DNA of 64,000 nt from an uncultured Actinomycetes bacterium (lineage in GTDB: Bacteria > Actinomycetota > Actinomycetes > S36-B12 > UBA10799), in the NCBI GenBank assembly GCA_946803585.1, contig CAMPEQ010000006.1, forward strand, positions 62,001-126,000, written 5' to 3'. The notes beneath the pieces were generated by a model. It saw only the letters and a list, made by a program, of their open reading frames with translations. It did no database searches and had not been told where the DNA came from. Each line of letters opens with the position of its first letter. Position 1 is the first letter of the stretch. Of this stretch, positions 1 to 64,000 are shown in pieces. Both the position numbers and the translations under genes were made by a program.

Positions 1-87
1 AACAACGGCCACCAGCAAAACAACAGGTGGACGTCGCTTTCCATCGAGACCCCCGTGAGCAGGTTCATGGGGATCGGAGGAGGACAT
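1..87 (-). CDS. N-terminal fragment of an unidentified membrane protein (runs off left edge)
   Basis: An open leftward frame starts at ATG 87-85 and continues out of the window, so only 29 residues are visible. They begin MSSSDPHEPAHGG, pass through a basic stretch (GKRRPP) and enter a hydrophobic run (VVLLVAVV) that looks like a membrane anchor with the N-terminus in the cytoplasm. A GGTGAG sequence lies about 8 bases upstream of the ATG. It is divergent from the DUF2207 gene at 223. Too little is visible to name a family. The start and frame are inferred from the ribosome site and the charged-then-hydrophobic pattern. Confidence 0.5.
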   Translation of the reverse strand, partial: MSSSDPHEPAHGGLDGKRRPPVVLLVAVV

Positions 88-222
88 ACGCCATTCTCAC
101 CCCTCGCGAGGAATATGACTAGTCAGTCTGACAATCGCCAGGGTGGGCGACTGTCGTCGATGCTGAGTAGGATCTAGTGCAGTCAGTTCGCTAGCGCCAC
201 AACGGACGGAAGGGATCGTCAC

Positions 223-2028
223 ATGTTGGCCAAACGAGGCCTTGTATTTGTTGTCCTACTCCTACTGACGCTCGGCGGTTTGCTGTATCCGTTGATGGGA
301 AGTTCGTCTGAGTCCTCTACCGAGTTGACCACGATCACTGACTACTCCGCTGAGTTCAACGTGGACGACAGCGGAACAATGACGACTACCGAGGTATTGA
401 CCGTAAACTTCCCGATTCCTCGGCGTGGGATCTTCCAGTTCTTCGACGTCGTTAACCCGTCTGATCCCAAGGGTCGCTATATCCCAGAGGTTGATTCGGT
501 CACACGCGATGGGTTCGCTGAACCGTACGAGACCTTCTGGGAGAGTAACGACACGATCTACACATTGAAGATCGGTGACGCGGATGTAACGCTGCCGGTC
601 GGCACCCATACGTACACGATTCGCTACACCACCGATGGTGTCATCTCCCCGATAACCGCAGGCGCGGATAAGACCTTCGAGTCCACAGCAGGTACCGAGG
701 CATCAGATTCGCAGTCGGCGTTCTTCTGGAACGTCATTGCCCCTGGCTGGCAGATGCCAATCAAGAACGCAACTGTCAAAGTGAACCTGCCTAGTGCTGC
801 CGGCGAGGTCCAATGCGCGGCCGGTGCGACATCCGGTGGGGCAGGCATTGCTGCTGGATTCAAACCCTGTGACATCACCGGTGCTGGCACGCCTAATCTG
901 ACGCTCACGGCGCAGAACATTCCGCCGGTCAGCGGAATGACCGTCCGAGCAACCATGCAGCCCGCGAACCCACCGCAGGTCACCTTGCCTTGGTCGGCTA
1001 GCTGGGATGCGGTGCTTGGGCGAACCGTCCCGCTCGTATTCCTCGTTGCGCTGCTTTCCGTCGTAGGAGCAGTCGTTGGATTCCTGTGGGCGCGAGCCTC
1101 GCGCGAGGACCCGCCCGGCTTCCCAGTGATGTATGGGCCACCAGACGGACTCGGACCAGCCCAGACCAGATACATGGCTTACGAGGACGTGGGCAGCCAC
1201 GGACTAGCTGCGACGTTGTACTACCTGGCAGATAAGCGCCTTATAGAGCTCGAACAACGAGCCGATGACTCTTGGCTCGTGACGGGAACCGGCACTGCCG
1301 AGCAGTGGGCGGCCATTGACCCGGTTAGTCGCGAAGCGGCTAAGAAGATTGGGGTCACTAAAGCTGGCGGTACCTTTATCGCGAAGAAGACGAAGGCCGC
1401 AGGTGAGAAGCTCGCTAAGGCAAAGACCAGCATCACAACTGAGACTCGGGAATGGAGCCACGATTCGGGGCTCACCGTGACGGCAGCGGGCGAGCAACTC
1501 GGTCGTGTCCTGTGGATGGCATCGATTGTGTTCGCCGGGATTGGCTTCATCTTTGGTCCGGCGACCATGTATGGCTTACCGTTCGCGGTGTTCGCGCTGG
1601 CCGGTATCAACTTCATCAAGACCGGTGTTGGAACCCGCCGAACGACTGCCGGGCGTGACGTTTGGTCCCGATCTGCCGGATTTGAGCGCCTGCTGTCGAC
1701 CGACTCGTCGCAGGACCGGTTCGACTTCGCCGCCAACAAAGACCTCTTCATCAGCTTCATCCCGTACGCCGTCGCGTTTGGGGTTGCAGATAAGTGGGCT
1801 GAGAAGTACCGCATGTATACCCACGAAGAACCACCGAGTCCGTTCTGGTACCCCTACGGTCTGTACGGCGGTGCGGGTCTGTACTCGGCAGGGGGTGGCG
1901 GAGGTGGCTTTGACTCTGCTCTCTCCTCGGCAATCGGCACGTACCAGGCTTCGCAGTCCGCGAGTAGTGGCGGAGGCGGAGGCGGAGGTGGCGGCGGAGG
2001 TGGCGGCGGAGGCGGCGGTTCTTGGTGA
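223..2028 (+). CDS. DUF2207 family membrane protein with polyglycine C-terminus
   Basis: A 601-residue envelope protein of the DUF2207 family, whose biochemical role is unknown. An N-terminal hydrophobic signal/anchor (residues ~6-25) is followed by an extracytoplasmic beta-rich domain (~35-260). A membrane segment follows at ~268-291 (PLVFLVALLSVVGAVVGF), then a cytoplasmic stretch and paired hydrophobic segments at ~430-465. The protein ends in an unbroken run of about 17 glycines closed by Ser-Trp, a tail typical of YgcG/DUF2207 proteins. ATG 223 has a GGAAGG ribosome site upstream. A LemA gene follows 59 bases downstream. DUF2207 and LemA genes are often neighbours, which suggests a shared envelope role; this is inference. 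Confidence 0.85.
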   Translation: MLAKRGLVFVVLLLLTLGGLLYPLMGSSSESSTELTTITDYSAEFNVDDSGTMTTTEVLTVNFPIPRRGIFQFFDVVNPSDPKGRYIPEVDSVTRDGFAEPYETFWESNDTIYTLKIGDADVTLPVGTHTYTIRYTTDGVISPITAGADKTFESTAGTEASDSQSAFFWNVIAPGWQMPIKNATVKVNLPSAAGEVQCAAGATSGGAGIAAGFKPCDITGAGTPNLTLTAQNIPPVSGMTVRATMQPANPPQVTLPWSASWDAVLGRTVPLVFLVALLSVVGAVVGFLWARASREDPPGFPVMYGPPDGLGPAQTRYMAYEDVGSHGLAATLYYLADKRLIELEQRADDSWLVTGTGTAEQWAAIDPVSREAAKKIGVTKAGGTFIAKKTKAAGEKLAKAKTSITTETREWSHDSGLTVTAAGEQLGRVLWMASIVFAGIGFIFGPATMYGLPFAVFALAGINFIKTGVGTRRTTAGRDVWSRSAGFERLLSTDSSQDRFDFAANKDLFISFIPYAVAFGVADKWAEKYRMYTHEEPPSPFWYPYGLYGGAGLYSAGGGGGGFDSALSSAIGTYQASQSASSGGGGGGGGGGGGGGGGGSW

Positions 2029-2087
2029 CCCGCTCAACCTGCGGCAAGGTAGATTTACCCCAACAGACCTGATTGGAAGTGATTCTC

Positions 2088-2648
2088 ATGATCTTTGTGA
2101 TCATTATTCTCGCCATCATCGTACTCTTGGTGATCTTTGGCGTTGTCGGCTTCAATAAGCTGCGCAAGGCCGATGTTGCTGCGGAAGAAGCGCTAGGTGG
2201 TATTGACGTTCAACTCACTCGCCGTGCGGATCTCGTTCCCAACTTGGTCGAGACGGTCAAGGGATACGCCAAGCATGAGTCTGGGGTGTTTGAAGCAGTA
2301 ACCGAGGCCCGTGCTCGAGTGAAGAAGGCAGCAGCCGATGGAACGGTCGATGAGAAGGCGGCAGCCGAGGCGTCCCTGGACAAGTCCCTGGTCAACGTGA
2401 TGGCCGTTGCTGAGCAGTACCCGGATCTCAAGGCGTCGTCGAACTTCCTACAGCTGCAGAACCAGTTGACGGATACCGAAGACAAGTTGTCGTTTGCTCG
2501 CCAGTACTACAACGATGCAGTTGGAACTCTGAACACGCTGATTGTCACGTTGCCGTGGATGCTCTTCAACGGAGTTGCCAAGGTCACCAAGCGCGAGTTC
2601 TACAAGGCACCCGAGGGTCAATCCGCACCTCCGCAGGTTTCTTTCTAA
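2088..2648 (+). CDS. lemA: LemA family protein
   Basis: A 186-residue LemA family protein with one N-terminal membrane helix (IFVIIILAIIVLLVIFGVVGF) and a long helical domain outside. The family motif around RADLVPNLVETVKGYAKHE (residues ~45-65) is clear, as is the C-terminal NGVAKVTKREFY region. The function of LemA is not settled; in several bacteria it is cotranscribed with TPM/YgcG or DUF2207 proteins. I chose ATG 2088 because GGAAG lies 8 bases upstream; a TTG at 2073 in the same frame would add five residues. It ends convergently, 10 bases from the SGNH hydrolase gene. Confidence 0.88.
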   Translation: MIFVIIILAIIVLLVIFGVVGFNKLRKADVAAEEALGGIDVQLTRRADLVPNLVETVKGYAKHESGVFEAVTEARARVKKAAADGTVDEKAAAEASLDKSLVNVMAVAEQYPDLKASSNFLQLQNQLTDTEDKLSFARQYYNDAVGTLNTLIVTLPWMLFNGVAKVTKREFYKAPEGQSAPPQVSF

Positions 2649-2658
2649 CCGACCGGAT

Positions 2659-3435
2659 CTAGCGCAACGCGAGGTCAGGTTCGATCGGCTCGAAGTGTGG
2701 CCGTTTGGCGGTGATTCCATCGCCTGAACTCCGGCCTCGAAGGTGCCGCGCGACCCACGGTACGAGGTGCTCTCCGGTCCAGCGGGCGTCTGAGATGAGG
2801 GCATCGAACCGAGTTCGGGGCGGCGCCGGTGGCAGTGGCGCTCGCCAGTCAAACTGTCCGAGTCCCAGCGTTGTCACGACCATCTCCGCGACTCGCTCAT
2901 GTCCTAAATCGTTGGCGTGGAGTCGGTCGTCGGCCCAGAAACGCCGGTCATCGAAGATGCTCTCGTTCCAGAAATCGACGAGGTAGCAGTCGTGTTCGAT
3001 CGCAATATCGTGGACGACCTCTCGGTACGCGCGTAGACGTGAGCTAACTACACCGAGGGTGCGGGAACGGCGGGAAGAGTCGCCGAAGGCGAACAGCAGT
3101 ACGTCGGCCCCGCTCGCTCGAGCCTCGATGACGCCACCTTCTAATCGGTCCCTTGTCTGTGTGACATCCCAATGTGGTCTGAGGGCATCGTTGACCCCGC
3201 CCCCAATGCTGATGAGGTCCGGCTCCATCTCGATAGCGACGGGAAGTTGATCCGCAATGATGCTGTCGAGTTTGCGACCGCGGATAGCTAGGTTTGCGTA
3301 CTGAAACTCAGGGTTATCGACTGCGATTGTGGCGGCCACCCGATCAGCCCAACCGTGGTGTCGACCGTTGTCGGCTCGGTCGTCGAGGCCTTCAGTAAAC
3401 GAGTCACCGATGGCTACGAATCTGTGCCAGGTCAT
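2659..3435 (-). CDS. SGNH/GDSL-type esterase or lipase
   Basis: A 258-residue SGNH hydrolase without a signal peptide, so probably cytoplasmic. Block I is GDSFTEGLDD near residue 11 (catalytic Ser), the block III Gly/Asn pair is GGGVND near residue 78, and block V has Asp and His in DDRLHANDLGHERV near residue 168. The family hydrolyses carboxylic esters of lipids or sugars; the substrate cannot be told here. GAAAGG precedes the ATG by 6 bases. The C-terminal 50 residues (PLPPAPPRTRFDAL onward) are a basic extension common in actinobacterial members. Confidence 0.85.
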   Translation of the reverse strand: MTWHRFVAIGDSFTEGLDDRADNGRHHGWADRVAATIAVDNPEFQYANLAIRGRKLDSIIADQLPVAIEMEPDLISIGGGVNDALRPHWDVTQTRDRLEGGVIEARASGADVLLFAFGDSSRRSRTLGVVSSRLRAYREVVHDIAIEHDCYLVDFWNESIFDDRRFWADDRLHANDLGHERVAEMVVTTLGLGQFDWRAPLPPAPPRTRFDALISDARWTGEHLVPWVARHLRGRSSGDGITAKRPHFEPIEPDLALR

Positions 3436-3533
3436 GTAGTGCCTTTCGCGGGAGATCGGGATGATAGCCGCTGATGCTATCTCGAACCGGTGCTACGAGC
3501 CTTCGAACATGCTCTAAGACCGAGTCATCAACA

Positions 3534-4217
3534 TCACGAGTGGACAAGATCGGCCAACGCACGGACTGTGGCCGAATCGGTGCCAGAAGTACCGCTAAGC
3601 GTGGCGGAACTATGGATATCGAGTGCCCCGGTTGCGAGCAGTTCTTCGGCGTTCTCCGGACGAACACCACAGCCCGGCATGACGAGCGGTTCATTGCCGA
3701 AGCTGGTGATGAGCTCGTCGATCAGATCAATTCCCTCTGGTGCAGTCGCGGCTTGTCCTGAGGTCAGGACTCGATCAAAACCCAGTTCGCTGAGAACTCG
3801 ATAGGAGCGACGAGGGTCGGTGACCTGATCAAACGCGCGGTGGAAGGTCACCTCGATCGCTGGATTGATTCCGCGGATATCGCTTAGTAACTGGGTACAC
3901 CTGGGTACGTCGATGAAGCTTCTATCATCGAGTATTCCAAACACGACGCCAGTGAACCCCTGCTCGGCGACCATCCGCGCATCCACCCGCATCGCGGCGA
4001 ACTCAAGGTCGTCATAGACGAAGTTCCCACCCCGAGGTCGGATCATTGGGAATACCGGAACGGTTAGTGCCTTCGCTGCTTGAACGAGGTAGCCGACTGA
4101 GGGGGTTGTTCCGTCCTCGGGGCGCCCGGCACATAGCTCGATGCGATCGGCACCTGCCTCCTGGGCGATTACTGCATCGGTGACTGAGTAGCAGCACACT
4201 TCCAAGCGACGGTTCAC
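3534..4217 (-). CDS. cutC: CutC family protein (copper homeostasis protein homologue)
   Basis: A TIM-barrel protein of the CutC family, about 227 residues from the GTG at 4217 (NRRLEVCCYS). Family markers are AGADRIELCAG, the PMIRPRGGNF segment and the final strands with LTSGQAATAPEG and VMPGCGVRPEN. CutC was linked to copper tolerance in E. coli, but its enzymatic role is unproven. The frame stays open to an ATG at 4301, but the extra residues do not resemble the family. No clear ribosome site precedes GTG 4217; an inverted repeat ends 3 bases from it, so a leaderless or structured start is possible. It is divergent from the DUF3145 gene. Confidence 0.85.
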   Translation of the reverse strand: MNRRLEVCCYSVTDAVIAQEAGADRIELCAGRPEDGTTPSVGYLVQAAKALTVPVFPMIRPRGGNFVYDDLEFAAMRVDARMVAEQGFTGVVFGILDDRSFIDVPRCTQLLSDIRGINPAIEVTFHRAFDQVTDPRRSYRVLSELGFDRVLTSGQAATAPEGIDLIDELITSFGNEPLVMPGCGVRPENAEELLATGALDIHSSATLSGTSGTDSATVRALADLVHS

Positions 4218-4220
4218 ATG

Positions 4221-4247
4221 AGCAGTATCGCGGTTGTGGATACTGCT
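4221..4247. promoter_or_regulatory. Inverted repeat upstream of cutC (candidate operator)
   Basis: AGCAGTATC at 4221-4229 and its exact reverse complement GATACTGCT at 4239-4247 are separated by 9 bases. The repeat ends 3 bases before the proposed cutC start. A further half-site, AGCAGTATT, lies at 4302-4310 in the same divergent gap. It could be a repressor operator or an mRNA hairpin. It does not match the GGGTA-type CsoR copper site that I know. Confidence 0.4.
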
Positions 4248-4433
4248 TGGCGACCTGCAGGGCATGCGTAGACAAGCTGTCGCGCGTGTCCCAGGGCGCA
4301 TAGCAGTATTTCTTGCTGCGTGTGGTTATGATTTGCAAAGGCACGTAGCGCGTGAACTACGCGAAGCTAGTCGCTGATCGTGATGCTCATAGGACGCTGG
4401 GGAAGGCGACCCTGCGAGCAAGGGAGATCAGCA

Positions 4434-4970
4434 GTGTCTGTTTTGACGCGTTCAGTGGACCCACAGAGTCCACCAGCGCCACACCTTAGGGGTGTGGTGT
4501 TCATACACTCATGCCCGCGTGCACTCACCTCGCACGTAGAGTGGGCACTTGCCGGATTGCTCGGCCCGAGTGCTCGCCTCGAGTGGATCGCGCAGCCAGT
4601 TGCCCCAGGTAGCCTTCGCTCTGAGTTGGGATACAAAGCAAGCCCGGGGACAGCCGCACGGCTTGCCTCTGAGTTACGTGCTTTCCCAGGATTGCGCTTT
4701 GAGGTCACGCAAGAGCCCGGCACCGGTATCGAGGGCGAGCGCTACGCCTGCACTCCGTCGCTAGGGATCTTTCGCGCGGCTATGGGCCCGCACGGTGACA
4801 TCCTTATCAACGAAGAACGGTTGCGCAACGCCCTAGCTCAGGACGCCTCCAGTAAGGGCCTTGCCGGGCATATCCACGACCTCTTGGGTACAGCATGGGA
4901 CGAGGAGTTGGAGTCCTTTCGCTACGCCGGAGAGGGTGCCAGCGTTCGCTGGATGCACGAGGTCGGCTAG
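4434..4970 (+). CDS. DUF3145 family protein
   Basis: A 178-residue soluble protein of the actinobacterial DUF3145 family, function unknown. Recognisable blocks are RGVVFIHSCPRALTSHVEWAL (near residue 20), the PGSLRSELGYKASPGTAARL stretch, and the TPSLGIFRAAMGPHGDILI region that precedes a helical C-terminus. GTG 4434 is preferred because AGGGAG lies 7 bases upstream; an upstream ATG at 4380 would add 18 residues without family similarity. It stands alone between divergent cutC and the MFS gene. Confidence 0.85.
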   Translation: MSVLTRSVDPQSPPAPHLRGVVFIHSCPRALTSHVEWALAGLLGPSARLEWIAQPVAPGSLRSELGYKASPGTAARLASELRAFPGLRFEVTQEPGTGIEGERYACTPSLGIFRAAMGPHGDILINEERLRNALAQDASSKGLAGHIHDLLGTAWDEELESFRYAGEGASVRWMHEVG

Positions 4971-5024
4971 CCGGTTCCCCGTGAGCGGACGATTCACGGC
5001 GTTTGTGTCTTGTGTTAAGCAGGA

Positions 5025-5050
5025 GTCCGCCGCGCAAAAGTCAGGCGGAC
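5025..5050 (+). promoter_or_regulatory. Hairpin in the leader of the MFS exporter gene
   Basis: GTCCGCC at 5025-5031 and GGCGGAC at 5044-5050 form a perfect 7-bp stem with a 12-base loop (gcgcaaaagtca). The stem ends 8 bases before the ATG of the MFS gene, where a ribosome site would be expected. It may therefore act on translation or be a repressor operator. No regulator gene is adjacent. Confidence 0.35.
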
Positions 5051-5058
5051 AGTAGAAC

Positions 5059-6609
5059 ATGTCCGACGTGACACAAATCGGTACTACAGGTGAGACTCGA
5101 GCGGATCCTCGGCGTTGGTGGGCGTTGGCTGCCCTGAGTCTTGCTGTGCTATTGGTATCGGTCGATAACACGATTCTGGCCGTAGCAATCCCGAGTTTGG
5201 CTGAGGACCTATCGCCAACCACTGAGCAACTGCTGTGGATTGGTGACATCTACTCGTTTGTCCTAGCGGGGCTGCTCATCACAATGGGCAATATTGGCGA
5301 CCGAATTGGGCGCAAGAAACTGCTGTTGATTGGCCTCGTGGCGTTCGCCGCCTGCTCGGTACTTGCAGCCTTCTCACCAACGGCGGAGACGCTCATTCTC
5401 TCTCGAGCGCTCCTTGGCGTCGCGGGGGCGACACTAATGCCTTCGACCCTGTCACTTATTCGTCATACCTTTCCGAACTCCAAAGAGCGCACCTTTGCGA
5501 TCTCTGTGTGGAGTGCAGTTGCAGCGGCGGGGGGTGGCCTGGGGCCACTGATCGGTGGCTTCCTCCTCGAGCACTACTGGTGGGGTTCGGTCTTTCTCGT
5601 CAATGTGCCGATTGTGATGGTGATAATCGGTATTGGAGTCTGGGCGCTGCGGGAATCGCGCAACCCGAAACCCGGTCCGATCGACCTCATTAGCGTAGCC
5701 CTGTCGCTTGTCGGAATTTTGACGTTCATTGCCGGTATCAAGGAGATCGCGATTAGCGGGTTCGACCACCCCGAGAGCGACGTTCTGTTAGTCATCGGAA
5801 TCTTGACGCTGTTCTGGTTCGTTCGACGTCAGTTGACACTGGAGTCGCCGCTGATCGATATGCGCCTGTTCAAGATCCCTGCCTTCAGCGGTGCCGTGTC
5901 GGCAGATCTGATCAGCGTTTTCGGCCTGATGGGGGTCTACTTCTTCCTAGCCCAACAGTTCCAGTTAGTCGACGGCGACTCTCCCTTGCAGGCGGGCTTC
6001 CAGTTGCTGCCGGCTGAGGTCGCCGCGCTAATTGGCGCGTTGGCGGCCGGTCGAGTCATTAACCGAATGGGTCGCAAGTTCACGATCGTTGGCGGAGTGT
6101 CGTTGGGAGCGTTCGGTCTCCTCGGGTTGGGCGCGATTCACCTCGACGGTTTGGTCCCAGTCACGATCGCGATGATGTGTGTCGGATTGGGATTCGGTGC
6201 TTCGCTTACAGGTACTGCCGATGCGATTCTGACGGCAGCACCACCTGAGCGGGCCGGGGCCGCCGGAGCAGTGTCTGAGACCGCCTACGAATTGGGTGCG
6301 GCGTTGGGTATCGCAATCCTGGGTTCGATTCTGGGTGCCTGGTACCGCAAGGTTGTAGAGGTTCCGCCCGGACTGCCGCCGGAAGCGTCCGCCGCCGTCG
6401 AAGACTCGCTGACAACTACCGTCGATGTGATCACCAGGCTACCGGCGGATGTGGCAGATCAGATGTTGGCCGCGAGCCGGATAGCCTTTACTGACGCGTT
6501 GTCAGTGACGTGTTTGGTGGCCGCAGCGATCTGCGCGATAGGCGCTTTGGTGGCGTTCAAAGTCCTGCCGAAGCGCAGCGAAGAGACCGCACCGGTAGGA
6601 GAGCACTAG
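5059..6609 (+). CDS. MFS transporter, DHA2 (EmrB/QacA-type) drug:proton antiporter
   Basis: A 516-residue inner-membrane exporter of the 14-helix DHA2 family. The N-terminal helix carries VDNTILAVAIPSLAEDL (motif D1). The loop between helices 2 and 3 carries GNIGDRIGRKK (motif A). The fifth helix has the Gly-rich GGGLGPLIGGF motif. Members export cationic drugs, dyes or small metabolites; the substrate cannot be predicted. The stop codon is directly followed by the ATG of a pirin gene, so the two are translationally coupled. A hairpin sits just before the start codon. No regulator gene is adjacent. Confidence 0.9.
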   Translation: MSDVTQIGTTGETRADPRRWWALAALSLAVLLVSVDNTILAVAIPSLAEDLSPTTEQLLWIGDIYSFVLAGLLITMGNIGDRIGRKKLLLIGLVAFAACSVLAAFSPTAETLILSRALLGVAGATLMPSTLSLIRHTFPNSKERTFAISVWSAVAAAGGGLGPLIGGFLLEHYWWGSVFLVNVPIVMVIIGIGVWALRESRNPKPGPIDLISVALSLVGILTFIAGIKEIAISGFDHPESDVLLVIGILTLFWFVRRQLTLESPLIDMRLFKIPAFSGAVSADLISVFGLMGVYFFLAQQFQLVDGDSPLQAGFQLLPAEVAALIGALAAGRVINRMGRKFTIVGGVSLGAFGLLGLGAIHLDGLVPVTIAMMCVGLGFGASLTGTADAILTAAPPERAGAAGAVSETAYELGAALGIAILGSILGAWYRKVVEVPPGLPPEASAAVEDSLTTTVDVITRLPADVADQMLAASRIAFTDALSVTCLVAAAICAIGALVAFKVLPKRSEETAPVGEH

Positions 6610-7371
6610 ATGTCCCAAAGTCACCACTGTGACGCAGTTGTTCAACCCAGCAAAGCGCGATTCGTTACCAGCGCCGACTGGCTAACCTCGCGCCATAGCT
6701 TCTCCTTCGGCCACCACTACGACCCAACGAACACTCATTTTGGGCCGCTGTTGGTGAATAACGATGATGTCGTGTTGGCAGGAACCGGATTCGATACTCA
6801 TCCCCACCGCGATATGGAGATCATCACCTGGGTGGTGTCAGGTTCACTCGTTCATCAGGACTCCCAAGGGCACAACGGCGTGATCTATCCAGGACTTGCA
6901 CAACGAATGAGCGCAGGTCGAGGCATCCTTCATTCCGAACGCAACGACTCGTGGCAGCTAGCTGGCGGTGAGGCCCATGACGATCCAGTTCGCTTCGTGC
7001 AGATGTGGGTGCGTCCCGATGAGACTGGCATCGATCCGGGTTACCAGCAGCGCGACATCAGGGGCGAGCTCGCCGCTGGCGAACTGGTCGTTGTCGCAAG
7101 CGGCTTGGCGCAACACCAATCGTCAACGGCGATTCGGATCGCGCAACGTGACGCGGGTTTGCACGCGGCTCACCTCAGACCTGGGACCACCACTGGGCTT
7201 CCGGATGCCCCGTACCTGCACGTGTATGTCGCAAATGGGAGTGTCGTAGTGGGACGGCATGAGTTGGCAGAGGGCTCGGCAGTAAGGCTGACCGATCACG
7301 GGGGAGTCGTGTTAACCGCAGGTCCCAACGGTGCTGAGATACTGGTCTGGGAGATGTACACAGATCGGTAG
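6610..7371 (+). CDS. Pirin family protein
   Basis: A 253-residue bicupin of the pirin family. The N-terminal cupin has the metal ligands THPHRDMEI (two His, residues ~60-62) and ILHSERN (His and Glu, ~105-107), matching the Fe-binding set of human pirin. Some bacterial pirins have quercetinase activity and others act in redox sensing; none of this can be assigned here. The ATG follows the MFS stop with no gap and its ribosome site (TAGGAG) lies inside the MFS gene, so production is tied to the exporter. That suggests a role with the exported compound (inference). Confidence 0.88.
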   Translation: MSQSHHCDAVVQPSKARFVTSADWLTSRHSFSFGHHYDPTNTHFGPLLVNNDDVVLAGTGFDTHPHRDMEIITWVVSGSLVHQDSQGHNGVIYPGLAQRMSAGRGILHSERNDSWQLAGGEAHDDPVRFVQMWVRPDETGIDPGYQQRDIRGELAAGELVVVASGLAQHQSSTAIRIAQRDAGLHAAHLRPGTTTGLPDAPYLHVYVANGSVVVGRHELAEGSAVRLTDHGGVVLTAGPNGAEILVWEMYTDR

Positions 7372-7414
7372 AGTCGCTTCAGTCTGCAGGTTGGGGTAAT
7401 CGCGTGAGGTGAAC

Positions 7415-8287
7415 CTATTCCCAAACGGACCGGTGGTTCATCGCCCAATGTGAGAACTCCATAGGAGGGCGACCAGTAACGCGTTCGACGTCGGTTGTCA
7501 TCCCGCTGGCCTTACCGAGCCGGGCGACGGTGTAGATGGCCGTCGTGACTAACACCATGGCCCATGGCATGCCAAGTTCCCGGTGGGCATGCAGGACGTA
7601 GCGGGGCACTCCGGGTTTGGTGTACCGAATGGCGCGACCAAGAACGTCCGATAGTGACGCCGCGACCTCGTTGTATGTGAGTGCGTCCGAGCCAGTCGGG
7701 GTGTACGCGGTATTGAGGTGCTCTCTGGGGCGTAGGAGTGGGATACACGCGGTTGCGGCTACATCGGCGGCGGCGGCGAATGAGGTACGGCCGTTTCCCG
7801 CTGGCACAACGATCTCGTCGTGATCGCGTATGTCACTTGCATGTGTGCTCGACAGGTTCTCCATAAAGAACGATGGTCGGATGAATGTCCACGTCAGTGA
7901 GCTTGATCGTAGCCAGTCCTCGATCTTCGCATGCGGCACGACTTTGTTGTTCTCGGCTCCTTGTAGCGATAACAGGACGACATGCTCGACTCCCGCCTGC
8001 TGGGCAGCCTTAAGGGCGGGCACCATATCCCTGGCTATGTTGCTCAACTGAGGCGGCCGGACGAGGAACATCGTCTTCACATTGGAGAACGTCGCTTTCC
8101 AGGTTCTCGCATCTGTGAAATCGAACTGGGCAGCTTGGACACTGTCGCCGAGTTCCGCGTGGATTCTGCCGACATCCAAGTCCGCTGCGCGGACCGGCGC
8201 ACCTTTGTCTAGTAGTCCTGCCACGACGTAACGGCCAACGTTTCCTAAGGCTCCGGTGACGAGAACGGGAGCAACTGAGCTGCTCAT
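7415..8287 (-). CDS. NmrA-like NAD(P)-binding protein (atypical SDR)
   Basis: A 290-residue Rossmann-fold protein of the NmrA/atypical SDR group. The nucleotide-binding motif is VTGALGNVGRYVV near residue 10, followed by the acidic AADLD at the end of the second strand. The usual catalytic YxxxK pair of classical SDRs is not evident, and the HVVLLSLQGAENN and FIRPSFFMENLS segments are typical of NmrA/YwnB-like members. Its ATG overlaps the stop of the NdgR-like regulator gene by four bases (ATGA), so both are made from one transcript. Substrate unknown; redox sensing or NADPH-dependent reduction are both possible. Confidence 0.8.
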   Translation of the reverse strand: MSSSVAPVLVTGALGNVGRYVVAGLLDKGAPVRAADLDVGRIHAELGDSVQAAQFDFTDARTWKATFSNVKTMFLVRPPQLSNIARDMVPALKAAQQAGVEHVVLLSLQGAENNKVVPHAKIEDWLRSSSLTWTFIRPSFFMENLSSTHASDIRDHDEIVVPAGNGRTSFAAAADVAATACIPLLRPREHLNTAYTPTGSDALTYNEVAASLSDVLGRAIRYTKPGVPRYVLHAHRELGMPWAMVLVTTAIYTVARLGKASGMTTDVERVTGRPPMEFSHWAMNHRSVWE

Positions 8288-9003
8288 TGCTGCGCCAATC
8301 TGATCGTCCGGCTGAGTTGGTCGGCCGCGGCCACCACTGGTTTGTGAAATGCTCTACCCGGGTTCCGCGTCAGGCGCTCGATCGGGCCGCTGACGCTGAG
8401 TGCAGCAATCACCTTTCCGCCGGGTCCGCGAACTGGTGCAGAGACACTTGCCACACCGGGCTCGCGTTCGCCGACGCTTTGGGCCCAGCCGCGTTTCCTA
8501 ACCTGGGCAAGGACCGTTGCCGAGAACCGAGCGTTAGCCAGGAGTTGGCCAGCATGGTCTAGGTCCTCGGCGGCGAGGAATACCTGCGCCGCCGATCCCG
8601 CCTGCATTGTCAGAACCGTTCCCACCGGGACCGTATCCCGCAGGCCAGAGGATCGTTCTGAAGCTGCGACGCAGATCCGCCTATCACCCTCGCGGCGGTA
8701 GAGCTGGGCACTCTCGGAGGTCTGGTTTCGTAGGGCCGTGAGGATCGGTTGTGCCGACGCAGTCAGCCGATCCTCACCCACCGCTCCCGCCAGCTCACCT
8801 AGCCGGGGGCCCAACGTAAACCGCCCGTTGGTGTCGCGGGCTACCAGTCGGTGATGTTCAAGGGCTAGGGCTAGTCGGTGAGCGGTCGGACGGGGGAGTC
8901 CCGTGGCTGCGACGAGCCCCGCCAGGTTCGTTGGGCCACCTTCTAAGGCGCCCAATACGAGGGCGGTCTTGTCAATGACGCCGACTCCGCTATGCTTGTC
9001 CAT
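8284..9003 (-). CDS. ndgR: IclR family regulator of leuCD, NdgR/LtbR type
   Basis: A 239-residue IclR family DNA-binding protein. The winged helix-turn-helix is at residues ~10-65 (GLPRPTAHRLALALEHH), and the effector domain contains QLYRREGDRRICVAA, SGLRDTVPVGT and GEREPGVASVSAPVRGP. These sequences and the divergent leuCD match NdgR of Streptomyces and LtbR of Corynebacterium, which control leucine biosynthesis. ATG 9003 gives the family N-terminus (MDKHSGVGVIDK); the frame opens further upstream without similarity. The ATG lies about 6 bases after a -10-like element, so the message may be leaderless. A TCTCA-N5-TGAGA operator lies within its own promoter, suggesting autoregulation. Confidence 0.88.
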   Translation of the reverse strand: MDKHSGVGVIDKTALVLGALEGGPTNLAGLVAATGLPRPTAHRLALALEHHRLVARDTNGRFTLGPRLGELAGAVGEDRLTASAQPILTALRNQTSESAQLYRREGDRRICVAASERSSGLRDTVPVGTVLTMQAGSAAQVFLAAEDLDHAGQLLANARFSATVLAQVRKRGWAQSVGEREPGVASVSAPVRGPGGKVIAALSVSGPIERLTRNPGRAFHKPVVAAADQLSRTIRLAQQ

Positions 9004-9009
9004 GTAATG

Positions 9010-9039
9010 ATACTGATGTCTCAATATATGAGATGTCAA
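9010..9039 (-). promoter_or_regulatory. Candidate ndgR promoter
   Basis: Reading leftward, TTGACA (9039-9034) is followed 18 bases later by CAGTAT (9015-9010), then 6 bases to the ATG at 9003. The -35 hexamer is a perfect match to the consensus; the -10 is a partial match. The distance to the ATG fits a leaderless transcript. The NdgR-type operator occupies the spacer. Confidence 0.45.
9019..9033. promoter_or_regulatory. NdgR/LtbR-type operator between ndgR and leuC
   Basis: TCTCA-ATATA-TGAGA is a perfect 5-bp inverted repeat with a 5-base spacer, in the 95-base gap between divergent ndgR and leuC. The same layout (TCTCA-N5-TGAGA) is the site I recall for NdgR/LtbR upstream of leuCD in other actinobacteria. 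Confidence 0.7.
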
Positions 9040-9098
9040 GTGGAAGATGTCAAAGCGAGAGCCGTCGGAGTGATGGTTCGAGATGAGAGGTGTTGGTC

Positions 9099-10505
9099 AT
9101 GGGTAAGACACTGGCCGAGAAGGTCTGGCAGTCGCACATCGTTCGCCAAGCAGAGGGCGAACCCGACTTGCTCTACATCGACCTTCACCTCATCCACGAG
9201 GTCACGAGCCCGCAAGCCTTCGATGGTTTGCGTACCGCAGGGCGCCAAGTGCGTCGGCCTGACTTGACAATGGCGACTGAGGACCACAACGTCCCGACGA
9301 TCGACATCGACAAGCCAATCGCCGATGCGATCTCCAAACTGCAGGTTGACACGCTGAGGGCGAACTGCGAGGAGTTTGGTGTTCCCATCTTCTCGCTAGG
9401 AAATGTGGACCAGGGCATCGTGCATGTTGTGGGACCTCAACTTGGACTGACCCAGCCAGGAATGACTGTGGTGTGCGGTGACTCCCACACATCTACGCAC
9501 GGCGCGTTTGGCGCGCTCGCGTTCGGAATCGGAACCAGCGAAGTTGAGCACGTCTTGGCAACCCAGACTCTGCCATTGAAGCCTTTCAAGACGATGGCTA
9601 TCACGGTGAACGGTCAGTTGCCCGACGATGTCACGGCGAAGGACCTCATCCTCGCTGTTATTGCAGAGATCGGTACCGGAGGCGGTCAAGGCTACGTGCT
9701 CGAGTACCGAGGTGAGGCTATCGAGTCGCTGTCAATGGAAGCTCGGATGACGATCTGCAATATGTCGATCGAAGCTGGCGCACGGGCGGGAATGATCGCA
9801 CCGGATCAGACGACGTTTGACTACGTCCAAGGTCGTGAACGCGCACCCAAGGGCGCGCAGTGGGATGAGGCTGTTGCGGCTTGGCAACGACTTGGCACCG
9901 ACGACGATGCGACTTTCGATGCGGAGGTCATCATCGACGCGGCGAGCCTGTCGCCATTTGTCACATGGGGAACCAATCCAGGGCAGGGACTTCCGCTGTC
10001 GGGTTCGGTGCCCAATCCAGTCGAGATCGAGGATCAGGGTGAACGAGTAGCTGCTGAGAACGCGCTGGAATACATGGGGCTCACCGCTGGAATGCCGTTG
10101 CGCGACATTTCGGTTGACACGGTCTTCCTAGGTTCGTGCACCAATGGGCGGATGGAAGACCTGCGGGCCGCAGCTGCCGTGCTGCGCGGCCACAAGGTTG
10201 CCGACAGTGTGACGATGCTGGTGGTTCCTGGATCGGTCCGTGTACGCCTGGATGCCGAAGCTGAGGGGTTGGACAAGGTGTTCATCGAGGCGGGGGCGCA
10301 GTGGCGTCAAGCCGGATGTTCGATGTGCTTGGCGATGAACCCCGACAAGTTAACCCCGGGGGAACGCAGCGCATCGACGTCGAACCGCAACTTCGAGGGA
10401 CGTCAAGGCCCGGGTGGCCGGACTCACTTGGTGTCTCCGCAAGTCGCGGCTGCGACGGCGATCACCGGTCATCTATCGGCCCCGGCCGACCTAGCCAACG
10501 CTTAA
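9099..10505 (+). CDS. leuC: 3-isopropylmalate dehydratase large subunit
   Basis: LeuC, 468 residues, the aconitase-family large subunit that with LeuD converts 2-isopropylmalate to 3-isopropylmalate in leucine synthesis. The N-terminus [15 protein letters not shown] is typical. [20 protein letters not shown] binds substrate. The cysteines for the 4Fe-4S cluster are in [13 protein letters not shown] (~residue 345) and [13 protein letters not shown] (~405). ATG 9099 has GAGAGG 8 bases upstream. leuD follows after 19 bases as an operon, and the NdgR-type operator upstream implies leucine-responsive control. Confidence 0.97.
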
Positions 10506-10524
10506 TAGGAAGAGGGCAATCGAC

Positions 10525-11112
10525 ATGGATAAGTTCACCGTTCACACCGGGGTCGCGGCACCACTGAAGCGCAGCAACGTTGACACCGACCAGATCATTC
10601 CAGCTGAGTACCTCAAGCGGGTGACGCGTCATGGGTACGAGGATGCGCTCTTTTCTGCTTGGCGCAAGGACCCAGAGTTCGTCCTGAATAAGCCGATCCA
10701 CGCCAACGCGACTGTCTTGGTGGCCGGCCCTGAGTTCGGAACTGGGTCCTCGCGAGAGCATGCGGTCTGGGCCTTGCAGGACTACGGATTCAAGGTCGTC
10801 ATCTCGGCGCGGTTTGCTGACATCTTCCGCGGCAACTCCGGCAAGGGCGGCCTGTTGGCAGCCCAGGTCGAGCCGTCCGTGGTTGATGCGCTGTGGGCAT
10901 ACCTGGACGAGAACCCCGGTAGCGAGATCACGATCGATCTCGAGAACCGCCGTGTCCGGGCCGGGGATGTTAACGAGCCGTTCGAGATCGATGATTACGT
11001 GCGCTGGCGTCTCTTGGAAGGTTTGGACGATATCGGTATCACCTTGAATCACGACGAGGCGATCGCAGACTTCGAATCCCGACGACCGGAGTACTTGCCC
11101 ACCACCAAGTAA
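10525..11112 (+). CDS. leuD: 3-isopropylmalate dehydratase small subunit
   Basis: LeuD, 195 residues, the swivel-domain partner of LeuC. The N-terminal [20 protein letters not shown] and the [20 protein letters not shown] motif near residue 72 are diagnostic. [19 protein letters not shown] follows and the length is normal. AGAGGG precedes the ATG by 8 bases. It is the second gene of the leuCD operon; hup follows after 156 bases and probably has its own promoter. Confidence 0.97.
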
Positions 11113-11268
11113 CGGCTGACTCGTTGGAGTGCGACGTTGGGTCGCAGATCTCGACCGCATCGTTAGCGATCAAATCGGCGTGGCGCGCCACGTGTCGCAA
11201 GGATGCCCTCTAGCCTGATTTGCGAATGCGGACACCCCAAGTCCGACTACTAGACGGAGGATTGTGTA

Positions 11269-11814
11269 GTGAATAAGGCAGAACTGATCGACAAGGTCGC
11301 GGAGCGACTTGAGGTAAGCCGCAAACAAGCAGCAGATGCAGTCGACGAGGTCATCTCATCGATTACGTCAGCAGTGTCTGAAGGCGAGCGCGTTGCGATT
11401 ACCGGATTCGGTGTGTTCGAGAAGGTCGAGCGTAAGGCCCGCACCGGTCGCAATCCTGCCACCGGAGCCATCGTGAAGATCAAGGCTATGAACGTTCCGA
11501 AGTTCCGTGCCGGGGCAGAGTTCAAGACCGTAGTCAGCACAGGTAAGGCATCGGCGGCAAAGCGAGTATCCGCTGCCAAGAAGGCAACGGAGAAGGCAAC
11601 AACGCCAGCGAAGAAGGCAGTGGCGAAGACCACGACAGCAGCTAAGAAGGCGCCGGCTAAGAAGGCTCCGGCCGCCAAGTCAGCAGCTAAGAAGGCACCT
11701 GCAAAGAAGACCACCGCGACCAAGTCAACCGCGGCGGCAAAGAAGGCTCCTGCAGCTAAGAAGGCGCCAGCTAAGAAGGCTCCTGCAGCTAAGAAGGCTG
11801 CCGCAAAGAAGTAG
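11269..11814 (+). CDS. hup: HU family nucleoid protein with Lys/Ala/Pro-rich tail
   Basis: A 181-residue HU-type DNA-bending protein. Residues 1-92 are a canonical HU domain (MNKAELIDKVAERL at the start, the GFGVFEKVERKARTGRNPATG arm, then the final helix). From about residue 96 a basic tail is built of repeated AAKK, APAKKA and PAAKKA units, as in mycobacterial HupB and Streptomyces HupS. The tail probably compacts DNA and is a likely site for acetylation (family knowledge). The GTG start has GGAGG at 11256-11260, 8 bases upstream. The gene stands alone and is followed by a strong inverted-repeat terminator. Confidence 0.95.
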   Translation: MNKAELIDKVAERLEVSRKQAADAVDEVISSITSAVSEGERVAITGFGVFEKVERKARTGRNPATGAIVKIKAMNVPKFRAGAEFKTVVSTGKASAAKRVSAAKKATEKATTPAKKAVAKTTTAAKKAPAKKAPAAKSAAKKAPAKKTTATKSTAAAKKAPAAKKAPAKKAPAAKKAAAKK

Positions 11815-11824
11815 TTCATTCTTC

Positions 11825-11888
11825 AGCGCAAATAGACCAGGGCGCGGCAGAGCATCGATTGCTTGCCGCGCCCTGGTCTATTTGCGCT
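11825..11888. terminator. Perfect 25-bp inverted repeat, likely bidirectional terminator of hup and cofC
   Basis: Positions 11825-11849 and 11864-11888 are exact reverse complements over 25 bases with a 14-base loop. The inner stem is GC-rich (GGGCGCGGCA) and the outer part includes AAATAG/CTATTT. It sits between the convergent ends of hup and cofC. The A/T-rich outer arms give weak U-runs in either direction, consistent with a bidirectional terminator. Confidence 0.75.
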
Positions 11889-11930
11889 AAGAGCTCGTAC
11901 GTGCGGGTCCTTTGGGGGCCTTAGACGGGA

Positions 11931-12569
11931 CTAGGCGAGCAGGGCCAGAGCATTGGGCCCCAGACCCAGTTCTTTCGCGAGCTGCCAGTCATCCTCGGTA
12001 TCGATATCGAGTCGTACGGAGAGGTCGGCGTAGTTCGTCAGGTCGGTGTAGCCCGCCTGGCTGTGGGCCTGCGCGGAGTCCTGACCAAACATAGTCGCTA
12101 CTGGATGTGCGCGACGACAAGTCAGCGCGGACGTCCCGGTCCCAAGATGATCAGCAACAAACCCGACTTCACCGTCATCGGTGTTCTCGAGGAGATAGTG
12201 AAGCGAGCTTGGCTGCAGGGTCGCTAGGTCACCGGGAAGGATGGCCAGGGACGCGTGCGGAGCTATGCCTAGGACACGGTCTTGAGCAAAAGTCAGCACA
12301 GCGTTGAGGTCACCGAGTATGGCTTGTGGTTCGGCGACCGAATCCGCTCCTAACGCTTCCACCTCGTGTTGTATATCGGCATCTCGCGAGATGACAACGA
12401 CGGAGTCAACCCTAGGTGTCGCCAGAGCTGCGCACACAACGTCTTTGGCGATTGCACAGGCGAGGTCAGCAATGGAGTCACGGCGACCCACACTCGTGAG
12501 ACGGCTCTTTGCCAGGGTGAGGGGTTTCATCGGCACAATGACCGTCCAGCCTGGCAAGGGTGCGTCCAC
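11931..12569 (-). CDS. cofC: 2-phospho-L-lactate (or phosphoenolpyruvate) guanylyltransferase, F420 biosynthesis
   Basis: CofC/FbiD, 212 residues, a nucleotidyltransferase of GT-A fold. It activates the three-carbon phosphate (phospholactate in archaea, phosphoenolpyruvate in mycobacteria) with GTP for coenzyme F420 synthesis. Visible motifs are VPMKPLTLAKSRL (nucleotide-binding loop), LAILPGDLATL (metal-binding Asp) and GTGTSALTCR. Its place beside plsC and gpsA is usual in actinobacteria. The start is GTG 12569; no good ribosome site is visible, so the exact start is uncertain. No other F420 gene is in the window. Confidence 0.85.
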   Translation of the reverse strand: MDAPLPGWTVIVPMKPLTLAKSRLTSVGRRDSIADLACAIAKDVVCAALATPRVDSVVVISRDADIQHEVEALGADSVAEPQAILGDLNAVLTFAQDRVLGIAPHASLAILPGDLATLQPSSLHYLLENTDDGEVGFVADHLGTGTSALTCRRAHPVATMFGQDSAQAHSQAGYTDLTNYADLSVRLDIDTEDDWQLAKELGLGPNALALLA

Positions 12570-12709
12570 GTCGGTAATCGTGCCACCTCGGCACGGCTTG
12601 GAGGAGTGCTGGACCGTTCAGATCGACACGGCGACCCGGAACCGGAATGATCGGCTCAGGAATCCGGCGAGACGGCGTTGTCGGTATGTCAGGCGAGGGA
12701 TGGTGAGCA

Positions 12710-13579
12710 ATGGGTAGGAAGCGGCATGGGGCTAAGCACCTCGGTCCTTACTACCGGTTCGCCGTTGTCGTCCTCGAGCCGTTTCTCACGATCCTCACTC
12801 GACGAGAGCGTAAGAATCTGGAGATCCTTAAGCGGGATTACCCGCCGAATGACGGAATCATCGTCGTGGTGAACCATATGTCGTGGTTCGACCCAATGAA
12901 TGTCTCCCATGTCCTGTGGGATGCCGGTCGCCCCCCGCGGTTCTTAGCCAAGGATGCGCTTTTCAAAATGCCAGGGGTCGGGCAGATTCTCAACGGGGCA
13001 GGTCAGATCCCCGTGTACCGAACCTCCGCGAACCCGGCGTCGGCGATTCGGGCAGCGGTCGATGCCGTACAAGCTGGCGAGTGCGTGGTCATTTACCCCG
13101 AAGGCACCATGACGCGGGACCCGCAACTTTGGCCGATGGAGGGGAAGTCCGGCGCCGCGATGCTCGCCCTGGAATCGGGTGCGCCAGTCATCCCGATGGC
13201 CCAATGGGGTCCGCAGGAGATCATGCGGCCATATGCCAAGGAGTTCAACCTCCTGCCGCGCAAGAAGATGCGCACTCTAGTGGGCGAACCCGTTGATCTA
13301 GATGATTTGCGGGGCACGGAGATCAGCAAAGAGGTGCTGAATACCGCAACCAATCGAATCGTCGATGCGATTACCGACTTGCTGTCGCAGTTGCGCGACG
13401 AGGAGCCACCCGAGGAGCGGATGGACTTCAAAGCCTGGAAGGCAGCCAAAGACGCCAGTGATGCCAAAAAGGGTAAGAAGGGGCAGCAACTGCCATCACC
13501 CTCAGCTAAGGCAAGCAAGACGAGTGACGCAAGCAAGGCCAAGCCCAACCAATCTGAAACAAACGAGAAATCGTCGTAA
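12710..13579 (+). CDS. plsC: 1-acyl-sn-glycerol-3-phosphate acyltransferase
   Basis: PlsC-family acyltransferase, 289 residues, for phosphatidic acid synthesis at the inner membrane face. The catalytic H(x)4D motif is NHMSWFD near residue 62. The glycerol-phosphate binding motif is YPEGTMTRD near residue 128, followed by GAPVIPMAQWG. The last ~55 residues are a Lys/Ser/Ala-rich tail (DAKKGKKGQQ, KASKTSDASK) that is not part of the catalytic fold. gpsA follows 48 bases downstream, so two steps of phospholipid precursor supply are encoded together. Confidence 0.92.
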   Translation: MGRKRHGAKHLGPYYRFAVVVLEPFLTILTRRERKNLEILKRDYPPNDGIIVVVNHMSWFDPMNVSHVLWDAGRPPRFLAKDALFKMPGVGQILNGAGQIPVYRTSANPASAIRAAVDAVQAGECVVIYPEGTMTRDPQLWPMEGKSGAAMLALESGAPVIPMAQWGPQEIMRPYAKEFNLLPRKKMRTLVGEPVDLDDLRGTEISKEVLNTATNRIVDAITDLLSQLRDEEPPEERMDFKAWKAAKDASDAKKGKKGQQLPSPSAKASKTSDASKAKPNQSETNEKSS

Positions 13580-13627
13580 GGTCAACAGTTCGACAAGTAG
13601 CCGACATCGGTATGAAGGAGTAAGACA

Positions 13628-14647
13628 ATGGCCCGAGTAGCAGTTATGGGTAGTGGATCATTCGGAACAGCGATGGGAATGATCGTTGCCGATGCCGGAA
13701 ATGACGTCATCATGTGGGCACGCGAACCAGAGGTGATGGAGTCAATCAACAACACGCACATCAACGAGATGTTCCACCCTGGCTTGGAGCTTCCAGAGGG
13801 CCTGCGCGTCACGACCGATGTCAAAGAAGCACTATCCGAGGCCGAGATCATCGTGTTAGCAATCCCGGCCCAGACGCTGCGAGAGAACCTCTCCACCTGG
13901 AAACTGTGGATCGAACCCAACGCGATCGTTGTCACCTTGATGAAGGGGATTGAGGCGACCAGTGGCAAGCGAATGACCGAGGTAATTGCTGAGGTTGGCG
14001 CTATCCCGCCAGAGAGAGTGGTAGCGATCTCGGGGCCGAACTTGGCGCGCGAGATCATCCAGCGCCAGCCCGCAGCAACCACAGTTGCTTGCGTTGACCC
14101 AGCAAATGCGCGACTCGTTGCTGCCGCAATCACGACCGCGTACTTCCGGCCCTACTGGACTGAAGACGTCGTGGGTGCAGAGGTCTGTGGCTCGATGAAG
14201 AACGTGATCGCACTTGCGAACGGAATGGCGTACGGCCTTGGATATGGAGAGAATGCCCAAGCCTCGATGATCACTCGTGGCCTCGCAGAGATGACGCGGC
14301 TCGGGATCGCCCTAGGTGCCAACCCAATGACCTTCCTGGGACTTGGTGGTATCGGAGACTTGATCGCCACGTGCACCTCTTCGCTGTCGCGGAACCGAAC
14401 CTTCGGTGAGAACTTGGGTCGCGGTCTGACCGTCGATGAGACCATCGAGCGCACCAAGCAGACCTGCGAGGGTGTCAAGAGCTGTGCCGCGTTGCTGGAG
14501 CTCGGCCGGGCGAATGGTGTCGAGATGCCCATCACCGAGCAGGTCGTCCAGGTAGTTGAGCACGGGATGTCGCCGAGTGAAATGCTCGGCAATCTCATGT
14601 CGCGCGACCCGAAGGCCGATCAGGGCTCAGCTGCCGCCGTGCAGTAG
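13628..14647 (+). CDS. gpsA: Glycerol-3-phosphate dehydrogenase (NAD(P)+)
   Basis: GpsA, 339 residues, a cytoplasmic enzyme that reduces dihydroxyacetone phosphate to sn-glycerol 3-phosphate for phospholipid synthesis. It shows the N-terminal dinucleotide motif MGSGSFGTAMG, ISGPNLAREI near residue 137, and the catalytic Lys in CGSMKNVIALANG (~195). These are followed by GLGGIGDLIATCTS. GGAG precedes the ATG by about 8 bases. It lies between plsC and ddl on the same strand. Confidence 0.96.
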   Translation: MARVAVMGSGSFGTAMGMIVADAGNDVIMWAREPEVMESINNTHINEMFHPGLELPEGLRVTTDVKEALSEAEIIVLAIPAQTLRENLSTWKLWIEPNAIVVTLMKGIEATSGKRMTEVIAEVGAIPPERVVAISGPNLAREIIQRQPAATTVACVDPANARLVAAAITTAYFRPYWTEDVVGAEVCGSMKNVIALANGMAYGLGYGENAQASMITRGLAEMTRLGIALGANPMTFLGLGGIGDLIATCTSSLSRNRTFGENLGRGLTVDETIERTKQTCEGVKSCAALLELGRANGVEMPITEQVVQVVEHGMSPSEMLGNLMSRDPKADQGSAAAVQ

Positions 14648-14669
14648 GAGTTGCACGTAGGCTGACTGA

Positions 14670-15755
14670 ATGACGAGAACTGCGGGAGTAGACACCGCGT
14701 TGCCCACGGTCGCTGTCATCTTCGGTGGTCAAAGTAGCGAGCATTCAATCTCCTGCCTATCAGCGGCGAGTGTGCTTAGCGCTTTGGATCCTGCTCGGTA
14801 TGAGGTACTCGCGGTAGGAATTGATCGTGATGGTTCCTGGTACCGGGTATCAGCTGATCCTGCTGCCTGGGCGCGGTCGACCGAAGGATTGCCAGTAGTT
14901 GAGGCGACGAGTTCAAATGTCTACGGCAAGCTGGAATTTTCCGACCTTGCTGCGGACGTGGTGTTCCCCGTCCTACATGGTCCGTTCGGGGAGGACGGCA
15001 CCATCCAGGGCGCGCTTGAGTTGATGGGAATCCCTTACGTGGGATCGGGCGTTCTGGCGAGCGCACTGACGATGGACAAGCAAACGACGAAGACGATGTT
15101 GGCAGCGTCGGGACTTCCCGTCGGTTCGTTTGTGTCCGTCTCGGATGCCGATTGGGTCCGCCATCGCGAGGATGTACTAGCCCGTGCGGGTAACCTGCGC
15201 TTCCCGGTGTTCGTCAAACCCGCCCGAGCGGGTTCAAGTATCGGGATCACCAAGGTTGGCGGCAGTTCCGACCTCGCGGCAGCAATCGAGCAGGCTCGTA
15301 TTCACGACCGCAGAGTCGTCATTGAGGAGTCGGTCGAAGGAGCCCGCGAGATCGAGTGCGGTGTGTTAGCCAGTCTCGGTCACGAGCCGCCGATCGCGAG
15401 CATATGTGCGGAGATCTCGGTTTCGGCAGCTCACGAGTTTTACGATTTCGATGCCAAGTACCTCGATGATTCGGCGACCCTCACTGTGCCAGCGGAGCTG
15501 TCGCACGAGCTCCACCGCGAGCTAGGGGAACTGGCAGTCAGGACTTTTATGGCATTGGGAGCCGACGGCCTTGCCCGGGTTGACTTCTTCCTCGATCGGC
15601 ACGGGGATGTTGTCATTAACGAGGTCAATACGATGCCTGGCTTCACAAACATCTCGATGTTTCCACGAATGTGGCAGGAGTCGGGGATGAGCTACCCAGA
15701 GCTCATCGACCACTTGCTGGCCGTTGCGATCGACAGGGGATCGGGTCTGCGTTGA
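14670..15755 (+). CDS. ddl: D-alanine--D-alanine ligase
   Basis: Ddl, 361 residues, an ATP-grasp ligase making the D-Ala-D-Ala end of the peptidoglycan stem. Signature parts are VIFGGQSSEHSISCLSA at the N-terminus, VFPVLHGPFGEDGTIQGALE (~95), FVKPARAGSSIGITKV (~185, ATP-grasp) and DFFLDRHGDVVINEVNTMPG (~310, Mg-binding). It follows gpsA after 22 bases and ends 8 bases from the convergent DUF3515 gene. Its product feeds MurF, encoded at 57.9 kb. Confidence 0.96.
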   Translation: MTRTAGVDTALPTVAVIFGGQSSEHSISCLSAASVLSALDPARYEVLAVGIDRDGSWYRVSADPAAWARSTEGLPVVEATSSNVYGKLEFSDLAADVVFPVLHGPFGEDGTIQGALELMGIPYVGSGVLASALTMDKQTTKTMLAASGLPVGSFVSVSDADWVRHREDVLARAGNLRFPVFVKPARAGSSIGITKVGGSSDLAAAIEQARIHDRRVVIEESVEGAREIECGVLASLGHEPPIASICAEISVSAAHEFYDFDAKYLDDSATLTVPAELSHELHRELGELAVRTFMALGADGLARVDFFLDRHGDVVINEVNTMPGFTNISMFPRMWQESGMSYPELIDHLLAVAIDRGSGLR

Positions 15756-15763
15756 CCGCGGTG

Positions 15764-16237
15764 CTATTCGGTTGCAGTGAGTGGAATAGTCGCATCTATG
15801 GCAGGTTGCAGGTCAACGAGGACGTCGGTCTCAGGTGCGAACGCATCGGGTACAGCAACTTCGACATTCACCTCTCGGTGGACGGTGGTGAACACATATC
15901 CAGCGGAGCGCTGCTCGGGTAGCCAGTCGATATCGTTGATCGTGGCGAGTAACGAAGTTGGGGTCAGTGCTGGGGGAGTAGCCACACCACAACGAAGTGT
16001 GATCGGTGGATTGCCCCAAGCAGCAGTAAGAGCTGACTCAGGTTCAGTCGGACGCCTCACCTGATCCAGGACGGAGCTAGGTAGCTCATCCTGGAGTGCA
16101 GCGCATAGTCGGTGCGTTGATTCCGCAGGAGCTGGCTGCGGCACCGGAACGGCCACGGGGCCAGCGCACCCGGCAGCAGCGGCGGTCAGCGCGGTGAGGG
16201 TCGCCGCGCTGAGGCCACCTCGAATAATCGCTCCCAT
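15764..16237 (-). CDS. DUF3515 family lipoprotein
   Basis: A 157-residue exported protein of the actinobacterial DUF3515 family, function unknown. From ATG 16237 it begins MGAIIRGGLSAATLTALTAA and reaches AAAAGC, a plausible lipobox, so it is probably a membrane lipoprotein. The body has CAALQDELPSSVLDQVRRPTE, WGNPPITLRCGV and the DIDWLPEQ block. The frame is open to 16444 but the extra residues overlap divergent thiL and lack similarity. The ddl-DUF3515-thiL order is common in actinobacteria. Confidence 0.82.
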   Translation of the reverse strand: MGAIIRGGLSAATLTALTAAAAGCAGPVAVPVPQPAPAESTHRLCAALQDELPSSVLDQVRRPTEPESALTAAWGNPPITLRCGVATPPALTPTSLLATINDIDWLPEQRSAGYVFTTVHREVNVEVAVPDAFAPETDVLVDLQPAIDATIPLTATE

Positions 16238-16286
16238 ACGCACACCGATGAGGATAACGCTGCGATGCGCCTGCAAAGCTACGCAC

Positions 16287-17252
16287 ATGACAGAGCTCGC
16301 CCGCGGGGCGAAAATCAGCGATATTGGTGAGCACGTGCTCATAGAGGCAATTGAGCGCCGGATTGGCTCCGGGGATGCCATGGTTGGTATCGGCGATGAC
16401 GCCGCGGTGATCGCTACTCCAGACGGTCGCTGTGCGGTCAGCACGGATGTCTATGTCCAAGACGTGCACTTCCGGTTGAACTGGTCGTCCGCTCACGATG
16501 TCGGTCGTCGAGTAGCTGCAGCGAACCTAGCCGACGTCGCCGCGATGGGGGCAGCACCCCGCGCTCTGGTGGTTGGTTTGGTCCTTCCGCCGGAGACCGA
16601 GGTTGGTTGGGTGATGGACTTCACCGACGGAATTGCGCAGGAGTGTGAGTCAGCCGGAGCTTTCCTTGTCGGCGGAGATTTCTCATCGGGTCCGATGGTG
16701 GTCGCGTCGGCTACCGCGTTGGGCGATTTGCAAGGTCGAGACCCAGTACTCCGCTCAGGTGCTGCTCCCGGTGATCTTGTGGCGGTTGCTGGTCGCCTCG
16801 GCTGGGCCGCCGGCGGTCTGGCGGTACTATCTCGAGGGTTCAGTGCGCCACGGAAGTTGGTTGCGGCGCACCGCTCGCCGGAGCCGCCCTACCTCGCTGG
16901 TGCACTCGCAGCCAGCGCGGGTGCGTCCGCAATGCTGGACATCAGCGATGGTCTGCTCGCCGATCTTGGACACATCGCCGCAGCTTCGGGTGTTGTGGTC
17001 GATATTGAGTCGGCAGATCTACCGATTGACGATCCGGTTCGAGAGGCGGCCTCGGCGTTCACGATGGATCCACTGGTGTGGGTCCTCGCGGGCGGAGACG
17101 ACCACGCAATGGTGGCCACATTTGCTCGGGAAGCGGACATCCCGCACGACTTCACGGTCATCGGGATGGTGAATGAAGCTAGTGGTGATTTCGGCGTGAC
17201 AGTGGACGGCGAATCGCGGCCGGAACTACGGGGTTTCGATCACTTCGCGTGA
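16287..17252 (+). CDS. thiL: Thiamine-monophosphate kinase
   Basis: ThiL, 321 residues, an AIR-synthase-fold kinase converting thiamine phosphate to thiamine diphosphate with ATP. Family motifs are MVGIGDDAAVI (~30), STDVYVQDVHF (~52), NLADVAAMGAAPRALVVGL (~80) and DISDGLLADLGH (~220). ATG 16287 matches the family N-terminus (TELARGAKISDIGE); the frame is open 31 codons further upstream, into the divergent DUF3515 gene. No clear ribosome site is seen, so the message may be leaderless. Confidence 0.94.
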   Translation: MTELARGAKISDIGEHVLIEAIERRIGSGDAMVGIGDDAAVIATPDGRCAVSTDVYVQDVHFRLNWSSAHDVGRRVAAANLADVAAMGAAPRALVVGLVLPPETEVGWVMDFTDGIAQECESAGAFLVGGDFSSGPMVVASATALGDLQGRDPVLRSGAAPGDLVAVAGRLGWAAGGLAVLSRGFSAPRKLVAAHRSPEPPYLAGALAASAGASAMLDISDGLLADLGHIAAASGVVVDIESADLPIDDPVREAASAFTMDPLVWVLAGGDDHAMVATFAREADIPHDFTVIGMVNEASGDFGVTVDGESRPELRGFDHFA

Positions 17253-17279
17253 CTCGGCCTACGACCGGTCACGCAATTG

Positions 17280-17295
17280 CGCTCCTCTCGGAGCG
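17280..17295. terminator. Short hairpin between thiL and rpmB
   Basis: CGCTCC (17280-17285) and GGAGCG (17290-17295) pair around a TCTC loop in the gap between convergent thiL and rpmB. There is no U-run, so its role as a terminator is only probable from position. Confidence 0.3.
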
Positions 17296-17300
17296 AGCCG

Positions 17301-17492
17301 CTAGACGGCGCGGGTGACTTTCCCAGCCTTGAGGCAGGAAGCACATACGTTCAGTCGTTTGGGTGCACCGCCCACGAGGGTGCGGACTTTCTGGATATTC
17401 GGATTCCAGCGACGGTTCGTGCGTCGGTGAGAGTGCGAAATCTTATGGCCGAATCCTGGCCCTTTGCCGCACACGTCGCAGTTCGCAGCCAC
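17301..17492 (-). CDS. rpmB: 50S ribosomal protein L28
   Basis: RpmB, 63 residues, a large-subunit ribosomal protein. From GTG 17492 it begins (V)[18 protein letters not shown] and has [16 protein letters not shown]. Two CxxC pairs (CDVC, CASC) make this the zinc-binding C+ form. AGGAGA lies a few bases upstream of the GTG; the frame is open to 17564 but the extra residues are not L28-like. It is transcribed away from the DAK2-domain gene, as in many actinobacteria. Confidence 0.94.
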
Positions 17493-17709
17493 AGTAATCT
17501 CCTGAAATGTCTCGCCTGAAAGATGGTTTTTGGTACGGTGCGGCCACTTTGGTGGCGCGCTCAACCGCAGGTAACTCGTCTACTGTACCCGAGAGGGTCA
17601 ACATCGCCACACGCGACCGGTAGATCGCACTAGGCTAGGCACTTGAACTTGGTTTGGTGAGCACCGATTGAGCTGCGCACCGGCAACGCACTAGCAACCG
17701 GAGGTACGC

Positions 17710-19353
17710 GTGCACGATTCCCTAGATGCTCAGGTTATTCGTGCTTGGGCCGCGGAGACCGTGGCTGCCCTCGGGGAGTGTCGAGCCGAGATCGATGCAC
17801 TCAACGTCTTTCCCGTACCCGATGGAGACACCGGAACAAACCTCTTCCTGACTGCTGAGGCTGCTGGCACGGCAGTCGAGGACCTGTTTGCCGTAGACGA
17901 GTCGGCTGATGTCGTCCCTGTCATCGATGCCTACGCGAAAGGGGCGCTCTTAGGCGCGAGAGGGAACTCGGGGGTCATCACCAGTCAGATTCTTCGTGGC
18001 ATCGCCGAGGTGATTACTAACGCTGAGCCAACTCAATCGGCTGGGGCAGTCTTAGCTGCATCGCTGACCCGCGCATCTGAACTTGCCTACGGGGCCGTGG
18101 GTGTCCCGCGAGAGGGAACAGTATTAACGGTCTCTCGAGTTGCCGCCGAGACCGCGACTGCTGCCGCGACGGACGGTGCAACGCTAGAGGAGGTCAGCCG
18201 AGCCGCACTCGCGGGCGCAGAGGATGCCTTAGAAAAGACCCCAGAACAGCTTGAGATCCTGCGTGACGCGGGGGTGGTGGATTCTGGCGGTCGAGGGTTC
18301 GTTGTCATGCTCGAAGCTCTACTTGATTCCATTACCGGTGAGCAGCGGGTTCGCGATCTGAGCGCGAAACTGCCAACTCCGGTCGTCTCGGTAACCTCCC
18401 ACACTGTTAGTTATGGCGGCCCGGGATATGAGGTCATGTTTCTACTTGAGGCCGAAGATGAGGATGTTGCTGAACTGCGGGAGAAGCTGGGCGCGTTAGG
18501 TGACTCCCTTGTTGTGGTCGGGGGAGGCGGACTGTGGAACGTGCATGTGCACGTCGACGATGTCGGCGCGGCGGTCGAGGCTGGTATTGAGGCCGGGCGC
18601 CCCTACCGAATCAAGGTCACGCACCTAGAGATGGCAAGCGAGAAACGCGAGTCGGGCCGCAGTGGGAGCGAAGGTAGTAGCGACGAGCGGACCGGTCGCG
18701 CAGTTGTTGCTGTTAGCCACGGACCGGGTGTCGCTGCGCTGCTATTGGAGAACGAGGTCACCGCAGTCCCGGCAACTCCGGGTCGTCGGCCTTCCACCGC
18801 GGAGCTGCTGGGCGGAGTCATGGGGAGCGGGGCTCGCGAGGTCATTCTGCTTCCCAGCGACGGCGACACCCGAGTAGTTGCCGAGGCTGCCGCGGAACAG
18901 GCTCGTGATGACGGGGTTCGTGTTGCCGTGATCCCCACCCGATCGATTGTGCAGTCACTGGCGGCAGTTGCGGTACATGATCCGAGCGCTGTCTTCGACG
19001 ATGATGTTGTGACGATGGGTCGCAGCTCGGCGGCCACTCGCTATGGTGCGATTACGGTGGCCGTTCGCCAAGCGGTCACAACTGCGGGGGTATGTGAGAT
19101 CGGTGACGTCCTAGGTCTAGTTGGTGGCGACATTGCGGTCATAGGCGAAACGCTAGAAGAAGTCGCGGCAGCGGTCGTCAAGCGGATGCTCGATGGTGGC
19201 GGCGAACTAGTCACAGTCGTGGCCGGTGAACAGGCCAATGACGACCTCATCAGCTCTGTCGAGAACATCTGCGAGTCCGACTACGCAGATGTGGAAGTTG
19301 AGGTCGTTATGGGCGGCCAGCCGCTGTGGCCCCTCATCGTTGGCGTCGAATAG
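17710..19353 (+). CDS. DAK2 domain protein, fatty acid kinase FakA-like
   Basis: A 547-residue protein with an N-terminal DAK2 (dihydroxyacetone kinase-like, ATP-binding) domain at residues ~8-200. It carries NVFPVPDGDTGTNLFLT with the Asp residues that bind Mg-ATP, and GARGNSGVITSQILRG. A FakA-type middle and C-terminal region follows (~310-547). Length and architecture match FakA, which phosphorylates fatty acids bound to FakB. No FakB/DegV gene is nearby, so substrate is inferred from the family. GGAGG precedes the GTG start by 5 bases. The rpmB-DAK2-recG order is conserved in actinobacteria. Confidence 0.85.
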   Translation: MHDSLDAQVIRAWAAETVAALGECRAEIDALNVFPVPDGDTGTNLFLTAEAAGTAVEDLFAVDESADVVPVIDAYAKGALLGARGNSGVITSQILRGIAEVITNAEPTQSAGAVLAASLTRASELAYGAVGVPREGTVLTVSRVAAETATAAATDGATLEEVSRAALAGAEDALEKTPEQLEILRDAGVVDSGGRGFVVMLEALLDSITGEQRVRDLSAKLPTPVVSVTSHTVSYGGPGYEVMFLLEAEDEDVAELREKLGALGDSLVVVGGGGLWNVHVHVDDVGAAVEAGIEAGRPYRIKVTHLEMASEKRESGRSGSEGSSDERTGRAVVAVSHGPGVAALLLENEVTAVPATPGRRPSTAELLGGVMGSGAREVILLPSDGDTRVVAEAAAEQARDDGVRVAVIPTRSIVQSLAAVAVHDPSAVFDDDVVTMGRSSAATRYGAITVAVRQAVTTAGVCEIGDVLGLVGGDIAVIGETLEEVAAAVVKRMLDGGGELVTVVAGEQANDDLISSVENICESDYADVEVEVVMGGQPLWPLIVGVE

Positions 19354-19432
19354 CACGGTGCACATTGCGACGCGACTCGCGGCGAGACCGCATACTTGTT
19401 GAAGTGTCCCTCGCAACGCGCACAATAGGACC

Positions 19433-21694
19433 GTGACAACGCCGGTCGTGCTTTCCACAAAGCTGCGAGACGTGGTTGGTGGACGCACAGCCACCGCGCT
19501 GCAGAAGGCCTTCGACCTCGTGACTGTCCATGACCTCTTGATGTACCTGCCGCGTCGCTACACCCGACGCGGTGAGCTTACAGACTTCGCGTCCTTGCGC
19601 GAGGGCGAACTCGTGACGGTGATGGCACGCATCAAACGTGTCACTACTAGGCCAATGCGACAACGCCGTGGCTCCATTACGGAGGTCATCGTTACCGACG
19701 GTCAATCCGACCTCAGCTTGACGTTCTTTCGCAAGCCCTGGGGGACCAAGCTGACTCCCGGACTGGTCGGGCTGTTTGCTGGGAAGACCTCCCGGTACAA
19801 CCAGAAACTGCAGCTAACCCATCCGGAGTGCAACATCTTTGATGGCGCAGACACTGACGCGTCCCTAGACGTCGACACGGTCACCGCCTTTGCTGATGAG
19901 ATTTTGCCGGTCTACCCGGCGAGTGCTTCGATGGCATCGTGGAAGATCAGCCAGGCGGTTCGAATGGTTCTCGAGCAGGTCGATTGGGCAAGCGAGCCTG
20001 ACCCGTTACCACCTCAGACGGCGCAGCGTCACCACTTGGTTGGGCTCGAACAGGCCTACGAGGGGATCCATCGACCAGCCACAGACGCGCAGGTTGTTGA
20101 GGGCCAGCGACGAATCCGTTGGGATGAGGCGCTCGCGCTTCAGACCGTTTTGGCAGTTCGTCGCCAGCGCCTCACATCGCAATCAGCGCAAGCCCGGATG
20201 AAGCAAAATTCGGGTCTACTCGCCGACTTCGACGAGAAGTTGCCGTTCGTCCTAACTGCTGGGCAGCGCGAGATCGGCGATCAGATCTTCGAAGATTTGG
20301 CCCAAGAACACCCGATGCACCGCCTACTCCAAGGCGAAGTCGGGTCCGGTAAGACGCTGGTCGCGCTACGAGCGATGCTGGCCGTTGTAGATGCTGGCGG
20401 GCAGGCGGCGTTACTCGCGCCCACGGAAGTCCTCGCTGCTCAGCATGCGCGGTCGATTCGCACATTGTTGGGCGCCCTGGCCCGCGGCGGCCAACTCGAT
20501 GGGGCAGCTAATGGCACCCAGGTCGCTCTCATCACCGGTTCAATGAGCGCGGCGACAAAGCGCAAGGAGATGTTGGCGGCTGCAAGCGGGGAGGTGGGAA
20601 TCGTCATTGGGACCCATGCGATCTTGGAAGACAAGGTGACATTCGCTGATCTTGGACTTGTCGTTGTTGATGAACAACACCGGTTCGGCGTGGAGCAACG
20701 GGCCGCCTTGGCACAGAAGTCCCTAGACGGCAAGCGCCCCCACGTGTTGGTAATGACAGCAACCCCGATCCCACGAACAGTGGCGATCACCGTCTTTGGC
20801 GACCTCGACGTGTCGGTACTGCGGGAGCTTCCCGGCGGACGGGCTGCGATCACCACCCATGTTGTACCCGCGCGAGAGAAGCCAGGGTTCTTAGAGCGTA
20901 CGTGGGAGCGGGTTCGCGAGGAGGTGTCGCAGGGACACCAGGCATACGTTGTCTGCCCGCGGATCGTGGCCACCGATGTTGAGGACGATGGTCTTGTTGT
21001 CGCAGATGATGTTCTCGATGAGTTCGGGGCAGAGGAGGCCGGTGATCGTGGGCCCGAGGCAGCGCTGCCGATGGCCAGCGTTGAGGATGTCGCGGCCGAG
21101 CTCGCGGCCGGGCCGCTGCGTGGGGTGAGGCTGGAAGTGCTCCATGGTCGAATGCCAGGGGATGAGAAAGATGCGATTATGCGCCGCTTCTCGTCCGAGA
21201 CAGCCGTGGCATCTGGCATCGATGTCCTTGTTTCCACCACCGTTATTGAGGTCGGTGTGGATGTCCCGAACGCGACTGTGATGGTCGTGATGGATGCAGA
21301 TCGGTTCGGCGTCTCTCAGCTACATCAGTTGCGTGGTCGGATCGGTCGGGGTGGACACCCGGGGCTGTGCTTGCTGGTGACGTCGGCGGAGCCGGGATCG
21401 CCCGGCCGCGAACGCCTAGAGGTCGTGTCGGGCACTGTCGATGGCTTCGAGCTTGCCCGGGTAGACCTCAGCACACGTCGGGAGGGCGATGTGCTGGGCG
21501 CAGATCAATCGGGTCGCAAGTCATCACTGCGGAACTTGTCGCTGCTACGGGATGAGGACATCATTGTGGCCGCCCGGTCGGAGGCCGAGGCGATCGTCGA
21601 GAGCGATCCAACGTTGGCGAGTCATCCCGCACTGGCGGCTCTCGCTTCGACGCTAGCCGGCGACGAGGCGGCGGACTGGTTGGATCGTTCGTGA
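19433..21694 (+). CDS. recG: ATP-dependent DNA helicase RecG
   Basis: RecG, 753 residues, a superfamily 2 helicase that remodels stalled forks and recombination junctions. The N-terminal wedge/OB-fold (~60-165) contains YLPRRYTRRGELTDF. Motor motifs are LLQGEVGSGKTLVALRAM (Walker A, ~305), VVDEQHRFGVEQR (DEQH, ~420), MTATPIPRT and, in the second motor domain, STTVIEVGVDVPNATVM and QLHQLRGRIGRG. The start is GTG 19433. Its stop overlaps the start of rsmD by 4 bases (GTGA). Confidence 0.96.
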   Translation: MTTPVVLSTKLRDVVGGRTATALQKAFDLVTVHDLLMYLPRRYTRRGELTDFASLREGELVTVMARIKRVTTRPMRQRRGSITEVIVTDGQSDLSLTFFRKPWGTKLTPGLVGLFAGKTSRYNQKLQLTHPECNIFDGADTDASLDVDTVTAFADEILPVYPASASMASWKISQAVRMVLEQVDWASEPDPLPPQTAQRHHLVGLEQAYEGIHRPATDAQVVEGQRRIRWDEALALQTVLAVRRQRLTSQSAQARMKQNSGLLADFDEKLPFVLTAGQREIGDQIFEDLAQEHPMHRLLQGEVGSGKTLVALRAMLAVVDAGGQAALLAPTEVLAAQHARSIRTLLGALARGGQLDGAANGTQVALITGSMSAATKRKEMLAAASGEVGIVIGTHAILEDKVTFADLGLVVVDEQHRFGVEQRAALAQKSLDGKRPHVLVMTATPIPRTVAITVFGDLDVSVLRELPGGRAAITTHVVPAREKPGFLERTWERVREEVSQGHQAYVVCPRIVATDVEDDGLVVADDVLDEFGAEEAGDRGPEAALPMASVEDVAAELAAGPLRGVRLEVLHGRMPGDEKDAIMRRFSSETAVASGIDVLVSTTVIEVGVDVPNATVMVVMDADRFGVSQLHQLRGRIGRGGHPGLCLLVTSAEPGSPGRERLEVVSGTVDGFELARVDLSTRREGDVLGADQSGRKSSLRNLSLLRDEDIIVAARSEAEAIVESDPTLASHPALAALASTLAGDEAADWLDRS

Positions 21695-22263
21695 CCAGGA
21701 TCATTGCTGGGACCGCCCGCGGAAGGAAGTTGCAGGTCCCAAAGCAGGGAACGCGCCCTACGGCTGATCGGATCCGCGAGTCGTTGTTCTCCTCCCTCGA
21801 TCACCAACTGGGCTCGTGGAGTGGTGTTGCGGTACTGGACCTCTATGCCGGCAGCGGGGCGCTCGCTCTCGAGGCGCTTTCGAGGGGCGGCGGACTTGCC
21901 ACGGCGGTCGAGAGCGGGTCACAGGCTTGTGCGGTCATTCGAGCGAATAGTGCGAGTCTGGACCTGCCTGTCACCGTTGTTCGCTCTGATGTGGTCACGT
22001 GGGTGCGCTCCGGATCGGGTTCGAAGTTTGATCTGGTCTTCATCGATCCGCCATATGAAGTCGACAGCGCCGAGCTTTCAGGGCTCTTGCGCGAGTTGGC
22101 GCAACGAGAAGTCCTCAGCGATCAGGCCGTGGTTGTAGTTGAAAGAGCGACCAGGTCTGCGAACCTAGATTGGCCTGAAGGATTCGACCAAGTTACGGAT
22201 CGCCGGTTCGGGGACACCAAGGTCAGCCGTGCCGTTTGGTACGTTTCAGGTAATCCGAACTAG
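21691..22263 (+). CDS. rsmD: 16S rRNA (guanine(966)-N(2))-methyltransferase
   Basis: RsmD, 190 residues, a SAM-dependent methyltransferase modifying G966 of 16S rRNA. TRIIAGTARGRKLQVP at the N-terminus, RPTADRIRESLFSSL, the SAM-binding DLYAGSGALALEALSRGG (~50) and the catalytic DLVFIDPPYE (~112) are all present. It starts with GTG inside the recG stop, so it is translationally coupled. coaD follows 17 bases later, the standard rsmD-coaD pairing. Confidence 0.94.
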   Translation: MTRIIAGTARGRKLQVPKQGTRPTADRIRESLFSSLDHQLGSWSGVAVLDLYAGSGALALEALSRGGGLATAVESGSQACAVIRANSASLDLPVTVVRSDVVTWVRSGSGSKFDLVFIDPPYEVDSAELSGLLRELAQREVLSDQAVVVVERATRSANLDWPEGFDQVTDRRFGDTKVSRAVWYVSGNPN

Positions 22264-22280
22264 GGGAGTGTGTTCGCCGT

Positions 22281-22760
22281 ATGCGCAAGGCAGTGTGTCC
22301 TGGCTCATTTGACCCCGTGACCAACGGTCACCTCGACATTATCGGCCGTGCGGCCGCGCAGTTCGATGAAGTGACGGTCGCCGTGCTCATAAATAAGCGC
22401 AAGGCGAGCTTGTTTACGGTCGACGAGCGCATCGAGATGCTGCAGGAGGCGACAGCCCAGCACGGGAACGTCGTCGTCGACGCATTTCACGGGCTCCTCG
22501 TCGATTTCTGTCAGGAACGCCAGATTACGGCCATTGTCAAAGGGCTTCGGGCTATCAGTGACTTTGACTACGAGCTGCAGATGGCGCAGATGAATAACCG
22601 ACTCACCGGTGTGGAGACGTTCTTCGTTTCAACAAATCCGCTTTACAGTTACTTGTCATCTTCCCTAGTTAAAGAGGTCGCAACCTACGGGGGCGATGTC
22701 CGCGGCCTCTTACCTGACAAGGTGTACAAACAGATGAAGATCAAGCTCGACCAGGCTTGA
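22281..22760 (+). CDS. coaD: Phosphopantetheine adenylyltransferase
   Basis: CoaD, 159 residues, catalysing the fourth step of coenzyme A synthesis (pantetheine phosphate plus ATP to dephospho-CoA). The nucleotidyltransferase motif CPGSFDPVTNGHLDII (TNGH active site) is at residues ~5-20. VKGLRAISDFDYELQMA is near 90 and STNPLYSYLSSSLVKE near 118. Length is normal. It lies between rsmD and the SepIVA-like gene on the same strand. Confidence 0.97.
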   Translation: MRKAVCPGSFDPVTNGHLDIIGRAAAQFDEVTVAVLINKRKASLFTVDERIEMLQEATAQHGNVVVDAFHGLLVDFCQERQITAIVKGLRAISDFDYELQMAQMNNRLTGVETFFVSTNPLYSYLSSSLVKEVATYGGDVRGLLPDKVYKQMKIKLDQA

Positions 22761-22783
22761 TAAGGGCCATAAGGGGAGGACCC

Positions 22784-23500
22784 ATGGAGATCCACGACAG
22801 ACTCGACGACATCGCACAACTTCTCGAGACCGCTCGGGCTGTGCCACTTTCGACATCGTGCGTGGTGCCTCGTAATGACGCGCTCGACCTAGTTGAAGAC
22901 GCCCGAGACGCCCTACCCGAGGCGATTAGGGAGGCCGACGACCTCCTAGCCGATCGCGAGCAGTTACTGGAGACCGCGCAAACGCAGGCCGACGATCTGC
23001 TGGCTAGCTCGAATCAGCAAGCCGGGGACCTGATCTCTGGCGCGCAGCATGACGCCGACACCATCATTGACCACGCCCGCGCCGACGCCGACGAGATGCT
23101 CGACCGAGCCCGCGCTGAGGCGCGTCGGATGATCGATGAGCAGGAGGTGGTTCTTCGCGCCCAGGCGGAGGCCGCAGCGCTCCTCGATGATGCTGAAGTT
23201 CGTGCCCGGTCGGTCATGGATGACGCAGAGGCACGTGCGCGGGCGATGATGGAAGACGTGCAGTCTAGGGCTGATCAGCTCATCGCGCAGACACAGAACG
23301 ACACCTCGAACGAGCGTTTACAGACTGATGACTTCGTTGACGGCAAACTTGCAGACCTTGAAGAGGCGCTTGGGACTTCGCTGACGGCGGTTCGTCGCGG
23401 TAGGGATAAGATCCACGCTCGTCGGGCGGCGTTTGACCCGGTTGATTTACGCTCAAGTTCCGATGACGACGAGCTGCTGTTCAACCAGATTATTGAGTAG
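22784..23500 (+). CDS. sepIVA: SepIVA/DivIVA-like coiled-coil septation protein
   Basis: A 238-residue, almost wholly helical protein. The N-terminal block LDDIAQLLETARAVPLSTSC followed by VVPRNDALDLVEDARDALP matches what I recall of mycobacterial SepIVA (Rv2927c), a DivIVA-domain septation factor. Residues ~55-200 are a charged coiled coil with repeated alanine/acidic heptads. SepIVA acts in septation and envelope synthesis in mycobacteria. The following DUF177-rnc-mutM-smc-ftsY order is also the mycobacterial order. ATG 22784 has GGGGAGG 5 bases upstream; the frame opens 9 codons earlier. Confidence 0.75.
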   Translation: MEIHDRLDDIAQLLETARAVPLSTSCVVPRNDALDLVEDARDALPEAIREADDLLADREQLLETAQTQADDLLASSNQQAGDLISGAQHDADTIIDHARADADEMLDRARAEARRMIDEQEVVLRAQAEAAALLDDAEVRARSVMDDAEARARAMMEDVQSRADQLIAQTQNDTSNERLQTDDFVDGKLADLEEALGTSLTAVRRGRDKIHARRAAFDPVDLRSSSDDDELLFNQIIE

Positions 23501-23641
23501 TCAGGCGATCCGTCGTACATCGTGATCGGCGGTTCGCCACACTAGTCGCTGCTGCGGTTCAACGCGGTGGGTTGAGGCTGGTACTGTTGAGTCCGGTTTT
23601 TGTTTTGGTCCGAGCAATCAAGTTGCCGTGGGAGCGTTGAC

Positions 23642-24220
23642 GTGTCATCCCTCGACGGTCGTTCGCCGCTAGTCCTCGATGTTCGAGAGCTTGGTCGGCG
23701 CGCGGGCGCAATGATGACATTCGATCGCGTTGCAGCGGCACCGAATGATCTGGCTAATCCAATGATCGGTATCCCGGTGGGGTCTGACCTCGCCCTCGAC
23801 GTCATGGCGGAGTCCGTGGTTGAAGGGGTTTGGGTCTCCGGGAACGTCTCAGCGTCCACACAAGGTTCGTGTAGCCGCTGTTTGGAGCCAGTATCGATTC
23901 CCTTGACGGTCGACATTGCGGAGCTATTCCGGTATGCCGACCAAATAGAGGATGAAGACACCAGCGACGACGAGATCCCAACCTTCGACAACGATCTGAT
24001 CGATCTCGAGCCAACACTTCGTGACGCGGTTGTCCTGGCACTGCCGCTCGCGCCAGTGTGTGGTGAAGATTGTCTAGGCTTGTGTTCGCAGTGCGGATTT
24101 GAGCTGAAGAACGATCCGAACCACCAGCACGACCAAACTGACCCTCGATGGGCTGCTTTGGGCAAGATGTTCACCGATGACTCTGCGGCCGATGGCCCAG
24201 ACCCGAAAGAAGAGGGCTGA
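23642..24220 (+). CDS. yceD: DUF177 (YceD) family protein
   Basis: A 192-residue DUF177 protein; in bacteria and plastids the family is tied to 23S rRNA processing or accumulation and is encoded beside rpm[18 protein letters not shown] opens the fold, [22 protein letters not shown] carries the conserved Cys pair, and [20 protein letters not shown] is a Cys-rich block that may bind metal. GTG 23642 is chosen because GGGAG lies 7 bases upstream. rpmF follows after 5 bases. Confidence 0.88.
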
Positions 24221-24225
24221 AGCAA

Positions 24226-24402
24226 GTGGCTGTCCCCAAGCGCAAGATGTCGCGTAGTAACACCCGTTCACGTCGTTCGCAGTGGAAGGGTCAACTTCCA
24301 CAGATCAACAAAGTGGAGAAGAACGGTCGCGTCGAGTACGTAGTTCCGCACCGTGTCGACGAGGACGGTCGCTACAACAACCGTCAAGTCACCGAGGACT
24401 AA
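24226..24402 (+). CDS. rpmF: 50S ribosomal protein L32
   Basis: RpmF, 58 residues. The N-terminus [20 protein letters not shown] is the L32 signature. The rest is basic to acidic ([13 protein letters not shown]). It has no cysteines, so it is the zinc-free C- form. The GTG start at 24226 has AGAGGG 9 bases upstream, inside the end of the DUF177 gene. DUF177-rpmF pairing is nearly universal, which supports the call. Confidence 0.93.
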
Positions 24403-24412
24403 GAACCCGCCA

Positions 24413-24700
24413 ATGACTGGAACCGTCCCGCCTGAATCCGACGTATTGGACTTGGCGAGGCGTGCGCTAGGGCATGTGCTGGATGTCGACCCGCAGCAAC
24501 TGCGCGACGACACACCGTTGCCTGACATCGGTGCTGATTCGGTGGCGGTGTTGGTGTTTGCTGACGTCGTCGAGGGATTCGCCGCAACCGCAGCTTTGAG
24601 TGAATTTTCCGTCGATGAGGCCGCACTACTGCACGCGCGATCTGTCGGCGACCTAGCCGCGAGCCTTTCCTGGCGCGTCGACGTGCCCACCCCGAACTGA
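24413..24700 (+). CDS. Acyl carrier protein-like protein
   Basis: A 95-residue acidic helical protein resembling acyl carrier proteins. [24 protein letters not shown] is helix I plus loop, and [19 protein letters not shown] holds the Ser for phosphopantetheine attachment (DSV where fatty-acid ACPs have DSL). It lies between rpmF (10 bases upstream) and rnc, whose ATG overlaps its TGA by one base. There is no visible ribosome site before ATG 24413, so translation may depend on the upstream gene. It could serve fatty acid synthesis or a specialised acyl transfer. Confidence 0.72.
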
Positions 24701-25440
24701 TGGCAATCGATTTTTCCGGGTTCGAGGCACCGGACTCACTCAGTGGGATCCTTGGCGTCGAGTTGAGCTCGTCAATGTGGGAGCTAGCGCTTACCCACAG
24801 GTCATTTGCCTATGAGCATGGCGGATTGCCCACCAATGAGCGCCTTGAGTTCCTCGGCGATTCAGTCCTCGGTTTGGTCGTCACCGATACCCTCTATCGC
24901 AATCATCCGGACGAACCTGAAGGCCAGCTAGCTCGAATGCGGGCCGCTGTGGTGAATGCTCGTTCGTTGGCCGATGTCGCCCGTACGATTGGCCTCGGTC
25001 AGTACATTCGGCTTGGTAAAGGCGAAGTTGGCACGGGCGGGTCAGATAAATCCTCAATCTTGGCTGACACAACTGAGGCGATAATTGGTGCTGTTTACCA
25101 GGAATGCGGACTTGCGACAGCAACGGATCTAGTCCATCGGCTGTTCGACCCAGTGATGGCTAACGCTGCTCAACTTGGGGCAGGGCTCGACTGGAAATCG
25201 AGTATCCAAGAGCTAGCCGCGAGTCAGGACTTAGGTGTTCCGGAGTATTCGGTCGACCAAAGCGGACCGGCGCACAACCGATCCTTCGAGGCGATTGTTC
25301 TCATCGGCAATCGCACGTACGGGCCGGGTGTTGGTAGGTCAAAGAAGGAAGCGGAGCACATCGCCGCGGCAGCAGCTTGGAATGAGTTGTCACCATCGGC
25401 GAGCCCTGCTTCTGAAGACCCCGCCTCTCCGGGCGCCTGA
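24700..25440 (+). CDS. rnc: Ribonuclease III
   Basis: RNase III, 246 residues, cleaving double-stranded RNA in rRNA maturation and mRNA control. The endonuclease signature [16 protein letters not shown] is at residues ~46-61. The second acidic site is [15 protein letters not shown] (~125), and the C-terminal double-stranded RNA-binding domain has the basic [18 protein letters not shown] helix. The last ~15 residues are Ser/Pro/Ala-rich. It starts inside the stop of the ACP gene and precedes mutM. Confidence 0.96.
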
Positions 25441-25462
25441 TACCTGTAGAGGAAAGCAATCG

Positions 25463-26329
25463 TTGCCTGAACTGCCGGAAGTGGAAGTGGTCCGTCGCGG
25501 CGCGGACAAGTGGTTCGTAGGGCGCAGAGTCCGCACGGTCACGGTGCTCCACCCGCGCGCGATCCGTCGTCACTTGCCGGGTGTAGACGATTTTTCTGGA
25601 CGGCTGGCCGGTGCGCGGATCTGTGCAACCGACCGGCGAGGCAAGTACTTCTGGTTTGTCCTGGACAACGGCGATGCGCTTGTGACCCATCTGGGAATGA
25701 GCGGACAACTTAGGGTGTCTTCCTCTGGCCAAGAGGGGCCGTCACCGCATGTTCGCGTGCGAGTTGAGTTTGACGATGATCGGGATGACTTGCTCTTCAT
25801 CGACCAGCGCACATTCGGTGGGATGTTCCTCGATGATCTAGCTCCCAGAGATGCAAACGGGTCCTCGATCCCCGCTTCGCTGGCCCATATTGCTGCCGAT
25901 CCCCTTGATGTGCGCTTTGACCAGCCTTTTGTAGTGGAGGCAATCCGGGCGAAGCGCAGCTCCGTCAAAGCGGTCATCCTTGATCAAACAGTGGTCTCTG
26001 GGATTGGCAATATTTACGCAGACGAGGCGCTCTGGCGAGCGAGGCTCGACTGGCAGCGAAGTGGCGACTCAATCAGCCGATCCAAGCTCAATAGCCTGAT
26101 CGATTCCTCTCGGGAGGTGATGAGCGAGGCACTCGTGGTCGGCGGAACATCGTTCGACTCGCTCTATGTCAACGTCAACGGGTCCAGTGGCTATTTCAGT
26201 CGCAGCCTTGCGGTCTATGGCCGCGAGGGCAAGCCGTGTCCCCGGTGCGCTGGGCCGATCTCGCGTGAGCACTTTGCGAATCGTTCATCTTTCCGATGTG
26301 TCCGTTGTCAGCGGAGATCCGTAGGCTGA
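25463..26329 (+). CDS. mutM: Formamidopyrimidine-DNA glycosylase
   Basis: MutM/Fpg, 288 residues, removing oxidised purines such as 8-oxoguanine and nicking the abasic site. The start is TTG 25463, giving (M)PELPEVEVVRRG, so the catalytic N-terminal Pro and Glu follow the initiator. AGAGGAAAG lies just upstream. Lys in RRGKYFWF and the HLGMSGQLRV block are present. GIGNIYADEALWRA is the helix-two-turn-helix, and CPRC...CVRC is the C-terminal zinc finger. The open frame extends further upstream into rnc but without similarity. Confidence 0.95.
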   Translation: MPELPEVEVVRRGADKWFVGRRVRTVTVLHPRAIRRHLPGVDDFSGRLAGARICATDRRGKYFWFVLDNGDALVTHLGMSGQLRVSSSGQEGPSPHVRVRVEFDDDRDDLLFIDQRTFGGMFLDDLAPRDANGSSIPASLAHIAADPLDVRFDQPFVVEAIRAKRSSVKAVILDQTVVSGIGNIYADEALWRARLDWQRSGDSISRSKLNSLIDSSREVMSEALVVGGTSFDSLYVNVNGSSGYFSRSLAVYGREGKPCPRCAGPISREHFANRSSFRCVRCQRRSVG

Positions 26330-26524
26330 CCAGTCGTTCACCGGAGACTACTCGCTACCGCACGAGCCACGGCCCAGGTCCTGGCCGGCACGTCACCGGC
26401 AGGAGCTCGCGCCAACATCGGCTACGGTCTGCGTTGGCTTTTTGATTGTTTGGTGTTCCCTTCGATCGGGTAGCACGCAAAGTAAGCCGTCCTAGTCGAT
26501 CTGTCGAACCACACCGGAGGAAAA

Positions 26525-26734
26525 ATGGCCAAGGCACTGATGGGCCATATGGCGAACGACCAGCACCTGTACGCGCAGATCGCCTCATTGCGCGCCCGTG
26601 TTCGCAAGCTCGAGGCACAGCTCGCAGAGCTACAGGCCGAGCAGCCTTTACAGACGGTCGTGTTGCCGCTCGAGCATGAGCTTTCTGAACTCGTCGATGC
26701 CGAGATGGCTGATTCGCGGTTCGCTGGGGCATAG
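26525..26734 (+). CDS. Small coiled-coil protein upstream of smc
   Basis: A 69-residue protein beginning MAKALMGHMANDQHLYAQI, followed by a heptad helix (SLRARVRKLEAQLAELQAEQ, residues ~22-42) and a short acidic tail. Similar MAKALLGxV-type small proteins with one coiled coil occur in actinobacteria as I recall; no function is known. GGAGGAAAA ends directly before the ATG, giving a strong ribosome site. It lies between mutM and smc. The high-quality start and coding pattern make it a likely real gene. Confidence 0.7.
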   Translation: MAKALMGHMANDQHLYAQIASLRARVRKLEAQLAELQAEQPLQTVVLPLEHELSELVDAEMADSRFAGA

Positions 26735-26885
26735 TTCCCGCGCCACGCGCCCGCCCGCCTAGTCGTTCATCGCGCCCACGGAGGCTACGCTTACTTTCTC
26801 TTCCCCGAGAACCTGCTGGCGTACGCAATGAATAGCACGGCCGATCCCCGGTCTGCGGCGTACCTGGCGACCGGCTGGAGTGGTT

Positions 26886-29800
26886 GTGCATCTCAAAAGT
26901 CTGACGCTGCGAGGATTCAAGTCCTTCGCTTCTGCGACGACCCTTGAATTCGAACCCGGGATTACCTGCGTGGTCGGTCCTAATGGTTCGGGCAAGTCGA
27001 ACGTAGTTGACGCCATCGCCTGGGTGATGGGTGAGCAAGGCGCAAAGGCGCTTCGTGGCGGGAAGATGGACGATGTCATCTTCCAGGGGACTGACGACCG
27101 TGCTCCGTTGGGTCGGGCCGAGGTTGTTCTCACGATCGATAACTCCGATGGCGCCCTCCCGGTAGATTTCGGCGAAGTCTCCATCCGGCGGACGCTGTTT
27201 CGTAGCGGTGGCTCCGAGTACGCGATTAACGGTGAGTCCTGCCGCCTGCTCGACGTGCAGGAACTCCTAAGCGACAGCGGAATCGGCCGGGAGATGCACG
27301 TGATCGTCGGGCAGGGTCGCCTCGACGCGATTCTGCGGGCGACACCGGAGGATCGTCGCGGATTCGTAGAGGAGGCTGCGGGGGTTCTTAAGCACCGCAA
27401 GCGCAAGGAGAAGGCCCTGCGCAAACTCGATTCCATGAGTGCCAACCTCACTCGACTCCAAGACCTCACCCACGAACTTCGCCGCCAGCTCAAGCCGCTT
27501 GGCCGCCAGGCGGAAGTTGCCCGGCGTTCGCAGGTCATTCAGACAGATGTCCGAGACTCTCGCCTGCGGATCCTTGCCGACGACCTGATTGGTATGTCCG
27601 GTGAACTCGATCGTGAGGAGGCCGATGAGGCCGTTCTGCGCCAGCGTCGGACAGAGCTCGAGGCTGCGCTTACTACGTCTCGGGCGCGCGAGACTGAGAT
27701 CGAGCAGGCCACAGTCGCTGATGCGCAAGACCTCGCTAGGGCCAACGAGCTGCATACCAGGCTGACCGCATTGCGGGAGCGCTACCGCGGGCTGATCGAT
27801 TTGGCCCAAGACCGTGCGAGCCATCTGAACGAGACGGCGCAAGCTTCACAGGGGTCGGATCCAGGTCAGCTTGAGGAGCAGGCTAAGCAGGCAACTGCGG
27901 CTGCCGAGCAGATCGCACAAGAACTCCAGGAGTTGCTAGCCAACCTCGCGGCGCGTGAGGCGAACTGTGTGCGGGTCGACGAGGAGTATTCGCAAGCCAC
28001 GGAGCTTGAAAAGCGCCGCGAACAGGCCGTTGCGCGCTTTCGCGAGACAGAGGTTCGCCTCGACGGAGCATGTAACGCGGCCCAGTCAAAGGTAGATTCG
28101 AGAGAAGCTGAGATCGCCCGGTTAGCCGGGCAACTGGCGGAAGGCCAAGAGCGCGTCTCCGTGCTAGCAGCCGAGTTGGCTGAGCTCGGAGGTGCGGACG
28201 TTGATGCGAGTCAGGGTGAACCCGGTGAGCAAAGCGCTGAGCTGCGTGAGCTCGCCGAGCAAGTATCCCGGACACGGGATGACCGTGAGCAGTCGAAGGC
28301 AGCACGCAATGAGGCTCGGGAAGCGGCAGCAGTTGCGTCCCGCGAAGCCGCGGGTATTGATGCGCGGATCGAGGCCCTTCAACTGAGTGCAGACGGTCGC
28401 GGCAGCGACGTCTTCGCGACATCGCAGTTGCCGACCTTGGGAGTAGTGGCTGAGAGCATTCGGATTGATGCAGGCTACGAGTCAGCGATCGAGGCGGCGC
28501 TGAGTTGGGCTGCTGATGCTGATGCGGTGGCGGTCGCCGACGTGGCGGCTGCCGTTTCGGCACTGGCTCACTTGCGCGATGCCGAGCTTGGTCGGGCATG
28601 TGTTGTCATCGCTGACGCACAGTCCTCGGCGCCAAGCGGTCTCACCCTGCCAGCAGGAGCCTGCTGGGCAAGTGACCTCGTGCATCCAGGAAGCTCCGCA
28701 GGGGGTGATCCGATCTCCGGTGCGGTGCGTACTCTGCTGCGCTCAACTGTGATCGTTGAGTCCTTAGAGGCGAGCAAGGCGATTCTGGTTGCAGATGCGG
28801 GTGCGAACCCCGGACTCACGCTGGTATCGCTTGAAGGCGATGTGTTGACCTCGTCTGTCGCCTCCGGTGGGCATGGCAAGGGCGGTCGGCTCGAGATCCT
28901 CGCCGCTATTGAGGCAGCGCACGGGGACCAGGAACTCATCCGCTCGCGGGTGTTAGAAACCACGGCGGACTTCGAGCAAGCTGAGGAGGCATTTGCGCAG
29001 GCGCGGACAGTCGCTCAGCAAGCCAATGATGCCTACGACGCAGCCAACCGGGAGCTTGCGGAGCAAAACTCCCGGGTCAAGTTGGCGGTCACGCGCCGGG
29101 ACGGGGCAGCCGCGGAGGTTGCCCGCACCGAGGCAGCCTTGGGTTCTGCCCAGACAGCGCTCGCGGAGGACATCGCTAAGCGGGAGGCGGCCGGAACCGC
29201 GCTCGCGGCTCACCGTGAGCAGAACACCGACCAACTTCAGGAACAGACCGAGTCAGTCGATCTTGCGGCACTGCGAGAAGCGGTGGTTAATGCACGACGG
29301 GAGGAGACGACGGCCAGGCTGGCCGTTCGGACTGCCGAGGAGCGCATCAGCGCACACAAGTCCCGGGCTACCGACCTTGCAGCGACTGCCGCTAGCGAAC
29401 GCACGGCTCGTGCTGCCGCGCTAGCCGCTGCCACCAAGCGTCGTAACCAGGCGAAGGTGGCCGTGGAAGTCCTGCGGCTGGCCAATATCGCGATGGCTGA
29501 ACTTGAGCGGACTCTCAACCAGTCCTACTCACAAAGAGCGGCTCTCACGGAGCAGTCCGCGGCAAAGTCCAGCGAGTTGGCCGAGCTACGCAAGTCAACC
29601 CGCGACCTGACTAGCTCGATCGAGCAGCTCACTACTGACGTCCACCGCGATGAGATCGCTCGTGCTGAGCAGCGGATGCGGGTCGAACAACTTCAGGCCC
29701 GAGCACTTGAGGAGTTCGGGGTTGGTCCCGACGAACTCGTTGCTGAGTACGGTCCAGACGTCCCCGTGCCCCCGTCGGCTGCGGCTCCAGGCGACGAGGT

Positions 29801-30497
29801 CGATCCAGCAGCGCCAGCCCCAGAGCCGTACCCCTACGTGCGCGCAGAGCAGGAGAAACGCCTGCGAACCGCTGAGAAGGCGATGGCGCTCCTTGGACGC
29901 GTGAATCCGTTGGCGCTGGAAGAGTTCCAAGCGATGGAAGAGCGCTACACCTTCCTGAATACCCAGCTTGAGGACCTCAAGAACAGCCGTAAGGACCTGC
30001 TGGACATCGTCTCTGAGGTCGATGAGCGGGTCCAGCGCGTCTTCGCTGAGGCGTTCGCTGATGTTCAGCGTGAGTTCAGCGGCGTCTTCGGGCGACTCTT
30101 CCCCGGTGGTGAAGGGCGCTTGGTCCTCACAGACCCCAACGATCTACTCAATACCGGCATCGAGGTGGAGGCCCGCCCAGCCGGAAAGAAGGTCAAGCGT
30201 CTATCGCTGCTCTCTGGTGGTGAGCGCTCGCTGACTGCTGTGGCCTTCCTCGTTTCCTTGTTCAAGGCTCGTCCGAGCCCGTTCTATCTGATGGATGAGG
30301 TCGAGGCTGCACTCGACGACGTCAACCTTGGGCGCCTTATCGGCCTGATGGAGGAGTTGCGCGGAACTAGCCAACTACTCATCATCACTCACCAAAAACG
30401 CACGATGGAGATTGCTGATTCGCTCTACGGAGTGACGATGCGCGGTGGTGTCACCCAGGTCATATCGCAGCGGATGCGAGAGCTGGTTCCTAGCTAG
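26886..30497 (+). CDS. smc: Chromosome segregation SMC ATPase
   Basis: Smc, about 1203 residues, the condensin ATPase that organises and segregates chromosomes with ScpA/ScpB (not in this window). The N-terminal head has VGPNGSGKSNVVDAIAWVMG (Walker A, ~32). Long coiled coils run to a hinge at ~505-640 and back. The C-terminal head has LLSGGERSLTAVAFLVSLF (signature) and FYLMDEVEAALDDVN (Walker B). GTG 26886 gives the family start (V)HLKSLTLRGFKSFA with GGAG 5 bases upstream; a GTG two codons earlier is possible. ftsY follows after 46 bases. Confidence 0.96.
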   Translation: MHLKSLTLRGFKSFASATTLEFEPGITCVVGPNGSGKSNVVDAIAWVMGEQGAKALRGGKMDDVIFQGTDDRAPLGRAEVVLTIDNSDGALPVDFGEVSIRRTLFRSGGSEYAINGESCRLLDVQELLSDSGIGREMHVIVGQGRLDAILRATPEDRRGFVEEAAGVLKHRKRKEKALRKLDSMSANLTRLQDLTHELRRQLKPLGRQAEVARRSQVIQTDVRDSRLRILADDLIGMSGELDREEADEAVLRQRRTELEAALTTSRARETEIEQATVADAQDLARANELHTRLTALRERYRGLIDLAQDRASHLNETAQASQGSDPGQLEEQAKQATAAAEQIAQELQELLANLAAREANCVRVDEEYSQATELEKRREQAVARFRETEVRLDGACNAAQSKVDSREAEIARLAGQLAEGQERVSVLAAELAELGGADVDASQGEPGEQSAELRELAEQVSRTRDDREQSKAARNEAREAAAVASREAAGIDARIEALQLSADGRGSDVFATSQLPTLGVVAESIRIDAGYESAIEAALSWAADADAVAVADVAAAVSALAHLRDAELGRACVVIADAQSSAPSGLTLPAGACWASDLVHPGSSAGGDPISGAVRTLLRSTVIVESLEASKAILVADAGANPGLTLVSLEGDVLTSSVASGGHGKGGRLEILAAIEAAHGDQELIRSRVLETTADFEQAEEAFAQARTVAQQANDAYDAANRELAEQNSRVKLAVTRRDGAAAEVARTEAALGSAQTALAEDIAKREAAGTALAAHREQNTDQLQEQTESVDLAALREAVVNARREETTARLAVRTAEERISAHKSRATDLAATAASERTARAAALAAATKRRNQAKVAVEVLRLANIAMAELERTLNQSYSQRAALTEQSAAKSSELAELRKSTRDLTSSIEQLTTDVHRDEIARAEQRMRVEQLQARALEEFGVGPDELVAEYGPDVPVPPSAAAPGDEVDPAAPAPEPYPYVRAEQEKRLRTAEKAMALLGRVNPLALEEFQAMEERYTFLNTQLEDLKNSRKDLLDIVSEVDERVQRVFAEAFADVQREFSGVFGRLFPGGEGRLVLTDPNDLLNTGIEVEARPAGKKVKRLSLLSGGERSLTAVAFLVSLFKARPSPFYLMDEVEAALDDVNLGRLIGLMEELRGTSQLLIITHQKRTMEIADSLYGVTMRGGVTQVISQRMRELVPS

Positions 30498-30543
30498 CCG
30501 GAGTGGGTTCCGCTAGCTAGCGGTCATACGTCAGACTGTCCCT

Positions 30544-31713
30544 GTGGATTCTGTAGCCCTCTATGCCGTAATCGCTGTTGTCGTCCTACTGCTGGCCGTC
30601 GTGGTCATCGTTGGGCTTATCCGTGGAAAGGGCAAAAAGTCCGCCCCTCCCAGTATTCCTGGGGCAGCGACGCCCGAAAGTGATGACGGATCCGGTGCCG
30701 AGATACCCAAGTCTCGCGGCGGAATTGATGCCGACACGACTGATGCGGTCGACCCAGGTAGTGACACCCTCACTCTCGAACGACCGGAAGAAGTCAGCGG
30801 TCGCTTCGCCCGGCTTCGAGCTCGACTCGCACGTGGGAACAAACTTGGTCAGAGCCTGCTGAGTCTGCTGTCGCGATCGACCATCGACGAGGACACATGG
30901 GACGAGATCGAGGAGACGCTGCTGACTTCCGATCTCGGCGTCGGACCCACAAACGAGTTGATGGAGCGGCTGCGCACGGAGGTGAAGATCCACGGCACCT
31001 CCGATCCGGTCGTGATCCGTGACTTCTTGCGCAAGGAACTGCTAGCCCTGGTCGACCCTGACCTCGATCGAACCTTGCATACCGAGCGGAACATGGTGCT
31101 TGAGGTGCCTGCTGTCGCGATGGTGGTGGGTGTGAACGGGACCGGCAAGACGACCACGACAGGTAAGTTGGCCCGGCTGCTCGTTGCCGAGGATGAGGAT
31201 GTGCTCCTCGGGGCGGCCGATACTTTTCGTGCCGCTGCGGCTGAGCAACTTACGACGTGGGGTCAGCGGGTCGGCGTACCGGTAGTTCGTGGGCCCGAGG
31301 GCAGCGATCCTGCCTCGGTAGCCTTCGAGGCGGTCTCAGCTGGAATCGAGCAAGAAGTCGACTGCGTCATTATCGATACTGCCGGTCGACTACACACCAA
31401 GGTCGGGCTGATGGATGAGCTGGGCAAGGTCAAGAGAGTGATCGAGAAGAAGGCGCCCGTCACCGAAGTGCTGCTGGTTCTTGACGCGACAACCGGGCAG
31501 AACGGTCTCGTCCAAGCGAAGGTGTTCTCCGAGGTGGTAGAGGTTTCCGGAGTCGTGCTCACCAAGTTGGATGGAACGGCCAAAGGCGGCATCGTTGTAG
31601 CTGTTCAACGTCAGCTCGGTGTCCCGGTCAAGCTGGTTGGACTCGGGGAAGGTCCAGATGACTTGGCACCGTTTGATCCAGTCGCATTCGTCGACGCCAT
31701 CCTCGGGACGTAG
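30544..31713 (+). CDS. ftsY: Signal recognition particle receptor FtsY
   Basis: FtsY, 389 residues, the SRP receptor GTPase that delivers nascent membrane proteins to the translocon. Residues ~5-26 are a membrane anchor (AVIAVVVLLLAVVVIVGLI), followed by an acidic/Gly linker. The NG domain has GVNGTGKTTTTGKLARLL (G1), DTFRAAAAEQL, IDTAGRLHTK (G3) and TKLDGTAKGG (G4). An N-terminal transmembrane helix is usual in actinobacterial FtsY, unlike the E. coli acidic A domain. GTG 30544 has no evident ribosome site. Confidence 0.95.
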   Translation: MDSVALYAVIAVVVLLLAVVVIVGLIRGKGKKSAPPSIPGAATPESDDGSGAEIPKSRGGIDADTTDAVDPGSDTLTLERPEEVSGRFARLRARLARGNKLGQSLLSLLSRSTIDEDTWDEIEETLLTSDLGVGPTNELMERLRTEVKIHGTSDPVVIRDFLRKELLALVDPDLDRTLHTERNMVLEVPAVAMVVGVNGTGKTTTTGKLARLLVAEDEDVLLGAADTFRAAAAEQLTTWGQRVGVPVVRGPEGSDPASVAFEAVSAGIEQEVDCVIIDTAGRLHTKVGLMDELGKVKRVIEKKAPVTEVLLVLDATTGQNGLVQAKVFSEVVEVSGVVLTKLDGTAKGGIVVAVQRQLGVPVKLVGLGEGPDDLAPFDPVAFVDAILGT

Positions 31714-31722
31714 ATCACTGCT

Positions 31723-33516
31723 ATGGCTGCCGCAAACCTACTGAACATTGAAAAGGTCTCGAAGTCCTTTGGCCGTGCCCCGCTCCTCGATGAGGTCTCA
31801 TTAGGCGTGCAAGTTGGGGACCGCATCGGAGTCGTGGGTCGCAACGGCGGTGGCAAGTCGACCCTGCTCAAGGTGATGACCGGACTCGAGACGGCCGACT
31901 CCGGGCGGGTGACGATTGGTAACGATGTGCGGGTCGGTGTCCTCTCGCAGGCAGCGGCGATCGACTCGACCCGATCTGTCCGCGACTTCCTCGTCGGTGA
32001 TCGTCCCGACCACGAGTGGATGTCGGATCGGCGTACACGCGAGTGCTTCAATGCCCTGTTGGGGGGATTCGACGAGGTCCAACTCGACCGTCCAATTAGC
32101 CAGCTTTCAGGTGGGGAGCGCCGCCGGGTCGAGTTGGCCGCGCTGTTGCTACATGACCTTGACCTACTCATTCTTGACGAACCTACGAACCACCTTGATG
32201 TCGAAGCGGTCGCCTGGCTGGCTAGCCATTTGAAGACCCGACGCGATCTTGCCCTCGTGGTGGTCACTCACGACAGGTGGTTTCTCGACGAAGTCAGCGA
32301 TCGAACGTGGGAGGTAGTCGGCGGCGGGGTTGAAGAGTACGACGGCGGATACTCCGCCTACGTACTAGCGAAGGCGGAGCGTCAGCGGCAGGCCTCGGCT
32401 GAGCTTGCCCGCCGAAACAACCTGATTCGCAAGGAGTTGGCCTGGCTGCGTCGCGGTGCTCCGGCTCGCACGACGAAGCCCAAGTTTCGGATTGATGCGG
32501 CGAACGAGCTCATTGAGCAGGAACCGCCGCCTCGCAACAGCGTGGAGCTGCTGAGCTTCGCTGGCGCCAGGCTAGGTAAGAAGGTCTTCGAGGCCGAGGA
32601 TGTCGGACTCGCGTTTGACGGGCGGAAGATTCTGTCCCACCTGGACTGGAATGTTGGTCCGGGGGAGCGCATTGCCCTGGTTGGGGTCAATGGTGCGGGG
32701 AAGACGACGCTTCTCAAAGTGTTACTCGGGGAGCAAGCGATCGACTCTGGCCGAGTCGATACCGGCACGACGGTGAAACCGGCGTATCTGTCGCAGCATG
32801 TAGAAGAGCTCAACCCCACGTGGCGGGTGCTGGAAGCTATCGAGCAGGTCGCTAACCGGGTGGAGTTGGGTAAGGGATACGAACTCACTGCCTCCTCACT
32901 CGCTGAACGGCTGGGATTTGCCTCGGATGCGCAGTGGACCCCGGTCGGTGACCTCTCGGGTGGGGAGCGTCGCCGCTTGCAGCTTGCACGCTTGCTCATG
33001 GGTGGGCCCAACGTACTTGTCCTCGATGAGCCCACTAATGACTTCGATGTCGAGACTCTGACCGCACTCGAGGACCTCTTGGACTCGTTCGCTGGAACGC
33101 TCATAGTGGTGTCCCACGATCGGTACTTCCTTGAGCGCGCCTGCGATTCCGTATTCGGTCTCATGGGGGATGGGCGGGTACGCCATCTGCCCCGCGGGAT
33201 TGAGGAGTATCTCGAGCTTCGCGGTGCTGGCGGAGAAGGCGGCCGAACAGGGCCCCAACCCGTCGAGCGCGCTCCAGCGCCGAAGGTAGATCAGGCGCGG
33301 TTACGAGCAGCCAAGAAGGACGTGGCCCGGCTTGAGCGAATCATCTCGAAGTGCATGACCAAGGAGAAGGCGCTACATGCTGAGATCGCTGCGAACTCAA
33401 CGGATCACGAACAAGTCATGAAACTGAACGCCCAGCTCGCTGATATTGCCTCGGATCAGCACAAGGCCGAGCAGGAGTGGCTAGTGGCAGCTGAAACAGT
33501 CGAGTCCGCTCGCTAG
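31723..33516 (+). CDS. ABC-F family ATPase (Uup-like)
   Basis: A 597-residue soluble protein with two ABC domains and no membrane helices. Domain 1 has GRNGGGKSTLL, LSGGERRRVELAALLL and LLILDEPTNHLDVE. Domain 2 has GVNGAGKTTLLK, LSGGERRRLQLARLLM and VLDEPTNDFDVET. The ~80-residue linker is basic and the C-terminus (~520-597) is a coiled coil like that of Uup. ABC-F proteins act on the ribosome E site to relieve stalling or protect from antibiotics; which role applies here is not clear. It starts 9 bases after ftsY. Confidence 0.9.
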   Translation: MAAANLLNIEKVSKSFGRAPLLDEVSLGVQVGDRIGVVGRNGGGKSTLLKVMTGLETADSGRVTIGNDVRVGVLSQAAAIDSTRSVRDFLVGDRPDHEWMSDRRTRECFNALLGGFDEVQLDRPISQLSGGERRRVELAALLLHDLDLLILDEPTNHLDVEAVAWLASHLKTRRDLALVVVTHDRWFLDEVSDRTWEVVGGGVEEYDGGYSAYVLAKAERQRQASAELARRNNLIRKELAWLRRGAPARTTKPKFRIDAANELIEQEPPPRNSVELLSFAGARLGKKVFEAEDVGLAFDGRKILSHLDWNVGPGERIALVGVNGAGKTTLLKVLLGEQAIDSGRVDTGTTVKPAYLSQHVEELNPTWRVLEAIEQVANRVELGKGYELTASSLAERLGFASDAQWTPVGDLSGGERRRLQLARLLMGGPNVLVLDEPTNDFDVETLTALEDLLDSFAGTLIVVSHDRYFLERACDSVFGLMGDGRVRHLPRGIEEYLELRGAGGEGGRTGPQPVERAPAPKVDQARLRAAKKDVARLERIISKCMTKEKALHAEIAANSTDHEQVMKLNAQLADIASDQHKAEQEWLVAAETVESAR

Positions 33517-33519
33517 CGA

Positions 33520-34734
33520 TCATTCGTCGTTGGTGCCCTTGTGCGCAAGTTTGCTGAGTTCGGCCCGTTCGGCATCAATGGATGGTTCCGGTAACTCGTC
33601 TTGTTCGGCGGCTAGTTTCGAGCTGAGATCGTAGCGCTTTCGGTAAATATTGAGCAGGGACAGGAACATCGCCGCAACCGGAATCGCGAGCAGCGCACCG
33701 GCTACTCCGAACAGCGATGCGCCAAGCAGCACAGACCCGAACGCGACTGCCGGATGAACATCGACGGCTCGTGCGCTGATCCGCGGCTCAAAGGTCAGGT
33801 TCTCAACCTGTTGGTACAGAATTCCCCAGGCAAGCGCGAGTACACCAACCCACGGGTTTCCGCTTAGGAGGCCTACGATCACGGGCAATGTGATAGCGAG
33901 GTAGGTGCCGATAGTGGGGACGAACTGAGCGACTAGTCCTGTCCAGATGGCCAGGGCGAGCCAGGATGGCATACCAATAATGAGGAATACCACCGCAGTT
34001 GACGAAGCGTTCAGCGTCGCAAGAATGACCCGAGCGGCGACATAGGATCCGGTCTTCTCCGCTGTCACATCCCACACGTTGATGACGACGTCTTGTAGCC
34101 GAGTCGGGAAGAGGCTCGCGAGCCAGAGTCGGAATCGGGGGCCATCAGCGGATAGGTAGAACGCGAAGAGGAAGAACGTGAAGGCGCCGAAGAGGCCGCC
34201 GATCACGGAGAACAGGAAACCGATGATTCCTCCGGCGAACTCGGAGGCGTATCCGGCCGCTTGTTCGGGGGTGATGTTGAGTTCCTGCAGAATCGACTGG
34301 GTTGAGTAGTCAGTGTTGAATCGCTCGTTGACGGTGTTGATTGCCGAGTCGATGAACCCTGGCAGTCCTTCGAGTAGTTGGATGATTTGCTCGAAGAAGA
34401 GTCGGCCGAATGCAATGAAGAACAGGGTGAGGAAGAGTAGGACGCCCACCATGACGATGATGGTCGCGAAGCCTCGTCGCATATGCCGGGATAGTCGATC
34501 AACCGCTGGGCCCATCGCAATCGCGGCAAACCACCCCATAAGCACCGTGAAGATAACCCCTCCACCATCCGAGATGACGAAGCGCAGGAGTAAAGCGATT
34601 GCGACAAGAGCGATCAGTACCCAGCCGATTCGCCAGACATTCTTGGGTAGGAAAGTCACCACCATCGAACCGCGTCCAGATTGGTTCTGGGTGGCTGGTC
34701 CGGACTCATCGACCGCTGCATTGAGCTCTGACAT
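33520..34734 (-). CDS. AI-2E family (PerM-like) membrane permease
   Basis: A 404-residue integral membrane protein of the AI-2E transporter family with about eight hydrophobic segments. The first pair is at ~30-75 (IGWVLIALVAIALLLRFV). The family-typical EQIIQLLEGLPGFI region lies between, and GTYLAITLPVIVGLLSGNPW plus QQVENLTFEPRISARAVDVHP are near 270-330. Members include autoinducer-2 exporter TqsA and sodium/proton antiporters; the substrate is not predictable. The C-terminal ~50 residues are charged and cytoplasmic. It ends convergently, 3 bases from the ABC-F gene. Confidence 0.88.
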   Translation of the reverse strand: MSELNAAVDESGPATQNQSGRGSMVVTFLPKNVWRIGWVLIALVAIALLLRFVISDGGGVIFTVLMGWFAAIAMGPAVDRLSRHMRRGFATIIVMVGVLLFLTLFFIAFGRLFFEQIIQLLEGLPGFIDSAINTVNERFNTDYSTQSILQELNITPEQAAGYASEFAGGIIGFLFSVIGGLFGAFTFFLFAFYLSADGPRFRLWLASLFPTRLQDVVINVWDVTAEKTGSYVAARVILATLNASSTAVVFLIIGMPSWLALAIWTGLVAQFVPTIGTYLAITLPVIVGLLSGNPWVGVLALAWGILYQQVENLTFEPRISARAVDVHPAVAFGSVLLGASLFGVAGALLAIPVAAMFLSLLNIYRKRYDLSSKLAAEQDELPEPSIDAERAELSKLAHKGTNDE

Positions 34735-34761
34735 GGGTGGCGTGCCTCTCGGTTCGGAATT

Positions 34762-34809
34762 TCACGAACCCACCACTTACCCCAGTCGGGTTCTGTGGTG
34801 GGTTCGTGA
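34762..34809 (-). terminator. Inverted repeat downstream of fadB
   Basis: A perfect 15-bp inverted repeat (34762-34776 with 34795-34809, 18-base loop) lies 13 bases beyond the fadB stop and upstream of the AI-2E gene. The arms contain CACGAACCCACCAC and its complement. No U-run follows, so it could instead be a processing or pause structure. Confidence 0.55.
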
Positions 34810-34822
34810 GGTGCTGCAGGTA

Positions 34823-36916
34823 CTAGGCGGGCAGGCTAGCGATCCCGGGAGCGAGGAAGCGCTTTCCGTTGACTCGCTGCGATACCCCTTCGCGGTCAAG
34901 ATACGGGGTGATGCCACCGAGGTGGAACGGCCACCCTGCTCCCATGATCATGCAGAGGTCGATGTCCTGCGCCTCGGCAACGACGCCTTCGTCCAACATG
35001 AGTTGGATTTCCTGGGCCATCGCGTCGAGTGCACGGTCGCGCACCTGCTCGTCGGTCAGAGGTGAATCACCCTGAACGAATAGGTCCGCGACCTCTGGAT
35101 CAACGTGTTGAGTGCCGCCGTCCCATGACCAAATCCCGGATTTCTTAGCCTCAACGAGTCGTTTGAGGTTGTCCGAGACGTAGAACCGATCGGGGAAGGC
35201 TTCCTTCATCGTCTCTGACACGTGGTAGGCAACACCGGGTCCGACGAGTGACATGAGCACGAATGGAGTCATCGGCAGGCCGAGTGGGTCTAGCGCGTTG
35301 TCCGCAACCTCGAAGGACGTCCCTTCATCGACAGACTTCGTAACCTCACCCATGAAGCGAGTGAGCAGTCGATTGACGACGAACGCCGGAGCATCCTTGA
35401 CCAGAACGCAGGACTTCTTCAGTTTCTTGCCAACCACGAACGCAGTTGCCAGCGTCGCATCGTCGGTCTTTTCTGCCCGCACGATCTCAACGAGTGGCAT
35501 GACCGCCACTGGGTTGAAGAAGTGGAATCCAACGACTCGTTCGGGGTGCTCGAGTTTGGAGGCCATCTCAGTGACGGACAGCGAGGACGTATTCGTCGCC
35601 AAGATGCACTCAGCGGAAACAACAGCCTCGACCTCAGCGAAGACCTGCTGCTTAACCTTGAGATCCTCGAAGACGGCCTCGATAACCCAATCAGCATCGG
35701 CGAACGCCTCTTTACTGACCGAGCCGCTGATTAGTCCCTTCAGGCGGTTCGCCTTGTCGCCATTGACGCGGCCCTTTGCGGCGAGCTTGTCAATTTCGCC
35801 GTGTGCGTAGGCCACGCCCTTGTCGACGCGCTCCTGGTCGAGGTCTGTCATGACGACTGGAACCTGCAGGCTCCGGGCGAACAGCAGTGCCATCTGGCTA
35901 GCCATGAGTCCCGCGCCGACCACGCCGACCTTCTTGATCGGTCGGGCAAGTGACTTGTCCGGAACACCGACTGGACGCTTGGCGCGCTTCTGGACGAGAT
36001 CGAAGGAGTAAAGCCCTGAGCGCAATTCCTCACTCATGACGAGGTCAGCAAGTGCCTCGTCCTCGGCGGCGTAGCACTCCTCTTTAGTTCCCGTCTTGGC
36101 TAGCTCGACGAGGTCGAGTGCGCGAAGTGGCGCGGGAGCTGCTGAGCCAACCTTGCCCTTGACGAACTCGCGACCAGTCGCCACGGCGCCATCCCAGGCA
36201 TCGCCGCGATCGATCTCTGCACGATCGACGGTCTGCTCGCCCATGAGAACTCCTGCGGCCCACTCGAGCGAGAGCTCTAGGTAGTCGGCGGGAGCAAACA
36301 TCTTGTCGAAGATTCCGAGGTCAAGAGCCTGTTTGGGCTTGAGCATCCGGTTCTGGCTCAGGGAGTTCTCCACGATGACCTTGACGGCATTCTGTGCGCC
36401 TACCAAGTTCGGTAGCAGATAAGTGCCACCCCACCCGGGAACGAGTCCGAGGAAGCACTCAGGCAACGCGATTGCCGCAGCACCGGCGGAGACCGTTCGA
36501 TACTGGCAATGCAGCGCGATCTCGAGCCCACCGCCCATGGCAGCACCGTTGACGAATGCGAAAGTTGGGACGCTGAGCTCACTCAACCGGTTGAAGACGC
36601 GGTGGCCTTCTTTGCCGAGTTCGAGTGCATCATCGCGGCTCTTGGCATGCGGTACCGCGCTTAGGTCCGCGCCAACAGCAAAGATGAACGGCTTGCCAGT
36701 AATGCAGACAGCTACTAGATCCGTGCGGGCAGCGACTTCGTCGATTGCTGCATCGATCGCGGCGAGCCCACCTGGACCGAACGTATTGGGTTTGGTGTGG
36801 TCGAAGCCGTTGTCCAGGGTGATCATCGCTGCCGTTCCAGCAGCTCCTGGAAGATCGAGGTATCGCACGATGGCGTTAGTGACGACCTCGTCGGGTACAG
36901 ATTGGGTTTCAGTCAT
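34823..36916 (-). CDS. fadB: Fatty acid oxidation multifunctional enzyme (enoyl-CoA hydratase / 3-hydroxyacyl-CoA dehydrogenase)
   Basis: A 697-residue beta-oxidation alpha subunit. The N-terminal crotonase domain (~15-200) has the oxyanion-hole segments FAVGADLSA and GAAMGGGLEIALH plus the catalytic-Glu region LPECFLGLVPGWGG. The dehydrogenase half (~325-697) has VGVVGAGLMASQMALLFA (NAD motif) and VVGFHFFNPVAVMPLVEIV with the catalytic His. It is encoded 15 bases after fadA as an operon, and AGGAGA lies 8 bases before the ATG. It hydrates enoyl-CoA and oxidises the hydroxyacyl product for the FadA thiolase. Confidence 0.94.
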   Translation of the reverse strand: MTETQSVPDEVVTNAIVRYLDLPGAAGTAAMITLDNGFDHTKPNTFGPGGLAAIDAAIDEVAARTDLVAVCITGKPFIFAVGADLSAVPHAKSRDDALELGKEGHRVFNRLSELSVPTFAFVNGAAMGGGLEIALHCQYRTVSAGAAAIALPECFLGLVPGWGGTYLLPNLVGAQNAVKVIVENSLSQNRMLKPKQALDLGIFDKMFAPADYLELSLEWAAGVLMGEQTVDRAEIDRGDAWDGAVATGREFVKGKVGSAAPAPLRALDLVELAKTGTKEECYAAEDEALADLVMSEELRSGLYSFDLVQKRAKRPVGVPDKSLARPIKKVGVVGAGLMASQMALLFARSLQVPVVMTDLDQERVDKGVAYAHGEIDKLAAKGRVNGDKANRLKGLISGSVSKEAFADADWVIEAVFEDLKVKQQVFAEVEAVVSAECILATNTSSLSVTEMASKLEHPERVVGFHFFNPVAVMPLVEIVRAEKTDDATLATAFVVGKKLKKSCVLVKDAPAFVVNRLLTRFMGEVTKSVDEGTSFEVADNALDPLGLPMTPFVLMSLVGPGVAYHVSETMKEAFPDRFYVSDNLKRLVEAKKSGIWSWDGGTQHVDPEVADLFVQGDSPLTDEQVRDRALDAMAQEIQLMLDEGVVAEAQDIDLCMIMGAGWPFHLGGITPYLDREGVSQRVNGKRFLAPGIASLPA

Positions 36917-36931
36917 GGAAAAGGTCTCCTC

Positions 36932-38128
36932 TTAAGCCTGGTAGTTGGGGTTTTCCCAGATGGCGGTTGCGCCCTGGCCCAGGCCGACACACATGCTGGT
37001 CAGGCCGTAGCGAACGTTCGGGTTCTCTTCGAAGTCCCGTGCGAGGTTCGTGAGCAGGCGGACACCCGTTGATGCCAGTGGGTGACCGACAGCGATTGCG
37101 CCGCCCATTGGGTTAACACGAGCGTCGTCGTCAGCGATGCCGTAGTGATCCAGCAGGGCAAGTACCTGAACGGCGAATGCCTCGTTCAACTCGAACATCC
37201 CGATGTCGTCGATCGAGAGCCCAGCCTTGGCCAGGGCCTTCTCGGTTGCTGGAACGGGGCCAATACCCATGACGGCCGGATCGACGCCCACGAAGGCGTA
37301 GGAGACCATTCGCAGCTTCTTGGAGAGTCCAAGCTCGTCAGCGGTGTCCTCAGCGGCGAAGATGGCAGCGGTCGCGCCGTCGTTGAGCCCTGAGGAGTTA
37401 CCTGCGGTAACCCGCCCGTGGGGACGGAACGGGGTCTTGAGCGTGGCCAAACCCTCGAGTGTGGTCTCGGGACGGGGGCCCTCATCGACTGTTGCTAGGC
37501 CCCACCCCTTCTCCGCTGTGCGGATTGCGACGGGCACGAGGTCGGGCTGGATCTTGCCTTCGGCGTACGCCTTTGCCGTCTTGGTCTGCGAGGCAAGCGC
37601 GAATGTGTCGGCGCGCTCTTTGGTTAGTTGCGGGAAGCGGTCGTGCAGGTTCTCCGCGGTCATACCCATCTGCAGTGCTTCAGGGTTCACGAGCTTCTCG
37701 GAGATGAACCGGGGGTTCGGGTCCACACCTTCACCCATTGGATGCCGACCCATGTGCTCGACGCCACCGGCGATCGCGATGTCGTATGCGCCAACACCGA
37801 TTCCCGAGGCGACGACCGATGCTGCCGTGAGTGCCCCAGCGCACATCCGGTCGATCGAGAAGCCGGGGGTGCTCTCAGGTAGTCCTGCGAGCAGGGCCGC
37901 GGTACGGCCCAGTGTCAGACCCTGGTCACCGATCTGGGTAGTCGCGGCAATCGCGACCTCTTCAATGCGGTCAGTGGGTAGATTCGGGTTTCGTCGGACG
38001 AGTTCCCGAATGACTCTGACGACAAGGTCGTCAGCACGGGTCTCGGCGTAGATGCCTTTGGCACCTGCCCGACCGAATGGGGTCCGTGCGCCGTCGACCA
38101 TGACGACGCTTCTGCCGGAGAACGACAT
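36932..38128 (-). CDS. fadA: Acetyl-CoA C-acyltransferase (thiolase)
   Basis: A 398-residue thiolase that cleaves 3-ketoacyl-CoA in the last beta-oxidation step. The catalytic Cys is in SIDRMCAGALTAAS (~95). The active-site His is in GGAIAVGHPLASTGVR (~350) and the second Cys in SMCVGLGQGAT (~383). First gene of the fadAB operon, with AGGAGGAACC just before the ATG. A GTTAC-N6-GTAAC inverted repeat about 100 bases upstream may be a repressor site. Confidence 0.94.
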   Translation of the reverse strand: MSFSGRSVVMVDGARTPFGRAGAKGIYAETRADDLVVRVIRELVRRNPNLPTDRIEEVAIAATTQIGDQGLTLGRTAALLAGLPESTPGFSIDRMCAGALTAASVVASGIGVGAYDIAIAGGVEHMGRHPMGEGVDPNPRFISEKLVNPEALQMGMTAENLHDRFPQLTKERADTFALASQTKTAKAYAEGKIQPDLVPVAIRTAEKGWGLATVDEGPRPETTLEGLATLKTPFRPHGRVTAGNSSGLNDGATAAIFAAEDTADELGLSKKLRMVSYAFVGVDPAVMGIGPVPATEKALAKAGLSIDDIGMFELNEAFAVQVLALLDHYGIADDDARVNPMGGAIAVGHPLASTGVRLLTNLARDFEENPNVRYGLTSMCVGLGQGATAIWENPNYQA

Positions 38129-38226
38129 GGTTCCTCCTGATAGGCCGAAGTCGCTGAGAACTGACCATGCCGTCTGGACGGCAGGCCACTGTGTTGTCAG
38201 CCCGCTCTGCTGCGGTGAACTACGAT

Positions 38227-38242
38227 GTTACCCGTGAGTAAC
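38227..38242. promoter_or_regulatory. Candidate operator upstream of fadAB
   Basis: GTTAC (38227-38231) and GTAAC (38238-38242) form an inverted repeat with a 6-base spacer, about 100 bases upstream of the fadA start. On the fadA strand the right part reads GGGTAACAT, which could overlap a TAACAT -10 element. The pattern is typical of TetR-type repressors, but no regulator is adjacent. Confidence 0.4.
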
Positions 38243-38293
38243 TAATGGGCTAGCCAACGGGGTCGGCTCGCGTAGTGGCCGTAGCCCGATGGG

Positions 38294-38692
38294 TTAGACG
38301 GCAGTGATCCGTGAGCGTGTCTGAGTGTCGTCGGTCTTGCAAGAGATCTCGTATGCACCAAGGTCCAGCTCGATCGTCATTGACTTGGTTGCACCAGGGG
38401 CAAGCACAGAGATTCGCTCGAGCTGCTCGGCAAACGCGCCATCCTTCGGGCCAAACAACGTCACCGACGATGCAACGTTGCCAACGCCAGTCGCTGTGAT
38501 CGTGACTGCTCCACCATTGACGATGTAAGGGGAGGTGCTGCAGGTCTCTTCACCGGACATGACGCGAACGACCTGATCCTGGCCCGGTGTCGTCGGTGAA
38601 GCGGCGGTTTCCGTCTGCTCGCCCCCGCAGCTGGCTAGCAGTGGAACAGCCAGCAGTGCTGCAAGTGTGAGTCGGCTGCCAACAGTTCGCAC
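38294..38692 (-). CDS. EfeO-type cupredoxin-like lipoprotein
   Basis: A 132-residue secreted protein with a signal peptide and lipobox (LLASC, Cys22). The mature part (~40-132) resembles the N-terminal cupredoxin-like domain of the iron-uptake protein EfeO: a Cys near residue 51 (EETCSTSP), beta strands, LAPGATKSMTIELDLGAYE, and Cys118 in EISCK. The two cysteines could form a disulfide. Unlike EfeO it has no M75 peptidase-like domain and no EfeU or EfeB gene is near. GTG 38692 overlaps the rnd stop by one base (TAGTG), so translation is coupled. The similarity is from memory of the family. Confidence 0.65.
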   Translation of the reverse strand: MRTVGSRLTLAALLAVPLLASCGGEQTETAASPTTPGQDQVVRVMSGEETCSTSPYIVNGGAVTITATGVGNVASSVTLFGPKDGAFAEQLERISVLAPGATKSMTIELDLGAYEISCKTDDTQTRSRITAV

Positions 38693-39969
38693 TACGCCTC
38701 CGTGGTTGCGGTCGCCGTCAATGCGTTAGTGAGTCCGGCGACGGTGAGATGGATCTGCCAGTTGCGGGCACCGGACGAGCGCAGGAACTCCGCGACTGAC
38801 TCGGTAGCGCTTTGTGCGGGCGGTTCCCAGCAGAGCCGACGAACCGTATCAGGGGTGAGTATATTCTCCGCTGGAATTCCTAGCTGGTCAGAGAGGCCCC
38901 CAAGGAAGGACCTAGCTTCGGCCAGACGCGCCGCGGCCTGCGGTGCCTTGTCCGGCCACGACCGCGGCGCGGGCGGTCCGGTTGACCCAGCCGACAGCTC
39001 TGGTAAGTCCTCGGCGGACAACTTGTTCGCTCGCTCGATAGCTTTCCACCAATACCCGATACGGCGTCGGGTTCCTTTGCCGCGGTATTCCGGGAGCTCA
39101 GCGAGTTTCGCTTCTGATGTCGGCCGCGCATTCCCAGCGGCGGCGATTGCTGCATCAGGTAGAACGCGGCCCACAGCGATATCGCGATCGGACGCGAGGC
39201 GGTCACGTGCCTGCCACAGTTCGCGGACAACCGCTAGCCCACGAGCGTTGCGGATTCGATGAATCCCGGAAGTCCGACGCCAGGGCTCACGACGTGGCTC
39301 CTTGGCTGGAGCAGTCCGGAGATACTCGAACTCCTCGCGCGCCCACGTGATCCGCCCGGTCACTTCGAGGTCTGCTAGCAGTAGCTCGCGGAGTTCCACG
39401 AGTAGTTCGACGTCGAGCGCCGCGTAGGTGAGCCATGATTCGGGCAGGGGTCGAGTGGACCAGTCCGCAGCCGAGTGCTCCTTCGCGAGCGAGAATCCGA
39501 GTTCGCTGGCGGCTAGCCCAGCGAGCCCAACCTTGGGTCGGCCTAAGATACGCGCGGCCATCTCGGTGTCGAACAGGTTCTCAGGAGCCAGGCCAAGTTC
39601 ATCGAGGCATGGGAGGTCCTGAGATGCGGCGTGCAGGATCCATTCTTCGGAACCGATGGCGTCTGAGATCGGTCGCAGGTTTGCGAATCCGATCGGGTCA
39701 ATGAGGTGAGTTCCGCTGCCCTCCCGGCGGATCTGGATGAGGTAGGCGTTCTGGCCGTAGCGGAAGCCACCGGCTCGCTCAGCATCGATGGCCACGGGAC
39801 CGTGGCCGCTTGCGATTGCCTGGGCTGCTTGCTCCAAGCCCTTGTGGTCATTGATCGCGGGGGGAACCCCATCGGCCGGGCGTGTGAGGGGAGTGAGTGG
39901 GGCCGCAGGCTGTTCTTCATCAACTGCGTCTGTTAGGGGCAGGTCGGCATCAGCAGTCACGCCGACCAA
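38692..39969 (-). CDS. rnd: Ribonuclease D-like 3'-5' exonuclease with HRDC domain
   Basis: A 425-residue DEDD-type exonuclease. The exonuclease domain (~50-215) has VAIDAERAGGFRYGQNAYLI (Asp/Glu metal ligands), LHAASQDLPCLDELGL and YAALDVELLVELREL (final Asp and Tyr). HRDC domains follow (~235-320, RGLAVVRELWQARDRLA). RNase D trims the 3' ends of tRNA precursors. The first ~45 residues are a Pro-rich leader absent from E. coli RNase D but usual in actinobacteria. The stop overlaps the start of the lipoprotein gene; whiI-like lies upstream on the same strand. Confidence 0.9.
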   Translation of the reverse strand: MVGVTADADLPLTDAVDEEQPAAPLTPLTRPADGVPPAINDHKGLEQAAQAIASGHGPVAIDAERAGGFRYGQNAYLIQIRREGSGTHLIDPIGFANLRPISDAIGSEEWILHAASQDLPCLDELGLAPENLFDTEMAARILGRPKVGLAGLAASELGFSLAKEHSAADWSTRPLPESWLTYAALDVELLVELRELLLADLEVTGRITWAREEFEYLRTAPAKEPRREPWRRTSGIHRIRNARGLAVVRELWQARDRLASDRDIAVGRVLPDAAIAAAGNARPTSEAKLAELPEYRGKGTRRRIGYWWKAIERANKLSAEDLPELSAGSTGPPAPRSWPDKAPQAAARLAEARSFLGGLSDQLGIPAENILTPDTVRRLCWEPPAQSATESVAEFLRSSGARNWQIHLTVAGLTNALTATATTEA

Positions 39970-40016
39970 GGTACTACCCGCCGTTGGGCTCGGCGCTCAT
40001 TTGCCGCCTGGGGTCG

Positions 40017-40649
40017 CTAGCGGACTAGACCCGAGCGCATTGCCAGGGCGACCATCTCAGCGCGATCCCCGGTTCCGAGTTTGCGGGCGATTCTGGCGAG
40101 GTGGCTCTTCACCGTCAACGCCGATAGCCCAAGTTCTTCGCCGATTCCCTTGTTCGAGCGACCCTGCGCTACTGCTTGGAGAACCTCGATTTCGCGACTC
40201 GAGAGCTCATCGGGTGCGCTGGTTGACTTACCGCGTTGTAGGGGGACGACATTTCGAGTTCCCGTCGAGGTTCCAGCTCGTGGGGCAACCGTGAATCCGC
40301 GGACACCAGCCGATAGGGCGGCTTTGACAGCGAACGCATCATCGCGGTCGGTGAAGATCTGCACCCGGCGCCAGCGCATTGCACGCAACTCGGCAATGAG
40401 TGGCAAGATTGGTCCCTCAGCTGAGCTGCCATCAACGATGCACAGGTCATGGGACCCATCAGTTCGGCCCTTAGTTAGCGCCTCGTCTTTGGTTCCGGCC
40501 TCGACAACAGTCCGAGCGCCGTACTGGCGCATTCGGTGGACTAGGGCACCCCGGCGCGTACCGTCCGCGCAGACAATCATCGCCGTGAAGTTCGCTCGCC
40601 GCGCTGGGATAGTTGCGGTTGTTCGGGTGCGATCAACGATGGCAGTCAC
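40017..40649 (-). CDS. whiI: Atypical response regulator, WhiI-like
   Basis: A 210-residue protein with a receiver-like domain and a LuxR/NarL helix-turn-helix. The HTH (ELSSREIEVLQAVAQGRSNK and LSALTVKSHLARIARKLG, ~140-200) is fully conserved. The receiver is degenerate: the acidic pair is reduced (VCADG), the acceptor-like Asp remains in CIVDGSS, a Thr remains in FTDRDD, and the conserved Lys is missing (GFTVAPR). Gene order fadB-fadA-rnd-this-DUF3000-hemE matches the Streptomyces whiI locus as I recall it, so I call it WhiI-like. GTG 40649 has GGAGG 5 bases upstream; the frame opens to 40688. A palindrome lies about 128 bases upstream. Confidence 0.75.
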   Translation of the reverse strand: MTAIVDRTRTTATIPARRANFTAMIVCADGTRRGALVHRMRQYGARTVVEAGTKDEALTKGRTDGSHDLCIVDGSSAEGPILPLIAELRAMRWRRVQIFTDRDDAFAVKAALSAGVRGFTVAPRAGTSTGTRNVVPLQRGKSTSAPDELSSREIEVLQAVAQGRSNKGIGEELGLSALTVKSHLARIARKLGTGDRAEMVALAMRSGLVR

Positions 40650-40773
40650 AAAGGCCTCCAGGATGCTTGTGAGTTCCAGTAACAGCATCCGAAACCCAGT
40701 GCCGAGTCTATCGGCCCTGACGTACTTATCGGCGGCTCACGAGGACCCCTTAATGGGTCAGAGGTCCGGGCCT

Positions 40774-40795
40774 ACATCATCCGAACGGCTGATGT
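40774..40795. promoter_or_regulatory. Palindrome upstream of whiI resembling a BldM/WhiI operator
   Basis: A 22-base inverted repeat with one mismatched pair. Its core at 40777-40792 is TCATCCGAACGGCTGA, which fits TCAnCCGnnCGGnTGA. I recall the Streptomyces BldM homodimer site as TCACCCGnnCGGGTGA and the BldM-WhiI site as TGnnCCGnnCGGGTGA. The site differs from the BldM palindrome at two symmetric positions only. It lies between the DUF3000 stop and the whiI start; a terminator role for DUF3000 is the alternative. Confidence 0.5.
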
Positions 40796-40851
40796 CGGGC
40801 TGGCCTTTTCGAGATTTCACCCGATCGTGCCGGGGCGATCGAGTTGGCTGA

Positions 40852-41427
40852 CTAGCGTCGACGGATCAGGTTTGCTACGCCGTCGGATGTTGGCGTCAAA
40901 CCACATGCCGAAGCGGTAAGTAACGCCCAGCCGTGGACATGCGGAACCAGGTCGACTGGGTTATCCGGTGTCCAACTTGCTCGGACCTGCAGTCGCCCTT
41001 CGGGTTCGCGGTTGTCCATGACTCCGAATGATCGCGAGAAGACTTGGGTGACGGTTCCACCTAGCGCTCCAGCCGCCGCATCGGCGTTGTCGAGAGCTTC
41101 TCGCAGCCACGACCACCCCACCTCAGGTAGAACTGGATCGGCGGCGACTTCGAGATCGACGTCAGCGTCGATATAGGCGATCACCCGGGTCTTTCCCTGC
41201 CACGACGCTTGGCCGACCGGATCGTGTAGAACAACGAGGCGCCCTGTCGCAACTAGGTCATCGCCGAGTTCAACGTCGACGGTCTGGGCGAATCCGAAAG
41301 GAGCAAGTCGGGCTGGCGCGGGGGCCTCTCGAACGGTGAACTCCGGGCGGTACTGCAATCGCCGCAGCACCTCAAGCGCATCGCCGAAGTCATCGGGCAT
41401 CGCCGCTCGAGTCTCGGAGGATGCCAT
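40852..41427 (-). CDS. DUF3000 family protein
   Basis: A 191-residue protein of the actinobacterial DUF3000 family, function unknown. Recognisable segments are DALEVLRRLQYRPEFTVREAPAP cut at its Pro-rich end, FGFAQTVDVE, and GWSWLREALDNADAAAGALGG. It closes with VHGWALLTASACGLTP. ATG 41427 is chosen as the family-like start; no ribosome site is visible and the frame opens 13 codons earlier, close to the divergent hemE start. The DUF3000-hemE divergent pair is conserved in actinobacteria. Confidence 0.85.
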   Translation of the reverse strand: MASSETRAAMPDDFGDALEVLRRLQYRPEFTVREAPAPARLAPFGFAQTVDVELGDDLVATGRLVVLHDPVGQASWQGKTRVIAYIDADVDLEVAADPVLPEVGWSWLREALDNADAAAGALGGTVTQVFSRSFGVMDNREPEGRLQVRASWTPDNPVDLVPHVHGWALLTASACGLTPTSDGVANLIRRR

Positions 41428-41483
41428 GAAAGGCACTCTAGTGCTCTTCACCGCGAAGACGCGCATATGGGACGATCAGACTC

Positions 41484-42668
41484 GTGGAACTTGAAACGGG
41501 TGCAGCACGCGGTCAAACCGAAATGCAAGCAGCCGTTGGTGCTGATTCTGGTTTGGCACCGACTCGTCAACTTCTACCTAGCGGGCATCCGCTCGTTGAC
41601 GGACGAACCGCGACGTCACCGTTGATCCAGACCACCTTGGGTAAGCCAGTTCCCCACACTCCCGTGTGGTTCATGCGCCAGGCGGGCCGGTCGCTTCCCG
41701 AATACCGGAAGCTCCGAGCCGGACACACGATGTTGGAGACCTGTTTCGACACTGACCTGACCGTCGAGATCACAATGCAGCCGGTCCGACGTCATAACGT
41801 AGATGCGGCGATATTCTTTTCCGACATCGTGGTTCCGATGAAAGCCATTGGCGTCGACGTTGAGATCGAGCCTGGCGTCGGCCCGGTCATCGCAACACCG
41901 TTCCGGAGTGCATCGGACCTTGACCGACTGCCAGATCTGGATCCAGGCAACGTCGCGTCTATTGCGGCTGCGGTGACAGCGCTGGCCACCGAGCTCGGTC
42001 ACACACCCCTTATCGGATTTGCTGGCGCGCCATTCACGGTTGCCTCCTACTTAGTTGAGGGACGCCCCAGCCGCGATCACGTTCATACCAAGGCGCTCAT
42101 GTTGTCTGATCCGACCACGTGGAACCGCTTACTCGATCGGATCGCGACCATTTGCGCCGCGTTTCTTCGGATGCAGATCTTGGCGGGTGCATCCGCCGTT
42201 CAACTATTCGACTCCTGGGCAGGCGCTCTGAGTCCACAGGATTACGCGCGCAACGTCCTGCCGCACTCGAAGAAGGTATTCGATGCGATCGCCGACTTGA
42301 ACGTGCCGACGATCCACTTTGGGGTAGGAACCGGGGAGTTGCTCGCGGATATGGAGAAAGCTGGATCGTCGGTCATGGGGATTGACTTCCGGGTTCCGCT
42401 GAACGTCGCTGCCACTCGGTTCACTCGGCCGCTACCGCTTCAGGGCAATCTCGACCCGGCGGTATTGTTTGCCGATTCTTCCTCGGTTGATGCTGCCGTC
42501 CTTCGGATTCTGGATGACGCGCGAGGCCTTCCGGGACATATTTTCAACCTTGGACACGGTGTCCCACCGGACACCGATCCGGACGTTCTCACTCGGGTTG
42601 TTGAGCTCGTCCACAGCGAGAGTGCCCGGCGCTTTGCGCAGTCCGGCTACACCGCAACTCAGAACTAG
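41484..42668 (+). CDS. hemE: Uroporphyrinogen decarboxylase
   Basis: HemE, up to 394 residues, decarboxylating uroporphyrinogen III to coproporphyrinogen III in haem synthesis. The signatures TPVWFMRQAGRSLPEYR (~60) and IGFAGAPFTVASYLVEG (~175) are complete. FDSWAGALSPQDY and FNLGHGVPPDTDPD (~360) follow. The first ~45 residues are not family-like, so the true start may be later; GTG 41484 is the first codon in frame and has no ribosome site. zapE follows 10 bases after the stop. Confidence 0.95.
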   Translation: MELETGAARGQTEMQAAVGADSGLAPTRQLLPSGHPLVDGRTATSPLIQTTLGKPVPHTPVWFMRQAGRSLPEYRKLRAGHTMLETCFDTDLTVEITMQPVRRHNVDAAIFFSDIVVPMKAIGVDVEIEPGVGPVIATPFRSASDLDRLPDLDPGNVASIAAAVTALATELGHTPLIGFAGAPFTVASYLVEGRPSRDHVHTKALMLSDPTTWNRLLDRIATICAAFLRMQILAGASAVQLFDSWAGALSPQDYARNVLPHSKKVFDAIADLNVPTIHFGVGTGELLADMEKAGSSVMGIDFRVPLNVAATRFTRPLPLQGNLDPAVLFADSSSVDAAVLRILDDARGLPGHIFNLGHGVPPDTDPDVLTRVVELVHSESARRFAQSGYTATQN

Positions 42669-42678
42669 GGCCCAGGAG

Positions 42679-43713
42679 ATGGGTGACTCAGTTCGGCTGA
42701 TCGATCGATTTCCTCGCCTGGGCGCTGGTGAACTCCTCGCCGGATTCGTGCCCCCGCCCCACTTCGCTGCGGCTCGATTCGACACATACCTAGCCGATCC
42801 AGCGCAGCCCAGCCAGGCGCAAGCCCTCCATCGGATTGAGGAGTTCGCCGGGCAGGTAATTGCCAGTAAGCACAGCCGCGGTCGGCGGTTCCGTAAGAAG
42901 TCCGCAGCAGGACACAGCGGCATTTACCTCGATGGAGGGTTCGGGGTGGGCAAAACCCACCTCCTAGCTGCGCTGTGGTTCGCCACCGCATCGGCCGGAG
43001 ACCGGGCCTTCGGGACGTTCGTCGAATACACGAACCTGGTGGGGGCTTTGGGGTTTGATCAAACGGTCGCTGCGCTGAGTAGCTATTCCTTGGTGTGTAT
43101 CGATGAGTTTGAGCTAGACGATCCTGGGGACACCGTCCTCATGTCGAGTCTACTTACTCGCCTATCTGAAGCAGGAGTTCGGCTTGCGGCGACTTCAAAC
43201 ACACTCCCGGATCGGCTAGGCGAAGGTCGGTTTGCCGCCGATGACTTCCTCCGCGAGATTCAGGGTCTCGCCGCCAGGTTCGATGTCGTCCGAATCGATG
43301 GCCAGGACTACCGCCACCGCGGGCTACCTGTCGCTCCCGACCCCCTGTCGCAGGCTGAAGTTCTCGTTCGCGCCGAAGGTGTTGGGTCAGGTGGAAGCCT
43401 CGATGAGTTCGCTGAACTCATGGCTCACTTGCCGCAAGTCCACCCGTCTCGATATGGCGCCATGGTTCAGGGTCTGTCGCAGGTCTGCCTCACAGGTGTG
43501 GACACGCTGGACAACCAAGCAGACGCACTTCGACTGGTGGTGCTGGTCGACCGGATGTACGACCAGGACATCGCGGTCGCGGCCAGCGGAGTCGCCGTCG
43601 ACAAGGTGTTCAACGAGGCGATGCTCTCGGGTGGCTATCGCAAGAAGTACCGCCGAGCCATCAGTCGACTCGATGCGATGGCTGCCGCACGAGTCATCAC
43701 GGCCAGCCCTTAG
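42679..43713 (+). CDS. zapE: AFG1-like ATPase ZapE
   Basis: A 344-residue P-loop ATPase of the AFG1/ZapE family. The N-terminal FDTYLADPAQPSQAQAL is family-typical, Walker A is DGGFGVGKTHLLAALW (~90) and Walker B is LVCIDEFELDDPGDT (~138). The arginine-finger region LLTRLSEAGVRLAATSNTLP follows. In E. coli ZapE is linked to constriction by modulating the Z-ring; AFG1 in mitochondria handles respiratory-chain subunits. ATG 42679 follows hemE by 10 bases; AGGAG abuts it, so the actual ribosome site may be AGGG slightly further upstream. Confidence 0.88.
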   Translation: MGDSVRLIDRFPRLGAGELLAGFVPPPHFAAARFDTYLADPAQPSQAQALHRIEEFAGQVIASKHSRGRRFRKKSAAGHSGIYLDGGFGVGKTHLLAALWFATASAGDRAFGTFVEYTNLVGALGFDQTVAALSSYSLVCIDEFELDDPGDTVLMSSLLTRLSEAGVRLAATSNTLPDRLGEGRFAADDFLREIQGLAARFDVVRIDGQDYRHRGLPVAPDPLSQAEVLVRAEGVGSGGSLDEFAELMAHLPQVHPSRYGAMVQGLSQVCLTGVDTLDNQADALRLVVLVDRMYDQDIAVAASGVAVDKVFNEAMLSGGYRKKYRRAISRLDAMAAARVITASP

Positions 43714-43746
43714 ATCTTGTGCGGCCTCGCGACGAAGCGGCGTCCA

Positions 43747-45480
43747 CTAGCTGGGGAATGCTCGCTCGATGAGTAGATCGATATCGACGTTGGTGTCGAA
43801 CGCGCCGAAGGTTCGGCCAGCACCCTGGGGTCTAAATCGTGTTGCCATGAACGCATCTGCGATGGGTGTCGGAGCATGCTGCAGCAGAATCGCACCCTGG
43901 AGAATCAGCGCCATTTGTTCGGCTAGGCGGCGAGCTTGTGCCGCCATCGTTGTTGGATCTCCAGCGAGGGAGTTGAGAACGTCTGTCACTGCCGCGTCGA
44001 AGTTGGCATCGTTGCCACTTGCAGGGCCGATTTCTCCCAGCCAGGCATCGAGTGTTTCTGGTGATCGTGAGATCGCCCGGAGGAGGTCCAGCGCGTTGAC
44101 ATTTCCCGATCCTTCCCAGATCGAGTTCAGCGGCGATTCCCGATAGATCCTCGGAAGTCCCGATTCCTCGACGTACCCCACTCCACCGAGGCACTCCATC
44201 GCCTCGCCGACAACGACCGGCGTCCGTTTGCAGACGAAGTACTTGCTCATTGGTAGCGCGATTCGGCGCAGAGCCGCCTCAGATGCGGCGTCTGGTGACG
44301 GGACGGCCCCAACGGAGTGGTCAGTCGCTGCTGCCAGGCGTTGAGCGAGCCACGTCGCCGCCTCAACCTCGATTGCCAAGTCGGCGAGAACCTGCCGCAT
44401 TAGGGGTTGGTCAATGAGATCGGCACCGAACGCGGCCCTGTGACTTGTATGCCAGATTGCCTCGGACAGGGCCTTCCTCATCAGCGCAGTGGATCCAAGG
44501 ACGCAATCCAAGCGGGTCGCTGAGACCATCTCGACGATGGTGCGAACGCCCTTGCCCTCGTCACCCAATCGTTGTGCCCACGTGTTGCTGAACTCGATTT
44601 CGCTAGACGCATTTGAGCGATTGCCCAACTTGTCCTTGAGTCGCTGAATCTCAAAGACGTTTCGCGTTCCGTCGGGGAGTACGCGGGGGACGACAAAACA
44701 GGTGAGTCCGCCTTTGGCGTAGGCCAGGACCAAGAAGAGGTCACTCATCGGTGCGGAGCAGAACCACTTGTGTCCCTTGAGCGTGTAGGCACCCAGCTCG
44801 CCAGGAATCGGAACGGCATTTGTGGTGTTGGTCCGAACGTCGGAACCGCCCTGTTTCTCCGTCATCGACATACCTGCGACGAGGCCAGCCTTCGCACTAG
44901 GACTACGCAGGCCGAAATCATAGGTTGTCGAGGTAAGACCGGGGATCCATTGATCGCCGACAGTTGGGTCAACCCGCAGCGCGGGCACGGCCGCGTACGT
45001 CATGGACATCGGGCAACCATGGCCAGCTTCAGATTGATACCACGTCATGAAGCCAGCAGCGCGAATCTGGTGAGCGGCGGCATCGTCACTGGCCCAGGCA
45101 GCGCCGCCGAGCCCCGCGCTGATCGCCTCGTTCATAAGCTGGTGCCATGCAGGGTGGAACTCGACCTCGTCTACCCGGTTTCCGTACCGATCGTGGGTTC
45201 GCAGGACCGGTTTGTTGGTGTCGGCCTCGACGGCCCACTGTTGCACGGGCGGACTGCTCGCTAGTCGCCCCAACTTCGATAACTCGGGTAGGTGCGCTTC
45301 GCCGCTGGTGCCAGCAAATGCGGCGAAGGAGTCGACAAGTGGGGTGTCAGATGCGAAGACGTCGTAGTCCACTAGTGGGGGAGGCTGATTCGTCACCGAA
45401 TGAGTCGCACCTTCGGGCCGACGAAGTTGCGGGCCAGTCGAGATGCTCGGTGCGCTGTCATCAGGTGACGTCATACCCAT
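43747..45480 (-). CDS. Acyl-CoA dehydrogenase, AidB-type
   Basis: A ~577-residue flavoprotein of the acyl-CoA dehydrogenase superfamily, closest by eye to AidB. It has the TNQPPPLVDYDVF N-terminus, RTHDRYGNRVDEVEFHPAWH, MTEKQGGSDVRTNTT (FAD/substrate loop), LKGHKWFCSAPMSDLFLVL, and CLGGVGYVEESGLPRIYRE near the C-terminus. E. coli AidB binds DNA and is induced by alkylation; true acyl-CoA activity here is unproven. The frame opens at ATG 45540, overlapping the ABC permease stop; ATG 45480 or 45474 are nearer the family start, all without a clear ribosome site. Confidence 0.87.
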   Translation of the reverse strand: MGMTSPDDSAPSISTGPQLRRPEGATHSVTNQPPPLVDYDVFASDTPLVDSFAAFAGTSGEAHLPELSKLGRLASSPPVQQWAVEADTNKPVLRTHDRYGNRVDEVEFHPAWHQLMNEAISAGLGGAAWASDDAAAHQIRAAGFMTWYQSEAGHGCPMSMTYAAVPALRVDPTVGDQWIPGLTSTTYDFGLRSPSAKAGLVAGMSMTEKQGGSDVRTNTTNAVPIPGELGAYTLKGHKWFCSAPMSDLFLVLAYAKGGLTCFVVPRVLPDGTRNVFEIQRLKDKLGNRSNASSEIEFSNTWAQRLGDEGKGVRTIVEMVSATRLDCVLGSTALMRKALSEAIWHTSHRAAFGADLIDQPLMRQVLADLAIEVEAATWLAQRLAAATDHSVGAVPSPDAASEAALRRIALPMSKYFVCKRTPVVVGEAMECLGGVGYVEESGLPRIYRESPLNSIWEGSGNVNALDLLRAISRSPETLDAWLGEIGPASGNDANFDAAVTDVLNSLAGDPTTMAAQARRLAEQMALILQGAILLQHAPTPIADAFMATRFRPQGAGRTFGAFDTNVDIDLLIERAFPS

Positions 45481-45529
45481 ACCGTATTGCCGCTGTCTCG
45501 TATTCGAAAGGGAGGGAGCCCAATATTCG

Positions 45530-47185
45530 CTAGAGGACATCTCGGCGACGGAAGCCGACGAAACTGACGACCAGTAGCGCAGTAGCGATGAGAGAGATCG
45601 CGATGAGGCCGCCGAAGTCCGGGTCGGAGGACTTGAGGTTCGGGATGTGCCACAGCGGGCTGATCCCCAGTGCCCAGTCAGGCAGGTTGAATGAGGGGCC
45701 CAGCAGAGTCAGGCCGAATGTGGCAACTACGCCAAACCATGCGATGAGCCGGACTTTCGGTTTGGCTCCGATGGCAGCGAGGCTAACCCCGACGAGTAGC
45801 CAAAGTGCAGGGATGGCCACTAATCCTTGCAGTAAAAGCGCTCCAACGGTGACGGAATCGTTCGCTGGGGCCGCGACGAGACTCATCGCAAACACCGCTG
45901 CCATGACTGCCACCGCTGAGCCGACCAGTGCCACCACGACGTTGCTCGCGAGGTACTTGAATCGAGTGAGTGAACCCGCCAGTAGTGGCTCCACTCGGAA
46001 GGCTACTTCCTCGCTATAGACGCGGTTTGCGATCCCGATTCCGTAGAGCGCAGCAATGATGACCACCAAGTTGATCAGAGTGATGAGTAGTCCGAACGAC
46101 AGTTCGCTCTTGGTGGTTGCTCCTGCGGCAAGTACGTGGGCAACTGCGGGGTTGGTCTCGACAACTTCGATCATCGTTGTCGACAGTGATCCGAAAACTG
46201 CACCGATGATGGTGAGGCCGATTGTCCAAGTGATGACTGCACTCCGGTTCAGCCTGATCGCGAGGCCCCAAATGCTCGCAACCAATCGACCCCGGCCGGG
46301 GCCGGGCCGGGAGGCAATCAGACCTTGGCCGAAGTCCCGGATATTCTGCAACCGAAATCCGATTGCGACGAGCGCCAACGCCAGAGCCAGACATGCCAGT
46401 AGTGGCCACCAGTTGTTTGCTGTGCTCGGGGCGACTTGCTCGGTCCATCCGAGGGGGGAGAGCCACACCGCCCAGCCATCAGGATCGGCGGTGTCGACGT
46501 AGCCGCGGATCAGGTAACAAGCGCCAAGCGTGCCGATCGCCATCGATCCAGCGGCCCGGGAATCCGAGCCCAATTGCGCGGTTACGGCGGCGACGCCAGC
46601 AAACATCAAACCAGCGGCTGTGAAGGTTGCCCCCAGGCTGATCGATGCGACTACTCCACCGCCAAAAGCGATCGTGAGCAGCGCCGCGAGTCCGCCTGCA
46701 GCAAACGAGGCGATGGTCGCCATGGCGACGGCAACAGCAAGTCTGGTCGATCGTCCCACGACACCCGATGCGATCAGCTCGGCCTGACCGGAATCCTCGT
46801 TAGCGCGGCTGTTGCGCGTGACAATGAGAATCGCCATCAAGCCGGCGAACAACCCTCCTAGAGCCTGGGAGCGCCACGCGGTGAAACCGTCCACGGTGCT
46901 GAGGTCGCGAGCCGGCCCAAAGACCAGATTGAGCGCGGGGTTGGCTCCGACTGATTGGATGAACTGCGCTTGCGTCGCGGGATCACCGAACAGGATGTTG
47001 TACGCCAGAATTGAGGAGATCGACAAGACGGTGATTCCTACCACCCAGGGAGCGATCAGCCTCGCGTCCTGGTGCATCGATGCGACGAGCAGTGGGCGTA
47101 GGCCCGCTGTCGTGCGGCTCGATCCCTCCGTGCGATTGGCAACGTCGCCGGGGTCGGAGGTGCGCAGTTCGCTCGTTGCGCTCAT
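45530..47185 (-). CDS. ABC-2 type exporter permease
   Basis: A 551-residue membrane protein with about twelve hydrophobic segments in two halves, of the ABC-2 exporter type often annotated as a polyketide or antibiotic exporter. Examples are the segments near residues 45-65 (WVVGITVLSISSILAYNILF) and 320-340 (VITWTIGLTIIGAVFGSL). The N-terminal ~35 residues are cytoplasmic. Its ATG overlaps the stop of the ATPase gene by 4 bases, so the two form one transporter. The substrate is unknown. The ATPase precedes it and the AidB-like gene follows on the same strand. Confidence 0.85.
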   Translation of the reverse strand: MSATSELRTSDPGDVANRTEGSSRTTAGLRPLLVASMHQDARLIAPWVVGITVLSISSILAYNILFGDPATQAQFIQSVGANPALNLVFGPARDLSTVDGFTAWRSQALGGLFAGLMAILIVTRNSRANEDSGQAELIASGVVGRSTRLAVAVAMATIASFAAGGLAALLTIAFGGGVVASISLGATFTAAGLMFAGVAAVTAQLGSDSRAAGSMAIGTLGACYLIRGYVDTADPDGWAVWLSPLGWTEQVAPSTANNWWPLLACLALALALVAIGFRLQNIRDFGQGLIASRPGPGRGRLVASIWGLAIRLNRSAVITWTIGLTIIGAVFGSLSTTMIEVVETNPAVAHVLAAGATTKSELSFGLLITLINLVVIIAALYGIGIANRVYSEEVAFRVEPLLAGSLTRFKYLASNVVVALVGSAVAVMAAVFAMSLVAAPANDSVTVGALLLQGLVAIPALWLLVGVSLAAIGAKPKVRLIAWFGVVATFGLTLLGPSFNLPDWALGISPLWHIPNLKSSDPDFGGLIAISLIATALLVVSFVGFRRRDVL

Positions 47186-48087
47186 GGCGCATCGTCGGTA
47201 GTGGTGCTATCCCCGTAGTGCCGTAGAAACAGCGCTTCTAGGGAGGGAGGCGCGACTGACATCGACGTGATGTCAAGGCGGGCGAGCTCAGTCATGACCT
47301 CCCCGACATGATCGGCATCCACGTTTAGAGAGAGTCGGTCGCCATCGACCCGCAGATCATGGACACCGGGTAGTCGGTCCAAGTCAGTGGCGGATTGCGC
47401 GACAACGGCGGTGATCGCGGTTCGCGCGTGTGATCTCATCTGTTCCAGGGTGCCGGTCTCGACTATTCGACCATCTCGGATGATGCAGATGCGATCGGCC
47501 AAGGCCTCGACTTCGCTCATGATGTGGCTTGACAGGAGGATACTGCGACCGCGTTCCTTTTCCTTCGCGATCTCCTCTTGAAATACCATCTCCATGAGCG
47601 GATCGAGCCCAGAGGTTGGTTCGTCCAAGATGAGCAGTTCGACATCAGATGCCAGTGCAGCAACGATGGCGACCTTCTGTCGGTTGCCTTTGGAGTAGGT
47701 ACGGCCACGTTTGCGGGGATCGAGTTCGAAGCGTTCCAGGAGTTCGGTGCGGCGGTCTTCATCGAGGCCGCCGCGAAGGTTCCCAAGCAGGTCGATTGCT
47801 TCGCCTCCGGTCATACCCGGCCAGAGGCTGACATCGCCCGGGACGTAAGCCAGCCGGCGGTGTAGCGCAACGACGTCGCGCCACGGGTCTCCGCCGAGCA
47901 ACTCGACATCGCCAGCGTCAGCGCGCAATAGGCCGAGCAAAACCCGGATCGTGGTTGACTTCCCAGCGCCGTTGGGGCCCATAAAGCCTAGGACCTCACC
48001 CCGCGCTAGCGTCAGATCCAATCCGTCAAGCGCTCTGAACTTGCCGAAGGACTTGACGAGACCGTCGGTTCTTATTACCTGATCCAC
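47182..48087 (-). CDS. ABC transporter ATP-binding protein
   Basis: A 301-residue ABC-2 exporter ATPase. Walker A is GFMGPNGAGKSTTIRVLLGL (~35). The Q-loop region has YVPGDVSLWPGMTG, the signature appears as YSKGNRQKVAIVAAL (KGNRQ rather than LSGGQ, usual in this subgroup) and Walker B is LLILDEPTSGLDPL. The C-terminal ~80 residues are the DUF4162-like domain. GTG 48087 is chosen because AGG lies 7 bases upstream and the family N-terminus (DQVIRTDGLVKSFG) begins there; the frame opens to 48147. Confidence 0.92.
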   Translation of the reverse strand: MDQVIRTDGLVKSFGKFRALDGLDLTLARGEVLGFMGPNGAGKSTTIRVLLGLLRADAGDVELLGGDPWRDVVALHRRLAYVPGDVSLWPGMTGGEAIDLLGNLRGGLDEDRRTELLERFELDPRKRGRTYSKGNRQKVAIVAALASDVELLILDEPTSGLDPLMEMVFQEEIAKEKERGRSILLSSHIMSEVEALADRICIIRDGRIVETGTLEQMRSHARTAITAVVAQSATDLDRLPGVHDLRVDGDRLSLNVDADHVGEVMTELARLDITSMSVAPPSLEALFLRHYGDSTTTDDAP

Positions 48088-48179
48088 TGTTGCACCTGAC
48101 CTCCCTATGGCTACCGCAACACTAATGAGGTCGGGAGTGGAAGTCACGGACTGTCAGGCCAGCGTGCGAGGCTCTCCCC

Positions 48180-49415
48180 ATGACCGCCGACCAGCTTCGT
48201 CGCGATGACGGACTCCCAGTCTTGGGTAGTGATGATGCTGGCTGCAATGTCCTACACGTTGACATGGACGCGTTCTTTGCAGAGGTGGAGCTTCGGGATC
48301 AGCCGGAGTTGCGCGGTCGCCCAGTCATTATTGGTCGGGCAAACGGTCGAGGCGTCGTGACGTCGGCGACGTACGAGGCGCGGGCTCACGGTGTGCATTC
48401 CGCTATGCCGATGGGGCGCGCCCTGCGGGCAAGCCCCAATGCCGTCGTGATTGAGCCGTCGATGGGTAAGTACAGCGAAGCAAGTGCACAGATGATGCAG
48501 ATTTTTCGCAGCGTCTCAGCGCGCGTCGAGCAGGTTTCGATTGACGAGGCCTTCGTCGATGTCACAGGCGCGGTCCGCTTGTTGGGCAGCCCGGCGGCGA
48601 TTGCAGGCCTTATTCGTCAACGGGCGAAGTCGGAGCTAGATCTTCCTTGTTCGGTCGGGGTAGCTGCAGTGACCATGGTTGCGAAGATCGCCTCGACGTT
48701 GGCAAAACCGGACGGACTGCTTGTCGTTCCGCGTGCTCAGACGGTGGAGTTTCTGCACTCCTTGCGGGTTGAACGGCTCTGGGGAGTAGGTGGGGCGACG
48801 GGTAAGGCGTTGGCAGCGATCGGCGTCTACAAGGTGGCTGACCTTGCGGAGCTGTCATCGGCCATTTTGACAAACGCGGTCGGGAAGGCGAGCGCGCAAA
48901 AGTTGCGGGCACTCGCGGCCGGTGAGGAAATCCGCGGACTAGCTGTCGATTCGGTCGAGAAGTCGATCGGTTCGGAGCGAACATTCGACTCCGACCTCAC
49001 CGACCCCGCTGAGCTTCGGCTGCAACTGCGACGCGAGGTTGAGGTAGTAAGTCGGCGGTTGCGTCGGGCCGAGCTGTTAGCGCAGGGTGTCAGCGTCAAA
49101 GTTCGTTTTGCAGACTTCCGGACAGTTGAACGGTCGTACACGTTTGGCAGTCCGAGTGATTCCTCAGGTGTGGTGTTTGACGCGGCTCAGCGATTGCTCG
49201 CCGCGATGGCGAAGCCGGGAGTGTCGGTTCGCCTCGTTGGCGTTCGCGTTACAAAGCTGATTGCGACTGAGTCCGCCGGACACCAGTTGACTCTCGATCA
49301 GCCGACCGAGTCGCTTTCTGCAGCGGAGAAGGCAATGGATGAGGTAATCGATCGGTTTGGGTCTGCCGCGGTAGCCCGGGGAAGCCTGCTAGGCCGAAAG
49401 GATAGAAATGTGTAA
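48180..49415 (+). CDS. dinB: DNA polymerase IV
   Basis: DinB, 411 residues, a Y-family translesion polymerase. The palm motifs are VLHVDMDAFFAEVELRDQP (Asp ligands, ~28) and QVSIDEAFVDVTG (~118). The helix-hairpin-helix region VERLWGVGGATGKALAAIGV and a little-finger domain (~240-350) follow. The C-terminus LGRKDRNV is not an obvious clamp-binding motif. It is divergent from the ABC transporter; no actinobacterial SOS box (GAAC-N4-GTTC) is seen in the 92 bases between the two start codons. Confidence 0.94.
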   Translation: MTADQLRRDDGLPVLGSDDAGCNVLHVDMDAFFAEVELRDQPELRGRPVIIGRANGRGVVTSATYEARAHGVHSAMPMGRALRASPNAVVIEPSMGKYSEASAQMMQIFRSVSARVEQVSIDEAFVDVTGAVRLLGSPAAIAGLIRQRAKSELDLPCSVGVAAVTMVAKIASTLAKPDGLLVVPRAQTVEFLHSLRVERLWGVGGATGKALAAIGVYKVADLAELSSAILTNAVGKASAQKLRALAAGEEIRGLAVDSVEKSIGSERTFDSDLTDPAELRLQLRREVEVVSRRLRRAELLAQGVSVKVRFADFRTVERSYTFGSPSDSSGVVFDAAQRLLAAMAKPGVSVRLVGVRVTKLIATESAGHQLTLDQPTESLSAAEKAMDEVIDRFGSAAVARGSLLGRKDRNV

Positions 49416-49434
49416 CGAACGGCTCTCTACGACT

Positions 49435-49462
49435 TTGCAGATTGGCATCAGATGCTTATGCT
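49435..49462 (+). promoter_or_regulatory. Candidate promoter upstream of the DUF3040 gene
   Basis: TTGCAG (49435-49440) and TATGCT (49457-49462) are 16 bases apart, a fair match to vegetative actinobacterial promoters, in the 232-base gap between dinB and the DUF3040 gene. The predicted start of transcription would leave a leader of about 180 bases that contains a hairpin. Confidence 0.4.
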
Positions 49463-49555
49463 ATGAACAGGTCGGTAAGGTGGCGGCTAGAGTCTCATTT
49501 CTTGGACCACTTGGTAGTGAGAACTAGCAAGGTTCTAGAGTTGAACCCAAAGCCA

Positions 49556-49581
49556 CTCTGTGCTGAGCGATCAGCGCAGAG
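49556..49581 (+). other. Leader hairpin upstream of the DUF3040 gene
   Basis: CTCTGTGCTGA (49556-49566) and TCAGCGCAGAG (49571-49581) pair over 11 positions (one G-U) around a GCGA loop, a GNRA-type tetraloop. It lies 66 bases before the DUF3040 start. No U-run follows, so it is not a typical terminator. Function unknown. Confidence 0.4.
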
Positions 49582-49647
49582 CCGACAGTCAGTGACCCGG
49601 TAAGTGTTGTGATGAAGAGTCACATAACGATGAGGGGGTGAGCGCCC

Positions 49648-50067
49648 GTGCCGCTTTCGGAGCATGAGCAGCGCCTACTAGAGCAAATGGAGCGCGCCCT
49701 CCACCAAGAGGACCCGAAGCTCGCGACCACGATGCGACAGGGTTCGGATCGCACGATCAACGGCCGCCAAGTACTACTTGGGTCGATCGGTGTTGTCATT
49801 GGCCTCGCCGGCCTCCTCGGTGGCGTGATGACGAATCTCGTGGTTCTTGGCGCGGTTGGATTCCTCTTCATGCTCGGTGGGACGCTCTTTATTGGGGCCG
49901 CTTTCCGTGAGCCCTCGAAGCCGGTGTCGGCCGATAGCGCCGCAGACGGTGGGGGAGTATCAGCGTCCTCTAAGCCCAAGAGTCAGAGTAAGGCGAAGGG
50001 CTCGAGTGGGTTCATGTCAAAGGTGGAAGATCGCTGGCGTAAGCGTCGCGAATCTGACGGATTCTAG
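49648..50067 (+). CDS. DUF3040 family membrane protein
   Basis: A 139-residue protein of the actinobacterial DUF3040 family. MPLSEHEQRLLEQMERALHQ is the diagnostic N-terminus, followed by two membrane segments at ~45-90 (LLGSIGVVIGLAGLLGGVM; LVVLGAVGFLFMLGGTLFIG). The tail is Ser/Lys-rich and cytoplasmic, ending in a basic KVEDRWRKRR stretch. DUF3040 genes commonly lie just upstream of the dcw cluster, as here. Function unknown. The patatin gene begins 6 bases after its stop. Confidence 0.88.
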   Translation: MPLSEHEQRLLEQMERALHQEDPKLATTMRQGSDRTINGRQVLLGSIGVVIGLAGLLGGVMTNLVVLGAVGFLFMLGGTLFIGAAFREPSKPVSADSAADGGGVSASSKPKSQSKAKGSSGFMSKVEDRWRKRRESDGF

Positions 50068-50073
50068 CCACTG

Positions 50074-50958
50074 GTGAGCCCGATTCCGCTGAGTGCGGAG
50101 TTGCCGGGACCGGTCGCTTACGTTCTTGCAGGTGGGGCCTCCTACGGCGCCGTACAGGTCGGACAGCTGCGGGCGCTCGCAAAGACTGACCTTCAGCCCG
50201 ATTTTATTGTTGGAACCTCGGTAGGTTCCCTTAACGGCGCCGTCGTTGCTGACGATCCGAGTGTCGCCTCCGACCGATTGGCCGCATTGTGGTCCACGGT
50301 CACTCGGGAAGACATCTTCGGAAAGAACCTCCCCACTGCAGTCCGTGTGGCCTCTCGCAAACCAGCAGCGATCGACAACAACCACTTGCGCAGCTTCATC
50401 CACCGCGCGGTTGTCGCTCGGGACTTCGGGGAGTTGGCGATACCCCATACGAGTGTCGCGACAGATTTCGATACCGGTGAGGCAGTCTCACTGAGATCAG
50501 GAGATCTGACTTCGGCGTTACTGGCCAGCGCGGCCATCCCCGCGATCTTCCCAGTCGTTGAGCGCGAAGGGCGTCGGCTCGTAGATGGAGGGGTTGTGGC
50601 AAACGTACCCATTCGTATCGCTGCCGCCCAGGGCGCTAAGACCATCGTCGTGCTTGACTGCGGATTCACGGTAATCGCGCCAGATCGCGAGGACTCCCTG
50701 CGATCGGCGATGTTGCGAACCCTAGCGATCATGGCTGCCCAGCAGGTTCGACGAGACCTCGAGGCTGTCGCAGACCGCACCGTGCTCTACCTTCCCGGTC
50801 CTTGGCCGATTGGATCTCGTCCGGACGACTTCCGCAGAAGCCAAGAGTTGGCCGAGGCGTCCTACGAGTTGTCCTTGCGTTGGCTCAAAGGACTGCGTGT
50901 CTCTGGAGTGGGAAGGTATGGCGCCGCCCCCTCAGATGCGTTAGCCAAGGGCATCTAG
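50074..50958 (+). CDS. Patatin-like phospholipase family protein
   Basis: A 294-residue patatin-fold hydrolase. The oxyanion loop is GGASYGAVQVGQL (~21), the nucleophile elbow is GTSVGSLNG (GxSxG, ~52) and the catalytic Asp is in RLVDGGVVANVPI (DGG, ~173), so the Ser-Asp dyad is intact. No signal peptide or membrane helix is seen, so it is likely cytoplasmic and acts on phospholipids or acylglycerols. It begins with GTG 6 bases after the DUF3040 gene. No CBASS cyclase or other defence gene is near, so a housekeeping role is more likely. Confidence 0.88.
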   Translation: MSPIPLSAELPGPVAYVLAGGASYGAVQVGQLRALAKTDLQPDFIVGTSVGSLNGAVVADDPSVASDRLAALWSTVTREDIFGKNLPTAVRVASRKPAAIDNNHLRSFIHRAVVARDFGELAIPHTSVATDFDTGEAVSLRSGDLTSALLASAAIPAIFPVVEREGRRLVDGGVVANVPIRIAAAQGAKTIVVLDCGFTVIAPDREDSLRSAMLRTLAIMAAQQVRRDLEAVADRTVLYLPGPWPIGSRPDDFRRSQELAEASYELSLRWLKGLRVSGVGRYGAAPSDALAKGI

Positions 50959-51090
50959 TCAAGCCGACCGACCGTCCGCTCCGCGGTAAGTCGTAAGCTA
51001 GCGGGGACTACAACCCGTCACTTGTTCTGAGATTTCGAGCGCCCTACTGAAGCGCGTTCGAGTGATTCTCCCTGATGAAAGGCGTCATCC

Positions 51091-51624
51091 ATGGCAGTTC
51101 ACCCCGCGCAACTCGGCCGCTTCTTCGAAGACTTCGAGGTGGGAGACGTCTACCAGCATCCGTTTGGCCGCACGATTTCTGAGGCTGACTCGACCTGGTT
51201 CACCCTATTGACCTGTAATACAAACCAGAACCACTTCAACGCTCACCTCGCTGCATCCAATCCGATCACTGATGGAAAGATCATCGTCAATAGTGGATTG
51301 ACGGTTGCGCTGGTGCTAGGTCTGTCCGTCATCGATATGTCACAGAACGCGGTTGCAAACCTTGGCTGGACGGACATCAAGTTGACCTTCCCGGTCTACA
51401 TCGGCGACACCATCTACGCGGAGTCGATTTGCATTGACAAGCGGGAATCGGCGAAGCGCCCATTCGCTGGCATTGTCACCATGATTACGCGTGGATTGAA
51501 TCAAAACGGTGACCAGATCGTGTCGTGGAAGCGGACTGTAATGGTCCCCAAAGCGGATTCCGGTATCGGCAAGGACTACTTCCCGGCAGCTAAGGGTGGC
51601 CCGTTGGAGCTTCCAGCCGACTAA
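51091..51624 (+). CDS. MaoC family hotdog-fold dehydratase-like protein
   Basis: A 177-residue hotdog-fold protein of the MaoC/acyl dehydratase family. FEDFEVGDVYQHPFGRTI opens the fold, and the active-site region reads TLLTCNTNQNHFNAHLA. In R-specific enoyl-CoA hydratases this segment is GDxNPxH, so the catalytic Asp is Asn here while the His is kept. A similar NT-x3-HF pattern occurs in mesaconyl-CoA hydratase-like members as I recall. The KRTVMVPKADSG C-terminus is normal. It is followed by a terminator and then the dcw cluster. Substrate unknown. Confidence 0.82.
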   Translation: MAVHPAQLGRFFEDFEVGDVYQHPFGRTISEADSTWFTLLTCNTNQNHFNAHLAASNPITDGKIIVNSGLTVALVLGLSVIDMSQNAVANLGWTDIKLTFPVYIGDTIYAESICIDKRESAKRPFAGIVTMITRGLNQNGDQIVSWKRTVMVPKADSGIGKDYFPAAKGGPLELPAD

Positions 51625-51661
51625 CTTTCGCAGTGCGGCCGAGTGATTCGGCCAGTCGATT

Positions 51662-51705
51662 GGCGCCATCGAACTCCCACGTATGTGAGGTTCGGTGGCG
51701 CTTTT
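51662..51705 (+). terminator. Rho-independent terminator after the MaoC-like gene
   Basis: GGCGCCATCGAACTC (from 51662) pairs with GAGGTTCGGTGGCGC (to 51701) with one G-U type mismatch and one bulge, and the stem is followed by TTTT (51702-51705). It separates the MaoC-like gene from the mraZ promoter. Confidence 0.75.
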
Positions 51706-51755
51706 CGTTGTCCTGGGGCAGGGATGACAGCTCCGCAGCCAGGAGGGGGTTGGAT

Positions 51756-51783
51756 TTGCCGCGAGGTGGAAACTGGGGATACT
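51756..51783 (+). promoter_or_regulatory. Candidate mraZ/dcw promoter
   Basis: TTGCCG (51756-51761) and GATACT (51778-51783) with a 16-base spacer fit a vegetative promoter. The spacer and the following bases contain TGG-rich repeats (TGGAA at 51767, TGGGG at 51774) of the type bound by MraZ in other bacteria. Confidence 0.45.
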
Positions 51784-51824
51784 GAGGGTGACTAGGCATG
51801 AAAATGGTGCTCTAGGGTTGAAAG

Positions 51825-51839
51825 TGGAGGGAAATGGAG
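51825..51839. promoter_or_regulatory. Candidate MraZ-binding direct repeats
   Basis: TGGAG occurs at 51825-51829 and again at 51835-51839, exactly 10 bases apart, with a related TGGTG at 51805. E. coli MraZ binds TGGGN repeats separated by 5 bases before mraZ. The position here, 64 bases before the mraZ ATG, suggests autorepression of the dcw operon. Confidence 0.45.
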
Positions 51840-51902
51840 TAACCTCGCATACAGCGGAGTCATTGGGGCTCTTGTCTGCAGGCGTGGAGGGAGTGGTGTC
51901 CG

Positions 51903-52334
51903 ATGTTTCTCGGTACGCATTCCCCGTTGCTAGACGGGAAGGGTCGGCTGGTACTCCCGGCGAAGTTTCGCGACGCGCTCGCTGACGGATTGGTGTTGTC
52001 TAAAGGCCAAGACCGGTCAGTGGTGGTGTGGCCCGTCGCAGAGTTCGGTGACTACGCAAACCGTATCCGCGAGGCCTCGCGAACTGACGCACGAGCTCGT
52101 GCCTACTCACGAGTGCTCTTCTCAGCAGCATTCGATCAAGTTCCGGACAAGCAGGGGCGGATCAGCATCCCGACGCCACTTCGTGACTACGCAGACCTAG
52201 AGCGTGAATGTGTCGTCGTGGGTAATCACGACACTCTCGAGATCTGGAACCCGACGAGCTGGCAGGCGTACTTGTCAGCCCAGGACCCGGCATTCGCCGG
52301 ACTGACGGAGGAGGTGGTTCCAGGAGTCTTCTAG
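51903..52334 (+). CDS. mraZ: Transcriptional regulator MraZ
   Basis: MraZ, 143 residues, made of two AbrB-like swapped-hairpin domains. MFLGTHSPLLDGKGRLVLPAK is the first domain start, and DKQGRISIPTPLRDYADLE with VVVGNHDTLEIWNP the second. MraZ binds DNA as a ring and represses the dcw cluster in several bacteria. GGAGGG precedes the ATG. TGGAG repeats upstream are a likely operator. A structured 270-base gap separates it from rsmH. Confidence 0.94.
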   Translation: MFLGTHSPLLDGKGRLVLPAKFRDALADGLVLSKGQDRSVVVWPVAEFGDYANRIREASRTDARARAYSRVLFSAAFDQVPDKQGRISIPTPLRDYADLERECVVVGNHDTLEIWNPTSWQAYLSAQDPAFAGLTEEVVPGVF

Positions 52335-52403
52335 AACCCCGACCTACCAACACCCCACCGCAGTCCGGTGGCGTTGATTGAGGCCCCTGGCCGCCGTTTC
52401 GCT

Positions 52404-52433
52404 CCAGCGGAACACCTTCCCCGGTATCGCTGG
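52404..52433 (+). ncRNA. First CUUCCCC-loop hairpin (mraW-type RNA element)
   Basis: CCAGCG (52404-52409) pairs with CGCTGG (52428-52433), enclosing CTTCCCC at 52416-52422. The inner ACC/GGT can also pair. The mraW RNA motif of actinobacteria is described as a hairpin with a conserved CUUCCCC loop in the leader of mraW (rsmH). This copy has a less perfect stem than the neighbouring one. Confidence 0.55.
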
Positions 52434-52445
52434 ATCACGTATCGA

Positions 52446-52468
52446 TCGATGTTCTTCCCCAACATCGA
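52446..52468 (+). ncRNA. Second CUUCCCC-loop hairpin (mraW RNA motif)
   Basis: TCGATGTT (52446-52453) and AACATCGA (52461-52468) are perfect complements with exactly CTTCCCC as the 7-base loop. This matches the mraW RNA motif in loop sequence and in place, 136 bases before the rsmH ATG. It is probably a cis-regulatory element of rsmH and the downstream dcw genes; the ligand or partner is unknown. Confidence 0.75.
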
Positions 52469-52604
52469 CAGATGCGCGGACGGGGACCTGAATCCACGCC
52501 ACCAATTCATCCTCCATCTACCGGATCCGACTCCTCGACCAGTAACCAAACCAACCACTCCCAGCTCACGCGAACGTGAACCAAAAGCGGATAGAGAGGT
52601 CGCC

Positions 52605-53546
52605 ATGCATGTTCCGGTGCAGCTTGAGCAATGTCTAGACCTACTCACCCCAGCTGCTGAGCGCCCTGGTGCGGTGATGCTCGATGGAACCCTGGGACTT
52701 GGCGGCCACGCGGAGGCCTTCCTCACCAGGTTCCCCGAGTTGACGGTCCTTGGACTCGACCGGGATCCCATCGCACTGCAGAAGGCAGGTGAACGCCTTG
52801 CCCGCTTCGGTGACCGATTCGTTCCTATTGCCGGTGAGCACGAGCAGCTTGCAGAGCTACTGCCCAAGCACAACGGGGGGCAGCTAGACGCGGCGCTATT
52901 TGACCTCGGCGTATCCAGTATGCAACTCGATGAGAGCGAACGGGGCTTCTCGTATTCACGCCCGGCTCCGCTGGATATGCGAATGAACCCATCAGACACC
53001 CTGACGGCGGCTGAGGTTGTCAATACCTACAGCCCAGGGGACCTCGTGCGGGTTCTGCGGGAGTACGGCGAGGAGCGTAGTGCAACTCGGATTGTCAGTG
53101 CGATCGTTCGCCGACGCGATATTGCCCCACTAACAACGACGACGGAACTGGCTGAAATCGTTCGTGATGCTATTCCCGCGCCGGCTAAGAGAACTGGTGG
53201 GAACCCAGCGAAGCGATCGTTCCAAGCGATCCGAATTGAAGTTAACCGGGAGCTCGCAGGCTTGCCCACCGCAATAGACGCTGCGCTGGCAGCCCTAGTT
53301 GTGGGTGGACGGATTGCGGTTATCTCCTATCACTCGCTAGAAGATCGAATTATCAAACGACGATTTGCGGCTGATTCCAAGGAATCTAGCCCGATTCGTC
53401 TCCCGGTTATTCCCGACGACTCGCGGCCTCGGTTGCGGCAACTCACTAGGGGAGCGCAGGTACCGTCTGATGAGGAGATTTCTACCAATCCGCGGGCAGC
53501 TTCAGCGAAGCTTCGCGCCGTCGAGCGTGTGAGGGAGGCAGCATGA
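52605..53546 (+). CDS. rsmH: 16S rRNA (cytosine(1402)-N(4))-methyltransferase
   Basis: RsmH (MraW), 313 residues, methylating N4 of C1402 in 16S rRNA. HVPVQLEQCLDLL opens it, and the SAM site is DGTLGLGGHAEAFL (~28). FDLGVSSMQLDESERGFSY and MRMNP follow, with RSFQAIRIEVNREL and ISYHSLEDRIIKR near the C-terminus. ATG 52605 has AGAGAGG 5-6 bases upstream; the open frame continues 79 codons upstream through the RNA hairpins, so that part is leader. Its TGA overlaps the ftsL ATG. Confidence 0.95.
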   Translation: MHVPVQLEQCLDLLTPAAERPGAVMLDGTLGLGGHAEAFLTRFPELTVLGLDRDPIALQKAGERLARFGDRFVPIAGEHEQLAELLPKHNGGQLDAALFDLGVSSMQLDESERGFSYSRPAPLDMRMNPSDTLTAAEVVNTYSPGDLVRVLREYGEERSATRIVSAIVRRRDIAPLTTTTELAEIVRDAIPAPAKRTGGNPAKRSFQAIRIEVNRELAGLPTAIDAALAALVVGGRIAVISYHSLEDRIIKRRFAADSKESSPIRLPVIPDDSRPRLRQLTRGAQVPSDEEISTNPRAASAKLRAVERVREAA

Positions 53547-54388
53547 CCGCGATACCGCATCAAGGCGTTGGTACAAGCAAGATCGATGCTGCCGGAATGC
53601 GCTCTCGTGTTGGTGCCCGACTGGTGCGGCCGAGTCGCTCGTCGGCGTCCAAAGCGGGTCAGTCCCAATCCTCGCAGCGGAGCGCTACCGGTCGCCCACC
53701 ACACGACGGAATCGCGATGAGTGGTGCGGCGGGTGCAATCAGTGCTCCAAGTGCCAGCGTCGCAGGTCTATCAACGACCTTGGGTCTGAGCCATCTACGG
53801 CTCGTAGTGTCGGGCGGACGCCTTCGGTTGGGCAATGGTGCCTTCATCATTCTCGTTCTGGGGCTCTTGACCGCCACGCTCTTCTCTCTACTCCTACTCA
53901 ACACCTCGCTAGCCGAGAACAGCTTTCAACTGCAGACCATTCGCAAGGACAGTCGTGAACTGACGCTGCGGGAACAGGTTCTAAGCGAGGAGTTGGCTGC
54001 GGCGGAGTCGCCTATCGGGCTACAAGAACGAGCCACCGAGCTCGGAATGGTGGCCGCCGGAAGTCCGGTGTTCCTGCGCTTGACAGACGGCAAGATCCTT
54101 GGCGAGTCCGACCCGGCGGTCGCGCCACCCGCGCCGAAGGTTAAGAAGCCCAAGGCCGAAGACGCAGCTCCGGTTGTGGTCCCCCCGGGTGGTGAGGTGC
54201 CCGTTACCGGCGGTTTAGGAGCTGGTGAAGTGCCTGTCGGTCCGGGGAGTTCTGCGCTTAGTAGTGGAACATCAGGAGAGTCGAGCGCAACGCTCTCGAC
54301 TGGGACTAGTGCCGGTTCTGCTTCCTCAGGGGTAGGCGCGAGCGGCGGCGAACAACCTGTTCGGGATTTACTGGGAGCTAATCGTTGA
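53543..54388 (+). CDS. ftsL: FtsL-like septum formation protein with long tails
   Basis: A 281-residue bitopic membrane protein in the ftsL position. After a ~105-residue Ser/Ala-rich cytoplasmic stretch comes one helix (GAFIILVLGLLTATLFSLLLL, ~108-128). A periplasmic coiled coil follows (ENSFQLQTIRKDSRELTLRE through the ELAAAESPIGLQERATELGM block). FtsL works with DivIC/FtsB and FtsQ to activate the divisome. The last ~90 residues are Pro/Lys then Gly/Ser-rich, which is longer than usual. ATGA overlap with rsmH; its stop overlaps the ftsI start. Confidence 0.85.
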   Translation: MTAIPHQGVGTSKIDAAGMRSRVGARLVRPSRSSASKAGQSQSSQRSATGRPPHDGIAMSGAAGAISAPSASVAGLSTTLGLSHLRLVVSGGRLRLGNGAFIILVLGLLTATLFSLLLLNTSLAENSFQLQTIRKDSRELTLREQVLSEELAAAESPIGLQERATELGMVAAGSPVFLRLTDGKILGESDPAVAPPAPKVKKPKAEDAAPVVVPPGGEVPVTGGLGAGEVPVGPGSSALSSGTSGESSATLSTGTSAGSASSGVGASGGEQPVRDLLGANR

Positions 54389-56337
54389 GTTTGAGTTCAC
54401 CGCCTCGGCGGTCGCGGGGGCGTCGCGATGACCCAGATGGCTGGGACGATCGTGATTCGCGTAGTCATGACTCGCCACTGGGTCGGCTCTATGCATCCGT
54501 TTCAGCACCGTTCACGCTGAAGGACGGCCAAGGTCGGCTGAAGGTTCTGTTGATCTGCGGGCTCTTTGTCTTCTCGCTATTCGCGGCCCGTCTAGTCGAT
54601 CTGCAGGTTGTGAAGGGCGATGCGCTGGCCTCAGTCGCGCAGAACTCGCGCACTGTGAAGGTAGATCAGCCCGCCGAGCGGGGAAAGATCTACGACGCGA
54701 GCGGAATCGCATTGGCCCAAAGCGTCCCAGCGCGTGACATCACGGCAGATCCCTACCTGATTGATGACCCCGAGTACTACGCGGAGCAACTGTCTCCGAT
54801 CGTTGGCATTGCGCCTGAGAAGATCGTGGAGTCGTTGCAGCGCAAGACCAACTCCAACGGAAACGAAGTCCGGTTCGCCTATGTGGCTCGCAAACTCGAG
54901 CTGTCAAAGTGGGACGAGATCCGTGAGCTGAATCTCCCAGGTAAGAGTGCTGGGTCCGGGCTGCCGGGTATGTACAGCGAACCAGCGTCAAAGCGGGTGT
55001 ACCCATCCGGGTCGCTGGCCGCAAATCTGCTGGGATACACAAACGCGGAAAGGACCGGGGTCGCAGGACTTGAGGCCCAGTTCGACGACGAACTAGCTGG
55101 TGTCGACGGCTCGAAGACATACGAGCGCAGTGCTACCGGGGGAGAGATTCCGACGGGAACTGGCACTGAGGTCGAGGCGCAGCCTGGTTCCAGCATCCAG
55201 CTTACGATCAACCGTGACCTGCAGTGGATAGCTCAGAAGCAGATCAACGCAAGTATCAAGAGATTTGATGCCGATAGCGCAGTTGTCGTGGCGATGGACC
55301 CCAAGACTGGCCGCCTGCTGGCGGTCGCGCAATCACCAGGCGCTGACCCCAACAACATCAAAGAGGGCGATGCGGAACGACTGCGGAACAATGCTGTTGA
55401 GCAGGCATTCGATCCTGGCTCAACGGGAAAGGTCATGACGATGGCTGCGGTGCTTGACCAGGGCGCGGCAGATTCGTCGACAGTCTTCAAAGTCCCCAAT
55501 CGATTGCCCCGTCCAAATGGCGACGGCGAGTTCCTCTTCAAGGACGATGTTGACCACCCCTTCTACAAGATGACCTTGGCTGGTGTTCTCGCTCAATCTA
55601 GTAATATCGGCACGATTCAAGCTGCTGAACTCATCGGTGAGGACACGCAGTATGACTACATGAAGAAGTTCGGTATCGGTGAGCCTACTGGCCTCGGTAG
55701 CCCGCTAGAGAACAAAGGCGAGCTACTTCCGACGTCGCAATGGGGCGACCTCACCTTCCCCAACGTCGCCTATGGGCAGGGCTACTCGACCAACGCGGTA
55801 CAGATGGCGTCAGTATTCGCAACCGTGGCGAACGGTGGCGAGCGGGTCGCTCCCAAACTTGTGGACGCGAAGATCGACCCCGAAGGAAACGTTGATCGAA
55901 CTCCAGATCCGGAGGTGACTCGGGTTATCAGCGATGAGGCTGCCGACGAGCTGACCGTGATGATGGAGCAGGTTGTGCTTGAGGGCGGGACTGCCCAAGG
56001 TATCGCGAATGTTCCCGGCTACCGAGTGGCTGGCAAGACTGGAACTGCGCAGCTCTACGATCCCGAAGCGAACGGCGGGACCGGCGGATATCGAGGATAT
56101 GTCGCCTCGTTCATTGGCTTCGCTCCCGCAGACGATCCCAAGCTGGTGGTGGCAGTCGTCACCCGCAACCCAAAGCGAGAGTACTTCGGTGGCGTCACGG
56201 GCGGGCCAGTATTCAAAGCGGTCATGACTGCCGGACTACAGATGATGGAGATCCCGCCCTCGGGTGAGGAGTCTCCAGTCCTTGAGCTACACACCAAGGG
56301 GTCGACAAAGGGCGGGCCCTGGAACTGGCACGGGTGA
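54385..56337 (+). CDS. ftsI: Penicillin-binding protein, septal transpeptidase FtsI
   Basis: A 650-residue class B penicillin-binding protein that cross-links septal peptidoglycan. A cytoplasmic Arg/Asp-rich N-terminus precedes a membrane helix at ~55-72. The dimerisation domain has RGKIYDASGIALAQSVPARD. The transpeptidase motifs are FDPGSTGKVMTMA (SxxK, Ser ~350), AQSSNIGTIQ (SxN) and VAGKTGTAQ (KTG). The start is TTG 54385, overlapping the ftsL stop, with GGGAGC upstream. Its stop overlaps the murE GTG (GTGA). Confidence 0.94.
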   Translation: MSLSSPPRRSRGRRDDPDGWDDRDSRSHDSPLGRLYASVSAPFTLKDGQGRLKVLLICGLFVFSLFAARLVDLQVVKGDALASVAQNSRTVKVDQPAERGKIYDASGIALAQSVPARDITADPYLIDDPEYYAEQLSPIVGIAPEKIVESLQRKTNSNGNEVRFAYVARKLELSKWDEIRELNLPGKSAGSGLPGMYSEPASKRVYPSGSLAANLLGYTNAERTGVAGLEAQFDDELAGVDGSKTYERSATGGEIPTGTGTEVEAQPGSSIQLTINRDLQWIAQKQINASIKRFDADSAVVVAMDPKTGRLLAVAQSPGADPNNIKEGDAERLRNNAVEQAFDPGSTGKVMTMAAVLDQGAADSSTVFKVPNRLPRPNGDGEFLFKDDVDHPFYKMTLAGVLAQSSNIGTIQAAELIGEDTQYDYMKKFGIGEPTGLGSPLENKGELLPTSQWGDLTFPNVAYGQGYSTNAVQMASVFATVANGGERVAPKLVDAKIDPEGNVDRTPDPEVTRVISDEAADELTVMMEQVVLEGGTAQGIANVPGYRVAGKTGTAQLYDPEANGGTGGYRGYVASFIGFAPADDPKLVVAVVTRNPKREYFGGVTGGPVFKAVMTAGLQMMEIPPSGEESPVLELHTKGSTKGGPWNWHG

Positions 56338-57917
56338 GTCCCGCGACGATGGAGCCTCCTGGTGATAGCCCCATCACCCACCTTCTCAGGCCGACCGTCA
56401 TCCCCAAACCACTGACTGAACTCGCTGAACTACTTGACGTAGTTGGGGAAGGACTCGGTGACACGTCAATAGTCGGCGTCACGCTCGACTCTCGCAGAGT
56501 GGCCGACGGTGACCTTTACGCGGCACTTGCTGGCGCACATGTCCACGGTGCCCAGTTCGCTGAACAGGCCGCCGGTGCTGGAGCAGTGGCCATTCTTACC
56601 GACGAGGTCGGCGTCGATCTGATCGATTCCGAGCTTGGTGTTCCAGTTCTCGTCGTTGACGACCCGCGGGAGGTGCTGGGGAAGGTTTCCTCGTGGGTGT
56701 ATGACGATCCCTCAGCGAAGTTGAAGATTATCGGTGTGACTGGAACTGACGGCAAGACGACCGTGGCGATGTTGGCGGAGGCCGCCCTGCAGGCAGCTGG
56801 ACTGGTGACGGGCTTGATCGGAACGGTTGTCACCAGGATCGGTGATAGGTCCCAGCCTGCGGTCCGAACCACTCCAGAGGCGCCAGATCTACATGCGCTC
56901 TTGGCCGTCATGATTGAGCACGGAGTTGAGGCGGTGGCGATGGAGGTCTCGAGTCATGCCCTAGCCCTCGGGCGAGTGTCCGCTGTGGCGTTCGATGTGG
57001 CGGTATTTACCAACCTTGGCCACGATCACCTTGACTTCCACGGCGACCAAGAGCACTACTTTGAGGCGAAGGCTTCGCTATTCACTCCCGCGTACTCGAG
57101 GGCAGCCGTCGTATGTGTCGACGACGAGTGGGGAGAAAGACTGGCGAACAACGCGTCGATCCCGACGGCGACGTTCTCAGTACTTGGCCATGATGATCAC
57201 TCAACCGAAATTGCCGACTGGACAGTAGCCGATCTCGACACGGCCAGCGTTGGATGGAAGTTCCGGCTACTTGGTCCGCAGGGTCAGTACCGAGCGGGAT
57301 GTCGGCTCCCGGGTCTCTTTAACGTGAGCAACGCTGTGGCTGCAACGGTTGCGGTGGCGACAATCACCGGCGACATCTCGCAGGCTGCAAGCGGAGTTGC
57401 GCAGAGCCCAGGTGTTCCCGGTCGGATGGAGCAAGTGGGGACTGACACTGCGATCGCCGCACTTGTGGACTATGCCCACACCCCCGATGCGGTCGCGAGG
57501 GCTATCGCGGTTGGCCGGACTCTCGCTGACTCTCGTTTTGGCAGATTGATCGTTGTCTTGGGCTGCGGAGGTGACCGCGACACAGAGAAGCGCCCGTTAA
57601 TGGGGGCAGCCGCTGCCCGAGGAGCGGACGTGGCAATTATCACCGACGACAATCCCAGAACAGAGGATCCCGCCGTGATCAGGCGGGAGATGATGGCAGG
57701 TATGGGCCGAGACGGAACGGTTACCCGAGCCGAGACGGTGGAGATCGGTGACCGGGTCGCCGCCCTGCGCCACGCCGTGGCGATCGCGAGGGATGAGGAC
57801 GTGATTCTCGCTTTGGGTAAGGGCCATGAAGCGACCCAAGAGGTGAACGGCATCCGGACCGCTCTCGATGATCGGTTGGTTCTCGGTGCAGCACTGACAG
57901 GCGAACACCGTGATTGA
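56334..57917 (+). CDS. murE: UDP-MurNAc-tripeptide synthetase, diaminopimelate type
   Basis: MurE, 527 residues, adding the third amino acid to UDP-MurNAc-L-Ala-D-Glu. The ATP loop is VTGTDGKTTVAM (~145). MEVSSHALALGRV and FTNLGHDHLDFHGD (Mg/His block) follow. DDNPRTEDP (~440) is the DNPR signature of enzymes that use meso-diaminopimelate. VDYAHTPDAVARAI is also present. The start is GTG 56334. Its end overlaps murF by 8 bases. The first ~30 residues are a variable extension. Confidence 0.95.
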   Translation: MSPATMEPPGDSPITHLLRPTVIPKPLTELAELLDVVGEGLGDTSIVGVTLDSRRVADGDLYAALAGAHVHGAQFAEQAAGAGAVAILTDEVGVDLIDSELGVPVLVVDDPREVLGKVSSWVYDDPSAKLKIIGVTGTDGKTTVAMLAEAALQAAGLVTGLIGTVVTRIGDRSQPAVRTTPEAPDLHALLAVMIEHGVEAVAMEVSSHALALGRVSAVAFDVAVFTNLGHDHLDFHGDQEHYFEAKASLFTPAYSRAAVVCVDDEWGERLANNASIPTATFSVLGHDDHSTEIADWTVADLDTASVGWKFRLLGPQGQYRAGCRLPGLFNVSNAVAATVAVATITGDISQAASGVAQSPGVPGRMEQVGTDTAIAALVDYAHTPDAVARAIAVGRTLADSRFGRLIVVLGCGGDRDTEKRPLMGAAAARGADVAIITDDNPRTEDPAVIRREMMAGMGRDGTVTRAETVEIGDRVAALRHAVAIARDEDVILALGKGHEATQEVNGIRTALDDRLVLGAALTGEHRD

Positions 57918-59355
57918 GATGACTATTGCGCAGATTGCGCGGGCGGTCTCCGGTGAGATGTCACCGGATCTTGGCGCCAGCGAAGTCGTGACCGGCGATG
58001 TTGTTCACGACTCCCGACTCGTGACACCTGGCGATCTGTTTATCGCGATCGTTGGGGACAGTCACGATGGCCATCACTACGTGGAGGCGGCGCTGAACTC
58101 TGGCGCCGTTGCTGCGATCGTGGCTGACTCGCAGACGCCAACTGGATCCGGTCAAGGACGAGACAGCCGCCGGATCACAGTGGTGGACACACTTACCGCT
58201 TTCGGACAGGTGGCTTCGGCGGTGATCGCCGCAAGCTCAAATCTGACGGTCCTAGCGATGACGGGGTCCAGTGGTAAGACGAGCACAAAGGACATCCTTG
58301 GCCAGATATTGGGCCATGCCCAGCAGACGGTTGCCCCGCCCGGATCGTTCAACAACGAGATCGGGATGCCAACGACGATCTGTGCGGTGACAGACAAGAC
58401 TCGCTACCTAGTGCTTGAGATGGGTGCTCGTGGGATTGGCCATATTGCGACCCTGTGCCAAATCGCCCGACCCGATATTGCAATTGCGCTCAACGTCGGA
58501 TCCGCACATCTAGGCGAGTTCGGCTCGCAGGCTGCGATCGCGCAGGCAAAAGCAGAGATCGTCGAGGCGCTGCACCCTGCGGGAATCGCGATTCTGAATG
58601 CCGACGACCCGAATGTTGCGGCGATGGCGGATCGAACCACCGCCTCGATCCGATGGTTCGGCAGCAGTAAGAGCGCCGACGTCCAAGTTGTGGACGTGGA
58701 GTTAGACGAGACCGCCCGCGTCGAGCTCACGTTGCGCATTGACGAGCAAACTCGAACAATCCCGCTGCAACTGCGGGGCGCCCACCAAGGCCTGAATGTC
58801 GCAGCAGCGGTCGCCGCTGCCACCGCGGCGGGGCTGTGCGCCGAGGAGGTCTTCGATTCGTTGCCGCACGTACGCCAGGAGTCACGATGGCGGATGGAGG
58901 TCACCATCACTAACGATGGGACTGCTGTGATTAACGATGCTTACAACGCGAATCCGGAATCGATGTTGGCCGGTTTACGCGCCCTTGCCGCGATGGGTAA
59001 GGGTAAGCAGACCTGGGCGGTACTAGGGGAGATGCGCGAACTAGGCGACGAGTCGATGATGGCTCATGATGCGGTGGGTCGGGCAGCTGTTCGGCTTGGG
59101 ATAGACAACCTCGTAGGGATAGGTCCACCTTGTCGTCCGATGGTGCTCGGCGCGGCTAGTGAGGGCTACTACGGGTCGGAGGCCTACTATTCGCCAGAGG
59201 TTTCCGATGCTGCGGAGTACCTTCGGACAAGAGTTGGGGCAGGTGACGTCATCCTCGTGAAGGCTTCCAGAGGAGTCGCCCTCGAACACCTGGCTGCCGA
59301 ATTGATTGCCGCACACGGTGGGCCGCAACCCACAGCTGAGGGAGCTCCTCGGTGA
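57910..59355 (+). CDS. murF: UDP-MurNAc-tripeptide--D-alanyl-D-alanine ligase
   Basis: MurF, 481 residues, adding D-Ala-D-Ala (made by Ddl) to the stem peptide. MTGSSGKTSTKDILGQIL is the ATP loop (~118), with FNNEIGMPTTICAV and LVLEMGARGIGHI. INDAYNANPESMLAGLRALA and AVLGEMRELGDES are near the C-terminus. GTG 57910 overlaps murE; an ATG three codons later is an alternative start. Its stop overlaps the mraY GTG. Confidence 0.95.
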   Translation: MIEMTIAQIARAVSGEMSPDLGASEVVTGDVVHDSRLVTPGDLFIAIVGDSHDGHHYVEAALNSGAVAAIVADSQTPTGSGQGRDSRRITVVDTLTAFGQVASAVIAASSNLTVLAMTGSSGKTSTKDILGQILGHAQQTVAPPGSFNNEIGMPTTICAVTDKTRYLVLEMGARGIGHIATLCQIARPDIAIALNVGSAHLGEFGSQAAIAQAKAEIVEALHPAGIAILNADDPNVAAMADRTTASIRWFGSSKSADVQVVDVELDETARVELTLRIDEQTRTIPLQLRGAHQGLNVAAAVAAATAAGLCAEEVFDSLPHVRQESRWRMEVTITNDGTAVINDAYNANPESMLAGLRALAAMGKGKQTWAVLGEMRELGDESMMAHDAVGRAAVRLGIDNLVGIGPPCRPMVLGAASEGYYGSEAYYSPEVSDAAEYLRTRVGAGDVILVKASRGVALEHLAAELIAAHGGPQPTAEGAPR

Positions 59356-60419
59356 TTTTTGTTATTGTTTCGGCCGTTGTGGCACTGCTCACGACCTTGT
59401 TTGGCACGCCGCTGTTGATACGCGCATTGCGTTCGCATGGGTATTCCCAGGCGATCCGTGTGTCGAAGGAGGGTGAGCCCTACCCAGAGCATGAAGGTAA
59501 ACGCGGGACGCCGTCGATGGGTGGGGCGGCGATCATCCTGGCCGTGTGCCTGGGTTACCTCGCTTCACACCTAGTCTCTGGCAGAGGACCCACCGCTTCT
59601 GGACTACTTGCGCTCTATCTGATTGTCGGTCTCGGAGCAGTTGGTTTCATCGATGACTACCTGAAAATATTCCGCCGCCGGGCCACCGGAATGCGGGCAC
59701 GCACCAAACTCGTCGGTCAAGCAATGGTCGCGTTGACATTCGCTTGGTTCGTCACCCAGTTCCCAGATCCCGACGGCGTTACTCCAGCGTCGCGGGCGAT
59801 CTCGTTTATCCGCGATACGCCCCTGGTGTTGCCAACAGCGATATTTGTCTTGTGGATCTGGTTCCTGGTGACTGCCACGACTAACTCGGTCAACCTGACT
59901 GACGGGCTCGACGGGTTAGCCACCGGCGCATCGATGATGACGTTCATGGCCTACACGCTCATTTCGGTATGGCAGTACGGTCAGAGTTGTTCGTTTGAGG
60001 TCTTCACTCGGTGCTACACCGTCCGAGATCCCCTGGATATGGCGGTTCTGGCAGCAGCCTTAGCCGGGGCCTGTTTTGGGTTCTTGTGGTGGAATACGTC
60101 TCCGGCGAAGATCTTTATGGGCGACACGGGTTCGTTGGCCCTCGGCGGAGCGATCGCCGCATTCGCGATTCTGAGTCAGACCGAACTGCTTCTCATCTTC
60201 TTGGGTGGGCTGTTCCTCCTGATCACCCTGTCGGTTATCGGCCAGGTCGGCTCTTACAAGCTCACAGGTAAGCGAATGTTCCGCATGGCCCCGCTTCATC
60301 ACCACTTTGAGATGAAGGGTTGGGGTGAGGTGACCATCGTTGTGCGGTTCTGGATCATTCAAGGCCTCTTTGTCGCGGCCGGTCTCGGCTTGTTCTACGG
60401 AGAATGGGTTCGCACATGA
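59352..60419 (+). CDS. mraY: Phospho-N-acetylmuramoyl-pentapeptide-transferase
   Basis: MraY, 355 residues, an integral membrane enzyme (about ten helices) that makes lipid I from UDP-MurNAc-pentapeptide and undecaprenyl phosphate. Conserved cytoplasmic-loop motifs are KRGTPSMGGAAIILA, FIDDYLKIFRRR (Asp pair), NSVNLTDGLDGLATG, FMGDTGSLALGG and APLHHHFEMKGW. The start is GTG 59352, overlapping the murF stop, and the end overlaps murD (ATGA). Confidence 0.96.
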   Translation: MIFVIVSAVVALLTTLFGTPLLIRALRSHGYSQAIRVSKEGEPYPEHEGKRGTPSMGGAAIILAVCLGYLASHLVSGRGPTASGLLALYLIVGLGAVGFIDDYLKIFRRRATGMRARTKLVGQAMVALTFAWFVTQFPDPDGVTPASRAISFIRDTPLVLPTAIFVLWIWFLVTATTNSVNLTDGLDGLATGASMMTFMAYTLISVWQYGQSCSFEVFTRCYTVRDPLDMAVLAAALAGACFGFLWWNTSPAKIFMGDTGSLALGGAIAAFAILSQTELLLIFLGGLFLLITLSVIGQVGSYKLTGKRMFRMAPLHHHFEMKGWGEVTIVVRFWIIQGLFVAAGLGLFYGEWVRT

Positions 60420-61864
60420 GCGAGCTCGAGTCCCCGGCGTTCGCGCCCGAGTTCGGAACGACCGATTCTGATTGGGTTGGCTTCGATGTTCACGTCGTCG
60501 GTCTCGGTGTTGCTGGATTCGCTTGTGCAGATGCGCTCATACAGCGGGGTGCGCGAGTCACGATTCATGATGCTTCTACCGAGGAGAAACAGCGCGAGCG
60601 CGCGACGATCCTAGAGATACTCGGGGCAAAAATTGATCTAGGCAATACCGGCGAGTTTGACCTTGCCGACGCTCAGCTACTTGTGCTTTCACCAGGTGTT
60701 GCGCCTCATGCATCTGTGGTTAAGCGGGCTCAGAGCACGAATGTGCCTATCTGGGGCGAGCTTGAGCTGGCGTGGCGGCTACGCCGGGAAGACGCCGCTC
60801 GATGGCTGCTTGTCACCGGAACGAACGGAAAGACGACAACCACCCTGATGCTGGAGTCGATCCTCAAAGCAGCGGGCAAGCGCACGGCGGCGGTTGGGAA
60901 CATCGGAGTCAGCTTGGTCGAGGCCGTGACCTCAGGTGTCCCCTTCGATGTGTTCGCGATCGAGGTCGGCGCCCCACAACTCCCGTTCGTCCACACGATT
61001 AGCCCGCTAGCCGCAGCCTGTTTGAACGTTGCTCCCGATCACGTTGATCACTTCGGATCGTATGAGGCGTATGTCGCAGCCAAGGCTCGCGTCTTCGAAC
61101 GGACAGTCCGCGCGTGTATTTACAACCTTGAGGACCCGGTTACTGAACAGATGGTTGAGCAGGCCCCCGTCATTGAGGGTGCTCGGGCAATCGGATTTAC
61201 CCTCGGGGCTCCGGCGCGATCAATGCTTGGACTCGTCGACAACTACCTAGTGGATCGCGCGTTCATCGAGAACAGGGCGACACACGCCCAGGAGTTGGCT
61301 ACCACTGAGGACGTGCAGCCGTCCGTTCCGCACAACATTGCAAACGCGCTTGCAGCGGCAGGTCTCGCGCGCGCATATGGAGTTCCACCAGCCGCGGTGC
61401 TGCGCGGTCTGCGGGACTTTGAGCCAGCAGGGCACCGAATCACCGAAGTCGCGGTGGTGGATGAGGTTCGCTACGTCGATGACTCTAAGGCGACGAACGG
61501 CCACGCGGCGGCGACTAGTTTGTCGGCCTACGACTCGGTTGTGTGGGTGGCTGGGGGACTAGCGAAGGGTCAGGATTTTGACGATTTGGTCAAAGATTCG
61601 GCGTCGCGGCTGCGAGCAGCCGTGCTCCTGGGTCAGGATCGAGAGAAGATCGCCCAAGCAATGGCTCGACACGCACCAGAAGTCCCTGTTCTACAGGTCT
61701 CATCGACGGACACTAGGGCGATGGCCGAGGTGGTCAGGTTAGCGGCGGAAGTCGCCCAACCTGGTGACACAGTCTTGCTTGCCCCTGGTTGTGCGTCGTG
61801 GGATATGTTTCGCGACTACGCTCAGCGCGGGGACGCATTCGCTGCGGCGGTCAGGGAACTGTAG
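60416..61864 (+). CDS. murD: UDP-N-acetylmuramoylalanine--D-glutamate ligase
   Basis: MurD, 482 residues, adding D-Glu to UDP-MurNAc-L-Ala. The N-terminal Rossmann-like domain has HVVGLGVAGFACADAL (~25). The ATP loop is VTGTNGKTTTTLMLES (~138), NVAPDHVDHFGSYEAY follows, and YVDDSKATNGHAAATSL (~350) and LAPGCASWDMF are near the C-terminus. ATG 60416 overlaps the mraY TGA (ATGA), like the other junctions of the cluster; an ATG four codons earlier is in frame. Confidence 0.95.
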   Translation: MSELESPAFAPEFGTTDSDWVGFDVHVVGLGVAGFACADALIQRGARVTIHDASTEEKQRERATILEILGAKIDLGNTGEFDLADAQLLVLSPGVAPHASVVKRAQSTNVPIWGELELAWRLRREDAARWLLVTGTNGKTTTTLMLESILKAAGKRTAAVGNIGVSLVEAVTSGVPFDVFAIEVGAPQLPFVHTISPLAAACLNVAPDHVDHFGSYEAYVAAKARVFERTVRACIYNLEDPVTEQMVEQAPVIEGARAIGFTLGAPARSMLGLVDNYLVDRAFIENRATHAQELATTEDVQPSVPHNIANALAAAGLARAYGVPPAAVLRGLRDFEPAGHRITEVAVVDEVRYVDDSKATNGHAAATSLSAYDSVVWVAGGLAKGQDFDDLVKDSASRLRAAVLLGQDREKIAQAMARHAPEVPVLQVSSTDTRAMAEVVRLAAEVAQPGDTVLLAPGCASWDMFRDYAQRGDAFAAAVREL

Positions 61865-61881
61865 GGACGCGAGCGTAACGA

Positions 61882-63315
61882 GTGGAGGCTGATCGCATCA
61901 GCGATACCGAGCTTCCACCCTCGCGGGGCCGGACTCGTTCACGGACACGAGCGTCGACGAATTCAACGGAAGAACACGTCGACGTCAGTGATTCCCGTCG
62001 TAAGGCGCGCCGTACTGATGAGCCACGGCGGTTGTTCTCACTTGGGAAGGCACTGAAGCACCCGCTGGCCGACTACGGATTTCTCCTTGGCGCTGTGTCG
62101 CTGCTGCTGATTATTGGCCTCGTGATGGTGTTGTCGGCCTCGACGATCGTCTCCTTTGACGGCACGGGTTCGGCGTACACGCTGTTCCTTCGCCAGCTCA
62201 TGTTCGCGGGACTTGGCATCGTCGCGATGCTCTTCCTGTCTCGAATGCCGGTCAAGTTCTTTCGCCGGATGGCGCCGATCCTGCTGGTGATCGCGTTCCT
62301 TGCGCTACTTCTGGTCTTCGTTCCGGGGATCGGTGTTGAGGTCAACGGTCAGCGCAACTGGATCAACCTCGGTGGGCCGTTCCGCTTGCAGCCCAGTGAG
62401 TTCGCGAAGTTCGCTCTGATTGTGTGGTCCGCTGACTTAATCGCGAAGCGACGCCAGTCGGTGGATGGATGGCGGTCGTTGCTGATTCCGCTGGCTCCGG
62501 TCGCGGGCGCCATGATCATGCTCATTCTATTCGAGGGTGACCTTGGGACCACGTTGGTCATGATGCCGGCCGTTGCCGCGATCCTGTTGATCGCAGGTGC
62601 GCCGCTGCGGCTCTTCGCGTGGATGGGCGCGGGGATCCTCTCGATGATCGCATTCATGTCCATCACTACCCCTTACAGACTCCAACGGTTCGCGACCTGG
62701 CTGGATCCAGCCGCAGATCCAGATGGTGCGGGATGGCAGGTAATCCACGGACAGTACGCGCTGGCTACCGGGGGCTGGTGGGGAGTGGGACTTGGCGCGA
62801 GCCGAGAAAAGTGGGGATTCCTTCCCGAGGCCCAGACGGACTTCATCCTGGCCGTAATCGGGGAGGAGCTAGGGCTTGTCGGAACGCTGAGCGTCCTCGT
62901 ACTCTTCGCGATCGTCGCCTACGTGATCTGGCAGATCGCGAAGAAGGCAGAGACCGATTTCATCCAGTTAGCGACCGTTGGTGTTGGGATCTGGATCGTC
63001 GCGCAGGCACTGATTAACGTGGGCGCTGTACTAGGCGCGTTGCCGATCACTGGGCTGCCGCTGCCGTTGGTGTCCTATGGCGGGTCCTCCCTGACGTTCA
63101 CAATGATGGCTATCGGCATGTTGCTGGCTTTCGCTCGCTCACAGCCCGCCGCGACCGAGTTTCTCGCTGAACGCAAGGCAACAAAGAAGAAGGGCCGAAG
63201 TCGGCGGCGACGTCCTAAGTCGGAGGGTGTCGAGGCACAAGGATCTGGTCGATCGCGCGGATCTCGCCGCCCCCGCCGTCGCTCGACGGCCGAGACGTCA
63301 AAGGGACGGCAGTAG
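61882..63315 (+). CDS. ftsW: Lipid II polymerase / cell division protein FtsW
   Basis: FtsW, 477 residues, a SEDS-family peptidoglycan glycosyltransferase working with FtsI at the septum. A ~70-residue Arg/Ser-rich cytoplasmic N-terminus precedes about ten helices. SEDS marks are NGQRNWINLGGPFRLQPSEFAK (split by the loop), WVIHGQYALATGGWWGVGLG-like segment (residues ~285-310) and PLVSYGGSSLTFTM near residue 395. The C-terminal ~55 residues are very basic (KKKGRSRRRRPKS). The start is GTG 61882. The TAG overlaps the murG GTG by one base. Confidence 0.94.
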   Translation: MEADRISDTELPPSRGRTRSRTRASTNSTEEHVDVSDSRRKARRTDEPRRLFSLGKALKHPLADYGFLLGAVSLLLIIGLVMVLSASTIVSFDGTGSAYTLFLRQLMFAGLGIVAMLFLSRMPVKFFRRMAPILLVIAFLALLLVFVPGIGVEVNGQRNWINLGGPFRLQPSEFAKFALIVWSADLIAKRRQSVDGWRSLLIPLAPVAGAMIMLILFEGDLGTTLVMMPAVAAILLIAGAPLRLFAWMGAGILSMIAFMSITTPYRLQRFATWLDPAADPDGAGWQVIHGQYALATGGWWGVGLGASREKWGFLPEAQTDFILAVIGEELGLVGTLSVLVLFAIVAYVIWQIAKKAETDFIQLATVGVGIWIVAQALINVGAVLGALPITGLPLPLVSYGGSSLTFTMMAIGMLLAFARSQPAATEFLAERKATKKKGRSRRRRPKSEGVEAQGSGRSRGSRRPRRRSTAETSKGRQ

Positions 63316-64000
63316 TGCGCGTTCTCCTAGCGGGTGGAGGAACTGCTGGTCACGTTGAACCAGCGCTCAACACCGCCGATATCCTCGTGGGCCGTGACCC
63401 GGCTACCCAGATTCTCGCCCTCGGAACCGATCGTGGGCTCGAGGTCCGACTCGTTCCTGAACGTGGATACGACCTCAAGCTGATTTCAGCGGTTCCGCTA
63501 CCGAGGCGCCCCAACCGTGATCTCCTCGCTCTGCCCAAGCGTTTGCGTCGGTCAGTACGCGAAGTCCGCGAGGTGATGGAGCGGCAAGGAACAGACGTAG
63601 TCGTTGGTTTCGGGGGATACGTGGCCACTCCGGCGTACTTGGCGGCTCGCGGACGGGTCCCCATCGTGATTCACGAGGCGAACGCCAAGGCCGGGATTGC
63701 CAATCGCCTTGGGGCTCGCTTTACGCCCTACGTGGCGGAAGCTACGGCAGGCTCCATCAAGGGAGCAACCACGCTGGGAATTCCGCTACGAACCGCGATC
63801 GCGGACTTGGACCGCGTGGCTTTGCGCTCGCAGGGTCGCGCTCACTTTGGACTGGCTGAGGATCGCGCCTGCCTGCTCGTTTTCGGCGGATCACTCGGAG
63901 CTCGTCGGATCAACGACGCCGTTGCTGCTGCCGCACCGCAGATCGTTGCCGCCGGATTCCAGATCCTGCACGTGGTGGGCGACAAGAACTTGGACCAAGG
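63315..64000 (+). CDS. murG: UDP-GlcNAc--MurNAc-pentapeptide transferase MurG (cut by right edge)
   Basis: The first 228 residues of MurG, which adds GlcNAc to lipid I to give lipid II. MRVLLAGGGTAGHVEPALNT is the first Gly-rich loop, VVVGFGGYVATPAYLAA (~98) the second, IHEANAKAGIANRLGAR follows, and LLVFGGSLGARRINDAV (~190) opens the C-terminal nucleotide-binding half. GTG 63315 overlaps the ftsW TAG by one base. The gene continues beyond the window, with no sign of damage in the visible part. Confidence 0.96.
   Translation, partial: MRVLLAGGGTAGHVEPALNTADILVGRDPATQILALGTDRGLEVRLVPERGYDLKLISAVPLPRRPNRDLLALPKRLRRSVREVREVMERQGTDVVVGFGGYVATPAYLAARGRVPIVIHEANAKAGIANRLGARFTPYVAEATAGSIKGATTLGIPLRTAIADLDRVALRSQGRAHFGLAEDRACLLVFGGSLGARRINDAVAAAAPQIVAAGFQILHVVGDKNLDQ

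Follow-up and report, generated by a model that had tools for sequence, protein, structure and literature searches.

A branched, two-armed variant of the orphan mraW motif between mraZ and rsmH in an uncultured actinomycete

The leader between mraZ and rsmH in the window (the whole stretch of 64,000 nucleotides analysed here, from an uncultured actinomycete) contains a real, conserved structure, which is a branched, two-armed variant of the known orphan mraW motif. With a probability of about 0.6 it is an mraW-type cis-acting leader, in which one to three copies of a loop are recognised by a trans factor between mraZ and rsmH and thereby tune the operon. The gap between both genes measures 270 bases, of which approximately 100 separate the element from rsmH. 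The closest named relatives of the window are Nanopelagicales and Actinomycetota MAGs. The region is organised as follows:

51903 to 52334, + strand: mraZ (MraZ transcription regulator), 5' of the element (open reading frame; Pfam PF02381, E 6e-36)
52367 to 52394, + strand: 5' strand of the outer stem (GAGGCCCC...CCGCC), the mraW core stem (fold of the gap; match of covariance model R1 at 52370-52500)
52403 to 52434, + strand: arm 1 hairpin, 8 bp and 3 bp with an internal loop, loop (C)UUCCCC at 52416-52422 (fold; compensatory changes in relatives)
52446 to 52468, + strand: arm 2 hairpin, perfect 8-bp stem, loop CUUCCCC at 52454-52460 (fold; hairpin model R2)
52476 to 52503, + strand: 3' strand of the outer stem (GCGGACGGGGACCUG), the stem sequence most conserved in the class (fold; alignment; R1)
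52605 to 53546, + strand: rsmH (mraW), 16S rRNA C1402 N4-methyltransferase, 3' of the element (Pfam PF01795, E 1.2e-107)

The two CUUCCCC hairpins that the initial annotation placed between mraZ and rsmH are indeed present, each holding one of the two CTTCCCC heptamers of the gap. In arm 1 the stems of 8 and 3 bp surround an AAC/A internal loop; the first C of the heptamer is paired in the lowest-energy fold, leaving UUCCCC as the open loop. Arm 2 had been described correctly: 52446-52453 pairs with 52461-52468 in a perfect 8-bp stem around exactly CUUCCCC, and five more pairs extend it to 52439-52475. The spacing between the arms is 11 nt. Absent from the earlier description is the outer stem (52367-52394 with 52476-52503). 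This stem encloses both arms, so that a three-way junction is predicted. The folding energy of the whole 270-nt gap, compared to dinucleotide shuffles, has a z-score of -5.2; those of the single hairpins are -3.5 and -3.8.

Several properties are shared with the mraW motif (RF01746; PMC2864571): the element lies before mraW/rsmH in a member of the Actinobacteria, its outer stem has a 3' strand with ...GGGACC, and the (A)CUUCCCC loop is found, here in two copies. The difference is seen at the end of the stem. The Rfam model describes one unbranched hairpin, whereas the stem of the window branches, in a predicted three-way junction, into two CUUCCCC arms, both of which are kept in six family members. 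Weinberg et al. (2010) considered mraW probably an RNA and probably cis-regulatory, with a role as a switch being uncertain (PMC2864571). The open literature that we searched yielded no study of the function, partner or mechanism of mraW RNA, nor a report of tandem forms, although subscription papers or the supplement of PMC2864571 may mention one.

Scanning the window with Rfam, as had been proposed, gives no match at the gathering threshold. RF01746 scores the element at 21.6 bits against a gathering threshold of 50 (E 0.035 in a 351-base search with permissive settings), while aligning over the full model (1-107) with the inner part as a longer insert. The model is narrow, because only one of the 20 relatives tested passes its threshold (Williamsia L044, 72.2 bits, with the ACUUCCCC loop in the consensus). 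Single-arm relatives outside the RF01746 core taxa also remain below it.

We gathered the mraZ-rsmH gaps from genomes of the window's order and class. Alignment A2 comprises 37 single-arm actinomycete loci, with the window's family (f1) excluded; in alignment A4 two loop registers were mixed, and it was left out of model building. Pairing is found in 86.7% of the A2 cells and 26 of the 32 pairs have changed on both sides. These levels of pairing and covariation were unmatched in 500 shuffles, and slid versions of the alignment also fell far below them. The outer stem and the terminal hairpin are strongly supported in A2. The covariance model trained on its 37 loci (R1) matches the window at 52370-52500 with 50.0 bits (E 7.6e-9), and a search of the genome returns the element as the only match (E 3.3e-7), both E-values being rough due to a shortened calibration. 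A weaker R1 match on the opposite strand arises because the long stem reads alike on either strand. Given that R1 finds the element after training without the window's family, the element belongs to the mraW type, its terminal arm having been duplicated. The mraW identity put forward initially is hence carried by R1, and RF01746 alone would not establish it. Outside the class R1 finds no match among 296 genomes of the phylum, with filters set more strictly at the cost of weak matches.

At least one CUUCCCY hairpin is recognised, by the criterion used, in 170 of 178 distinct actinomycete loci. Seven of the remaining eight have the loop on a weaker stem and one (L052) is without the heptamer. 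About 150 of the 178 loci contain one such hairpin and about 20, from several families, contain two or three; no CUUCCCY hairpin is present in the Coriobacteriia, Firmicutes and other outgroup loci. Tandem or triple arms occur in families f1, f3, f7, f14, f18 and f34. The tandem loci are L001-L006 in f1 (L031 and L032 share their gaps with L005 and L004, respectively, and are probably the same genomes), L017, L019, L021, L023, L024 and L028 in f3, L040/L051 and L137/L138 in f7, L117 in f18, L187 in f34 and L218 in f14; L140, also from f3, has three arms. Double counts for L185, L210 and L222 were excluded as overlapping, weak or possibly located within mraZ.

The tandem form is real: relatives retain both arms, and each stem shows compensatory changes, for which the initial annotation had proposed to look. 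Between the genomes of six f1 members up to seven of the ten arm 1 pairs and five of the ten arm 2 pairs differ on both sides, and both loops nonetheless read CUUCCCC in all six. When the two arms of one genome are compared, only 5 to 7 of 21 flanking positions are identical in the window's genus (near chance) and 10 in L002, against seven of seven loop positions within f1 genomes. To judge from these comparisons the f1 duplication is an old one. In contrast, the arms of L187 are identical and those of L117 nearly so, and other members of the L117 genus have one arm; duplication there is therefore recent, and recurrent. The exact and near-exact copies also show that the arm is the unit that duplicates. 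All three arms of L140 (565-708, - strand) carry CUUCCCU, with the same change of the last loop base in each, suggestive of concerted evolution of the copies or of a single partner that they follow. In L008, another f1 member, both stems are kept but the CUUCCCC loop of arm 1 is lost, so two loops are not essential everywhere.

The hairpin model R2 scores arm 2, which is part of its training set, at 30.3 bits (E 2.2e-5 in the window). Used to look for a regulon of such hairpins in the genome it yields one clear match; the other matches are weak and, where examined, coding. As no other convincing hairpin is found in the genome, the site appears dedicated to the mraZ-rsmH operon.

The leader is non-coding, since in four of the seven family loci examined the rsmH frame is interrupted by stops upstream of 52605; a 392-aa open reading frame that would make the leader a coding extension of rsmH was rejected for this reason. 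Neither an intrinsic terminator on the coding strand nor a promoter consensus was found. Some further observations concern the surroundings. Upstream of mraZ (51804-51839) TGG repeats (ATGGTG, GTGGAG, ATGGAG) with a spacing of about 10 or 20 bases resemble MraZ DNA boxes, and similar repeats (TGGGGCC) precede mraZ in relatives. A tRNA gene is located near mraZ in relative L006 (2327-2400, + strand); Rfam detects no tRNA in the window. Each MraZ match in eight genomes of genus g12 (G022, G026, G045, G151, G153, G158, G163 and G164) contains one in-frame TGA, which might reflect recoding or else a premature stop close to the C-terminus that the search passed over. Several relatives (L046, L048, L009-L013, L016, L025, L027 and L040) have a small open reading frame of about 44 to 78 codons with one hydrophobic stretch (for example MSTITEFAHHPMVRSIRTGAVVIAAGVMTGSVLYGLSIVVSTWA) between the mraW element and rsmH. 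It is missing from the window, and scanning three of its copies against Pfam gave no match.

Stem and loop come apart in family f24, which consists of 11 genomes of 6-10 Mb from one genus (L230-L234, L247-L257). No MraZ is found in these genomes by protein search or by Pfam search, and RsmH is retained (57-61% identity). In five of the 11, R1 detects the outer stem ahead of rsmH; a pattern search adds further ones, and the stem is still recognisable in most f24 loci. CUUCCCC, however, is absent from ten of the 11 genomes and kept in one member (L230/L257), whereas nearly all MraZ-bearing loci keep it (L052, which bears MraZ, is without the heptamer). As the stem persists without MraZ and the loop is mostly gone, the stem is not tied to mraZ but the loop may be; the latter is a lead only, coming from a single phylogenetic event. 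Several f24 loci without CUUCCCC have an unpaired UCCCCUUC in common on the 3' side of the hairpin.

Under the reading that we favour, the long stem with its conserved 3' strand GGGGACC would close a three-way junction holding the two CUUCCCC arms. Both loops would present the same recognition site to a trans-acting factor, which is probably a protein, and its binding between mraZ and rsmH may set the amount or translation of the mRNA for rsmH and the downstream division and cell-wall genes. A second arm would add valency, with the copy number setting avidity. An invariant loop on a drifting stem, in variable copy number, is the pattern expected of a site recognised by a trans factor. We infer control of rsmH and the downstream genes from the position of the element, and likewise we infer the binding of a factor, its identity and the direction of control. 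The earlier proposal of two sites for one partner fits the invariant loops, the diverged stems, the range of one to three arms and the triple CUUCCCU of L140. For the switch proposed alongside it there is no supporting sign, as neither a coding-strand terminator nor specific pairing of the loop with the ribosome-binding site of mraZ or rsmH is seen. In Corynebacterium glutamicum the 5' end mapped for rsmH mRNA falls within the 3' strand of the motif (PMC3890552), and in C. diphtheriae the motif is located upstream of the rsmH start site (PMC5784534). The 5' ends in these two species lie within the motif or shortly behind it, and some of the rsmH mRNA may therefore lack it.

A chance coincidence of inverted repeats and a common C-rich heptamer can be practically dismissed. 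The window contains no excess of the heptamer as such (13 copies observed, 9.1 expected), but among 3000 dinucleotide-preserving shuffles of the gap two copies occur in seven and two within hairpins in none, and the conservation and covariation across the class already contradict this explanation. It is rather doubtful that the element is a processing site, where RNase III or a similar enzyme would cut the outer stem and so part the mRNAs of mraZ and of the rsmH operon, while the arms would only shape or protect the site. About 24 paired positions and a near-invariant GGGGACC are in line with this, as are the C. glutamicum 5' end within the motif (PMC3890552) and the cleavage of mraZ mRNA by RNase III in this species, as stated in the title of Maeda 2016 (via PMC8247434). 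The reported cut is however in the mraZ coding region, and the 5' ends in C. glutamicum and C. diphtheriae were interpreted as primary starts. Processing moreover leaves the seven invariant loop bases and the repeated duplication of the loop unexplained.

Binding of the CUUCCCC loops by MraZ, resulting in post-transcriptional feedback on the cluster, is unlikely. The contrast between the MraZ-less f24, with its mostly recognisable stem and lost loop, and the MraZ-bearing loci argues for it, but this is one event only, and L230/L257 and L052 deviate from the pattern in opposite directions. Also, MraZ is known as a DNA-binding protein and is not known to bind RNA. The extended version, in which the loop number (one to three) would tune this feedback and the loop would be dropped upon loss of MraZ, is slightly less probable again; if true, this known DNA-binding regulator would act on RNA as well. 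Long-range antisense pairing of the loop with the ribosome-binding site of mraZ or rsmH is improbable. CUUCCCC is able to pair with GGGGAAG-like sites and many mraZ leaders score 18-19 of 19 points (for example L046 and L049), yet among 21 letter permutations the real loop comes 12th when the rsmH site is the target, 6th with the mraZ site and 5th when the whole downstream region is considered. These ranks show no specific signal for an anti-Shine-Dalgarno loop, and the loop is constant while the ribosome-binding sites vary. A shade more improbable is autoregulation by RsmH, which would bind a C-rich loop resembling its 16S rRNA target around C1402. The element is unique in the genome and directly precedes rsmH, also in the mraZ-less loci L230-L234, and its C-rich loop resembles a methyltransferase substrate. 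Against this, there is little sequence similarity to the 1402 region, and f24 retained RsmH but mostly lost the loop.

CsrA/RsmE GGA-loop RNAs contain several hairpins with differing stems and a common loop, and their valency matters. The element is similar in repeating a recognition loop on differing stems, by analogy and with no homology claimed; it differs in loop sequence and, instead of titrating as an sRNA, occupies a leader position flanked by two genes. The UpsM leader of the Rhodobacter sphaeroides dcw cluster (PMC5089854), likened here by description and not by sequence, is also a structured RNA at the gene cluster and is processed. It differs in lying before mraZ, ending in a terminator, yielding an sRNA and belonging to an unrelated taxon.

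Since 2010 the mraW RNA has remained an orphan motif. Its recurrent two- and three-hairpin versions across the actinobacteria point to the loop as the putative docking site. The CUUCCCC hairpin duplicates as a unit and retains its loop despite a drifting stem; it can also disappear, in which case the outer stem usually remains. The loop is thus the part to use as bait, and loci with one, two and three arms provide a natural valency series.
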